Source: Polytrichum commune (Eukaryota; Streptophyta; Polytrichopsida; Polytrichales; Polytrichaceae). Taken from it: a DNA stretch of 64,000 nucleotides. The DNA is taken from assembly GCA_950295325.1 (NCBI GenBank), contig OX485803.1:28272001-28336000 (forward strand), written 5' to 3'. The notes under the pieces were generated by a model, which made no database searches, had not been told where the DNA came from, and was given only the letters and a program-made list of their open reading frames with translations. The translations under genes were made by a program, and so were the position numbers. This document shows positions 1 through 64,000 of the stretch, piece after piece; the first letter of the stretch is position 1; the number at the start of each line of letters is the position of its first letter.

Positions 1-351
1 CCAATTTTTTTCCTCGCACTTATTGTTCAATCGTGTACCAATAGAACTAAAAATGTATTGCATATCAATTGTATAGCTTTACATATGACACCAACATGGC
101 CAACATTACACAATAATATGGCTACATGAAAAAAGAATGTTTAGAATTATAATTAGATATAATAAAATATATGTATGGGCACATGACACTTACACCAAGG
201 TACTAGGATGCAAAACATAAAATAACTCACCTCCAATGTACACTGCAATAATACAATTGCCATTAATGTGTGGCCCAAACAAGTTCTATGACATTTCTAC
301 AAGTCTTATGACCTATCTACTCATTTCATAAAAGATTTATATGTTAATAGT

Positions 352-383
<32 letters not shown>
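352..383. repeat. TA dinucleotide microsatellite
   Basis: Uninterrupted TA repeat of about 15 units in AT-rich DNA. The rest of 1-876 holds no gene I can recognise, only short chance ORFs. Confidence 0.9.
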
Positions 384-385
<2 letters not shown>

Positions 386-876
386 ATAATCTTATGACTT
401 ATCTACTTAGTCTTTTGTCCCAAAAGTTTTACCCCAATCGTCAATAGACTTTAAAATAAAATTATCGTTTCTCCTATGTATTTGGGATTGGAATTGGGAT
501 GCGTTACCCACTAGTAGTTGGATGTGCATGCCTATTCATTTGGTGCATTATTGGATCTATTTTTATACCGTTATGATATAATTTGTTTACACATTCCTAT
601 ATTTGGTTGCTCATGTATTATTAGTCATTCATGTACTATTGGTCGCTTATAGATTATTAGTCACTCGTATATATTTAATCACTTGTTTATTATTGATACC
701 TTCATGTATGCATCTACAAAAATGTTACAATTCAAATATTCTCATTATACCAATATATTTGTCTACTTGCACTAATAAATACGATGAACTTTGTTGATTT
801 GGGATATATTCTCACTTGCAATTTTTGTTGCATATGTAGTATTAAGTATTTTTCTTTTTCTCTTAGGTCTATAGAT

Positions 877-1228
877 ATGAATACATCCTCATCAAATAGT
901 GATGAAAGTTCTTTTTCTGAGTATAGTATACAATCATTTTCTAGTTCATATAGTAGAGACGAAGACATGATTTATAAGTAGGATCAAGAGACGTTCATGT
1001 TTTTACAGCTCGCATTTGTAGCAATTTGTAATTCGTCCGAGTTCTTCAATGCAAATGAATTGGAGGTAGGAGATCATTCTTCTGTGAATCTTGCAGAAGG
1101 TGTTTGGGATCAATGAACTAGTGCGAGAGCAAATCCAGCACAATTAAAAAAATTGCAAATTTCACGTTTCATGAGTTTGAGTATTTGTGCCTAGATGTGT
1201 GTCCAACTACTACCGCGCAGTGCACCAG
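877..1228 (+). pseudogene. PIF/Harbinger-type transposase, 5' part (broken)
   Basis: The ATG at 877 follows a pyrimidine-rich stretch ending in TCTTAG, a plausible splice acceptor. The reading starts MNTSSSNSDESSFSEY, passes a stop at about 980, continues with QETFMFLQLAFVAICNSS, then after a frame change reads FHEFEYLCLDVCPTTTAQ up to about 1225. Acidic-serine start, hydrophobic block and CPT motif are what I recall of the N-terminal part of plant Harbinger-like nucleases. The frame is broken by at least two stops and a shift. The homologous reading resumes only at about 2655, so about 1.4 kb of unrelated sequence splits this pseudogene. Family assignment comes mainly from the better preserved 3' part. 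Confidence 0.6.
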
Positions 1229-1570
1229 AACCCTACATTGGGTGCCCATGTCCATGCCCATATCCACCCATGCCCATGGGTTTTGGGTGGGCATGTGTCG
1301 CGCACCTCTCCATGAGGAGTGCCCGAAACACCATGGGCACAAGGGGGACCCCGGAGTGACACCCGGGACTTGTGGCGCCGTTGGTGAGAGGGCCCAAGTG
1401 ATCCTAGTGTGGGTGAGGGCCCCGGGCGTTGGGAACGCCTCCCACCCACGGAGACTAGGAGGCATGAGGGTAAGGCCATGAGCTATGCGTAGCTCATGGC
1501 GTGGTGATTCTAGAATGCTCAAGGTCACCTCAAGCGGAGGTGTGAGCTAGGAGTTATGGCCATTTGAGTG

Positions 1571-1594
1571 GGGCGCTGTCCCGGGACAGCGCCC
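1571..1594. other. 24-bp perfect palindrome
   Basis: GGGCGCTGTCCC is followed directly by its exact reverse complement. It lies in the GC-rich insertion. Function unknown. Confidence 0.85.
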
Positions 1595-2261
1595 TGGTAC
1601 AGCAGTGCCTGGGAGTGATTCCCGGGACTGCCAAGGTTCAAACAGGCATAACTTCCCCAAGACTTGCCCAAATGGGGCAAGTGAGGAGTCCATCGGCATG
1701 TACGGAAAGCGTAGATGAAGATGGTGTGGTTGGTTGTTATGATCAGACATCATACAAGGAAGTTATGATGGTCTGAAGCTGCTGGGGGGGTTCTAGGCCC
1801 AGCAGCTAAAGGAGAATGTCCACTTGGCCCCAACTCTTGGTAGAGAGACAAGAGGTTGGTTGACGGTGGGGTAGGGGCCCCGCGTGAAGTCCTAGAGGCT
1901 TATATGGGTGAGGTGGTGTGGCCTCACCCACCCGAGGCCGAACGGCAAGGCCTCCATGGGCAATGGCCCATTGTGAGGCTATAGTTGCCTAGTATGGTTC
2001 GGGTTGTTGTAGTGTTGCTCCGGCAACGCGATGATCAACATGGGATTGGACTTCCATGGATGGAAGTCCACATCTAGGAATGGGTTACCGATTAAGGGGT
2101 GAGTCCCGAAAGCAAAGTAGGAGGGTTGGTTCCCTCCTATGAACTATAAGGTCCGGGGTAGGAGGAGCTAATCATTAGCATGGCGGAATGCGAATGGTTA
2201 GCACTCGTAACCTTTGCTAGAATTGAAAATTGGCAAGATTGTCAAGGGGGGCTAGCAAGGG

Positions 2262-2640
2262 TTGCGACAGCATGGGTGCAATATTATTGTTCATGGGTGG
2301 ACATGGCTGCGATATTAATTTCAATGGGTGAGCATGGATGGGCATGACTGCGATATTATTGTTCATGGGTGGGCATGGGTTTGATATTATAATGGGTGGG
2401 CATGGGTGGGGCACAATTACACAATCATATAAGACACATTACACAATTACATAATGTACATTACACAATTTTTGAATACATGGGCGCAATTTGAATAGCA
2501 TGAGTGGTCATGGGTGGACATGGGTGGGGCGTGGGTGGACATGGGTGGGGCGTGGGTGGACATGGGTGCGCACATGTCATGCTATGGGTGGGCATAGGTC
2601 ACTGCTGATGGGCATGGTCTGGGTATAGGTGCAATTAAAA
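2262..2640. repeat. Degenerate G-rich minisatellite (CATGGGTGG-type)
   Basis: Many imperfect copies of GGGCATGGGTGG or GGACATGGGTGG, some separated by AT-rich spacers such as GCGATATTATTGTTC. The same motif occurs in the opposite orientation at about 1228-1300, so the insertion is bounded by inverted arrays. Confidence 0.7.
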
Positions 2641-2654
2641 AGGAAAATGTTGGG

Positions 2655-3530
2655 CTCTGCCGCGTACGCACGTACCACATGGGAGCTTTGGGGTGCTGGT
2701 GGACGGCCCTATAAATTCACTCCTCAACAACGAATTCTATCTTTTCTTATGTTTTTGAAACATGACAACACATCAATGTTAAATGCATTTCATTGCAAAT
2801 GGTTTAAGAGTGCTTTAAATGACGACACTATATTTGTTGTATTTTTTATCAATGAGGCCCTTGAACATGAAATAAAGTGGTCTGATAATTATAAGTGAGA
2901 AAAGTTAGGTCAACAACATCAGACTTTTGAGGGTTGCATAGGGTTTATAGATGACACATTAGTAAAGATTCACCGTCCTTACAGGGATCCAAACCATACA
3001 TTGTTTTTTAACGGTAGGAAAAAAAATTATTGAATCAATAACACAGTGGTTGTTATCCAATATGATTTTTTCATATACATTGACCCTAGATATCTTGGGT
3101 CATTTCATGATGTGTCTTGCTTGCGTGCATCCTCATTGGATATGAACTGGACATATTACTTTACGTGTACACAAACAATTATTTTTAATATGTTCTGGGT
3201 GACCCTGGCTATCAAGGTCGAGACTAACACATTGTGCGAAGGCTAGGGCGTCAAAAGCAAAATTTCTTAGCTAATAATGATGCTATAAATGCTTATAATA
3301 AGATGCATGCAGGTTTCAGGGTACGGGTGGAGTGGGGTATAAAGGGCGTTAAACGCAAAATGGAAAAGATTGCTAAAAAGATTTGACTCCACAAAATCCA
3401 AGTATATCCCCTTGTTTAAGGTTGTTTGCTACCTTACTAGTTACTTACACCGACGAAGACTAGACAGTCTTCACTTACCATATTGAAGAGTGCAACGATG
3501 ACGAAGATGATGATGGTTGGGACAGTGACC
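2655..3530 (+). pseudogene. PIF/Harbinger-type transposase, catalytic part (broken)
   Basis: Translation gives YKFTPQQRILSFLMFLKHDN, then GFIDDTLVKIHRPYRDPNH, FFNGRKK, FIYIDPRYLGSFHDVSCLR, GDPGYQGRD, and finally FRVRVEWGIKGVKRK. These match the DDE_Tnp_4 nuclease fold of HARBI1-like proteins. The first Asp is in GFID, the second in GDPGY and the third acidic residue in VEWG. The usual GFIDGT reads GFIDDT. The frame has a stop after NYK (about 2896), another in KKNY-stop, and further shifts after about 3240, so no functional protein is possible. The 5' part lies at 877-1228. Confidence 0.85.
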
Positions 3531-3748
3531 TCTCATGTAATATTAATTTTTCGGGTCCATGGTTATATGTATGTAGATTGAGGGTGTGCAATTAACATAT
3601 TTGGTTTTATACATTTGCGGACTATGTGGTGCACGACAATTGACCGGATTTGACTCAATTGATCTATTATATAAACCAGTCGTCCCATTGACCAACAAGG
3701 GGGAAGAAAATGGTTGTGCAAGTTGTGTTTGAGAAGCTTAACAGATGG

Positions 3749-4079
3749 CCACTACACTAAATAAGATATATAGTGTTTGATTATATTTAATGTTGTTACC
3801 ACCCTACCCTACTCAACACTAATTTTTAACTTTTTGACAATTAGTGTTAGAAGCTATGTTAGAAGACATTATGGAATTTTCCTTTTATCGTCGTTCTCCT
3901 TCTTTTTCATATCCTTACTAACACTTAATTCAAACATGTAACTTCCACATATTACTATAGTTGATATTAAATGTTTGAGTTTACATTTAATGCCACTTAT
4001 CTTCATAGGGATATTGATATTTAGTGTATGTGTTCGTATTTAGTGTATCAAACACTAAATATCCTCTTTAGTGTAGTGG
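3749..4079. mobile_element. CACTA-like MITE
   Basis: Terminal inverted repeats of about 33 bp, starting CCACTACACTAAA at the left and ending with its near-complement at 4079 (about 30/33 matching). Repeated ACACTAAAT motifs lie just inside the right end. The 331-bp interior has no ORF. CACTA starts suggest a non-autonomous En/Spm relative, but I could not find the expected 3-bp target duplication. Confidence 0.65.
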
Positions 4080-4299
4080 TGCGAGCCATACATCGAAGGT
4101 GGTAACTAGGTAAAATTGTGAAATGGAAAGAGGTCCAAAGGTGAGGCCTATATAACTTCCACATTGGAAGGCGGCATGGAGGGGATGCTATTTAATATTT
4201 TATGCCACAAATAAACCATCAGAGTGTCTTGGAGCTAACAACTGCTATGACACCCCATACACCGCACTTTGCAGTGCGGAAGATTGGTTATAAGGGGAG

Positions 4300-4668
4300 C
4301 TACAGTAAATATCATATTTAGTGTTACATGGTATTTTATGTCACCATGGCAACTTTTTGGATGAAACTTCTTATGAATAAGTGAGCAAATGTTGTCATGG
4401 ATGATGAATGACTTCATCCATTGGCCAAAAACCTTACCTTCTATTGTCAGCAACTTGTGATGTGTGGATGATTGAAATTTGGATTAAAAATCACTTGATA
4501 AGTGACAGTTTTTGCAACACTGTAAATCTATTCTCCCCCAAAAAACTTACAAGGAATGACAAATAATGTTGGGTTAACATTTAGTGTTGGTGACACTATA
4601 CCGCGGTTTACAAGTAGTATTGAGCAAGGCAATTAGAATTGGTGACACTAAATATCATATTTAGTGTA
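4300..4668. mobile_element. Short dispersed element R1
   Basis: A 370-bp non-coding segment matched by 26745-26890 plus 27530-27738. The right end is a perfect 23-bp palindrome (4645-4667), ACACTAAATAT-C-ATATTTAGTGT, and the left end carries a related AAATATCATATTTAGTGT. The terminal motifs resemble those of the CACTA-like MITE just upstream, so the two may be related. Confidence 0.55.
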
Positions 4669-4749
4669 GCTTTCAATGGCGAGAAGCGACCGCTAGTTAT
4701 TGATGAGCTGGTTGATCATATTTAATGGAAAGCCCACTACATTTGATTG

Positions 4750-5090
4750 ATATGTGGATCGGTGAGAATCAAAAGAGCAAACATCATAAAGACACATGTT
4801 AAAAGAGGTTGGACTATGTCAGTCAAATATTAATAACTACTCTACACTCAATAGTGAACACAATTGGGAGGACCTATGCATTTAGTTGAGAAATCAACAA
4901 ACATGCACTTCCGATGACCATAACAAAATCAGAAGAGGTCCAATTTTCAATCCTTTTTTACATATGTTTCATCGAAGATTTGCTAATGCAACACAAGTTT
5001 TGTTGTGTAAATATAATCGGTAGAAGTTGGAGAACATGAAAAACAAACCAAAGAATACCCACATACCTTATATACCACATTTGCTTCCTA
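4750..5090 (-). repeat. Dispersed repeat R2, minus orientation
   Basis: Non-coding repeat read on the minus strand from about 5087: TATGTGGGTATTC, then TTTTTCATGTTCTCCAACTT, and further in the reverse complement of ACACAATTGGGAGGACCTAT. Related copies lie at 19495-19840, 35845-36210, 48150-48335, 52094-52484 and 63910-64000. Origin unknown, probably a non-autonomous element. Confidence 0.6.
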
Positions 5091-6572
5091 TGCCTTGTAT
5101 ATGTGTGTGCGTGCGCTACATGATGGACTTGATATGTTGTTGTGTTATGTCTCCGCTTCATTTTTATTTTTTGTGAGACCATTTCACATAAGGTTAAATG
5201 GTTATTTATCCGACTTGCCCACTTCTCCTTTGATATGAAGCATGTGACTAGTGTAAGATTGCTAGCAAATTGAAATCAAGGTTGTAGCCACTTTCCTAAT
5301 AATTTTTGGATCCCATGTAATATCATAGCATTATCAAAGTGAAGATTCTCGTGATTGATAATTGGTCGTATAGGTCTCCCCCCCTTCCCCCCTCCGACTT
5401 ATGTTGACTATTGAGCCTAGAATCTTGAGGCGATTACACCCCTTTACGTTTTGTAATCACGTGCGATAATGGGGTATTTAATGAGGGGATATTTATGCAC
5501 CTCTCAATATTTTTCCCCTCCCTATTTGTAGATGAAAAGCTACTTTGACGTATTTTCTAGCACCCTATATTTATTTGTAATTTTTTAGAGAAGCTAATTT
5601 TTGGCACGATATTTTCTTTATAAATTATACAAGTACCTAATAGTGGATGGAATACTATATCATTGCAAAACCGACTATGTGAGCAAGTTACAATCATTCC
5701 ATACCATTCAAATTGTCATTCATTTGGTTTCAATTAGTAATACCAATCCTAAACCATTCAAAGTACCATTCAAAACACAACCAAGCACGTAAGACTAGTT
5801 AAAGGGTTACCAATAAACATGGAGATGACAAACTATACAAGTTGAAATAGACAAGCATTCAGCGAGGTCCCACCTGTTTAGCGCCGTTGTAAAACCCAAT
5901 GGATGTTGAGGAGCGCTAACACATTCCTTCCCAAAAAAAATTCCCACGACATTTATCTCCATACTAATGCGCTTGATTCAAATTTGGACAAAACTACACA
6001 CTTCTTCATCCAAGTAGTCAAACCCATAAGGATTCTACTGATTCTACTACACACTTTTAGGGGGATCCTACTGATTACTAAAATGGAGGAATTTTCCATC
6101 ACCCTATTTTACATATAATCATGTAGGGGACATATTTCCAATGCTATGGTAGATCTAACAAAATTACAATATTTACCCTAAACGAATTAAATTGACCCTA
6201 TCTTTGTATCTCACGTGGTTTTCTAAAATTCCGATAGTCACCTCCCCGAGCCTAGAATGGTCAACATATGTTGAGCATGCAATCCAATTTATCTTGTACA
6301 CATGTCTTTTGCTAATTGTTTTTGACGTCACTCCACACCACATGACAAACCACTAAAATATAGGGTTGTCTATATTAAGCTTATAGGTGCCTCTTATTGT
6401 TCACATCCAAAATTAAGGGGATAAGGTACTATGCAGGTGCTATTTAGTCGCTTTACTTAATTGGATCAAAGAACAAACACCATAAAAACACAATATTCGA
6501 TAAAATGAGAGTTTTCCAATGAATTGAGAGTACATAAAGCAAACTATTAAAATAAAGTACGTAAATTCTGCC
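5091..6572. other. No gene recognised
   Basis: AT-rich DNA with only short chance ORFs. There is a C-run at about 5377-5397. I see no domain, RNA gene or clear repeat. Confidence 0.6.
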
Positions 6573-7272
6573 GTAGTTTCCATTAAAATGAGAGTATGTT
6601 AAGCTGGGAAATCGACTCATTTAGGTCGACTCAACCTAAATTGACAACATATTGTCCTCATTTAGGTCGACTCAACCTAAATTGACTAACATATTGTTCT
6701 CATTTAGGTCGACTCAACCTAAATTGACTAACATAATTGTCCTCATTTAGGTCGACTCAACCTAAATTGACAACATATTGTCCTCATTTAGGTCGACTCA
6801 ACCTAAATTGACTAACATAATTGTCCTCATTTAGGTTGACTCAACCTAAATTGACAACATATTGTCCTCATTTAGGTCGACTCAACCTAAATTGACTAAC
6901 ATATTGTTCTCATTTAGGTCGACTCAACCTAAATTGACTAACATATTGTCCTCATTTAGGTCGACTCAACCTAAATTGACAACAAAAATGTCCTCATTTA
7001 GGTTGACTCAACCTAAATTAACAACATAATGTCCTCATTTAGGTCGATTCAACCTAAATTGACTAACATATTGTCCTCATTTAGGTCGACTCAACTTAAA
7101 TTAACAACATATTGTCCTCATTTAGGTCGACTCAACCTAAATTGACTAACATATTGTCCTCATTTAGGTCGACTCAACCTAAATGGACTAACATATTGTC
7201 CTCATTTAGGTCGACTCAACCTAAATGAGTCGATTTCCCAGCTTAACATACTCTCATTTTAATGGAAACTAC
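6573..7272. mobile_element. 700-bp inverted-repeat element carrying a hairpin minisatellite
   Basis: The left end (GTAGTTTCCATTAAAATGAG at 6573) is mirrored at the right end (7272), giving inverted arms of about 65 bp that also contain GTTAAGCTGGGAAATCGACT. Between the arms lies an array of about 14 units of 41-43 bp. There is no coding capacity. The arms look like MITE ends. Flanking target duplication is not clear (ACGT occurs near both sides). Confidence 0.75.
6630..7228. repeat. Minisatellite, about 42 bp x 14-15, each unit a small hairpin
   Basis: The core TTTAGGTCGACTCAACCTAA occurs 15 times, followed by AATTGACTAACATATTGTCC or a variant lacking two bases. Inside each core TTTAGGT pairs with ACCTAAA around CGACTCA, so every unit can fold. 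A few units carry single substitutions such as GTTGAC for GTCGAC. Confidence 0.9.
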
Positions 7273-7489
7273 ACGTCTGAAGTATAATCTAGTATTTATC
7301 AACCTAACATGACTTTTAGGTGTCCAAATGGCCAATATTATTTTGAGAGGATCCCACTCTCTCAAAATATTGAATATCGTGTTTAAAGACTTTTGTTTAA
7401 AAGAGAATGCACAACATATTTGTGTTTTATTAACTACTACACACTAAATAAGGTAGACGTGCCTCAATCGAGCACAACAATAATTTTGT

Positions 7490-8060
7490 ACACCTATATT
7501 TGAGTGGTATATGGCTTGGTGTAGCTCCAAGAATGGTTACCAAAAAAGACGTGTTTAAAAGAGGTTTGACTGCATGCTCAAAGTTTGATAACGGCTCAAA
7601 AGTCATTGTAATTGGGGGCAACCTCTATATTAAACACTGAACCAACACAAGATTGTTCACTTTGTTAATGAATAAGATATTCAAGTGACCTCGACAATTT
7701 ATGAGGAAAGTGGCTACGGCCTCAACTTGCACTAGAGTCAAACCACTTATTCTCGATCAAGACCCCATCGGGAATCTATAGGGTGCTAGAATTTAGATTA
7801 GGTTGGGTTTAAATTTTGATCAAGCCAATAGTGTCATGACACATGTCCTTGGTTGTGAGTGCTAAATTGGGGAGGAATTCATCTCAAAATGAGTGGTTAT
7901 GGCAGACTTAATACATTGGTAATATGTTCAGGCCAACTTTTGGTTTCAAAAAATCTTAGTAATTTTGCACCACCTTATACTTCCAAATTTGGAGTAGAAT
8001 CTCTTAAGTGATTGGTTATGGGCACCTTACTATATTAGCATGCTTCATATCCTAGGAGAA
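7490..8060. repeat. Dispersed repeat R3
   Basis: Non-coding. Stretches such as GGTGTAGCTCCAAGAA, GATAATGAATAAGATATTCA (approximately) and AGAAGTGGGCTAGTCA recur in the same order at 37140-37440. The copies are strongly diverged, so this is an old repeat. Confidence 0.5.
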
Positions 8061-9648
8061 GTGGGCTAGTCAAATAAAACACTTATCTATGCGGACAATG
8101 GATAAGACATTGGGAGCAAATGTGTCATGTAACTTGTGGCCCCACATTCTCACAATCATGAAGTGCTAGGCATGTTTGTAATATGTTGTTCAAGAAGCAC
8201 TCTATCCTGTTCAAAAGCAGGGACAAGACCAAGATAGGTAACACACATGGATACACCTATATGACCATAATGAGTGGTGAGAACTTTTGACTTAGAACTT
8301 CCATAATAAATTGTGATATGGTTTATATCTTGTGAGTTGCATGGCTCCCAAACCCACGATAGATATATAATCTAGTGAGATGGTCAGCATATAAAGTGGA
8401 TCACTCTAAGTACCCAAGCTTGCCAAAGTGTCCACAATTAGTTTTGTTACCTTTACCGCAATGTTTCCCTCACACAACTACTGAAATGATCACAAATTTG
8501 AATGCATGAGTCATCCTCTATACCTCATGAAACGCTCATATCTCAAGGAGATTTTTTTGTCAATTTCATCATATTATGGTTGCAACTTTCCATCAATGCA
8601 TACTCTTTCTAACTTCAATCAATTGCATGAAGTATCTCATCAAATCAATGAGATTTGTGAGGTGAGCATGACAGTGATTTTCAATTTATTTCTTATTCTT
8701 AACTTCATCATAGAAAGACTCAAAGTACTATTTCACTTATCGTATAAAAGTGATCCCTTGATGGTGCCTCGCAACCTCTATGTTGTGGTAACTATCAAAA
8801 AACTCTTGAAAGTGCTTTACCCCTCAAGCAACTTTTTTAAATATGGCGATCAATCACCAAATTGTACTTCAAATGTCATTTCTGTGAATTTTTCATGTTT
8901 TTTCATGGATAAAATCACTAGATAATATTCTTGAATATCACAAAAATTAGATGAAATCGCCATAATTGAGAGGAATGTGGACAGAAGTGGATGAATTCTA
9001 TCATCATCATCCATATGTGGTGTCATCACCACAATGAATGTAGCCAACATTGTTCCCTTGAGAATTCAAAAACAAACAACCATTGCCCTTTAAGTCCTTT
9101 TAGGCATGCAAGTGTTGACACTTACAATTTGAGGGTTGTAACTTGGTGACTCCTATTGAAAGCACGAGCACTATACCTCATGTCAAAGACATGATTCAAA
9201 CTATGATATGAAGACCTAGTTTAAAGGTCATTGGGTGTAGTTTAAAAATAAGAGGACTTAAGATCAATGCCTTTCATTGTTGAAATGTTGTTCGTAAACA
9301 AATAAAAGTTGTTACAAAGCACAAAAGGATCACTACCATAGGTGAAATCTCAAATCTCAAAATGTGTCATCTTTACATGGAACATGTGTACATTTAAGGT
9401 TTGATTGTAAATATTCATGGACAATTTACATCAAGGTGTCATAGGATGAAATTGTGGGTCGAAGTGCAAAACTTACCTATGTAAACATAGTTTGAAGAAT
9501 TGAAGTAAAAGTCATGTGTAGAGATGGTGATTTCCAATACTCAATATTGTACTTTTAATTATAAGTAGAATATAATTATACATTACATTACACCACATCT
9601 ACATCCTATATATAATGTATTTCTTTGATTGGAGAGTGTCATCAGAGA
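8061..9648. other. No gene recognised; one 139-codon ORF
   Basis: An ORF on the plus strand at 8506-8925 has no domain I recognise. Its leucine/isoleucine/phenylalanine-rich composition is what AT-rich DNA gives by chance. Nothing else is supportable here. Confidence 0.5.
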
Positions 9649-9950
9649 ACTAAGCTACTTCAACAAGGGTCATTTTCTTAGAAATAACTAAAAATAATAA
9701 TCATTATCTTGTCTTGTATTGTCTTGAATGCCCCATTGGGGCCTTTATGACATGTTTGGGTTAATAATAGTTTTCAAACACGATTCAAGGGAGGTGTTAC
9801 CAAAATGACTGAGTTATTTCAACAATGGTCACTTTTCTAAGAAATGATTAAAAATAAGAATATAATGTCTTGTATTGTCTTGAAAGCCTCATTGGGGCCT
9901 TGGGGACATTTTAGGGTCGATATTGGCTTCCAAACAAGATTTAGGACAAG
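9649..9950. repeat. Diverged tandem duplication, about 159 bp x 2
   Basis: 9649-9807 and 9808-9950 share TTGTATTGTCTTGAA, CATTGGGGCCTT and CTAAGAAATGATTAAAAATA-type blocks in the same order. Several indels separate the copies. Confidence 0.7.
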
Positions 9951-11639
9951 AGTGGTGTAAACTATGTTTGTTTTGTTTGAACAAGCAACATCATCTTTGA
10001 GCATCATCATTGAGCATCATCAAATCATTTCATGTCAATATTTGACTATATATGCATAAGGATTAATTTCACTTGAAGTTTGGATTGATGGACTAAGTTA
10101 TGAGTTGGGTGAGATAGACTTTGAAGTTGGAAAAATCATCTTGGAAAAATTCTCGCAACGCATTTTAAGAATCATTGGGAGAGATTGCATTTACAAAAGG
10201 CAAAATAGTTGCACACATGAGGTGAGATCGTAATATCCGTAGAATGATTAAAGGGAAAAATCAATGTCGAAACATGTATGGAAGAAACCATACCTCAAAT
10301 CATAGAGTCATCCTCCCATTAGATGGTATATCTAGCCTTGGAAATAGTTGTTGATATGCCCAAATATTGTTATATTTGTGGACAAAGGTTCCTTGTGATA
10401 AAGGTCAATTTTGAAGGAGGTTGAACAATTTTATGATAAACTTGCATTCTACATGACCAAATTATATCTACAAATACACAAAATTGATTTCTAAATGTCA
10501 ATGCTTACAATGGGCAATTCCTTAATGCTTTATGCCATCACAAATACACATATTCCAACATTGTGGATCATTTGATGTGCATAAATGTTGTCTATTTCAT
10601 GAATGTGAAATAATTTTCTCATATGGGGTGTGTGTTGTTATATCAAGTTTGTCTATGTTAACTAGGATTTCAATAAATATGGACCAAGACATGTCCAAAA
10701 ATAATCATGCATTTGAGGGTATTGATTTGTTGTCAAGATATGCACATTTCCAAAAAAAACAATTATTTGGGAAAAGAGACCCCAAAATAGGACAAAATCT
10801 CTAATCATATATACCTTCAATAGCAATGTGATCAAATAGTCACTCAAGATGTGTAGTTTCACAAATAACACAGTGGCCATGCAACTAGAGTGTGCTACAA
10901 TAAGAGATGTTACTAGTGGGAGTGCTATAATGTGAGTGGTGAACGATAACACATGAGCAGCAAGGGAGGGAAAATAATTAGAAATACAAGCATTAAAACC
11001 CCATATCCATGGTATTTTAGTAAAACATACATATATTTTAAGAACCCCCAACAAAACCCAAAAGCTGCCAATGTACATGGTAGATGCCGCCATTAAACTC
11101 AATAAAAAGATAGCACTTTGCCGCAACACTAGCTTCCTAAGGATCTCAAAGAGTTTCACACCTGGACCCTCACAAACACCACTGAACCCACCAACCATCC
11201 TACTCAGCCCAAGACGACCAAATCCCGATGACCATATCCTTTACGTCATATAATGTGAATGGAGAATTTCAACATATTGCAATTATCCAAGTGAATGCCT
11301 AACTATACTCTAAAACTCAACAACTGGAAGGTGCCACGAGGGTTTGTAATAGAGTTTTTGAAATGATGTAAGAGTCAATATAAGACTATGATCACATGCC
11401 AAGTATCGAGAACGTTGTACATATAATCACATGCCAAGTTTTGAGATTGTTGTACATATGATTAGATGCCAAGTTTTGAGAATGTCCCTAATGTTAAGGA
11501 ATAAAGAAAAATTGCTCACACAAATCCAAGTCCACTAGTTGGGGCAATTTTTTTTTAAATGAGAACTCAAATATTGTCACACCTCCAACCACAAATTATC
11601 CAATCAAATCATATTCGATCCAAACAAAAAGGTGGTGGA
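9951..11639. other. No gene recognised; one 178-codon ORF on the minus strand
   Basis: The minus-strand ORF 10662-11198 is long for AT-rich DNA and rich in hydrophobic residues, with several possible membrane-like stretches. It shows no family motif and no exon signals that I can see. I leave it uncalled. Confidence 0.4.
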
Positions 11640-12515
11640 TGGTATTGACACCTATCTGTCTATGTAAACTAGTGCAACCAAATCATCAAGATCAACACAC
11701 TCAACCGCATTGTCTTCTATGTAAGGGTAATGAGCAATTCCGACAAACCTACAGGAGGATTTGGTGTCCATGCATTTTCCAAACTTTGTTGTTCCCCAAA
11801 ATCCTCCGGAAGTTCTTGCACAGCTAAGTCTGATAGGTCTAGAAATCTCAACTCCGTGAGCCCACCAAAAGATGTAGTTAGCCTTTGATGTTGGCAACAA
11901 CGAAACATGGACAATGTGTCCAACTTTGTCAACTAACCCAATGATTCCTTTAACCTTGACAATTATTAACAAACTTTGAAGTTTAGAAGATTGTGTACTT
12001 CTTCCCCTTCGGAGTTTCATATGCCTAGAACTCTTAACTACGTGAACCCACCAATAAATGTAGGTACTCTTTGAAGTTGGCAACTAACCCAATGATTCCA
12101 ATAACCTTGACAAAGAAGAACAACCACTTGCATTCAAGTCTACAACACTTTGTAGTTCCCCCAAATCCTCTGGAATTTCTTCCACTCCTCAGTCTGATAT
12201 GTCTAGAAATGTCAACTCCGTGCGCCCACCAATACAATGTAGGTAGGCTTTGAATTTGGCCACAATCAACAAGTCCAATGTTTCCAAGTTTTGCAACCAA
12301 CCCAATTATTCTGGTAACCTTGACAAGGATAAACAACCACTTGCATCAAAGTCTACAACACTTTGTACTACCCCCAAATCCTTTGGAAGTTCTACCACTC
12401 CTCAATCCAATGTTTACAAATGTTGCCCATGTGAGCCCATCAATACATGTGGGTAGGCTTTGAAGCTAGCCACAACTAGCAAGTCCAATGTTTCCAAGTT
12501 TTGCAACCAACCCAA
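11640..12515 (-). pseudogene. Decayed 3' LRR units of the TNL gene
   Basis: This continues the LRR exon past its stop codon. About four more diverged 213-bp units can be followed, at roughly 12515-12310, 12310-12100, 12100-11900 and 11900-11720. Just after the TAA at 12516 a base is missing (GACTTGCTAG for GACCTTGCTC), and later units lie in different frames; for example GGLTELRFLDLSDLAVQELP is readable near 11850. The decay suggests the receptor once had about 14 units (about 42 LRRs) and that its natural 3' end lay near 11.7 kb. Confidence 0.75.
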
Positions 12516-15500
12516 TTATTCTGGTAACCTTGACAAGGATAAACAACCACTTGCATCGAAGTCTACAAGACTTTGTAGTTCCCCCAAATCCTCTGGAAGT
12601 TCTTTCACTCCTGAGTATGATATGTTTAGAACTTTCAACTTCGTGAGCCCACTGATAGATGTAGGTAGGCTTTGAAGGCGGCCACAATGAGCAAGGTCCA
12701 ATCTTTCCAAGTTTGGCAACTGACTGAATGAATCCGGTAACTTTGACAAAGATAGACAACCACTTGCATCGAAGTCTATAAGACTTTGTAGTTCCCCAAA
12801 ATCCTCCGGAAGCTCTTCCACTCCTGAGTACCATATGTTTAGAACTCTCAACTTCGTGAGCCCACCAATACATGTAGGTAGGCTTTGAAGTTGGCCACAA
12901 CGAGCAAGATCCAATCTTTCCAAGTTTGGCAACTCACCCAATGACTTTGGTAACCATGACAAGGAAGAACAACCAAACGCTTTGAATACTACAAGACTTT
13001 GTAGTTTCCCAAAATCCTCCGGAAGTTCTTCCACTCCTGAGTGCCATATATCTAGAACTCTCAACTTTGTGAGCCCACCAATAGATGTAGGTAGGCTTAG
13101 AAGGCGGCCACAACGAGCGAGCTCCAATCTTTCCAAGTTTGACAATTGACCAAATGAATCTGATAACTTTGACAAAGATAGACAACCACTTGCTCTGAAT
13201 TCTACAAGACTTTGTAGTTTCCCAAAATCCTCCGGAAGTTCTTCCACTCCTGAGTATGATATGTTTAGAGTTCTCAACGTTGTGAGCCCACCAATCGATG
13301 CAGGTAGGCTTTGAAGCTTGCCACAATGAGTGAGATCCAATGTTTCCAAGTTTGGCAACTGACCAAATGATTCCGGTAACTTTGACAAAGATGGACAACC
13401 ATTTGCTTTGAATTCTACAAGACTTTGTAGTTCCCCAAAATCTTCCGGAAGTTCTCCCACTCCTGAGTCCGATATGTTTAAAATTCTCAATGTTAAGAGC
13501 CCACCAAGAGATGTAGGTAGGCTTTGAAGGCAGCCACATCGAGCGAGGTCCAATCTTTCCAAGTGTGGCAACTGACCAAATGATTCCGGTAACCTTGACA
13601 AGGAGGAACAATCACTTCCATTGAAGTCTACAAGACTCTGTAGTTTCCCAAAATCCTCTGGAAATTCTTGCACTCTTGAGTACGATATATTTAGAACTCT
13701 TAAATTGGTAAGCCCACCAATAGATGTAGGTAGGCTTTGAAGGGGGCCACAACGAGCGACGTCCAATCTTTCCAATTTTGGCAATTGGCCCAATGACAAG
13801 GAGAAACAACCACTTGCATTGAAGTCTACAAGACTTTGTAGTTTCCCAAAATCCTTCGGAAATTCTTGCACTCTTGAGTACGATATGTTTAGAACTCTCA
13901 ACTTGGTGAGCCCACCAATAGATGTAGGTAAGCTTTGAAGGTTGCCACAAAAAGCGAGGTCCAATCTTTCCAAGTTTGGCAATTGACCCAATGATTTTGG
14001 CAACCTTGACAAGGAGGAACAACCACTTGCATTGAAGTCTACAAGACTTTGTAGTTCCCCAAAGTCCTCCGAGAGTTCTTGCACTCCTGAGTCCAATATG
14101 GTTAGAATTCTCAACATCGTAAGCCCACCCATAGATGGAGGTAGGCTTTGAAGGCAGCCACAACGAGCGAGGTCCAATCTTTCCAAGTTTGGCAACTGAC
14201 TGAATGACTTTGATAACTTTGACAAAGATAGACAACCACTTGCTTTGAATTCTACAAGACTTTTTAGTTTCCCAAAATCCTCCGAAAGTTCTTTCACTCT
14301 AGAGAACGATATGTTTAGAACTCTCAACTTCATGAGCCCACCAACACATGTAGGTAGGCTTTGAAGCTGGCGACAACCAAGGAGGTACAATGTTTGCAAG
14401 TTAGGCAACTGACCCAATGATTCCGGCAACCTTGACAAGGATAAACAATGTCTCGCCTTGAATACTACAAGACTTTGTAGTTTCCCAAAATCCTCTGGGA
14501 GTTCCGTTATTGTTGAGTCCGATATGTTTAAAACTCTCAATTTTGTAAGCCCACCAATGGATGTAGGTAGCTCTCGAAGATTACAACATCCTTCGAGGTT
14601 TAACATGTGCAACCTTGGAAACAGAGTCTGCAACATAACAACCACATTCTTGTGAGGTTTTTTTTATTCAGTTATGGAAAATGAAAAATGGCAACAAGAC
14701 CAAGTGAACCATGAAGATAATAAACATGCAAATAATTTATATCAACAATTACTCTATCATTGTAGAGCATATCAATGGGCAACCCAATTATGACTTATAC
14801 CAATTTTAATCTACTCATTCCAATCTAGGAATAGAGAATTAAGATGCAATATAGGAAATAATACACCTACTATTTTCTTCATAACCACTTTTACTCATAA
14901 AACTCTTACAACAAGTTTTTCATCGAAACCCACATAACTAGACTTCATTACGTCATCTCTTCAATACATAAAACTCATTTTTTTTATTTTTAAGGTTCAC
15001 AATCAATGCATCAAGTTCAATGAGACTTTTACCTGTATTTCAAAGTCTTTAGGCCAAATACAATGAAGGTGTTTATTGTATGCAAGATCCAACACGATTA
15101 AGTTGGGTAATTGCAAATCCTTGGGCAACTCAATGAGATTCAAATGCCTCCATTGCAACCATCTCAATTCCCTTGACCATTTTGAAAAATCGCCTTCCAC
15201 ATCACAATCTTCCAATATGAGAATTCGGAGTTCATTCAAACTTGCAAACTGTTCAGCTTGCCAAATTGCTTCAATTCCGTTTCCTCTTTTTTGAATTCCA
15301 CTTGTTGTGAGTCCTCGCACTTTTTCAGTACCCTGCGAGACAAACCTGACATATATAAACAAACTCCTTTGTTGCAAAGTACTTAATACTCGTTATACCT
15401 TGGAAACAAGTACTACTTATCATTTGTGCATCAAATTGTTCCATAAACATCAACTAAAACATCTATATGATTACTCCTCTTAGCTAGGTTTTATTATATT

Positions 15501-17460
15501 CTTAACATAACTATCCTTCCAACAAATAAGTTGCCTTTATTCTTGTGCACAATGATACATGTGTTGTGAGTCAACATAAGAGATTTCAAGGGAATTTGAT
15601 GACATGGACAAATACATGTGGTAAATATGTCAAGGTCGTCAAGATTGTTACCTTGTTTTGTTCAAGAACTTTGATGACAGATGAAGGATTGCACAAGTGG
15701 CTTTGCTCCCCTTCATTCCGTGGTGATTTCTTCATGACCACATCACGTCCCATGTCTCGCAAAAGATCATGCATAGTAAGGAAACCATTCTCATCCACCT
15801 TAAGTAGACACCTATCAATAAGCTTGCACAGTGATGTAGATGCTGGGCTAAAGAAATCATCTGAGTTCCAAAAATCCAATGCCGCGTCCTTTGGCGCACT
15901 CACAAGAAAGAAGGCTATATCCAAAAACATTTCTTGTTCAACTTCACCAAGACTAGTGTAGCTCAATTTGAGACAATCCAAGATATCTTTACACTTGTGG
16001 AGTGATGTGATTGCCTCATACCATAATGTTTCATCCCCCTTTTTGTCAAACAAAAACCCTCCAATAACTTCCAATGCTAAAGGTAAGCCACCACATGCCT
16101 TTGCTATGTGACTTGACAAACCATGAAGTCTAGCACTTGGAATATCGTCGTGAAAGGCACTCTTCATAAAAAGTTGTAGAGAATCTAATGGGCTCAACAC
16201 TTGCACCTCGAACAACTCCTTCTCTCCAGCATCCCTCATTATGTTGTTCAATAGGTTTTGATCGCGAGATGTGATCAACACTCGACTCCCTCCAGCAAGA
16301 TTATTCATATCTGGTATAAGCTCATCAAATTGACTACGTTTTACAATGTTATCAATGACTACAAATATTTTTTTATTCTTGATTTGCTCAAAACAACGCT
16401 CAAAACCACCAATCTTTTTCATATCCTCTTGTAGCAAGTCCCACACCATTTTTGCTTTAAGATTCTCCATGTTTGCATCCTTCACATCCTTCAAAAAACT
16501 TCGACAAATAAAATTGTTTTGTTCATTGTATACGTGTGTGGCAAGAGTCGTTTTACCAATCCCTCCCGTGCCAGTTATGCCTACAACACCCACAATCTTG
16601 CCCATTTGATTCAAAATGTCCAACACCGGCTTCGATGATTGCTCTAAACCCACCGGGTACCGCGCAGTACGGAGTTGAGCTGGGGCAAAAGCCATCAAGA
16701 CTCTAGCCACAATATCTTTCACGAGTGCAAATTCATCTCTGCGACCCCAAATATCCATTGGAAATCAATGGGATACAACACATTGTACAATTCTATGAAC
16801 ACATCACTAAGCAACCATAAATGATGCAATATTAACAATTTTGAACGTCTAATCGAATTTTACACTAAGCATTTATAGAGGTCCATGCGGTGCTTACTTG
16901 TACTGAGAATGTTGAAATCCTGTAAGATAAGAAGCTTTCAATAGGGCACTCTTCCACCTCTTTACATCCTCGTGTCGTTTTTTTCCCAAGTGTTTTTTAA
17001 AAGCATCAGCAAAGGGTCCACTTTCGATCCACCGAAGATGCTCAGGCTCAACGTCTTGAAAAAAAACGGGGATAACCTTCTCGGGGCTTTTCATCATATC
17101 AAACAGCTCATTAAGACAATATTTCGATTCAGCATAACCCTTAGAGAAGATTGCCAAATGCACACGAACCCCATGGAGAGCTTCATTGATCGACTTCAAG
17201 GCATGATTCCCCTTAATAAGAGATTTAGCATCCAAAAATGGATGACAACCACGTAAACGAAGTAAACCATACAAGTGAGAAACAAAAGAACGTTTTACAT
17301 CCGGTCCGCGGTGGTTCAAAAAAACATTATAACAACCCAATGCCTCTGGGCTCAAATCTAGTGAATCAAGCTCCATCACGTAGTTGACATCCTCCGTTTC
17401 GTTTTTCATTTTGTTTTTGTTTTTTTCATTTTCAGATGAAGCACTCCCTCTGTTTCCCAT
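12516..17460 (-). CDS. TIR-NBS-LRR immune receptor (TNL), four exons, possibly 3'-truncated
   Basis: Intracellular pathogen-sensor family. Exons: 17460-16898, 16738-15652, 15332-15033, 14648-12516; the first intron is phase 2, the others phase 0. The spliced frame is continuous, 1360 codons. Exon 1 is the TIR domain (about residues 43-180; FLNHRGPDVK, SH at 61-62, catalytic-type Glu118 in YCLNEL). Exon 2 is NB-ARC: P-loop GTGGIGKTT at 244-252, kinase-2 FVVIDN at 313-318, GSRVLITSR at 338-346, GLPLAL from 405, MHD at 510-512. Exon 3 (GTEKVRGL start) is the linker. Exon 4 is LRR. The exon 4 acceptor could also be at 14627, in frame. Kinase-2 has IDN for the usual LDD. The start MGNRGS fits the N-myristoylation pattern MGxxxS. 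A GTGCAG acceptor 10 bases upstream of the ATG suggests a 5'UTR intron. The stop at 12516 is a nonsense change inside the tenth LRR unit, so the C-terminus is probably truncated. Confidence 0.88.
12519..14570 (-). repeat. LRR array: ten 213-bp units, three LRRs each
   Basis: Each unit encodes 71 residues: LPTSIGGLTKLRVLNIS..., LPEDFGKLQSLV.F.A.GC..., LP.SFGQLPNLERLDLA.CG.... Units start at 14570, 14357, 14144, 13931, 13733, 13520, 13307, 13094, 12881 and 12668. The fourth unit lacks 15 bases in phase, removing RLPKS-equivalent residues at the start of its third LRR. The tenth is cut by the stop. Near-constant length and high identity suggest expansion by unequal crossing-over and conversion. 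Because 213 is divisible by three, other frames also stay open in places, producing spurious long ORFs. Confidence 0.93.
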
Positions 17461-19560
17461 TTGGATTGTCCTGCACCGATAATATCATAAATGTATCCAT
17501 AAACCAAATAGAGAACACAATTCCAACTTTATTTAGATCCTCATGATGGATCGAAATCATATGTGCACGAACCTCATTACCATATTGTTGCTAGAGAAAT
17601 AGCTGGTACAACCCTCCTACATAATCCTCTTCTTACAAACCCCAACACATCATTGTCACAAAGTGAATGATGTCATTGACTTCACCATGTACACATGTTT
17701 GTGGGGCATACACCTACAACCCCTAAACCCCACAAATGCCTCAACATCTTAATATTGTGTCTCCATTGCATTCCAATAAGGTAGGTTTATTGAAAGGTCT
17801 AACATTACATTTTACAAGAATTAATCTTACTCAAATTTATGTCCTTAGTAGTTGGATGATAACAATTTATAAGAAACCAAAAAAAATTCGTCACATAGAA
17901 ACCTATTAGTTTGTACAACCATTCATAAGATCATTCCTAGCCCATTCTCAATACTCGGACTATCACCAGCAATTTGAACCGTAATGTGAAACCACTAGGC
18001 AACACAAACTAAGTGACTACTAACATCAAGGTGAAATCATGATACAAGAAGATGAGCTAGAAGTAGAAGGAACTTGGATACACTCACTTGATTGGCTACG
18101 TAGTCTCCTTCCAAGGGTCAAATTGGAAATTGGAATCGCTAATAGTTGGATAATGTTGTCATCACCCCATTGTTTTTGAGAAAATCCAAAATACTATATG
18201 CTTTGTAGCCAACTTCAACATGCAAAGCGTGTTGCCCTTTGATTTTACAAGATACATGAGGATGAGGATGCCCCAAAAAATTAATTACAGCTTCCCTGCA
18301 ATCAATCACCAAAAAAAACGATTGTAATGAAATGCCTAAAAATAGATTGAAATAACACTTTGATCAAACATCAATCCAAAAGAACCGCAAATTGGAGAAC
18401 TTGTTTTAAATGATCCAGAAGAAGCTTGTAATTGGCTTAAAATGACTAATTGACACTCAACAGTTTTTTGAAAACCTAACACCTCAAGGGATCTGTTGGG
18501 AGTGCGACACATGACCAAAAAAAAAATCACCAAAAAGGTTGCTAGACTAGAAATTGTTCCGCATAGATTTTGTCAAAAGTGTACCAATGAACCACATAGA
18601 CAACAAAACTTCAACTCCATGTACATCCTCATAATAGATTGATAGATTTCATACATGCATGGACCTACTTACCATGTGCAAAAACCAACACCACAGTCAT
18701 CTCAAAAACAAACAACCCCAATCCACAAGAATTGTTGCTAGAGAAAGACCCGGAACAACCCTCTTGTCGGCACCCTTCTTACAAACCCCAAAACATGTAT
18801 TGCCACAAAGCGAATCATTGAGTTAACCATGAACACACATCATACTCCACAATCAAGAGGAGGCGTTTTGATCCCTATATCCCAACAAGGGCCTCAATAT
18901 CTAAAAATTGAGTCTCTGCATCCCCATAAGATAGGTGAATTGAAGAGTTCAAGAGGATATTTTACACAAATAACTCTTACTCCTATTAAATTTGTTCTTC
19001 ATAGCTCAAAATATAATAATTTACAATATTACCATAAAATAATGACAAGAATATTCGTGCCAATTATCTAATGAAGCAAAGAAACCACATGCAATCCAGG
19101 ACTCCCTGCACATACTTCAGCACTTTGGAAATTGTTGCAGATCCCTCAATAGCAAGTCTCTCCCAAAAACTCCAAAGAAAATCACCGCACTACAATTATG
19201 CTTCCGGATATGTATAAAACTAATAAAGAAGTCACCATGGATGATCCTCTTACATCATAAAGACTTTTGTCCACAATTATGTACAGTTCACACACCTGCT
19301 AGATGTCCAACACTTCACATGGACAGAGGCAAAACAAAAGCCCGAAAAGGATAACTAAAACAAGGCAGTGTTGGCCTAGGGTGGCAACAACTGGGATATA
19401 TTACAAGGGTCCTCGGATGATAAGACCATTTCTGAGCTAATAATAATTCTATAATAATGTATTGAAGAGTTGTTATAAAACACGTCAAAACATGAGTTGG
19501 ACCATAAGGTACATGGGTGTAATTTGGTTCGTTTTTCATGTTCTCCAACTTTCACCAATT
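16329..19560. repeat. Segmental duplication, copy A, block 1
   Basis: Matches 42890-48245 in direct orientation. It starts inside the NB-ARC exon, just after kinase-2, and covers the TIR exon and 5' flank. Copy B carries three extra TIR units and its right part is rearranged. Non-coding parts differ by about 10% by eye. Flank 17461-19060 has no recognisable complete gene apart from the exon-like block listed separately. Confidence 0.85.
18088..18295 (-). other. Exon-like block upstream of the TNL gene (copy A)
   Basis: Flanked by an acceptor (GATTGCAG) and a donor (AATCAAGTGAGTG) that are both conserved in copy B at 46856-47061. One frame is open for about 50 codons (VINFLGHPHPHVSCKIKGQH, then LHVEVGYKAYSILDFLKNNG) before a stop. 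I do not recognise the protein. It could be an untranslated exon spliced to the TNL exon 1 acceptor, or the last exon of a lost upstream gene. The open frame is shifted in copy B. Confidence 0.35.
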
Positions 19561-19840
19561 ACATTTACATAACGAAACCCGTGCTACACTACCAAACATG
19601 CAATGAAACATATGCAAAAACCATATTGAAAATCGGACCTCCCCTTATCTAGATATGGTTATCAGAAGTGCATGTTTGTTGATTTCTTCATTGGATACAT
19701 AGGTCCTCCCAATTGAGTTCAATATTGAGTGTAGAGTAGTTATTAATATTTGAAGACATAGTTCAATATCTTTTAAACATGTGTCTTTATGATGTTTATT
19801 CTTTGTTCCTCACTAGACCACATATCAATCAAATACGAGG
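19495..19840 (+). repeat. Dispersed repeat R2, plus orientation
   Basis: Starts AAGGTACATGGGTGTAATTTGG and continues with TTTTTCATGTTCTCCAACTT, GTGCATGTTTGTTGAT and TAGGTCCTCCCAATTGAG. Same family as 4750-5090 and 35845-36210. Non-coding. Confidence 0.6.
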
Positions 19841-20960
19841 GTCCCATTAAGAAAAACAAACCACTTACTGTCTACCTTACTGTCTATACCGTACATGACA
19901 CGCTTGTAATTTTCTCTATCCCAAAGGAACGTACTAAAACATTGGCATGTACTCTAAATGAAACTCTCACAACAAAATCTCCCTTTGTGACCAGCCCTGA
20001 GTCATATCTAAGCATGTCTAGAATCTTTTTAGTTGGGTCATCTGGTAGGTCATGCCCTCATGAATGCCATTGACATGACATTGCTTGTTTATTCGTGATT
20101 GATTGCTCCTCTGAGAGCTCAAGGGATATCTACATTGTTCCAATTTTTCATCCATGGAGACGCAACATATTCAATGACCTGATTGGTAATGACCAATAAT
20201 CAACTTGAGTAGGAGGATTACTCAATGCTTCCATCAATACATGAGATAGTTCAATTACTGTAGGCGACAATAATTTTCTAGAGCCTATGCTGATCTTCAT
20301 AATAAAAATTAATGTGGGCCACATTAATATACAACCCCCACTAAGAAAAATTCATAGAAAATTAGCATGGGTAACAATAGTTGTTATTCTAAAAACTTAA
20401 TGAGGTGATTAGTTCAATATTCAATGTGTTGGTCAGAAGTCTTATTGAAAACTTGGGGGATGACCCAAGGTCTTGAACCCATGCTAATGTTACCTTAACT
20501 AGAAAATTAGTGTGGCCCGAGCTAATTTTCTCCATCATAATTTTCCACCCACACTAATAAAACTATTTAATGCAATTATCTAGTCTTTCTAAGTTACTCC
20601 TTGTTCTAGCATTCAATCATTTGGAACCACAATAAGCATCAATGCCTCTAAACAGATTGCTTGTTGATCAGTTCGGTCTGTCATTTGTGTCCTACACCGT
20701 TACACCTATTACTGTGGGCTGAGAGTTAGTATGAGTAGAAAATACCATAGCCCATTCTATTTTATGCACATGTCAAATTTTAGGATGACTTATGGTTTAG
20801 TAAAGTATTAGCATCGAAATGTAAACTAATAGATTGTGAACAACTTGACATTACTCAGATAGTAGTGTGTGTTCCATGGGCCCCTTATACCTCCACTGCA
20901 GTTTCAAGTATCTTATGGTCAGATGCCAACATCTTTGGTCGCTCTGGGGCCGGGTACCGA
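19841..20960. other. No gene recognised; possible small inverted-repeat element
   Basis: At about 20303-20575 a segment starts AAAATTAATGTGGGCCACATT and ends CCACCCACACTAATAAAAC, weakly inverted. It could be an old MITE. I see no coding exon here. Confidence 0.35.
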
Positions 20961-22720
20961 AGTACTCTAAATGAACAATTTATCCTTTTTGTATTGAATT
21001 CCAGTGACAAGATTTTCTTGGATATTAGAGTTCCATCCCATTTGGTCCGATAGCTGTCAAACCTCTTGTGCACCCTATTCACCGAGGACTCTTCAATGGT
21101 AACAGGCGTGATTACGACCCTGAGGTGTGGGAATTCCCCAACGTGACAAAACTAAACGAAACAAAGACCTTTCCTGATATTCATTTGCAACATTTGCAAC
21201 TAATACTGATATTACAAACAGTCCATTGAACCATTTGGGTGGACATGACAAAAGGTGGTGAAGTGATATGGCTTTTAATAGCCATTGCACAAAACAAAAA
21301 TGACTTAGAACATAGTCGGGACTTTGTACTGAAGCCAACTGGCTATTGTAACAATTAGAGTGATTAGTTCCCCAATTCATGCAGATTCAGTGAGTCTATA
21401 CTGACAACTTTGTTGATGTCTCATCATAGATTTCCTAGTGCAACACAAATTTCAGGACTTATAAACTGATCAATATAAGCTAAGTCACTGACTAACAACT
21501 GCATGCCTTACAGGATTGCGTACCAACACAAAGCAATACCTGGGGTTGTCCAACCTACAACTGCAACAAATGTACCCATGATTCTGAGTGAGGGCAATTA
21601 CCCATAATTGACATTGCACGAGATTACTCACCTGTACATACTAACACCCCCATTGACGTATCCACGACCCCGGAGCACAATTATTAGAATTCCAATGCAC
21701 TAGAGGCTCTTTCTCCCGTTCACCAATCAAGAAAGACATTCATAAAGTCGCAATTATAGCATTCAACGCAACAGGCCTACTGAATCCTCCCCACAACTTG
21801 CTTGCCATTGTCCGCATTTCAATGTCGGCCATCTCTGCCTGTACCAAATAACTGATGACGAATCAAAGAATGCAAGCACGCAAGGCCACAGACAAGTCAT
21901 ACCGACATAGTACTACTTCCAGAAATTGAGACAAGAGAGTGTGATATTCTCCCCAACAATTCAAGAAACTTACAGAGATGACTTCGTACACATTGACCCA
22001 CCTTTCACTTGTGATGCGACAAGTCAACTTGCCGACACTAACAAGGGCAGGAAGGAATTCAGTGCAACTTTTGGCAAAGAGCCAAGATAAGATAGTCCAG
22101 GAAAACGTCACCACTACATACACACCTTCCTTCCTTCTCTCATTTCAACATCCCGGCACTAAAAACCCATTAATAGACTTACCTACCGATCAGCAGAAGG
22201 CAATCCACAACAAACAGACTCTTCACAGGCCACGGAACCTTCTGATCTTTCTGGCCATGACAGTGATTAACCTAAGTTTACCTACTGTGCACGAAACTTC
22301 AATGTGAAGATTGACTATCAACGAAAGAGATGAAATCATCAATAGCCTTGAAGGATGAACCTTCATCATTGACAGAACACAATTTCAAGTCTATGCAAGA
22401 AATCACAGCTCACCTGCTCTGAACCGAACGATGGACGATTGGAGACAAAGTTCCTCCGATTTCTCTGCCATAGGGCTGCAATTTAAGTTGACTTACCTAC
22501 CGATCAGTAATAACAAATTCACAAACAGACTCACGCGTCACGGAGCCTTCAGAATATTCTCAGGCATGGCAGTCATTTAGTTAAGGTTATCTACTGTGGA
22601 CGAAAAATTCACTGTGACCATTGACTGCCATCGAATTTGAGGAAATCATCAATAGCCGTAGAGACCAAACCATCATAATTGCAAAACGCAATTCAAGTCT
22701 GTGCAAGAAACCACGGCTCA
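20961..22720. repeat. Segmental duplication, copy A, block 2
   Basis: Matches 49950-51775 in direct orientation with about 7-10% divergence by eye. It includes a short open stretch reading RIAYQHKAIPGVVQPTTATN (about 21515 onwards) and another reading QETYR...PPFTCDATSQLADT (about 21960-22040). Both are kept in copy B but here are interrupted, with a TAG at about 21903. I do not recognise the proteins. Confidence 0.8.
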
Positions 22721-23100
22721 TTCCACCTCTGCTAAAATGGTGGACAATTGGCGATTAACTCCACCAATCCCTCCGCTGCCGAGCAACAACAACGTTAACT
22801 TACCTACCGATCAGCGAGAGGCAAACAATTCACAATTCATAGATCGCAAGCAAACTCTTCATTAAGCCTTCAGAATCTTTCTGGATATGGCAGTAATTGA
22901 GTTAAGTTTACCTGCTGTCTAAGAGGACTCACTGCGAAAATTCACTGCTGCCATCAAATTAAAAGGAAGAAACCAGCATCTACAGCCGTAAAGACCGGTC
23001 AATCATCATTGCCTAAACGCAATTCAAGTCTGTGCAAGAAACTACAGCTCACCTGCGCTCGCTTGAATGATGGACAGTTGGATACTATGTCCACCGATTA
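22178..23100. repeat. Diverged tandem repeat, about 310 bp x 3
   Basis: Units begin near 22178, 22494 and 22798 with TTACCTACCGATCAG. Each contains GGCATGGCAGT-like, CACTGTGACCATTGACTGCC-like and CAATTCAAGTCTGTGCAAGA blocks. Copy B keeps two units (51228-51775). Non-coding as far as I can see. Confidence 0.75.
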
Positions 23101-24311
23101 TCACTCCCGCACAACAATTCCAAATTTTAAATACCATAATATTTCAGCTTCAAGTCAAGTATGCTAATAGCTGTTGTACCTATAATCACCATCACCACCA
23201 AAGTCAATATGATCAAAGACTAAAACTTGCATGATGTTCACGAGGAATGCTTGCTTTGCACGGGAATTAAATCCCAAAGCATTATCGAACTTGGAAAACC
23301 ACCTTGCCCAGAAATATCACAAGAGGGTCCATACTGTACAAATATTAGCTCTGCTCCAAATACTTAATATGAGATAATCATGGGTGAAGGTGTTACCGGC
23401 TCTGGTGAGGGCACCAAATCCTGGGCTTCCAGTATAAGGTTCCGTACTATTTTAATGTGTGATGGTGTATACTATGGGCCACAACAATAGTGCATCAAAG
23501 GGGTAAGTCGCACTATAAGTATGCCCCCAGAATTTACCATAAGTGTAGCTAGGATTTTCAGAGTTCAAGACTATTTCCATCAAAAGAGAGCAAAACCATC
23601 GAAAAAAAGTTACAAAGAGGATGCAAAGCAATGTGGGAAGCAGATAAAGCCAGAGTGAAGACGAGAGTGATGAACGTACATGAAGTCAAACATTTCCACC
23701 TGTCGTTTATCCTGCTTAACAATCCACAACAAAAATCGATTTCAGACAGCTCTCCCATGTAGCAAACACCCAAGACTAGTATTCAATAAATAAAAACTCA
23801 AGACCGCCATGACACAATTCCTACAACAAACCTGACTTCCACCTTCAGAGCCGCATCTGAAATTTTCTAATCCAACTCTTTCATCCTTCCGAGCTCCAAT
23901 TTCTTCGTTTCCTCTTCTAAAAAGTGCCTGCAACGTGCTGATTCATGCTATGGTCAATGTCGTTTGTTCTCTGGAATTTTCGAGGGTTCATAAGGGGAAG
24001 AGAGGGGGGGATTTGGCACTTACATGTTCATGAGCGAGGAAATTGCCAAGTACTCTGTAAGTTGAGGTAGAAAGGTTGTTTGATTGAGTACTTTTCGACC
24101 ATATCTAAATCGAATTGCTCAAACTCTTAGGAAGTTGAGGGAACTTGCTTGTCTTATTAAGTTCATTTATAAGACGGGAGGAAGAAGGTGGAGAATTCGA
24201 CCTCTTCAAAGTCATTTTCTGTTCCATCTAACACTTCAGAGAATATGTGAAACCAGAGCTAAACGCCAGCTTCAAGCGATTCCTCAAGATGGCAACTCTA
24301 GCTTGGAGCTC
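23101..24311. other. No gene recognised; absent from copy B
   Basis: No counterpart is visible in the second copy, where about 3.2 kb of different sequence (51776-54941) occupies this place. Plus-strand ORF 24084-24422 overlaps its right edge and resembles no family I know. Confidence 0.45.
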
Positions 24312-26160
24312 AACCCCCGGACACACCACACTCTTATACACCTAGCAAATCCAGCCACCTCCTTCCGTGACAACGCATTGAATGAAACTCACTTGAGCAG
24401 GTCGACGCAGCCACTTACTTGAAAAATTCGGCCGAGCTCATTGAGAGCCAGAAGTGGGGCAGTCGCTGCTGCTGGGAGGCAAGTCCAAGGGAGGAGAAGA
24501 AACAAAAGTTTGGAGCTAACAAAGAAGTCACCGTGGATGATCTCTTACATCAGACGGGTTTTTGTCCACAGATATGCATGGTTCTCACACCTGCAAGATG
24601 TCCAACAATTCAGCCTGGACGGAGGCAGAACAAAAGCAACAAAAAGGACTACTAAACAAGGGCAGTGTCGGTAGGCACATGCACTGACGCCGGTGCTGAT
24701 TGTACCTGAGATAGTAGAAGCTTTCCAAGAAGACAGACACCCCCGCCTTGTTTCAAATCGCCTCCCTCTTTCGCTCGTCCCACCAATCCTCCAAACCCTT
24801 GTCTGCAGCCATTGCAGTGGTCAAAGCATCACCAAGAGCCTAGCTCAAATCGCTTTGAAGGAGCAATTTAGCCATCGATGTGTAGGGAAAGTATTGAACG
24901 GCTCCCTGGATCATTGAAACTTGGAGCCTACCAATCCTCCAAACCCTTGTCTGCAGCCATTGCAGTGGTCAAAGCATCACCAAGAGCCTAGCTCAAATCG
25001 CTTTGAAGGAGCAATTTAGCCATCGATGTGTAGGGAAAGTACTGAACGGCTCCCTGGATCATTGAAACTTGGAGCCTACCAATCCTCCAAACCCTTGTCT
25101 GCAGCCATTGCAGTGGTCAAAGCATCACCAAGAGCCTAGCTCAAATCGCTTTGAAGGAGCAATTTAGCCATCGATGTGTAGGGAAAGTATTGAACGGCTC
25201 CCTGGATCATTGAAACTTGGAGCCAATGGGAGAGATGGCACTTTAAGTTTCGCTTCTAGCGCGCTGCTTGGCTCGGCGAGTCTGCTCTCCCAAGTTTGCC
25301 CTGCGTCTTCCTCGCAGGAGAGAGACGGAGGAGGAGGAGCAACTGGATGGATGAACATCTGTCGGACGGATGTAAAAGCGTCGGCTGATGAATTTCTCAT
25401 GTGCAACCCTTTCGTGTTGACATTTCAAGTATGTGACACTACCAGATCTCCACACATCTAGTTTAAAGAGTTTGCCAATAGTGTATGTGACATTAAATAC
25501 CATAAACGATTTAAAATTGATTTTCAGTGCTTTGATATCACTTTTAGAGTCACGTCATCTAAAACTAGTCATTAATTGGCTATAGAATAGGTCGATGTAT
25601 TTTCACCTTACTAATGGTTGAGTTCGGTAAACACCAAGAATCCTTGGCCACCTCTCCATTGCCAAGGTTGCATTGTATCGTCTACTTTTACTAACTTGTG
25701 GCCGTTGGTGGCTTTCTTAAATTTAAGATTAGCCTTACTAACCCACACTGTTCATTTGTTATGAAGTGAAGGTTGCAAGGCCATACTCGTAAACTTTTTT
25801 GTTGAAGAAAACTTGTTGATGTCACTTTAAAGATCAAATCTATCCACAACAATTGATAGTGTCTTCAAATGACTCGGTGAATTTTATGTGAGCATTCTAA
25901 AAATTTAAGTTAAAATTGAATTCTTCATAGGACAAGACTATAGAGCTTTGGGTTGAAACTCTTTAGGTCTTTAGAGCACATGTAGGTTTATGACCTACCA
26001 AAAGATGAGAGTTGAAAATGATTTTATTATGGTCAATACAATTTCTTTTAAGGGTTTGAAGAAGAAGTGGAACTAATTTATGAGTGAATGTTTTATATAA
26101 TATAAGAATTTTGACAAATACGGTAAATATAGTTGTGCATGCACATGCGTGCGTGCGTGC
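24312..26160. repeat. Segmental duplication, copy A, block 3
   Basis: Matches 54942-57460 in direct orientation with about 3% divergence by eye. Differences: a 148-bp segment is present three times here and once in copy B, and copy B carries a 935-bp transposon where this copy has the empty site at about 25574. The short open frames here are conserved between copies only as expected at 3% divergence. Confidence 0.85.
24783..25226. repeat. Near-perfect tandem triplication, 148 bp x 3
   Basis: Units 24783-24930, 24931-25078 and 25079-25226, each starting CCAATCCTCCAAACCCTTGT and ending TTGAAACTTGGAGCC. They differ at only one or two positions. Copy B has a single unit at about 55432. Confidence 0.95.
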
Positions 26161-26178
26161 GTGCGTGTGTGCGTGTGT
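26135..26178. repeat. GTGC/GCGT microsatellite
   Basis: Alternating purine-pyrimidine run (GTGCATGCACATGCGTGCGTG and onwards). In copy B the homology jumps at this point from 26160 to 27738, so the repeat lies at a deletion or insertion boundary. Confidence 0.85.
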
Positions 26179-27737
26179 CAAGGTTTGATTTGCATTCAGT
26201 ATCTTATCAATTGTAGAACTTTAAAATATTTCAATTTCATTGACGACCTAGAGTCGGAGATGGTTTATGGCCTTTGTGATGAGCTCTGAAGTGCTCAATT
26301 ATTAAACTTTCGACCATTGTTTTTGGGCATGTTTTATACACATACATGTCAAATATTGGATGTTCTATACACATACAATTCTATCCACTAACTTAGAGTT
26401 AAATTGAAGAGGAGGATTGGTTGGGTATGGGTATGGTTGGGTTGCCTTTGAATTTGGTGTGCATGCAGAAAAGAGAAGGAAAAAAATGCCATTTGTGGTT
26501 AGTTGCCCATAATGACTCTCAAGTAGGTTAATTACCTCAACACTTCGATACTTGAGAATGGAAGGTGGTGGTGTGCACACATACTAAAGGGCAATCTTCT
26601 TCAAGAGGACTTCTTCTTTCCACTATGCAGTCACAAATTTGCACTTCAGCCATGTGGCTAGAGAATACTTCATTTTTGTCATGGGATAGATCCCTTGTTT
26701 TTAGTTTGTATGTTGAAATATTTGTCACATAGAGTTGTACTAAACTAAATATTGTATTTTGTGTCATATGGTATTTTATGTCAATTTGATAACTTTGTTT
26801 GATGATGTCGTTCTTATGAATGAATGAACCAATATTGTCATAGATGATGGACGAGTTCATTCATTGGCCAAAACCCTACCTTCTCTTGTCTTCTATTATT
26901 CTATGGGTTGCGCACAAGGTAGAAATACCCAACCCGTGAACTACCCTCTACATGTGTAGTAGACTTCCATCATAATAGTGAAGTGATATTTTCTTAAACG
27001 AAGGATTGCGAGGATGGTAACTTGAAATGCATGTACATTCAACCAAATTTGGGTGCAACGAAGCTTTTGGTCTACATGGGGTGATTGATTACTCTCGTAC
27101 GACATTCTTCTTGATCGAGAATAATATCTCATATGATATACTTCTCATAATATATATTTGGTCATGTTTGATTACCATCCATCACAATTTAATGTACTCG
27201 TGAGTTAATTGGTTTAGGTGATGTTCCATGTGGAAATGAGCATTATTGTGTTTGGTTTAAGGAGAATCTAGTGAACAAGTAAGGGGGTTTGACAAACTTT
27301 CCACTTTGAAAATTTGTAGAATTTTTTTTAACAAGGAATAAAAATATGCAACAACTTGCATTCTTCATGATTCCTTCTCTTCTATCTTGGAAAATTATCT
27401 CAAGATTTTAAGACCAAATCTTCAATGCGAATCACCTTATTTTCACGGTTTATGGAGTTTCTACCTTAATGCATGAAACCCATTCCAATTATTGAAACAA
27501 AGGTTGGCATAATTTGCATCCTAGCAAATTTGTGATGAATATTGTCATGGATGAGATATCACTTAGTAAATGACAATATTTGCAACACTATAAATTTAAA
27601 ATCCCCAAATTTCATTAAGAAGAATGATAAATAATGTTGGGTTAACATTTAGTGTTGGCAACACTACACCAGGGTTTACAATTAGTATTGAGCAAGACAA
27701 CTAGAATTGGTGACACTAAATACATTATTTAGTGTAG
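26161..27737. other. Stretch missing from copy B; holds a split R1 element
   Basis: 1.58 kb with no counterpart in copy B. 26745-26890 and 27530-27738 match the two halves of element R1 (4300-4668). About 640 bp unrelated to R1 separate them, as if a second element had inserted. 27290-27490 is repeated at 29690-29890. No gene recognised. Confidence 0.55.
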
Positions 27738-27868
27738 TGCTAACAATTAGGGGGACCCAATAAACTAGAACGTTGTCCTAGTTGCAACAACCACAAAAGA
27801 ATGCAAACACCATGTAAAATATACCCTAATACAATACTTGCATGTGTATTCCACTACTTCTCAATTGC
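27738..27868. repeat. Segmental duplication, copy A, short block
   Basis: Matches 57467-57597 (CAATTAGGGGGACCCAATAA, then TAGAACGTTGTCCTAGTTGC) almost base for base. Confidence 0.85.
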
Positions 27869-29356
27869 ATGCATCACCTTCATTTGACATGCCAAGTCTT
27901 GGGCAATGAGCAAGAATGAGTCAAAAACTATCACCATGTTTGTATGTCCTCTTGGCCATTGAGTTGAATATGTCGATAAGGGTCATCAAAGTGGCATCAT
28001 CAAAGTGAGGGTTAAGCATTAGTTTGAACACCAAGATGTGGAAATTGACAATTTTGTGCAATCTCAATTTCTATTTCCTAACTTAGCCTATGTTTGTGTG
28101 TCTAGGATAAATTGATTGCCTTTGCATGTTGCAATATAATTTCAAATCTCCCTTTTTGTATCATCAGTTTGTGAATTCGTATGTCTGGAGTTGTGCAACC
28201 ACAAGAAAGATAGTGGCTATATGTTTTTTAAATAGTTTTTTATTTTTAAAAAATTGGGTTAGTCGCCACAATTGGAGATACTTATTTTCTTGAGTAAGAA
28301 AAGGAGGCCATGGATCTTTGTTAACGGTACTTAGAAGTTACCTTTGTTGAAATAGCCTTACAAGTAGAAGTATATAGGAAGGGATAAGGGTTAGTTGAAA
28401 TAAAGAATCAGATAAGGATAAGAGAGAAGGTTCTAATGAAGAATAAACATTGTTGAAGGTGTGGCTAAGACTTGAAGTTGAGATAGGGTGGATGAAAGTA
28501 TTTAAGAGGAGAGTGAAAAATGTTGGGTGTTGTTAAGGTAGAATTTAGCACTATGTTTTAAGAACCTTAATGTCCATAGTAAACCAACCCATCAAAAATT
28601 GACTAGTTGGTCACAAATTGTTGAAAGGGCAAAAATTGCCAATTTATTAGTTGACATCAAATATGTCCCTAATGCAATTAATTGTTAGAACGTCCACTAG
28701 TTGGTTTATATTGTTTTATTATTGAACAATTTATTCAATTGTAATAAATTTTTGTTGTTAGTAACTTAGTTGATCAGAAAATGACTTGTAGGTCCAAAGT
28801 TATTAAATTGGCATTGCGAGCCTTTTACTAGTTGACCGTTTTTTATGACCTCAGTGTGCCAACTGGTTATGAACTGGACATTGGGCAAAAACACGTCAGG
28901 ACAGCTAGTTGCAGTGTTTTGACAGGGTGGCAACCTACCAAGTTGACCCACCTAGTAAGTAGTTGTTTTGAAGTATATAAGGATTGTCCTGAAGCCTTTT
29001 GGCTCTCTTAGTACACATATGCAAAGATAGGTTACACTCTTAGAGAAGGTGTGTATGCTTGTGAGTTTTAGATCTGGATGGGTAGCGTCCTGGAAATGTA
29101 TGGCAGTCCGGATGGACCATAATCCTGGAAAAAAAACGAGTAGTAAAGTGTTGAAAGAGGGATTTGAATAATAGATTCATTGTGGGTAATGTTTCCGACC
29201 AAATGTCCACGAGACAAAATTTCATTGGGACACTACTACTATCCTCTGTCAAGAATAGACATTGTAGTGATCAATAACCAATGAAAATAACTATAAGTTG
29301 AAGGTTTGGATAGTTGTTATTTAAATATCAATCGAGTCCTTAATTGTTGTCTTTAT

Positions 29357-29383
29357 GGTGTGTGTGTGTGTGTGTGTGTGTAC
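29357..29383. repeat. GT dinucleotide microsatellite
   Basis: About 13 uninterrupted GT units. Confidence 0.9.
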
Positions 29384-29689
29384 AACATTGGAGTCTTATT
29401 TTGTTGGTATTGATTGGTTGTTTTCTATACATCTTTTGTGTAGGAGAATTGATTCACCATAATGTATGGAATGGGTGTTTATTCCATCATAATGGTTATT
29501 GTGTGGACCCAAAATGGCTAATTTTAGAAGGGGGGGGACCTAAAAAGGATGTAATGATAGGTGGGATGCAGTAGTTGGCCGGATAGATGATGTTTCATAC
29601 CACTTGCGATTAGTTTTGGGTGCCATTTTTGTGTGCATTCGTATCCATAGTAGGATATCTTGATGCTCAAATTCATGTGACTCTAGTGT

Positions 29690-29890
29690 ACAAATAAGAA
29701 GTTTGACTTACTTGCCTCTTTGAAAAAATGTAACTAATTATTTACAAAAAAATAAAAATTTGAAACAACTTGCATTCCTCATCATTTCTTCTACCCTATC
29801 TCTGAAAACTATTGCACAAATTTCAAGCCACTCTTTCTGGCTGAATCAACTTATTTTCACCGTTTTCCGTATATCTACCTTAAACGCGTG
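29690..29890. repeat. Direct repeat of 27290-27490
   Basis: Both contain AACAACTTGCATTCNTCATNATT-type, TTATTTTCAC and TCTACCTTAA blocks in the same order, about 75-80% alike by eye. Non-coding, 2.4 kb apart. Confidence 0.6.
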
Positions 29891-30386
29891 TTCACATCCA
29901 AGAAGAAGCGGGCTCATCGTCAAAGTAACCATTTAAGAGCCATCTACCTTACTAGCACTCAACTTACCGGCAAGTCCTACCCTATTGCAACTTCTGCCAA
30001 AATACACAAGGTTTCGCCTGACACGCATGAATCCTCACCGTCCCACCCACTCAAGGTTTTTTCACGAAGAGTGGAAAACCAATTAATTAGTGCCGACGGT
30101 ATATGAATTTCTGGGTTGTGCAGTACTAATTCAATGGGTCGGAGCAGTATGCGTTGTGATTGTTGGATTGAAGAGCTGTTCTTAACTTAGTATTTGCCAG
30201 ATTTTTTATTGGATATTTGCAACTTAGGTATCAGTCTCCGGATGTGTAAGTTTGATGTGCTAAGTTTAGTAGAGACGATGAGCAAAACATGAGAACAATC
30301 GATTTTGTGTTGAGGAGGAGCTTGAAGTGTTTTGTTGGAAATTTTGGAGCAAGGGTTTGGAGCAAGGGAAGTTCAAAAGGGTGAGG

Positions 30387-30422
30387 ATGATGGAAGGGAG
30401 AGGTCAGATGGCGGTGGTGTGG
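30387..30422 (+). pseudogene. Alkaline ceramidase-like gene, remnant of exon 1 (copy A)
   Basis: Reads MMEGRGQMAVVW and then runs into unrelated sequence. The matching exon in copy B (57889-58030) continues with the first membrane segment. The upstream ATG of copy B is GTG here. The break coincides with one edge of a 1360-bp deletion relative to copy B. Confidence 0.6.
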
Positions 30423-32965
30423 AAGGGGATTTTTGCCCTATGCAAGACCTCAAAATTCAGTTCATTCTGAGCTGAGATGGCTATTTTCCCCAATATTTAA
30501 TTAAACAAAACACTCTAGATCTCCTCCCATTTATAAAATTTCAAATCAAGTGACTTAGAAATCGAGCATACAAAAACTTCTATCACAGACGTAGGCGGTG
30601 CCACTAGTGAGAGTGGATTATTTACCACTAGCCTAGAGTATGTGACGAACTTTAGGGAATTGTGAACGTTGATGGCATTCAAATCACATTCCCAACAACA
30701 ATATTAGCTTCAATTCAGGCATTGTGAATTGTACATTGTACATTAAAGTCAATTTGAAGGGGATTTCTCCACTATGAAAAGTTTACCTCAAATCATCCCA
30801 GTGTCAAGTTGAGACCTTGGGTAGGTCACTCTATAGGATTTTTGTGCAACACGTGCGGTGGAGGTGTATTTTTTTAAGGGTTATTTACTTCCAAGCCACA
30901 AATTAAAAGCTCCGTGTAATTACTTAATTCTCTTAAATGGCCATTTTTGCACCCTACCATTACTTATATTGCCCATGTTATTGTAAATTTTTGTAGTCTA
31001 CATGCATTTTAATTTTTAAAAATGAATTATAACTATATTTAATGCAAAAGTGGTGGGAAAAGCATGGCAACATAAAAACATATAGCATATATACCATTGC
31101 AAAAACTAAGTACAAAAACTTATCATGCAAATGAAGGATTTGTGGTTACCAAAACAAATCTTGACTTGTGCAAAATATGTGTATTGTTAACCACGTCACA
31201 TAAGAACAAGTGTGATAACATGATGCATATCATTCCAAGACCATAACATGAATGATATCATACAATCGCATGTGATGAAGAACACAAGGATACTTAAGCA
31301 TAGTGTACTTTAAATTTTGCTTTAAAACTTGCAAGTTTACATCCCATAGAACATAACCTTCATGCATTAAAAAAAAACTTAGGGTGGAAACACAACAAGA
31401 GTGAGCTTGTGTTCACAAATACAACACCCACCCTGTAAAAATCTAACCCAAACACCAAAAAAATCGCAACCATTGCAACTATGCAGAAGTTATGTGGTTC
31501 CCTACGAGTTTGTTCAGGTGGGTTTAGGGTATGCAAAACAAAACAAACCTTTGTAACCCTATCCCATACCTTAGTGTCCAATGATCTGTCAATTAAACAA
31601 GCGATTTATGACCAAAAAAAACCCTACAAACGTCAAGATCTAAGAGTAGGGGTTACCCAAACCCCCACATTGTCAACTGAACCATCACCATAATGGACAA
31701 AGTATTCTTGTGGCCAACATGATTTGAGTTACAAATGGATTGCATAGAGGTCCGTTACGTCAAGGTATGCAAAAGAGCTCGTGCAAAGGCTCCATCTTTT
31801 GCCAAATCCTACATTTATCGTCATTGTCCTAAAACTCAAACGGCCATTCCAACGGTGATTTCTCTTCAAACAAACTTTGAGCGAGGCATACGTTTCTCCG
31901 TCAAAAACCTTGAACTTGTTGTAATATTGCGGCACAGTAGAATATTAATCACCCTCCATAGTCCACATCCGTAAACAACAACACGGTCACCCACCAAAAA
32001 CACTACAATCAATTACAAGCCGTGCAAAGAAATTCTAAACCCTAAACTGCCCTCAAAACAATTGTAAGACCTTCACCCAAGAAAATTGAAACCCTAGATG
32101 GAACTTCACGGCTGCCCCTGATCCTAAAACAACTACAAAGGAGACTCTACTAAGCGGATCCTATACCAACTAGGACAAGGCATACTTGCTGGACTTTGTT
32201 ATCATAAGCTTCACCAAGGAGGAGCTTCAACAAAAAGTTGCTCAAAACACAACAAACTCGAGGAAGAAACAAAACCCTAGGTGTTTTGTACAAACAACAG
32301 TGCATGAAGATGACCAGTAATGGGCGCTTTGATTTTCATCCATTTTGGACAAACAATGAGCCAATTTTCATCCATCCCTCATGAGGCATGCATACAAAAT
32401 TTATCCTACTAAACATACATCCTAGGATCCTTATATTCCACCCCTATATTATTTTTACAAAAAAATGAATGGCCCACATTTTAAACCTATATACCTTACT
32501 TGTAATGAGATTTATTATTTTTAATGAACCCTTCATTATTTGGAATTTTTTTATAAATTTTATGTCAAACAATTTTAATCCTTCCTACATTATGATGCAC
32601 GTCGTTTTTAAAATGCACCAAGTGAACTACCCGAGGTTGGGATGCATCAAAATTAACCCAATATTTAACCAACCAAAGCATCAGTCTTCAAGATCTGTTG
32701 GGGAAAATTGTTCATTCACATACATGCACAAAACAATTATGGAAATACATCCGCAAGAGACCAAGAACAATGGTCTTGTCAGCCTTGTACTTAGCCTCCA
32801 CCACCTCTCTGATCATCACCTTACTTGTAAAGCCTTTCCGGTTACAAAGGAAATTACAAGAACAAGACTGAACTTAAGTATGTAACTGATTATAGGACAT
32901 TCTCCTATTGTTATGAGTTATGTTTTCAAGATACTTGAGTTGCAATTTATAATACTTAAGTTGCC

Positions 32966-33125
32966 TTGTATTACGTGTCATTTCAATTTCTAGCGTGTCA
33001 ATTGACGTGTGCTTTTTTTCTTCACAAGTCACAGTATGTGTCAACTTCTAAACTGTGCGTGTCAATTGACGTGCATTTTTTTGTTTGTGCAAGTTTTTGC
33101 ATGTCAAAAGTGAAAAACTTCCAAA
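32966..33125. other. Block identical in both copies, with paired CGTGTCAATTGACGTG motifs
   Basis: About 150 bases are identical to 61800-61950, while the surroundings differ by about 3%. It contains two direct copies of CGTGTCAATTGACGTG, each with the palindrome CACGTCAATTGACG-like core and an ACGTG box. It lies in what would be intron 1 of the ceramidase-like gene. Regulatory function is speculative. Confidence 0.35.
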
Positions 33126-33796
33126 AACTTTGTCAAACATATAGACTGTAATTAAGTCAACATTTCACATCTCAATCTATGGCAGAGAAAACTTCCTACA
33201 GAAGAAATGTAGTTCAATATTATATGTAGGGTATGCAGATTCTCATCAGAAACAGCAGAATAAACCTCCAAGCTTGAAGGACCATTGATGACGAATGACA
33301 TTTCATATTAAGTTTGAGACCTGGATAGTCATGCACACATAATTCGACACCGTCATCGGCTGTTTTGACAAAATGGGGTATTCTATGTTGTGATGTTTGT
33401 GCAATTGTGAGCATCAGGAGGGTTGTGAGGATGCATGTTGAATTTACAGCTGGGAGATTTCAATAAATTCCTGTATAATCTAGGTGATTTCCATTTGGAA
33501 GAGAGTATGCTTCCACCCGAAGTATTTTGTATTGGATGCTAGTCAGGTCTATGTACCATGCAAGAACCTTCATACCTAGGCAAAATTGCCCTGTATCAAT
33601 ATGGTTTAGAATGGTTTTGACCAAAATAATAAGTTGGGTATGTAAAGATTCCCTCACCTTGAAACCCATGAGCCAGTTTTGATACCATTATTGATGTTGA
33701 TTATTCATACCATGCATTCACCTATATACTGGTCCAACATTTGTTCACAGCTTCCGCAGGAACCTTGGTTCATCTGTTTGCTGCTGTATTGTGGAG

Positions 33797-33896
33797 GGAT
33801 TCCAAATACACTCAACGTTGTTTCAAACTTCTCTTTTCTTGTCATTGGCATAGTGGGCTTGGTTCTAACCCTTCAAGGCAATTACTTTGGATTGAG
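33797..33896 (+). pseudogene. Alkaline ceramidase-like gene, exon 2 (copy A)
   Basis: Between acceptor TGTGGAG and donor GTAATT the 100-base exon reads (G)IPNTLNVVSNFSFLVIGIVG followed by LVLTLQGNYFGL. This matches the ACER-type ceramidase membrane protein of plants (aPHC family), in which IPNT..VVSN.PF follows the first membrane segment. Its phase fits the donor of exon 1 found in copy B (58030), giving NFFG-IPNT. Later exons of the family are not visible downstream, and exon 1 of this copy is cut, so this is a fragment. The exon is entirely missing from copy B, inside the 673-bp gap. Confidence 0.75.
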
Positions 33897-35463
33897 GTAA
33901 TTCTTTTGCATTGCTTGCAGTAACATTGCAGACTCCATCAATGTTTGCTCAAGGACCAGCACTGTAGCCTTGACTTCAATTCACAAGCAATATTAAGTTA
34001 ACGGTTTATTATTGGTGCTTGAAAGATCCTTGGCATTTGTGTGCTAATTTGTGAGTTTAACCAAGAAGGTGAAGTGCGAACTGTCTATAACTTATCTTTT
34101 CTGATAAGGGAAGGGATCGAGGAAGGATGCACAAACTGTTGTGCTTTGCACTTGTTTGGCATCCAAACACTCTGCAGAGATTGCTCCTATTTTGGTGTTC
34201 TATAGATGCTGGAGTCATCTTGGTGTCATTCCTCATAATCTCAAAAGTAACACAGTTAACTATTATTGAGGTTTGCGTACCGCCAAGTAGAGCTAGAGTG
34301 CTTTGTCACTATCACTGGCACCTCCCTGCATATGTTTTGAGGTTGCGGTCGCTCCGCCCTCTGCAACTCCCACAAGGATCTCAACCTCGATATCGGAAAC
34401 CTCCTCCTCCTCACTTTAGATGTCACTCTGCAATAACAAACATCCACAACAGAATGAAACTCAACAGATTCAACCTACCCAAACCATCCTAGCAGGAATC
34501 ATGCTGTTGTATGTCCTTCATTGCGAGATTTCACAAGTTCAATGCTGAAGTGAGCACATCTGTGTATTCTTATCATCTGGTCACTTCATTGTATGCAAGG
34601 GGTTAGGGTGAGAAATTGCAGTTTCTTCTTGTTGCTAACGGCAATAAACCATCGGATAGGAATTCCGTTTTGCAGTATTATAAATATTAAAACGATTCAA
34701 CGACTTTTATCTGGTGATTTTGTCAACAATCATTGATTCGGTACCAGAGTGTATATTTTAATAAATTTGAAATTTTTATTTCCATGGATGATAGCAATGT
34801 CTATATGTAGACGGCTATGTGTCTCTTCAATATACATTTGCTAATGAATGTGCTTGTTACATACACAGTCACTTCAATCAAAGCAACATCACAAAGTTTG
34901 CTTGCAAGACGCACCTAGGTTCAGTTGGAAGAGAGCATTCTTGGTTGCGTAATATATTTTTGTTAGTAAACCGCATGCCCCTGACAAAGAAATTCGATTA
35001 TGTTTTGAATCATAAGCGACCCTTGTCAACGAGCTTTGGCAAAGCCTCTGATCGCCGTGACCCCTCAATTTTGTCATGCCAGTATCACAAGGAATTACAA
35101 ACATAGACTACATTGGAGTGCACAGTTCGTCTAATTCCTGGAGGAATTACGGTAAAATGAATATCACATTTTTAAACTTGCTCGAAGTTTTCCTGTTTCT
35201 CATTCATCATAACACCAAAATAAGTCTCTTCTCTTCTTCTTTCCGAGAAAGCAAGGGTGAGAATAGATTCCCATGGAATTATATAAGGGACATTCCACAA
35301 GAGTAAGTTAAGGTAGCCTTGCACTCAGAGTTCAAACCAGGACGCCGGAAGTAACATCCTGATTTCTCCAATTTCTCCTTGACCAGGAGAAACAGTCTCG
35401 TCTCTTTGCCTCCCTCTTCCTAAGATGAAAGAATGAGAATCAACCAAGTCGCAAGGGTTTAGT

Positions 35464-35709
35464 GTGCTCACAGAGCCATTCCACGAGCATGAAACGAAAA
35501 ACGTTAACGCAAACTCTGTATCCAACTGGGGTTTGGTGTTCATTCCAGGCTTTCAAGGTTTTGTCTCTAGTCTCTTGTTTCTTCCTTCCTCGTCTGCTTC
35601 GGAGTTCGCAATCTCTCCTGCTGCTGCCTCCTTCTCTGTGTCCCCGGCGATTGCAGCTGCTCCATCGAAGGGACCGGCATCACGGCGTGGCGTTTCTGGA
35701 CTCAGAATG
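35464..35709 (+). other. Possible first coding exon, unidentified
   Basis: An 82-codon ORF, serine/alanine-rich after residue 45 (SSSASEFAISPAAASFSVSP), ends at a GTGAGT donor-like site. The composition resembles a plastid transit peptide. Copy B has lost about 130 bp of it (at about 63798), breaking the frame. No family recognised. Confidence 0.25.
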
Positions 35710-35844
35710 TGAGTTTCTATTTCGAATGGGACCCCGACTAAAATCTACATCAGTAGTAGATATTGTGACACCGAGACCTTTAGGAGGTTATCTCGACCCC
35801 CAAAGGAAGTGCCTAAGGTAGACAACATTTATTTGGTTGCTTTT

Positions 35845-36210
35845 CTTCAGGCATGTGGGTGTTATCTGGTTCATTTTTCATGTTCTCCAACTTCTACAAA
35901 TTAGATTTACACAACAAAACTTGTTTGCATTAGTAAATCTATGATGAGACGTTTACAAAAACCAGATTGAAATTTGGACCTTCCCTGATTTAGTTACAGT
36001 TATCAGAAGTGCATGTTTGTTGATGTCTTAACCGGATACACATGTCCTCCCAATTGTGTTCACTATTGAGTGAAGAGTAGTTATTAACAGTTGAAGATGT
36101 GGTTCAATCTCTTTTAAACATTTGTTCTTATGATGTTTGCTCTTCGATCCTCACCGATCTAGATACCAATGAAATCCAGGGGTCGAATTAAGAAAATGAG
36201 CCACTTAAGA
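35845..36210 (+). repeat. Dispersed repeat R2, plus orientation
   Basis: Starts AGGCATGTGGGTGTTATCTGG, continues TTTTTCATGTTCTCCAACTT and GTGCATGTTTGTTGATGTCT. Same family as 19495-19840. The copy at 63910 is cut by the window end. Confidence 0.65.
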
Positions 36211-36286
36211 CCCATCTACCTAAATAGGACAGATGTATTTGAATGGTACAATCCACTCTCGATATGTGTTAGAGTCAGTTTTCATG

Positions 36287-36314
36287 TAGGCCGCTCGCCC
36301 ACCAGAGCGGCCTA
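36287..36314. other. GC-rich hairpin
   Basis: TAGGCCGCTC pairs perfectly with GAGCGGCCTA across an 8-base loop, and the pairing extends outwards with a few mismatches (GTTTTCATG against TATGTGGAAAC). Probably part of an old MITE. Around it, 36211-37116 shows no gene, only repeated AAGTGTTAA motifs. Confidence 0.6.
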
Positions 36315-37116
36315 TGTGGAAACTAACCCTTTCCCTGATAAGTGTTAAAATCGCATGTGTGTTAAGGAAAATTGCATTTCCCCCAAAACATTCAAAAATG
36401 CAGTGCAAAGTGTTAATTGTTAATTGTTAAAAAAAATCATGCTCCCCTCTTCTATGAACTCAGCTCGATAAGTGTTAATTTGGATGAAAGCGAGGCTATA
36501 ACATTTTATAACTTGGATGAAATTGACAAAATCCTTAATCCTAAATCCTACTATCTAAATGGAACAACTAGCATTGGTACATGCAAAGAGTGAAACTAGA
36601 CCCATTATAAATGCACATGTGTTCATCGATTATAAATTGGAATTTGATCTTCACAATCCCTACATACCCATCGAGGAGGAAAATATAAGTAAATTAAACA
36701 ATAAAGAAGTTCATTGAAGAAGTTCACAATATGCCAATTGGTGATGTGATGGTAGATAAAGTAGGATTCAAGGATGTTGAAAGTGCATTAGTGACCTTCA
36801 AACAATTCTCGGAACAAAGACCTACTAATGTTTGACTTCTCTAGAACATTTGAACGAACACTTTGAAAGAAAATAGGATCTTGGCATGCACAAAATCATA
36901 TCAAATTACTATAGATTTGTTCTTCGATTACATTAAGATGTATGATGACATTCATATCTTATTACTTTCATCCTTTATTTATAAATGCTATTGTTTTAAT
37001 TATGTAGTCACATAAGTGGTATTCATGTAAGTGTTACAAATTGTCTATGCTACCCCCAAAAAGTCCTAATGTGTTAACACCACATAAGTGCTACAAGTTC
37101 CCTTGCTCCAAAGTGT

Positions 37117-37137
37117 TAACATATATATATATATATA
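37117..37137. repeat. AT dinucleotide microsatellite
   Basis: About ten AT units just left of the R3 copy. Confidence 0.85.
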
Positions 37138-37139
37138 GG

Positions 37140-37560
37140 ATGGAATGTATGTGGTTTGGTGTAGCTCCAAGAACGGACACCAAAAAGACATTTGTTTACA
37201 CAAGATTGGATTGTTTGCTCAAAAATATGATAATTATTCTAGGTTCAATAGTCCACATAATTCGGGGACCTATATGACCATTTAGGGAGCACGATAATCT
37301 TCAATATGATAATGAATAAGATATTCATATTAGCTCCAAAATTTATGAGTAAAGTGTCTAAAGTCTCAAATTGGATTTGCTAACCATTTTGTACATAATG
37401 CATATTTCAGAACATGAGAGAAGTGGGCTAGTCACAAAAAGTAACCCTTCAAGACATGTATACCCTAATAACAATGGATTTACATTAGGGTATGGGTCCA
37501 AGACACCCCTAGAGTATACTTTACATTTGGACTCGAAAGTGGATCATTGGACACAAGCTT
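37140..37560. repeat. Dispersed repeat R3, second copy
   Basis: Shares GGTGTAGCTCCAAGAA, GAATAAGATATTCA and GAGAAGTGGGCTAGTCA with 7490-8060 in the same order. Non-coding. Confidence 0.5.
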
Positions 37561-37737
37561 GAAGCAATTTAGGACGAGTATTTCCTTGAGTGGGGACCGT
37601 CAAGATTTGGTGGGAATGTGATATCACATTAGTGCCACTTCATTTTTCCATACCTTGACTAGAACTTTAGTGTTAAACATTTGTTTTCATAGACATTCTC
37701 AGCCAAGAGGAAAGCTCAATGCGAGAGTTTCTTTGGT

Positions 37738-38250
37738 TTGGACCCTAATGTGCACACACCCCATGTTTTCATATTAAGGTTTAAGTTTATCACTTATGAA
37801 ACACAAATTGGTGGGTGTGAAAGATTAACAAGAAAATCACGAGGGAATCATTTTTTGTTGGCCCTCCATCCAAGGGGGGAAACAACCTGGGAAAATCACA
37901 AAAACAAATCATGGGAGAGTGTTGGACTCATGAACATGTATAATGTGGTTGGAGTCACACCAATCACATACTTAGAATTCGGAGTGTTGATCAACATCAT
38001 CTCCAAGGAGGACATCACTTATTGTGTCACAATTGGCGATGTCCCGCATTGCATGTGTTGTGACTTCACAATAATAACATCTCAAGCATTGGGAAAGAAA
38101 AGAAAAAATGGGTGTATTGCAAGCATTTTCATACTGTGTTCATATTTTTGCGCAAGGTAGATTACAACAATGACAACTTCATTCATGCGTTGACATTCAC
38201 CTACAACGAGGTCATACAATTACTCGAACGTGCCGGTGTTGTAGAGTGTG
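37738..38250 (+). pseudogene. SWIM zinc-finger protein fragment, frame-broken
   Basis: The open part reads ITYCVTIGDVPHCMCCDF, then SQALGKK. After a one-base frame change it continues as WVYCKHFHTVFIFLRKVDYN and FTYNEVIQLLERAGVVE. CxC followed by CxH is the SWIM zinc-binding signature found in MULE transposases and FAR1-like and related plant proteins. The N-terminal part (DPNVHTPHVFILRFKFITYE) is open but unassigned. The frameshift within the finger, at about 38105, makes this a pseudogene or an exon fragment. No transposase catalytic domain is visible nearby. Confidence 0.65.
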
Positions 38251-38271
38251 AATAATGTTCCCAATATATGC

Positions 38272-38526
38272 TCATCTACATGTTTAAGAATGTTAATAAG
38301 TGACATGTATTGGTGTGTATTGTTATAATAAAATTCAACAATGGGTTGATAGTTTTTCGAGTACCCATGGTAATAGGCCCCTTCACTCTTATCATTTATG
38401 TTCATCTACATGTTTAAGAATGTTAATAAGTGACATGTATTGGTGTGTATTGTTATAATAAAATTCAACAATGGGTTGATAGTTTTTCGAGTACCCATGG
38501 TAATAGGCCCCTTCACTCTTATCATT
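38272..38526. repeat. Perfect tandem duplication, 130-bp period
   Basis: 38272-38396 is repeated without a difference at 38402-38526, with TATGT between. Identity means a very recent event or an assembly artefact. Confidence 0.97.
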
Positions 38527-39843
38527 CAAAATGTTAGTACTCTAAAATGGTAAAATGACAAATGAAGGAGTGCCAAACTTAGCATATGGACTTTCTAACC
38601 GTTGGTATTTACTAAATTAGGCATCGTTGTTCACATGTTACTACTCATGTCTTAGCTTCCCTCGTGTTGCTAGTCTACATCTAGAACTAATATTTATTAT
38701 TTCTATCATAGGGTTCACCAATACAAGTGCACATATACATTTTCATTATGTCCATATTCTTGCATAAGTCTAGATTTACTTTAAACATTTAATAAGTGTG
38801 TATGTACAAGTTGCGGGTAGGGCTAGGGATTTGTATACGTATTGGGTGTCTTTACTTTGGAGATGTTTATTTGTTTTCCCATTTTGATGAAGATAGTATG
38901 AAGACTTTATATATTTTCATTTTCATGATTTTGGATACATCTCACATTTCTACAAATACATCTCTTGAATTTGGAAACATGGATTTGCACTTTAAAAACA
39001 TAGCATGTCCAAATGAGGTCAAATCACAAAGGACCTCAAGTGCTCAATGTCCACCGCAAGCCTATTAGAATCATTATTCTCCTATTAGAAAGTGTTTGCA
39101 AGCTTAGACACATGCAACTTACAACCAGTTCATGTCCTTGTTCTCTATCAACAAAGAGAAATGAAAGAGAAATAAATGCATGTCTACACATGACTCTACC
39201 CATGTTGTAAATTTGATAATAAATAAAATACCCTTTTGTATTAATAATTCCTAGATTGCGTCATCATATATGGTAACTACACCTGTTTGTGATCCTTATC
39301 CAAAAGTTTCTTCTATGAAAACTTGCCTAAACATAATCTAAACATGACAATCCAAAATTAATTTTAGACACCCATGTAATCAACACATCTTCTTTATGTT
39401 TATTGATTTCATACGACATACAAAAGTACATGCTAAAATGCATTAAAATTCTATTATATTTGTGAATAAGATCCAATTTTTTTGAAGATCATAACTTTCA
39501 AATGATATTTAAGTTCATAAGTGTTTTGATGATGTTTAAAGGTGTAGTTACCACAACGGTTCAAGATAGTCTCGAGGTTGTATAAGTTGGCTCAAGGGCC
39601 TAAGTCTCAAGGTTGAAGCAATCGTTGAGTTTGTAATGAAATAAGGAAGTACAGCTCCCATTCACATCAGTGTAAACAACGCACTCTTATAATGTCATTT
39701 TATTTTATTTCATTTGTTATGCAAAGAATTCCACAGTTTTTTTTGGTCAGAAGTGGACTTTAAGAAGTACCTTTGCTTTGGTAAGGTACAAACAACAAAT
39801 ACAGTAGTAATAAGTTTCGTATGCAATGGTGTCCAAGCTAGGC
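38527..39843. other. No gene recognised
   Basis: AT-rich, with only short ORFs such as 38796-39068. No domain, repeat or RNA gene that I can support. Confidence 0.55.
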
Positions 39844-39846
39844 TAA

Positions 39847-40345
39847 GGGCCACTTCACACACGAGACTGAGAGCCGTGACCATTACAGTTCAAGCACTCT
39901 CATTGGTGGAAAAGGAGGAGCCGGTCTAAGTTTGCTTCACACTAGGCTTGAGGGACCAACGGAGTATGTGAATGCAAGATGGATGTAAAGTCTACATGGA
40001 CTTCTACATGGCATCGAATGGATCATGTTTCATGGTCATTTGGACTATTTTCAAAAACCACTGTTGGAGGTAGGCCTAACACAAAACCAAGAGACCATGG
40101 CACTCCGAATGCTCACAACCATTGGTTTATTTTGTTTTATCATGCATGAAGACTTGCATGAATAGAAATTCATTGAAATAGCATTTGGTTGGGGGTCTGG
40201 TCACATATGACTTCACACTATGCTTGGGGGTCCGTGACCACGCTACATGAGTTTGGAGGTGCCTTGGGATGGCCTTTTGGACACTTTCTTTTGGGTCTCT
40301 CACAATTTCATGGTCACGGCTCTTGGTGCGTGTGTGAAGTGGCCC
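39847..40345. mobile_element. Tourist-like (PIF/Harbinger) MITE
   Basis: Terminal inverted repeats begin GGGCCACTTCACACACG on both sides and extend to AGAGCCGTGACCAT. The 499-bp element is flanked by TAA at 39844-39846 and 40346-40348, the 3-bp target typical of this superfamily. No coding capacity. Diverged pieces with GGGCCA.TT and TTTCATGGTC occur at about 40698 and 42590-42790. Confidence 0.8.
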
Positions 40346-40962
40346 TAAGGGCTATATGCTAACCACCACAATGGATGCGATGACTTGGCTTAAATCATTA
40401 CCCAAAAATTGAAGAAGGTGTGGAGGGTGATGGGTAGATGTAGTGCTCTTTGTTAATTTGGGCCTCCACTAATTTTATTTAAGGTGTAAATGCAACGAAC
40501 TAAAATAAAACAAAACTACTTTCTTTGGTTTATTCAACTCCACAACTAACTTAAGAGACTACGCATTAGTATGAGACCCAATTATGATGAATCAACCTTA
40601 ACCTTATCACTCATTTTTATATGCACCAGACGCCATATACCACACGTTTGAGTACATTGGGCATGTTTTAGGTCTTATATTTTATTTCTAGAGACATGGA
40701 TGACTTAGGGCCATTTTGCATCATGGCCAAGGGGTCATGACCGTGAATTTGTGAGGGCCCTTGAAACTTGTTTGAAGGTCACATTAGAGAAAACTAAAAC
40801 CAAAATTTGAGTGGTCACATGCCTTTAAGTGAAGTGTAAACACATGTGCAAATGACTTCTCAAATAATTCCATTACCATCCTACTTCATATGAAGTTATG
40901 AAATATGAAGCATGTTGAGATTTTGAAATGTCATGGGGTCTCTTAGTTTTGTGTTAGGCCCA
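40073..40962. other. Overlapping long inverted repeat
   Basis: GGCCTAACACAAAACCAAGAG at about 40073 is mirrored by CTCTTAGTTTTGTGTTAGGCC at about 40935-40958. The left arm lies inside the Tourist-like MITE and the right arm outside it, so two element families are nested or chimeric here. Confidence 0.6.
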
Positions 40963-42889
40963 CTTACTTGATTTGGGCTCGACGAAAAATCTTGTTAGTC
41001 ATTATTTTTTTTAATCCAAAACATGAGAAATTACCATTGTCCCCATAATTGTGTGGGTGCTTGTGGGTAATTAATTGTAGGATGATAGGTGGAGATTAAT
41101 TCGTTTGGAGTCGTGTTCGACGAAGAAAAGGTATAGTATCAAGCAAAATTTTACCTCCAAAATGGATTTTCAGGTTTGAAAAAGTATATTTGCACAAGTT
41201 GTGCACAAATGTATAGAAGATGACCATGGGGGCTTCATATCTAGTTTACATATCCCACATGCATTATGAACAGTACTCCACTCCACTTGTAGAAAGGGTA
41301 GGGTTTTCCTCCCGAACTTCACATTGAATAGATGTGCATTATCGATGTCATAAACGAATTGAAGTGATCGCATAACATTATTCAATTTCTATCAAGCATT
41401 CCATTATAATAATATTCAGTGGCAGTGCTACATCCAAATCTCACTCGTTTCCCAGGTTGAATAAATCTAATGAAAAACATATGTAGAATATAATTCTAGC
41501 TCCTTAGATGATATATTCTCATGCCCACCCAACATGGTCACTTATCTTAATAAAGTTATGCATATTTTTAAGAAACAAATGAAATACTTGCGGACATATT
41601 GATGAGAATAATATTTAAGCATGTTGGCAAATTTTTCCGTTGATGGCCATCCTTGTTTCTAATGAGAAAACCTAAATGTGTGGCCTCGCCAAAATAATCA
41701 AGGTCATTGGAATCCTATGACATCCATTGTAAGACATGTAATATTCCATGTTGCTCTCCTAAACCATTTTGTATAAATTCCAATATCATTTTGGGTGACA
41801 TCCTACGAAACGAAGTGGAACCACCACTCGTTTCTCAACCAATGAGAGAATTTAGAAAATATTGGTCATGACCCTTGGTCATTGGCAGGGTCAAGTTCCA
41901 TGGAGCGAACTGGGCATCATGGTCCAAACTATTTTGTTGGCTTCATGAGTGAGGACATGATCACGAGCTTCATTGAATGCTTAATGTTGAACCCCTTCCT
42001 TTGGATTCGAAGGTCTTAGACTATGAGGTCCATTGACCATGCCACTTGTGTGGTCAAGTGAAATGAAAGGTTGTGATTGGAGGATAGCTTACATGTTACA
42101 TTAAAAAGGTGACTCTCTACCATTTGAATGGGGGGAAATGACGACAAAGTGCATACTGCACACATTCTCACCTCTTTTCATGGACCCTGCGAGTTTGTGA
42201 GGGCATGGAAGGGGAGGGGGTCTATAATGGAAGGGAACATTTCTAGGCATATAAAAATGCTTGCCACCCCCTCTAATGGAACTTGTTCCATAGATAACTT
42301 GTTTAGAACCATTTTTTTGACAAATGGTATTTTTGTTTAATAAATCTTGATAACTTTCAACACTCGTGCATATAGGTGACAAACAAAGTATGATAAGATT
42401 CTTGTAATATGAAACATGTCAATGCTTTAAACTTACTTTAAACTTTAAGAAATCTATAAGACTTTTCTATTGCACTAAAAAATGAGAGCATAAGGGGGTT
42501 TTGGCCTAAATTCAACCCCCAAATTTCAATTGACTCTATTAGGCAAGTAGTTGTTGTTGTTTGTTTTTCCTCCCTTTGAATCAATTGAGGCCACTTTACA
42601 ATAGAGCTTGAGGGCCCTTAACCTATAATATTCACATTATGCAATTGGTCAAGAAGCAAGAGACTGTCCAAGTTCACTTTACACTAGACTATTACGGCAT
42701 GTGGAGGGATGAAAGAGATTTGAATGGTTGAAAAATCTTCATGGAGCAACATTGATAACAAGTGGATATTGTTTCATGGTCTAATGGACATTATGTTAGG
42801 CCTTCCAAAAAGAAGTGGAATCCATGCAAAATTGGGGCCATTGCAAACAACTAATAAATAGCCATTGACTCCTACAAATACGATATTAC
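40963..42889. other. No gene recognised
   Basis: Non-coding, with weak traces of the MITE family above. The homology to copy A begins only at about 42890. Confidence 0.5.
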
Positions 42890-43301
42890 CATTGACTACA
42901 GTCTACAATGTCATCCACAACTACAAATATTGTTTTCTTCTTGATTTGCTCAAAACAACGCTCAAAACCACCAATCTTTTTCATATCCTCTTGTAGCAAG
43001 TCCGACACCATTTTTTCTTTAAGATTCGCCATGTTTGCATCCTTCACATCCTTCAAAAAACTTCAACAAGTAAAATTGTTTTGCTCATTGTATAGGTGTG
43101 TGGCAAGAATCGTTTCTGCCAATCCCTCCTGTGCCAATTATGCCGACGACACCCACAGTCTTGCCCATTTGATTCAAAATGTCCAACACTGTCTTCGATC
43201 ATTGCTCTAAACCCACCGGATACCGCGCAGGACGGAGTTGAGCTGGGCCAAAAGCTTCCAAAACTCTAGCCACAATATCTTCCATGAATGCATGTTCATT
43301 T
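42890..43301 (-). pseudogene. Truncated NB-ARC exon of the second TNL relative
   Basis: Aligns base for base with the start of the intact NB-ARC exon (16738-16329). Lesions: TCA to TGA at 43201-43199 right after PVGLEQ; one extra base in the P-loop (GGCAGAAACGATT for GGTAAAACGACT); and a TGA in the RNBS-A segment (ACTTGTTGAAGT). Homology stops just past kinase-2, which here reads FVVVDDIV. The rest of NB-ARC and all LRRs are missing. The first 34 codons remain open and form the last exon of the four-TIR gene. Confidence 0.88.
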
Positions 43302-46225
43302 CTGTGACCCCAAATATCCATTGGAAATCAGGACACAACACATTATATAATTCGATGAACATAACACCAAGCAACCATAAATGATGGAATGTTAACAATT
43401 GTGAACATCTAATCAAATTCTACACTAAACAATTATAGAGGTCCATACGGTGCTTACTTGTACTCGGAATATCGAAATCCTGTAAGATGAGAAGCTTCCG
43501 ATAGGGCACTCTTCCACCTCTCTACATTCTCGTATTGATTCCTTTCCAAGTGTATTTTGAAAGCCTTAGCAAAGGGTCCCCATTCGATCGAACGAAGATG
43601 CTCAGGCTCAACACCTTGAAAAAAGACAGGGATAACCTTCTCCGAGCTTTTCATCATATCCAACAGCTCGTTAAGACAATATATTGATTCAGCATAACCC
43701 TCAGAAAAAATCGCAAGATGCACACGAACCCCACAGAGAGCCTCGTTGATCGACTTCAAAGCGTGCTCCCCCTTATGAAGAGTTTCATCATCCAAAAATG
43801 GATTACAACCACGAACACGAAGTAAATTATACAAGTGAGAAACAAAAGAACGTTTTACATCCGGTCCACGGTGGTTCAAAAAAACATCATAATGGCCCAA
43901 TGCCTCTGGGCTCACATCTTGTGAATCAAGCTCCATCCGTTTGTTGACATCCTCCGTTTGTGTTTGCTCAAAAGCTTCCAAAACTCTAGCCACAATATCT
44001 TTCATGAATGCATATTCATCTCTGTGACCCCAAATATCCATTGGAAATCAGAGGGATACAACACATTGTATAATTCTATGAACAAATCACTAAGCAACCA
44101 TAAATGATGGAATGTTAACACTTGTGAACATCTAATCAAATTCTATACTAAACAATTATAGAGGTCCATACGGTGCTTACTTGTACGCGGAATGTCGAAA
44201 TCCTGTAAGACGAGAAGCTTTCCATAGGGCACTCTTCCACCTCTTTACATCCTCGGATCGATTCCTTTCCAAGTGTATTTTAAAAGCCTTAGCAAAGGGT
44301 CCCCATTCGATCGAACGAAGATGCTCAGGCTCAACACCTTGAAAAAAAACAGGGATAATCTTCTTGGGGCTTTTCATCATATCGACCAGCTCGTTAAGAC
44401 AATATTTTGATTTAAAATAACCCTCAGAAAAAATCGCAACATGCACACGAACCCCACAGAGAGCCTCGTTGATCGACTTCAAAGCATTCTCCCCCTTATG
44501 AAGAGTTTCATCATCCAGAAATGGATTACAACCACGAACACGAAGTAAATTATACAAGTGAGAAACAAAAGAACGTTTTACATCCGGTCCACGGTGGTTC
44601 AAAAAAACATCATAATGGCCCAATGCCTCTGGGCTCACATCTTGTGAATCAAGCTCCATCCGTTTGTTGACATCCGTTTGTGTTTGCTCAAGAGCTTCCA
44701 AAACTCTAGCCACAATATCTTCCATGAATGCATATTCATCTCTGTGACCCCAAATATCCATTGTAAATCAGTGGGATACAACACATTGTAGAATTCTATG
44801 AACAAATCACCAAGCAGCCATAAAAGATGGAATGTTGACAATTGTGAACATCTAATCAAATTCTACACTAAACAATTATAGAGGTCCATACAATGCTTAC
44901 TTGTACTCGGAATGTCGAAATCCTGGAAGACGAGAAGCTTCACATAGGGCACTCTTCCACCTCTCTACATTCTCGTATCGATTCCTTTCCAAGTGTATTT
45001 TAAAAGCCTTAGCAAAGGGTCCCCATTCGATCGAACGAAGATGCTCAGGCTCAACACCTTGAAAAAAAACAGGGATAACCTTCTTGAAGCTTTTCATCAT
45101 TTTGAACAGCTCGTCAAGACAATATGGTGATTCAGCATAACCCTCAGAAAAAATCGCAACATGCACACGAACCCCACAGAGAGCCTCGTCGATCGACTTC
45201 AAGAGATGCTCCCCCTTAATAAGAGTTTTAGGAGCCAAAAATGGATTACAACCACGAACACGAAGTAAATTATACAAATAAGAAACAAAAGAACATTTTA
45301 CATCCGGTCCACGGTGGTTCAAAAAAACATCATAATGGCCCAATGCCTTTGGGCTCACATCTTGTGAATCAAGTTCCATCCCTTTGTTAACATCCTCCGT
45401 TTTTGTTTGCTCAACAGCTTCCAAAACTCTAGCCACAATATCTTTCATGAATGCATATTCATCTCTGTGACCCCAAACATCCATTGGAAATTAGTGCGAT
45501 ACAACACATTCTATAATTCTATGAACAAATCACTAAGCTACCATAAATGATGGAATGTTAACACTTGTGAACATCTAATCAAATTCTACACTAAACAATT
45601 ATAGAGGTCCATACGGTGCTTACTTGTACTCGGAATATCGAAATCCTGTAAGATGAGAAGCTTCCAATAGGGCACTCTTCCACCTCTCTACATTCTCGTA
45701 TCGATTCCTTTCCAAGTGTATTTTAAAAGCCTTAGCAAAGGGTCCCCATTCGATCGAACAAAGATGCTTAGGCTCAACACCTTGAAAAAAAACAGGGATA
45801 ACCTTCTCGGGGCTTTTCATCATATCGGCCAACTCGTTGAGACAATATTTTGATTCAGCATAACCCTCAGAAAAAATTGCAAGATGCACACGAACCCCAC
45901 GGAGAGCCTCATTGATGGAGTTCAAGGCATGCTTCCCCTTAATAAGACGTTTAGCATCCAAAAATGGATTACAACCACGATCACGAAGTGATCTATACAA
46001 GTGCGAAACAAAAGAACGTTTTACATCCGGTCCACGGTGGTTCAAAAAAACATCATAACGGCCCAATGCCTCTGGGCTCACATCTTGTGAATCAAGCTCC
46101 ATCCCTTTGTTAACATCCTCCGTTTTGGTTTTCTTTTCCTTTTCGAATGAAGCACTTTGTTTTTGTTTTTTATTTGTGTCTTCATTTATTTCCATTTCGA
46201 ATGAAGAGCTCCCTCTTTTTCCCAT
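43199..46225 (-). CDS. Four-TIR protein: tandem TIR domains without NB-ARC
   Basis: Exons: 46225-45624, 45464-44901, 44741-44181, 44021-43458, 43301-43199. Introns of 159, 159, 159 and 156 bases, all phase 2, donor AA-GTAAGC and acceptor GTCACAG. The spliced frame is continuous, 797 residues. Exon 1 holds an MGKRGS start, a lysine-rich stretch and TIR1. Exons 2-4 each start DEYAFM(K/E)DIVARVLEA, the NB-ARC linker, fused in frame to (T)EDVNK(G/R)MELDSQDVSP and a full TIR. Exon 5 ends PVGLEQ-stop. YCL(N/D)EL glutamates lie at residues 131, 319, 506 and 694, where plant TIR NADases have their catalytic Glu. TIR1, 3 and 4 keep the SH pair of the AE interface; TIR2 has SY. Each copy also has an ATG (MDIWGH or MDVWGH) in the intron end, so separate single-TIR products are an alternative. 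Expression is unproven; it may be a pseudogene. Confidence 0.75.
43302..45464 (-). repeat. Tandem TIR exon-plus-intron units, about 720 bp x 3
   Basis: Unit boundaries taken at the acceptors are 45464, 44741, 44021 and 43301, giving 723, 720 and 720 bp. Introns as well as exons are closely similar, so whole genomic units were duplicated. Unit 2 lacks one codon (TQTD for TQTED). Confidence 0.92.
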
Positions 46226-48245
46226 TTGGATTTGCCTGCACCAATAATATCAAAAATGTATCCACGAACCATATAGAGATCACTATTTCCACTTTCTTTA
46301 CATCCTCATGATGGATCCAAATCATATGTGCAAGACGCTCATTACCATATGCAAACCAACACCAAAGGAATTGTTGCTAGAGAAGTAGCTCCTACAACCC
46401 TCCTACATAATCCTCTTCTTACAAACCCAAACACATCATTGTCATAAAATGAATGATGTCATTGACTTGACCATGAACCCACATTTATAGGGCATACACC
46501 TACTAAACCCCAACAAGTGCCTCAAAATATTGAGTCTCTATTGCATTCCAATAAGGTAGGTTTATCCACGTTATATTTTACAAGAATTCGTCTTCCTCAT
46601 ATTCATGTCCTCAATAGCTAGATGATAGTAATTTTATAGGAAACCAAATAAATTCGTCACATTGACACCTATTAGAATCTACAACCACCCATAAAATCAT
46701 TCCTAGGTCACTTTCAATACTCAGATTATGACCAAAAATTTGGAACTTGTAATTTGAAACCACTAGGCAACACAAGCTAATTAACTATTAAGAACAAGGT
46801 GAAATCATGATTCAAGAAGATAATCCAAGATTAGAAGGTACTAGGATGCACTCACTTGATAGGCTATGTAGTCTCCTTCCAAGTGACCAATTGGAAATTA
46901 GAATCACTACATGTTCAATAACGTTGTCATCACCATGCCATTCTTGAGGGAATCCAAAATATTACACACTTTGCACCCAACTTCAATGTGGAGAGCGTGT
47001 TCCACTTTGATTTTACGAGACATGAGGATGAGGATGCCCCAAAACATCAATTACATCTTCCCTGCAATCGATCACCAAAAATGAAGACTGTAATGACATG
47101 CCACACAAGAACCGCAAATTGGAGAACTTGTTTTAAATAATCCAAAGGAAACTTCTAAATGGCTTGAAATGAACAATTGAGTCGGCAAATTCTCTAAGAA
47201 CCTAACACTTGTAAGGATGAAATTATCTTGGAAGTCCCACATTTCACATGGACAAAGCACCAAAAAACTTCCCAGAGGGTTACTAGACTAGGGTAGTTCA
47301 ATGCTCCATCTGAATTGTTGTAATGAACCACATAGACAACAAACTTCAACTCCATGTATATCCTCATGGTAGATTGATAGATTTCCTACATGCATGAACC
47401 TACTTAACATATGAAAAAACCAACACCAAAGTCAACTCAAAATCAAACAACACCAATCCACAAGAATTGTTGCTAGAGAAAGAAGTGTAACAACCCTCAT
47501 GTAGCCACCCGTCCTCCACACCCCAACACATTTATTGCCACAAAGTGAATATGTCTTTGAGTTCACCATGAACAAACATCATACTCCACAATCAAGAGGA
47601 GGTATTTTGATCACATACGGGACCCTAAATTCCAACAAAGGCCTCAACATCTATAAATTGAGTCTATTGCATTTCGATAAGGTAGGTGAATCAAAGAGTT
47701 CAAGAGGATATTTTACACAAATTACTCTTACTACTATGAAAAAAAATTCTTAATAGCTCAAAATATAATAATTTACAATATTACCTTAAAGCAACGACAA
47801 ACATACTCAAAAGAAGCACTCCTTGACCTTCATTGAAGAAATACAAGGCAATTGGATGCACTCACTTGATTGGCTATATATTCTCCTTGAAGTGTGAAAT
47901 TCGAGTGAAAATCAGAAGGACTTTCGTTCACAATTAATGTACGGTTAACAAACCTGCCAAATGTCCAACAATTCACATGAACACAGGTAAAACAAAAGAA
48001 CCCACAAGGACTACTAAACAAGGGCAGTGTTGGCCTAGGGTGCCAGCAACTGGGATACACTCCAAGGGTCCTCACATAATAAAACCATTTCAGAGCTGAT
48101 AATAGTTCTATAATAATGTAATATAGAGTTGTTATAAAAAACTTCAAAACATGAGCTGGACCATAAGGTATGTGGGTGTTCTTTGGTTCGTTTTTCATGT
48201 TCTCCAACTTTCACTCATTGGATTTACACAACCAAACCCGTGCTA
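46226..48245. repeat. Segmental duplication, copy B, block 1 (5' flank)
   Basis: Matches 17461-19560 with about 10% divergence by eye. It includes the same GTGCAG acceptor 10 bases before the receptor ATG (AG at 46237-46236). The right part is rearranged: sequence matching 19265-19560 lies at 47940-48245, whereas sequence matching 19060-19260 lies at 49725-49925. Confidence 0.82.
46856..47061 (-). other. Exon-like block upstream of the four-TIR gene (copy B)
   Basis: Counterpart of 18088-18295, with acceptor and donor conserved. The frame open in copy A is shifted here by a 2-base loss near HPHPHVS, which argues for an untranslated exon or a dead gene rather than a coding exon. Confidence 0.35.
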
Positions 48246-48335
48246 CAATAGCAAACCTACAGATTGGACTCAGTCTTCAAATATTAATAACTACTCTACA
48301 CTCAATACTGAACACAACTGGGAGGACCTATATCA
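48150..48335. repeat. Dispersed repeat R2, internally inverted copy
   Basis: Starts like other copies (GGTATGTGGGTGTTCTTTGG, TTTTTCATGTTCTCCAACTT), but from about 48265 it continues with the reverse complement of the family's interior (ATATTAATAACTACTCTACA, GGGAGGACCTAT). Confidence 0.6.
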
Positions 48336-49724
48336 ACCAACAGTGAACCTAGAAACTAAGGTCTCAAGGGTCCAAAGTACAACCTACCTACACTATTTCT
48401 GCGAGTACTAACTAAGTCTTCAAGTCATACTTTTATATCTACAGGTTCGAAACTTTATTTAGTGCATTATCTTATGTCAAGGAGCTAAAATACATTCACA
48501 TCTGACATTGACAATCAATAATCTAGGCCACAAGCTCTTGTCACATAGTTTATTATGTGTACGACAATACACTTATGAAATTCAACAAATTTTTGACCAT
48601 GCTTTGGATGTGACTCAAAATAAACTTTCCAGTAAACCCTGAAATATGTGCATTTATACGCATAACCAAGGCATCAAATCAAAAAATAATTCTAGTCTAC
48701 ATCTCTTTTAAGATCATCACATATTGTTGATCTATCCATGCACTATTTTTGCCTAGAGGCGGGGCCGCTCGGAGAATTAAATCCCTGACCCAGAGAACCA
48801 AAGGCTGGGCATTGCAGATTCAGGCCCATGCCTCAACTAGACTCAACTACGCATGTTGTGACTATTTGCAAAAATCACTATCAACACAATGTGTAACCCC
48901 CAAAAAAGACCTTAACACTTGCATCTCCCACTAGCACCGCTCACAACCCCAAACACAACCCCAAATAAAAAATTAAACTCTATACCTCACTATGACCCGC
49001 AAAGCCAAACACATCAAACTTTCCTTCTCTAATCTCACCAATTATTGAAAACCATAACAGTCCTAGTACTAGTCACCTTACATGACTTTCCAGTTTCTGC
49101 CGTTTGACATCAACAAACATTAAAATATAAATATATAGATATATATAGCTCACAAGTGACCCAGTCTTCACCCTCCTCCTCACTGAAAGCAGAACCAAAC
49201 TCGAGAAGAGATAAGTTCTTAAGTCACTTCCCCCAAAATTCAACATCTACAGCTTGCCATGACCCAAAACTCTATACCTCTCACCATGACCACCCTCCAA
49301 CCTTTTCCTTTTCATCACTACACTCTGCACAAAGTTCTACACCATATCCCTTCTGTCCTCCTACCTAAGCCTCCTTATCCTAATTCTGATGACACCACAC
49401 GCACTTCCAAAAAAAACACTGACACCAAAATTTCATGTCACAAATTGAAAAACCTCTCCACCTCACCATCACAACTCTCCCACCCTCTTCTCCTCCACCT
49501 CACTGCAATCTGAACCTAAATTCTCAAGGAGAACACAATCAATCACAACTGCAAAGTCTTCAAATTAAACCGCCTATATCCTCTTTTGAGCTGATGAGAC
49601 CATTTGAATTAGATGAATGTCCGCTACCGATAGATTCCAGCTACTGACAAATTTGGAACATGAGCTCTTCTAAACAATCAGAAGCGCCAAGCCTTGTAGG
49701 CATGTTTTACCTCAAGATTCATTG
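48336..49724. other. No gene recognised; pyrimidine-rich stretch
   Basis: Sequence without counterpart in copy A. 49150-49560 is strikingly C/T- and A-rich on the plus strand, so several frames stay open. No domain is visible. Confidence 0.45.
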
Positions 49725-51775
49725 TGCCAATCATCTAATGAAGGAAAGAAATCACATGCAATCGACCACTCCCTACACATACTTCAGCACTTTATTATTG
49801 TTGCAGATCCTTCAATAGCAGGTCTCTCCCAGAAACTCCAACAAAAATCACCACACAACAAGTATGCTTCAGGATATGTTTAGAACTAACAAAGAAGTCA
49901 CAATGGATGATCCTCTTACATCAGGACTTTTTTCCACGACTATGCACTCCAAATACTCCAATTGAACAATTTATCCTTTTTGTATTGAATTCCAGTGCCA
50001 AGATTTTCTTGAATATTAGAGTTCCATCCTGTTTGGTCCGGTAGATGTGAGACATCTTGTGCACCCTGTTCATCGAGGACTCTTGAATGGTAACAGGCGT
50101 GAATACAACCATGAGGTGTGGGAACTCCCCGACGTGACAAAACTAAACAAAACAAAGACCTTTCCATATATTAATTTGCAACTAATATGGGTATTAAAGA
50201 CAGTCCATTAAACCATTTGGGTGCACATGACAAAAGGCGGTGAAGTGATGTGGCTTTTAAAAGCCATTTAACAGAACAAAAATTACTTAGAACATAGTCT
50301 GGACTTTGTACTGAAGCCAACTGGGTATTGTAACAATCAGTGTGATTAGTTCCCTGATTTATTCAGTTTCAGTGAGTCTCTCCCTGAGACTGCTACTGTG
50401 ATTGCGTCCTTAAACCAGATACTGACAAATTTGCTGATGCCTCATCATAGATTTCCTAGTGCAACACAAATTCAAAGACTTATAAACTGATCACTATAAG
50501 CTAAAGAACAAGAAAAATTCACCCACTAACAACTGCATGCCTTACAGGATTGCGTACCAACACAAAGCAATACCCGGGGTTGTCCAACCTACAAGTGCAA
50601 CAAATGTACCCATGATTCTGAGTGAGTGCAATTACCCAGAATTGACATTGCACGAGATTACTCGCCTGTGCATGCTGACACCACCGATTGACGTACCCAC
50701 GATCCCAGAGCACAATTATTAGAACTCTAGTGCACTAGAGGCTCTTTCTCCCATTCGACGATCAAGAAAGACATTCCTAAAGTCGCAAGTTTAGCATTCA
50801 ACGCAATAGGCCTACTGAATCCTCCCCGCAACTTGCTTGCCATTGTCGGCAATTCGCTGTCGGACACCTTTGCCTATACCAAATTACTCACGACGAACCA
50901 AAGAGAAGAATCAAAGAGTGCAAGCACGCAAGGCCACAGACAAGTCATACCGACAGAGTACTACTTCCAGAAATTGAGACAGAAGAGCGCGATATTCTCC
51001 CCAACAATTCAAGAAACTTACAGAAATAACGTTGTACACATCCACCCGCCATTCACTTGTGATGCGACAAGTCAACTTGCCGACACTAGTGGGGGGGGAA
51101 AAAAACTCGGTGCAACTTTTGGCAAAGTGCCAAGATAAGATAGTCCAGGAAATCGTCGCCACTACATACACACCTTCCTTCCTTCTCTCGTTTCAACATC
51201 CCGACACTAAAAACCCATTCATAGACTAACCTACCGATCAGCAGGAGGCAATCCAACAAACAGACTCTTCACACCCCACGGAACCTTTTGATCGTTCTGG
51301 TCATGGCAGTGATTAAGCTAAGTTTACCTACTGTGCACGAAACTTCACTGTGACGGTTGACTATCAACGAAAGAGATGAAATCATCAATGGCCTGGAAGA
51401 ATGAACCTTCGTCATTGACAAACACAATTTCAAGTCTATACAAGAAACCACAGCTCACCTGCTCTGAACCGAACGATGGACGATTGGAGACAAAGGTCCT
51501 CCGATTCCTCCGCCATAGAGCTGCAATTTAAGTTAACTTACCTGCCGATCTGTAATAACAAATCCACAAACAGACTCACAGGTCACGGAGCCTTCAGAAT
51601 ATTCTCAGGCATGGCAGTCATAAGTTAACGTTATCTACTGTGGACGAAAAATTCACTGTGACCATTGACTGCCATCGAATTTATGAGAGGAAATCATCAA
51701 TAGCCGTAGAGACCAAACCATCATAATTGCCAAAACGCAATTCAAGTCTGTGCAAGAAACCACAGCTCATTCCAC
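49725..51775. repeat. Segmental duplication, copy B, block 2
   Basis: 49725-49925 matches 19060-19260 and 49950-51775 matches 20961-22720. The 310-bp repeat is present twice (from about 51228 and 51540) rather than three times. Confidence 0.8.
50537..51141 (+). other. Unidentified conserved open stretches
   Basis: Two open stretches: MPYRIAYQHKAIPGVVQPTS (50537-50722) and EYYFQKLRQKSAIFSPTIQE onward to PPFTCDATSQLADT (within 50833-51138). Both are recognisable in copy A, where a stop and a frameshift interrupt them. The opposite strand is also open over part of the region. I do not recognise a family. Remnants of a gene or transposon are both possible. Confidence 0.3.
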
Positions 51776-51803
51776 CTGCATTCCCAGATCAACGTCACAG
51801 TAC

Positions 51804-51876
51804 CTGAAGGCATCAAGCAAACCTTCCCTACTACCTCCTGAGAATTCTTCGCCCATGCCCAGTTCCATTCAGAAAC
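51804..51876 (-). other. Small exon-like segment
   Basis: Bounded by acceptor ATGCAG and donor GTACTG. Reads VSEWNWAWAKNSQEVVGKVC then LMPS. The W-rich reading looks coding, but I cannot assign it. No counterpart in copy A. Confidence 0.3.
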
Positions 51877-52093
51877 CTGCATGAACAACAAAAAAGAGAA
51901 AAATTCTCACAGAACTACACTAATCTGATTTAGTGTGTCATCAAAATTGGTGTGCCACGTTAACTAAGGTGACCTCCATGACTTTTCATGTAGCAGCAAG
52001 TGTCCCCTGTCGCCTCCTCTGGTTGCCACCCAGTAATTGGAAGATCATTACATGGTCAACGATGATGCCTAGTGTGGGCCACACTAAATGAGA

Positions 52094-52484
52094 TGTATAA
52101 GGTATGAGGGTGTTATTCAGCTAGTTTTCTAAATCAGACTCACATATTTGATGCGTTTGTGGTTAGGTGAGGACCAAAAATCAGACTCCATAATGACACA
52201 TGTTTATAAGAGATGGGACTTCATCTTCAAATTCTATTAACTACTCCACGCTCAATAGTGAAGACAAATTGGGTGGTCCTATGTATTCAGTTAAGGAACA
52301 AGAAACATGCACTTCCAATATCCATAACTGATCGGAGGACGTCCGATTTCAATCTGATTTTTGCTGATGCTTCATTGTAGATTTGCTAATGCAATTTACA
52401 AGATCTGTTGTGTAAAACCAATTGCTAGAAGTTGGAGAACATGAAAAACAAACCTAATAACACCCACATACCTTAGTATATCAC
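52094..52484 (-). mobile_element. R2 copy with inverted ends
   Basis: Minus-orientation R2 copy. Its left edge AAGGTATGAGGGTGTTATT is mirrored by its right edge AATAACACCCACATACCTT, giving inverted ends of about 19 bp with one mismatch. This supports R2 being a MITE-type element of about 390 bp. Confidence 0.6.
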
Positions 52485-52632
52485 AATTTTGAAAGTTCAA
52501 AACTAACAATAGTACCAAGAGATAATTCCATACCAATGACAGCTTAACCTTCACGCATTGTAGCAAATAAATTAATAAACCAAAAAAAATAGACACAAAA
52601 ATTTCAGAAAGCAGGGGGCACGTACACACAAC

Positions 52633-52690
52633 TATCTGGATAGTGGAAGCCACTTCTGCTCAAGTAATGCTCGGCGAGTTCTTCAGGAAT
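52633..52690 (-). pseudogene. TAF10-like exon fragment
   Basis: After an acceptor (CTGCGACAG) the reading is IPEELAEHYLSRSGFHYPD. This is the start of the conserved TAF10 (TFIID subunit 10) domain, in which IPDEL.EHYL..SGFQCPD is typical. The next part of the histone-fold (VRL.RLVAVATQKF) is missing: the frame goes into VYVPPAF and a stop. Only this exon is visible, so it is an isolated gene fragment, perhaps captured by a transposon. It lies in the part of copy B absent from copy A. Confidence 0.6.
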
Positions 52691-52754
52691 CTGTCGCAGG
52701 CAACCAAAAAGTAAAGATCATCACCATCTACTACTTATATCATTGCTCAAGACT

Positions 52755-53825
52755 TCACCCTCCGAACTGCTCTTCAAGTTGATACACTTGAATACCAAAA
52801 ACATGCACTTGCATCTGCGCTCCTTCCAAACCACAAACCCCCGAAAACAACTCTTATGTTCCATAAAAACTAAGCTTGTATATTACGGCATGTGCACAAT
52901 CAGCATAATACTTCACCTCTTGGCCCTACATCTTGCATCTTCTGAGACATGAACTGGGAAGAATTTTGAAGTTATTTTGACCACTTGAGGACTAGGTTTC
53001 ATATATGCAAATTTCAAAATGCATTTACACAAAACCACCACGGTCATTGAGTTGTGGTTCGGCCCCACTTTCAAACACAACCCCAATTTCGTTTCGTTTC
53101 CACACCACCACAAGAGTAATTGAAGAGTGGATTTTGAACTCAAAGATTGTCCCTCCTATTGCTCCAATCCGTGCAGTGGTGACAAACAAAATTTGGGTAC
53201 AGGTGGAAAGGTGGTACAAGAGAAATTGCCTCCTAGAAATCCTCTCCCATGCTTTGGCCTTGTAGTTTTCTCCTGCTACCACATAGTAACTACAAACAGA
53301 TGGAGACGAAGAGAATGAACAACAACCATCAACCACCGAAACGGTGATTGTGTGTAAACGCACTTTGAGACACCTACTCACTTGTGTGGCTGCTCAAGAA
53401 CGCACCCTCCAAGTTGTTCTTTAAGTTGACAACCTTCGATATCAAAAAAATGCACGCACACCCGCATCCCTTAGCAACCATTTGGCCTCTGAGACTAGCT
53501 CTTCCTGTTCCAAAAACAGTAAACTAGTATGGTTAAATCCCACAGCGTAGTTCTCAATATGTGCACAATTAGATGAATAATTCGCCTCTCCAACCTAAAC
53601 CTCTGCATCTCCTGTGACATCTACTTACTAATGGAGATGCACAAGAATCACCTTCTGAATTGCTCTTCAAATTGATAGACTTTGAATTATAAAACATGCA
53701 ATTGCATCCACGTCGCTTCACAACTATAGACCTCCAAGAATGACTCTTTTGTTCCACAAAGACTAAACTTGTGAATTCCAGCATGTGCGCATTAATAAGT
53801 TGAATACTTCACCTCTCAGCCCCCT
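52755..53825. repeat. Diverged repeat of about 200 bp, three copies
   Basis: Copies at about 52755-52960, 53399-53625 and 53646-53825 share CACCCTCC/CACCTTCT.AA.T.GCTCTTCAA, ACATGCA.TTGCATC, TGTTCCA.AAA and ATG.GCA.AAT. The first two are separated by unrelated sequence. In reverse some frames are open, but no protein is recognised. Confidence 0.6.
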
Positions 53826-54476
53826 AACTATCCAAAAAGGGTTTTTCCAACAAACAATCTGTTACCATAAATGTCTCCATGAACTACAAGGATGATATGG
53901 TGAGTAGTGTAGCATACTAAGTGATAAGATGTCAAATGACTTCAGTGGTTCACTGCGGTCAATAAGTTAGAAACAGAGGAGTCATACAATGACTGCAACA
54001 GATGCCAGACAGAAGAAACCATCATATGGTTTAAACCAGGACATAATGTCCATCAACGGCTGCTATCGTGCTAATATTTGACATGGGTAATAGTCTTGGA
54101 AGGGCATAATTGAAGGTGAAAACAACGAACTCAAGTTTTGTGCCCACTGGCATCCGCATCTATTGTGATGCAATAGAAAATGGTGGAAAGAATTTTGACC
54201 TGGCTTACATGTTGCACTAGCAAAGATATCATTGAGGTTCAATGACGAGTGACTTTCGAGAGAGGATTATCACAATTGCAGAATCCCCTAAACATGTGCA
54301 CTGGAGGTGCAAATAGGAATTTTCTCAAAGTTTGCAAGTTGTACCTTGAAGAAATTTTATGGAGCTTTGCAACGATTTAGGCAGAAAAGTTGAAACATGA
54401 CGACCATTGTTCCTTAACTGTTTCACGAAGACGACAGTGTAACAATAAACGTACCACTTATATTATTGCATCCTAG

Positions 54477-54696
54477 GTTTGAGGGTAATCGTTTCCACTC
54501 AGTGGACACTTTTGAACGCAATTTCCTGGAAAGAGATTACGCACCTCGTTTTTTGAAAGAATTCGTAAACAATCTAGTGGGCCACAACACATTTTCTGAA
54601 CGTGGTGGATATGTATTACCTCTTCCTGATGGAAACAAAGAGCAGGCAATGCTAGAATCTGACTCTGACTCCGGTTCCTTCGAGCTGGCTAGCTAG
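54477..54696 (+). other. Candidate terminal coding exon, unidentified
   Basis: After an acceptor (TGCATCCTAG) the reading is FEGNRFHSVDTFERNFLERD, APRFLKEFVNNLVGHNTFSE, GGYVLPLPDGNKEQ, and an acidic-serine tail LESDSDSGSFELAS before a stop. Balanced composition, charged residues and a clear stop look like a genuine C-terminal exon. I do not recognise the family and see no preceding exon. Absent from copy A. Confidence 0.4.
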
Positions 54697-54941
54697 TCAA
54701 TAATTAGTTTGTGACTTTACAAACTTGCCTTCAAACAATACGTTCCTCGTGCCAGACTGACTGTGAGCTATAGCATCATCATCATTAGATTTAGACCTGG
54801 GCAACCACCGTCACCGAACACCTAAACCTCTTGCACACATGATGTTCGCTGAATCTTGATCAAAGTAGAAACACTGAAGTTTCAGAAGAAGAAAATCTGC
54901 AATGCAGGTACTTTTTCACACTTTGGGAACCCGAAATCCAA

Positions 54942-57460
54942 TTCCCTGACACACCACACTCTTATACACCTAGCAAATCCAGCCACCTCCTTCCGTGACA
55001 ACGCATTGAATGAAACTCACTTGAGGAGGTCGACGCAGCCACTTACTTGAAAAATTCGGCCGAACTCATTGAGAGCCAGAAGTGCGGCAGTCGCTGCTGC
55101 TGGGAGGCAAGTCCAAGGGAGGAGAAGAAACAAAATTTTGAAGAGAGAGAGAGAGAGAGCTAATAAAGAAGTCACCGTGGATGATCTCTTACATCAGACG
55201 GGTTTTTGTCCACAGATATGCATGGTTCTCACACCTGCAAGATGTCCAACAATTCAGCCTGGACGGAGGCAGAACAAAAGCACCAAAAAGGACTACTGAA
55301 TAAGGGCAGTGTCGGTAGGCACATGCACTGACGCCGTTGCTGATTCTACCTGAGATAGTAGAAGCTTTCCAAGAACACAGACACCCCGGCCTTGTTTCAA
55401 ATCGCCTCCCTCTTTCGCTCGTCCCACCAATCCTCCAAACCCTTGTCTGCAGCCGTTGCAGTGGTCAAAGCATCACCAAGAGCCTAGCTCAAATCGCTTT
55501 GAAGGAGGAATTTAGCCATCGATGTGTAGCGAAAGTATTGAACGGCTCCCTGGATCATTGAAACTTGGAGACCATGGGAGAGATGGCACTATAAGTTTCG
55601 CTTCTAGCGCGCTGCTTGGCTCGGCGCGTCTGCTCTCCCAAGTTTGCCCTGCGTCTTCCTCGCAGGAGAGAGACAGAGGAGGACCGCGTCAGAGGAGGAG
55701 CAGGAGGATAACTGGATGGATGAACATCTGTCGCACGGATGTAAAAGTATCGGGTGATGAATTTCTCATGTGCAACCCTTTCATGTTGACATTTAAAGTA
55801 TGTGACACTACCAGATCTCCACACATCTAGTTTAAAGAGTTTGCTAATAGTGTATGTGACATTAAATACCATAAACGATTTAAAACTGATTTTGAGTGCT
55901 TTGATATCATTTTTAGAGTCACATTACCTAAGACTACCGTAGGTTCATAGCTGGTTCGACACATGTTAGCCGAATAATTAATTAAATTTCAAAAAGTCGG
56001 TTCGGTACCTAAAAATAGAATATTCATATTTTCGGCAATTTTCTCTTTTAATTTTAAATTTTCGGCTTAAATTCATTTTCTATTTAAGCTTATATCTTGT
56101 ACATCTCTCTTGCATTGAATGACAAGTAAGATGTGAGTGAAGAGTTGAGAATGCTCTGTGCTTTATGCAAGTAGAGTGGAGTTGTGTTCAACAATGCATA
56201 TGGGATATGTAAACTTTGAGGTGAAGCACCGAGTTAGACTTCATTTTTATAACACGCATAACGTTTGCATAGAGTCTTCAAATCACATAAAATTTGTTGG
56301 AGGTGAAAGATTACTTGATTTCTAAACTTTTCTTAGACCAACAAAATTCCAAAAAAGTTGATCTTCTATGCACAAATGAGCTCCGAAAAACTGTTATGAA
56401 CACATTTTAATTTTTTGATCTTTACACGGCTGCAATGTTTTGTCCATATCTTTTGCATAAAGACTTATTTTGACACAAAACTTGTTGGAGGTGGAAGAAG
56501 GATTGATTTCTCAACTTTTGTTAGTTGGACAAAATTCTATAAAACTTCATCTTCTATGCTCAATTGGACTCCAAAAATTTGTGTACAACATATTTGAAAA
56601 GCCTCACCTAGAGTCTTGCTACTTCTTAACCCATATTCTTTGTGGACTAATGTAAGTGAGCTTGATTACAAAAGGAGCACCTTCTCTCTTTCAAAATTCA
56701 CATATGCTTATACTGTAAGTAAAACTCTAGTGAGAAGTAAAAATTTGTTACTTTTCGGCAATTTTGAAAAATAATTAAATTCATATTCAGCAAAAAATGC
56801 CAATAATAATCCAAAATTTTCGGCATCTATTTTTAGAATTATTTTCTGTCAAACCAGCTATGAACCTACGGTAGTCATTAATTGGCTATAGAATAGGTCG
56901 ATGTATTTTCACCTTACTAATGGTTGAGTTCGGTAAACACCACAAATCCTTGGCCACCTCTCCATTGCGAAGGTTGCATTGTATCGTCTACTTTTACTAA
57001 CTTGTGGCCGTTGGTGGTTTCTTAAATTTACAATTAGCCTTACTAACCCACACTGTTCATTTGCTATGAAGTGAAGGTTGCAAGGCCATACTCGTAAACT
57101 TTTTGGTTGAAGAAAACTTGTTGATATCACTTTAAAGATCAAATCTATCCACAACAATTGATAGTGTCTTCAAATGACTTGGTGAATTCCATGTGAGCAT
57201 TCTAAAAATTCAAGTTAAAATTTAATTCTTCATAGGACAAAACTATAGAGCTTTGGGTTGAAACTCTTTAAGTCTTTAGAGCACATGTAGGTTTATGACC
57301 TACCAAAAGATGAGAGTTGAAAATGATTTTATTATGGTCAATACAATTTCTTTTAAGGGTTTGAAGAAGAAGTGGAACTAATTTAAGACACAAGTTATGA
57401 GTGAATGTTTTACATAATATAATAATTATGACAAATACGTAAATATAGTTCTATAGTTGC
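54942..57460. repeat. Segmental duplication, copy B, block 3
   Basis: Matches 24312-26160 with about 3% divergence, apart from the 935-bp insertion 55937-56871 and a GA microsatellite at about 55141-55163 that copy A lacks. Confidence 0.85.
55937..56871. mobile_element. 935-bp non-autonomous TIR transposon with known empty site
   Basis: Both ends begin CCGTAGGTTCATAGCTGGTT and remain inverted for 25 bp with one mismatch. TA flanks the element at 55935-55936 and 56872-56873. Copy A has the uninterrupted site (AACTAGTCATTAATT at about 25570) with a single TA. A TA target fits the Tc1/mariner group, but the terminal sequence is not one I recognise. The AT-rich interior has no transposase. Confidence 0.85.
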
Positions 57461-57466
57461 GCGTGC

Positions 57467-57597
57467 GCAACAATTAGGGGACCCAATAAACTAGAACGTT
57501 GTCCTAGTTGCAACAACCACAAAAGAATGCAAACACCACGTAAAATATACCCTAATACAAGACTTGCATGTGTATTCCACTACTTCTCAACTGCGCC
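57467..57597. repeat. Segmental duplication, copy B, short block
   Basis: Matches 27738-27868. The neighbouring 1.6 kb and 2.2 kb of copy A are missing on either side, so three blocks separated in copy A are contiguous here. Confidence 0.85.
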
Positions 57598-57888
57598 GAC
57601 GGCATATGAATTTCTGCTTTGTGCAGTACTAATTCAATGGGTCAGAGCAATATGCGTCGTGATTGTTGGATTGAAGAGTTGAACTTAACTTAGTATTTGC
57701 CAGATTTTTTATTGGATATTTGCAACTTAGGTATCAATCTCCAGATGTGTAAGTTTGATGTGCTAAGTTTAGTGGATACAATGAGCAAAACATCAGAACA
57801 ATCAATTTTGTGTTGAGGAGGAGCTTGAACTGTTTTGTTGGAAATTTTGGAGCAAGGGTTTGCTGAATTAGGTTGGAAGTTCAAAAGG

Positions 57889-58030
57889 ATGAGGATGATG
57901 CAAGGGAGAGGCCAGAGGGCAGCAGTATGGATCACTGCGGCCTGCCTATTCGTGGTGCTAATGCTTGTCACTCCCAAAATCCCTCAAGATCAAAAGTATC
58001 ATAACTTTGCAGACAAGCGAAACTTCTTCG
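57889..58030 (+). pseudogene. Alkaline ceramidase-like gene, exon 1 (copy B)
   Basis: Reads MRMMQGRGQRAAVW, a hydrophobic segment ITAACLFVVLMLVT, then PKIPQDQKYHNFADKRNFFG. VTPKIPQDQ.YHNFAD is the conserved N-terminus of plant ACER-type ceramidases (ER/Golgi membrane enzymes that cleave ceramides). The exon ends in phase 1 before GT at 58031, matching the phase of exon 2 in copy A. In this copy exon 2 falls within a 673-bp gap and is absent, so no enzyme can be made. The donor (GTTCTC) is poor. Confidence 0.75.
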
Positions 58031-58689
58031 GTTCTCTCTCTCTCTTCTTCGGTTCTCTGTCTAATTTTGAGATGATGAGAACAACAACGAGATTTTAGGT
58101 GTTAGGGGTGGAGCTGAAATCTGCCAAACACTTGCATCATTGCGCCTAATTGTCAAAGTATGTAGGCTCCAATTGTGTGTCATCTCAAAATACAAATGAC
58201 TAGGGTTTACCGAACAGAAATGTAGAAAAATAAGCTTCAAACTGAAACCCTATGTCTGGTAGGCACTGATTCAATGTTGATGTAGTTTAATGTGATTTAG
58301 TCAATGTGAAATAAGTGTTAATGATGTATGAATTTAGAGGCGTGTGATGGTGGTAATGTTGGATTTATTGCTTCTCCTGAGTGACACTGGACTTCATGTT
58401 TTTTAATTAGGGTTCTCCTGATTGGGGTTGAGAATGTGATAGCTGGAGGACCGAACACTCACAAGTAGTGTGTATGTTTGACAAATTTAAATTGACGTTC
58501 AACTTCAAATCCAAAGTGTCACATGACGTTTTCAAAAAAAAAAAAAAATGTCAATTGACATATACATCTTATTCTTAGATGTCACCTCAATATCGGGTTA
58601 CACAACTTCTAGAAACAATAGTATTTTCAGTAATCAAGATACAATCTTGATTTGTAACAAAAAAAACTATCAATCGAGTGTAAGTACCC

Positions 58690-59362
58690 TTCGGTCTCAC
58701 ATGTTTCTCCAAATGTTGAAGATGGTAGACCAATTCATTGCATCTACTTCAAGCTCACAAAGAAAGACCTGCATAAAAGCATCGAGGTTCTTCAAGTTCA
58801 ACCTATTGTGCAAGTGGCTTTTGATTGCATTTTGTTTGGAAAATCTTCTCTCACAAATAGCTATACTTGATGGAATGAATATAACTTCCTACCAAAGTTG
58901 CATAATTTTAGGCCAATTTGTGTGCCATTCCAAATTGCTACCACATATGCACCAAACCTCAAATGTTGTTTTGTTCTCACACTCAAGTCGAAGTGTTTCC
59001 GTAAATTCCAGGAGTTCTCCCTTACACATGTCACTTTCTTCTCCATTGTATTGAAACTTCAACAATATCCTCTTGAGCCACAATTTGGTATTTGTGATTC
59101 GGTCACTATCATCATTTGGATAATTACGAGGGCTGAAAAATTTGGCTGCATTGAATACTATAAAGTTTGGGAAACAATCATTCAAAGCATGAACAACTCT
59201 TTGCACACAAGATGCACCCAATAATATGCATTGTTGTAGTTCATTGGGCCCATCAGTTGCCAATGCATTAATAATACAATATCTTGTATTGAAGGGGATT
59301 TTTGCCCTATGCAAGACCTCAAAATTCAACTCATCTGAGCTGAGATGGCTATATTCCCCCAA
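58690..59362 (-). pseudogene. hAT-type transposase, C-terminal fragment
   Basis: The minus-strand ORF 59362-58889 reads AAKFFSPRNYPNDD and WLKRILLKF. After a TAG it continues in frame with IPSSIAICERRFSKQNAIKS, then NRLNLKNLDAFMQV. SS...CER.FS..N.IKS.LRNRL...LDA.M is the hAT C-terminal dimerisation signature, best known from Ac-like transposases and their ZNF862-like relatives. The internal stop and the missing N-terminus make it a pseudogene. Its upstream reading (SHLSSDELNFEVLHRAKIPF) extends into sequence shared with copy A, showing that copy A lost the rest by deletion. Confidence 0.72.
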
Positions 59363-62300
59363 ATTTAATCAAACAAAACACTCTAGATCTCTTCCCATTT
59401 ATAAAATTTCAAATCAAATGACTTAGAAATTGAGGATACAAAAATATCTATCACAAATGTAGGCGGTGCCACTAGTGAGAGTGGATTGTTTACCACTAGC
59501 CTAGAGTATATGACGAACTTTAGGGAATTGTGAACGTTGATGGCATTCAAATCACAGTCCCAACAACAATACTAGCTTCAATTTAGGCATTGTGAATTAT
59601 ACATTGTACATTAAAGTCAATTTGAAGGGGATTTCTGCACTATGAAAAATCTACCTCAAATCATCCCAGTGTCAAGTTGAGACCTTGGGTAGGTCACTCT
59701 ATAGGATTTGTACAACACGTGCGGTGGAGGGGTATTTTTTTAAGGGTTATTTACTTCCAAGGCACGAATTAAAAGCTCCATGTAATTACCTAATTCTCTT
59801 AAATGGCCTTTTTTGCACCCTACCATTACTTATATTGCCCATGTCATTGCAATTTTTTGTAGTCTACATGCTTTTTAATTTTTTTTTAATTCATTATAAA
59901 TGTATTTTATGCAAAAGTGGTGGAAAAAACATGGCAACGAAAAACATAAAGCATATATATCATTGCAAAAACTAAGTACAAAAACTTATCATGAAAATGA
60001 AGGATTTGTGGTTACCAAAACAAATCTTAACTTGTGCAAAATATGTGTATCGTTAACCACGTCACATAAGAACAAGTGTGATAACATGATGCATATCATT
60101 CCAAGACCATAACATGAATGATATCATACAATCGCATGTGATGAAGAACACAAGGATACTTAAGCATAGTGTACTTTAAATTTTGCTTTAAAACTTGCAA
60201 TTTTACATCCCATAGAACATAACCTTCATGCATTAAAAAAAAACTTAGGGTGGAAACACAACAAGAGTGAGCTTGTGTTCACAAATACAACACCCACCCT
60301 GTAAAAATCTAACCCGAACACCCAAAAAAACGCAACCATTGCAACTATGCAGAAGTCATGTGGTTCCCTACGAGTTTGTGCATGTGGGTTTAGGGTATGC
60401 AAAACAAAACAAACTTTTACAACCCTATCCCATACCTTAGTGTCCAATGATTCATCAATTAAACAAGCGATTTATGACAGAAAAAACATACAAACGTCAA
60501 GACCTAAGATTAGGGGTTACCCAAACCCCCACATTGTCAACTGAACCATCACCATAATGGACAATATTTTTGCGGCCAACGTGATTTGAGTTCCAAATGG
60601 ATTGCATAGAGGTCCCTTACGGCAAGGTATGCAAAAGAACTCGTGCAAAGGCTCCATCTTTGGCCAAATCCTACATTTATCATCATTGTCCTAAAACTCA
60701 AATGGCCACTCCTACGGTGATTTCTCTTCAAACAAACTTTGAGCAAGGCATATATTTCTCCGTCAAAAACCTTCAACTTGTTGTAATATTGCGGCACAGT
60801 AGAATTGCCCTCCATAGTCCACATCCGTAAACAACAACACGGTCACCCAACAAAAGCACTACAATCAATCACAAACCGTGCACAGAAACTCTACACCCTA
60901 AATTGCCTTCAAAACAATTGTAAGACCTTCACCCAAGAAAATTGAAACCATGTATGGAACTTCACGGCTGCCCTTGATCCTAAAGGAACTACAAAGGAGA
61001 CTCTACAAAGGAGATCCTAAACCAACTAGAACAAGACATACTTGGTGGACTTTGTTACCATAAGCTTCACCAAGGAGGAGCTTCAACAAAAAGTTGCTCA
61101 AAACACAACAAACTCGAGGAAGAAACAAAACCCTAGGTGTTTTTTTAAAAACAATAGTGTGGAAGACGACCAATAATGGGCGCTTTGATTTTCATCCATT
61201 TTGGACAAACAATGAGCCATTTTTCATCTATCCCTCATGAGGCATGTGTATAAAAATGATCCTACTAAACATACATCCTACGATCCTTATATTCAACCCC
61301 TATATTATTTTTACAAAAAAAAGAATGGCCCACAATCTAAACCTATATACCTTACTTTTAATGATATTTTCTACTTTTAATGGACCCTTCATTATTTGGA
61401 ATTCTTTTATAAATTTTATGTCAAACAAATTTAATCCTTCCTACATCATGCCGCACGTCGTGTTTAAAATGCACTAAGTGAACTACCCAAGGCTGAGATG
61501 CACCCAATATTTAACCAACCAAAGCATCACTGTTGGGGCAAATTGTTCATTCACATACATGCACAAAATAATTATGGAAAAACATCCGCAAGAGGTCAGG
61601 AACAATGGTCTTGTCAGCCTTGTACTTAACCTCCACCACCTCTCTTATCACCATCTCAGTTGTAAAGCCTTCCCGGTTACAAAGGAAATTACAAGAACAA
61701 GGCTGAACTTAAGTATGTAAGTGACTGCAGAATGTTCTCCTATTGTTATGAGTTATGTTTACAAGATACTTGAGTTGCAACTTATAGTATTTAAGTTGTC
61801 TTGTATTACGTGTCATTTCAATTTCTAGCGTGTCAATTGACGTGTGCTTTTTTTCTTCACAAGTCACAGTATGTGTCAACTTCTAAACTGTGCGTGTCAA
61901 TTGACGTGCATTTTTTTGTTTGTGCAAGTTTTTGCATGTCAAAAGTGAAAAACTTGCAAAAACTTTGTCAAACATGTACATTGTTCACAGGTACTGTAAT
62001 CATGTCAACATTTCACATCTCAATCTATGGCAGAGGAAACTTCCTACAGCAGAAATGTAGTTCAATATTATATGTAGGGTATGCAGATTCTCATCAGAAA
62101 CAGCAGAATAAACCTCCAAGCTTGAAGGACCATTGATGATGAATGACAAACCATATTAAGTTTGAGATTGGACAGTCATGCACACATAATTCGACACCGT
62201 CATCGGCTGTTTTGACAAAATGAGGTATTCTATGTTGTGATGTTTGTGCAATTGTGATCATCAGGAGGGTTGTGAGGATGCATGTTGAATTTACAGCTGG

Positions 62301-63909
62301 GAGATTTCAATAAATTGCTTTGCACTTGTTTGGCATCCAAACACTCTGCAGAGATTGCTCCTATTTTTGTGTTTTATAGATGCTGGAGTCATCTTGGTGT
62401 CATTCCTCATAATCTCAAAAGTAACACAGTTAACTATTATTGAGGTTTGCGTACCGCCAAGTAGAGCTAGAGTGTTTTGTCACTATCACTGGCACCTCCC
62501 TGCATATGTTTTGAGGTTGCGGTCGCTCCGCCCTCTGCAACTCCCACAATGATCTCATCCTCGATATCGGAAACCTCCTCCTCCTCACTTTAGCTGTCAC
62601 TCTGCAATAACAAACATCCACAACAGAATGAAACACAACAGATTTAACCTACCCAAACCATCCTAGCAGGAATCATGCTGTTGTGTGTCCTTCATTGCGA
62701 GATTCTACAAGTTCAATGCTGAAGTGAGCACATCCGTGTATTCTTATCATCTGGTCACTTCATTGTATGCAAGGGGATAGGGTGAGAAAGTGCAGTTTCT
62801 TCTTGTTGCTAACGGCAATAAACCATCGGATAGGAATTCCGTTTTGCAGTATTATAAATGTGAACACGATTCAACGACTTTTATCTGGTGATTTTGTCAA
62901 CGATCATTGATTCAGTACCAGAGTGTATATTTTAATAGATATACTTTTGCAGTAATCTTCAATAAAAAAATTTAAAAAAATTCCCATGGATGATAGCAAT
63001 GTCTATGTGTAGACGGCTATGTGTCTCTTCAATCTACATTTCGTAATGAATGTGCTTGTTACATAGACAATCACTTCAATCAAATCAACATCACAAAGTT
63101 TGTTTGCAAGACTAGGTTCAGTTGGAAGAGAGCATTCTTGGTTGCGTAATATATTTTTGTTTGTAAACCGCATGCCCCTGACAAAGAAATTTGATTATGT
63201 TTTGAATCATAAGCGACCCTTGTCAACGAGCTTTGGCAAAGCCTCTGATTGTTGTGACCCCTCAATTTTGTCATGCCAGTATCACAAGGAATTACAAACA
63301 TAGACTATATTGCAGTTCAGAGTTCGTCTAATTCCTGGAGGAATTAGGGTAAAATGGATATCATATTTTTAAACTTGCTCGAAGCTTTCCTGTTTCTCAT
63401 TCATTATAACACCAAAATAAGTCTCTTCTCTTCTTCTTTCCGAGAAAGCAAGGGTGAGAATAGATTCCCATGGAATTATATAAGGGACATTCCACAAGAG
63501 TAAGTTAAGGTAGCCTTGCACTCAGAGTTCAAACCAGGACGCCGGAAGTAACATCCTGATTTCTCCAATTTCTCCTTGACCAGGAGAAACAGTCTCGTCT
63601 CTTTGCCTCCCTCTTCCTAAGATGAAAGAATGAGAATCAACCAAGTCGCAAGGGTTTAGTGTGCTCACAGAGCCATTCCGCGAGCATGAAACGAAAAACG
63701 TTAACGCAAACTCTGTATCCAACTGGGGTTTGGTGTTCATTCCAGGCTTTCAAGGTTTCGTCTCTAGTCTCTTGTTTCTTCCTTCCTCGTCTGCTCCCGA
63801 CTAAAATCTACATCTGTAGTAGATATTGTGACACCGAGACCTTTAGGAGGTTATCTTGACCCCCAAAGGAAGTGCCTAAGGTAGACAACATTTATTTGGT
63901 TGCTTCTCT

Positions 63910-64000
63910 TAAGGCATGTGGGTGTTATCTGGTTCGTTTTTCATGTTCTCCAACTTCTACAAATTAGATTTACACAACAAAACTTGTTTGCATTAGTAAA
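63910..64000 (+). repeat. Dispersed repeat R2, cut by window end
   Basis: GGCATGTGGGTGTTATCTGG followed by TTTTTCATGTTCTCCAACTT, the counterpart of 35845 onwards. Confidence 0.7.

Follow-up and report, generated by a model that had tools for sequence, protein, structure and literature searches.

A predicted four-TIR gene in the moss Polytrichum commune is probably the remains of a truncated TNL with an amplified TIR exon

In a 64,000-nucleotide stretch of the Polytrichum commune genome (the window, meaning the whole stretch of DNA that was analysed), we found a locus that places four TIR domains in one open predicted frame. At the sequence level this arrangement is real and unusual, being the only such array among at least 129 TIR matches in this genome. 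The locus is probably what is left of a truncated TNL whose TIR exon was amplified, now under relaxed selection and either a relic or becoming one, rather than a maintained tetrameric NADase.

Results

Gene model and predicted products

Re-derived from the sequence, the four-TIR locus occupies 46225-43199 on the minus strand and consists of five exons with phase-2 joins, giving a single frame of 797 codons that holds four complete TIR domains and ends before the P-loop. The exons, junctions, codon count, TIR number and stop all agree with the model proposed in the first-pass annotation. Its parts are as follows.

45624-46225, minus strand: exon 1 (F1), 602 nt; start codon, N-terminal lysine-rich stretch and TIR 1
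45465-45623, minus strand: intron 1, 159 bp, phase 2
44901-45464, minus strand: exon 2 (F2), 564 nt; linker (NB-ARC exon start) fused to TIR 2; the fastest-changing repeat
44742-44900, minus strand: intron 2, 159 bp, phase 2
44181-44741, minus strand: exon 3 (F3), 561 nt; linker fused to TIR 3, the linker with one in-frame 3-bp deletion
44022-44180, minus strand: intron 3, 159 bp, phase 2
43458-44021, minus strand: exon 4 (F4), 564 nt; linker fused to TIR 4; with F1, the fewest private replacements
43302-43457, minus strand: intron 4, 156 bp, phase 2
43199-43301, minus strand: coding part of exon 5; linker as in sibling TNLs, with a premature TGA (43201-43199) before the P-loop

All four donors read AA/GTAAGC and all four acceptors TCACAG/A. 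A GTAAGC donor with a TC[AG]CAG acceptor is present in 18 of 18 TIR exons compared (four here and 14 in siblings), so the splice sites were not guessed from one locus; the start context of exon 1 is likewise common to the four-TIR locus and the siblings. A phase-2 intron separating TIR from NBS is given as a hallmark of TNL and TN genes in a passage of PMC3352924. Splicing and expression of the four-TIR gene are predictions. Searched against Pfam, the whole 797-codon protein gave four PF01582 TIR stretches (E=9.5e-119) and no NB-ARC above threshold. Three weak non-TIR rows were also returned; the PIN-like_DDX60 match (29.7 bits, cut-off 27), in which no single stretch was significant, is treated as a by-product of the repeated sequence.

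The internal exons (564, 561 and 564 nt) are frame-neutral, and skipping would therefore yield isoforms with one to four TIRs: exon 1 joined to any subset of exons 2-4 and then to exon 5 stays in frame in 8 of 8 combinations, from 234 to 797 residues. Retention of intron 1, a phase-2 intron starting GTAA, would bring in an in-frame TAA and give a 201-residue single-TIR protein. Since none of the internal exons is needed to keep the frame, the four-TIR form would simply be the longest of several possible products.

A tandem array that implies one founding fusion

Self-comparison of the window and its alignment to a sibling TNL outlined two further features.

43249-46134, minus strand: tandem array, four copies of a 720-723 bp unit made of exon 1 end, intron and next exon start
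45422-47808, minus strand: stretch common to the window's sibling TNL (16696-19056), 79.7%, with the 5' flank and exon 1 included

The units are 92-93% identical in DNA to one another over about 720 bp, which rules out chance as the source of the pattern. Tandem Repeats Finder, whose longest period is 500 against a unit of 720-723 bp, returned nothing on the array. Elsewhere in the window (38264-38526) lies a 133-bp direct repeat in tandem, 98.5% identical.

A linker-plus-TIR exon query against the genome recovered 14 further loci of the clade at 76-86% identity. These sibling TNLs gave one TIR exon apiece; the four-TIR locus, in contrast, has four and lacks a complete NB-ARC or LRR. Matches to the query began at residue 1 only in the three internal array exons and at residues 13-20 in the 14 siblings; the unit therefore begins inside exon 1, spans the intron and ends about 17 codons into the NB-ARC exon. 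Evidently, a segment comprising TIR exon, phase-2 intron and the first NB-ARC-exon codons was duplicated head to tail. Frame and splice phase are unbroken at both breakpoints, so each copy became a new internal linker-plus-TIR exon predicted to splice to its neighbours. The linker/TIR fusion junction is identical in exons 2-4, which implies a single founding fusion that later expanded to four copies.

The sibling TNL in the window (12516-17484) has a TIR exon, an NB-ARC exon and an LRR exon. It matches the four-TIR locus over 2.4 kb (79.7%) and then again over every repeat; the two share start region, phase-2 intron and 5' flank, and the sibling's TIR is 74% identical to F4 in protein. This TNL also has a near-identical copy ~540 kb away (G000:C1:27745431-27747245) with an NB-ARC exon 100% identical in protein, and by their sequence the pair is a recent duplication. 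Besides the two TIR loci, ORF pairs ~29-31 kb apart (21863/50911 and 24545/55189) connect the regions at ~12-25 and 43-56 kb of the window; their offsets suggest a larger segmental duplication.

Genome-wide, the PF01582 profile was run over the 407.8 Mb assembly (64 contigs), yielding the matches counted above. Same-strand TIR neighbours no more than 10 kb apart formed seven pairs, three of which are the four-TIR array. Two others, 196 and 248 bp apart, look by profile positions like pieces of one broken exon, and the last two, 6.1 and 7.6 kb apart, are known from spacing alone. No second tandem TIR array appeared among the at least 129 PF01582 matches in this genome. The conifer setting assumed in the first-pass annotation was mistaken: 407.8 Mb is far below the size of known conifer genomes, and on contig C6 a protein-kinase ORF directly precedes an NB-ARC, and the kinase plus NB-ARC class is described as moss-specific in PMC3352924, as excerpted. 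At that locus (G000:C6:36451500-36457500), ORFs for kinase, NB-ARC and LRR follow one another on a single strand, and ahead of the kinase lies a weak RPW8-like match below threshold.

The NB-ARC exon is broken and cut off

Downstream of the premature stop, two features mark the end of TNL homology.

42891-43198, minus strand: untranslated NB-ARC remnant; P-loop frameshift, second stop, then truncation
41689-42892, minus strand: dispersed repeat, with an edge at the point where NB-ARC homology stops

Three lesions mark the NB-ARC: a TGA shortly ahead of the P-loop, a frameshift of one base at the P-loop, and another stop. The remnant keeps TNL homology as far as 42891, and 42892 is where three further copies of the neighbouring dispersed repeat end. 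Past the repeat, searches of 36000-43310 and of the whole window found no further NB-ARC or LRR, and tblastn (E<=1e-3) gave no LRR match in the window besides the sibling TNL's. An intact NB-ARC reached through another frame or exon was ruled out by the stops, the frameshift and the truncation. Of the dispersed repeat there are two more copies of nearly full length (92-93%) plus a shorter one on C1; other contigs hold weaker partial matches.

The 13 private substitutions of the remnant fall 4/5/4 on codon positions 1/2/3 (22/21/35 for the other 13 loci pooled), an evenness suggesting that the remnant was unconstrained for most of its private branch. Its private divergence is 13/410, or 3.2%; the repeats' own branches measure 0.027-0.055. 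Across the clade, 4 of 15 loci have a broken NB-ARC exon and none of 15 a broken TIR exon, a difference that is not significant (Fisher p=0.10).

L001 (C1:27852116; G000:C1:27850500-27853400), the single-TIR locus most similar in protein, has an intact TIR exon and an NB-ARC exon with 7 stops and frameshifting insertions; its frame stops one codon from the stop of the four-TIR frame. NB-ARC private divergence there is 6/410 and 19/820, and TIR private replacement-to-silent counts (N:S) are 3:3. With NB-ARC divergence so low, the break is recent, and L001, despite looking at first like a long-conserved TIR-only gene, gives no evidence for a long-kept TIR-only state.

Substitutions in the repeats look like relaxed selection

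All four TIR exons keep open frames, with no stop and no frameshift. Their private substitutions look like relaxed selection with little sign of constraint. Private N:S is 25:4 for the array versus 37:31 for 12 siblings (Fisher p=0.003), with 3:0 in F1, 14:1 in F2, 6:1 in F3 and 2:2 in F4. F2 weighs heavily in this signal because of its 14:1 ratio; without it the array stands at 11:3 and the contrast to the siblings is not significant (p=0.14). Against a neutral expectation the array shows no departure (P=0.10) and the siblings do (P=0.0003). Pairwise dN/dS is 0.50-2.25 among the four repeats versus 0.35 among siblings (ratio of means, 90 pairs). Private rates in exon and intron are about equal in the array (29/1920 vs 10/633); the corresponding figures for the 12 siblings are 68/5760 and 39/1906.

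Private replacements at sites conserved with the sister subfamily are also more frequent in the array (16/21) than in the siblings (11/36; p=0.001), a contrast that weakens without F2 (7/10; p=0.033). F2 carries nine replacements at conserved positions, including D49A and H34Y, the latter losing a histidine conserved in the siblings and in RPV1/RUN1; F1 carries one, R115C. Under neutrality, the absence of lesions from the TIR exons has P=0.31 by private substitutions and P=0.07 by all 66 variable sites. Disabling events number 3 among 14 in the NB-ARC remnant versus 0 among 29 in the TIR exons (p=0.029, a comparison picked after seeing the data). Adaptive change would resemble relaxation in these measures.

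Because L013 is almost a copy of the window TNL (its NB-ARC exon matches at 100%), it was left out of the substitution, NB-ARC divergence and tree data. For the sibling counts of 37:31 and 11/36, L001 was also left out; L007 and L012 stayed in, although their NB-ARC exons are broken too. L014 and L015 were used solely as outgroup, in the conserved-site comparison.

Gene conversion disturbs the substitution counts. In a tree of core plus intron the four repeats stand apart from all others with support of 71, rising to 97 for the 3' part plus intron. The array does not come out as one clade from the intron alone or from the 5' 230 nt, where F1 groups with L010 (92) and F2-F4 with L002 (90). Conversion with siblings is the simplest reading of these mixed groupings; it blurs the substitution counts and any dating.

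Catalytic position and possible biochemistry

In each repeat, E90 falls opposite the glutamate of RUN1 that is replaced by A in PDB chain 7s2z_A, taken to be the catalytic mutant of RUN1. E90 is invariant in the window's five TIR exons, and all four repeats keep this presumed catalytic glutamate of the alpha-C motif. At a putative self-association surface position, H34 is kept in F1, F3 and F4 and is Y in F2.

A covalent TIR string is biochemically conceivable by analogy with three reports, each taken from part of its source. In a TIR-NLRC4 chimera, plant TIRs signal once they are forced together, yet both self-association interfaces are needed (PMC7414095); the RPP1 and Roq1 resistosomes gather four TIRs as two pairs (PMC10805603); and 11 of 20 non-flowering-plant TIRs gave cell death, so that TIRs from seed-free plants, which are said to lack EDS1, can be active (PMC11218826). 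The EDS1 profile PF18117 had no match in this genome, and its control matched nowhere either; RPW8-type matches numbered 10. The suggestion in the first-pass annotation that the protein could pre-assemble a tetramer gained no positive support, given the little constraint, the conserved-site replacements in F2 and F1 and the in-frame skipping of every internal exon. Such a tetramer stays conceivable, since all four repeats keep the glutamate aligned with that of RUN1 and carry neither a stop nor a frameshift.

Discussion

The locus is most likely an unusual product of birth-and-death evolution, perhaps still expressed. In an ordinary TNL, the segment from inside the TIR exon through the phase-2 intron to the NB-ARC exon start was copied in tandem, and the common junction implies a single linker/TIR fusion that then expanded to four frame-compatible copies. 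The NB-ARC gained a stop before the P-loop and more lesions and is cut off at the dispersed repeat, with no LRR left nearby. Transcription, if any, would give TIR-only proteins whose TIR number, one to four, depends on which exons are skipped or whether introns are retained. Constraint on the TIRs has probably relaxed, leaving a relic or a gene heading there.

Other readings fit parts of the evidence. That mis-assembly repeated a single TIR exon is barely credible: the locus is represented by a single assembly, but the repeats are 7-8% apart in DNA, with repeat-specific changes, and differences of several per cent disfavour an assembly echo. A much better case can be made for single-TIR output by exon choice, with the extra exons as passengers, through skipping from exon 1 to exon 5 (234 aa) or intron 1 retention (201 aa). 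We hold this to be possible, short of probable; all eight skipping forms stay in frame, intron 1 retention ends at residue 201, and the second-exon stop falls at codon 33 in L001 and codon 34 here, yet the donors and acceptors of the four introns are of equal quality, so that nothing in the sequence favours skipping. Alternatively, the array may have arisen within a working TIR-TIR-TIR-TIR-NB-ARC-LRR receptor that lost its NB-ARC afterwards. The private divergence of the remnant, of the same order as the repeat branches, fits such a history, and genes with two TIRs ahead of NBS-LRR are known in Arabidopsis and Fragaria (passages of PMC2175511 and PMC5806312); the even spread of remnant substitutions over codon positions speaks against it, and we regard it as unlikely.

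Less likely again is a maintained TIR-only gene, whose covalent TIR concatemer, its linked TIRs meeting at high local concentration, would form a paired NADase site without an NB-ARC wheel and act as a dose-amplified or low-threshold immune enzyme. Four open TIRs, the glutamate position kept in all of them, the kept splice sites and TIR exons free of lesions while the NB-ARC decays speak for this reading, and the chimera and resistosome reports (PMC7414095 and PMC10805603, in the parts cited above) lend it a biochemical basis. Against it stand the relaxed substitution pattern, the loss of H34 and D49 from F2 and of R115 from F1, and the probable harm of a permanently assembled NADase unless restrained. 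We judge a functional four-TIR concatemer to be improbable on the sequence evidence. More doubtful still is the fullest version, a natural single-chain four-TIR string that would self-assemble NADase sites instead of relying on an NB-ARC wheel and have its dose tuned by exon skipping, a minimal receptor-free signalling enzyme in a lineage without detected EDS1.

Compared with known architectures, the predicted product has TIRs and neither NB-ARC nor LRR, as do TIR-only and TX proteins such as RBA1 and BdTIR. RBA1 and BdTIR carry one TIR; the present product differs in having four, with linkers derived from the NB-ARC exon. Of the TNL features, the N-terminal TIR and the phase-2 TIR/NBS intron are present, and an intact NB-ARC and C-terminal LRRs are absent. 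TIR-TIR-NBS-LRR genes, of which excerpts report 2 in Arabidopsis (PMC2175511) and 24 in six Fragaria species (PMC5806312), also have head-to-tail TIRs in a TNL-type gene, but two of them and a full NB-ARC-LRR, where this locus has four TIRs and none of the rest. Dictyostelium TirE (PMC13142454, in part) and mollusc tandem-TIR Tolls (PMC4929906) likewise have more than one TIR per chain, but two each, in unrelated architectures. The TIR-NLRC4 chimera (PMC7414095, as excerpted) tests forced TIR proximity with an engineered ligand-gated wheel, not a covalent TIR string. No four-TIR plant protein was found among the matches listed in open-licence PMC literature, and the excerpts of PMC9519389 and PMC11126693 hold nothing on multi-TIR-only proteins.

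If the four-TIR protein proves to be produced and functional, it would be a ready means of asking whether plant immunity can be set off by TIR proximity alone, with no NB-ARC oligomer, in a plant group whose downstream signalling parts are little known. If the locus is a relic, it would be a clear case of a phase-symmetric TIR exon letting unequal crossing-over build in-frame immune architectures from a TNL, and would show how TIR-only genes can arise as NB-ARCs die.
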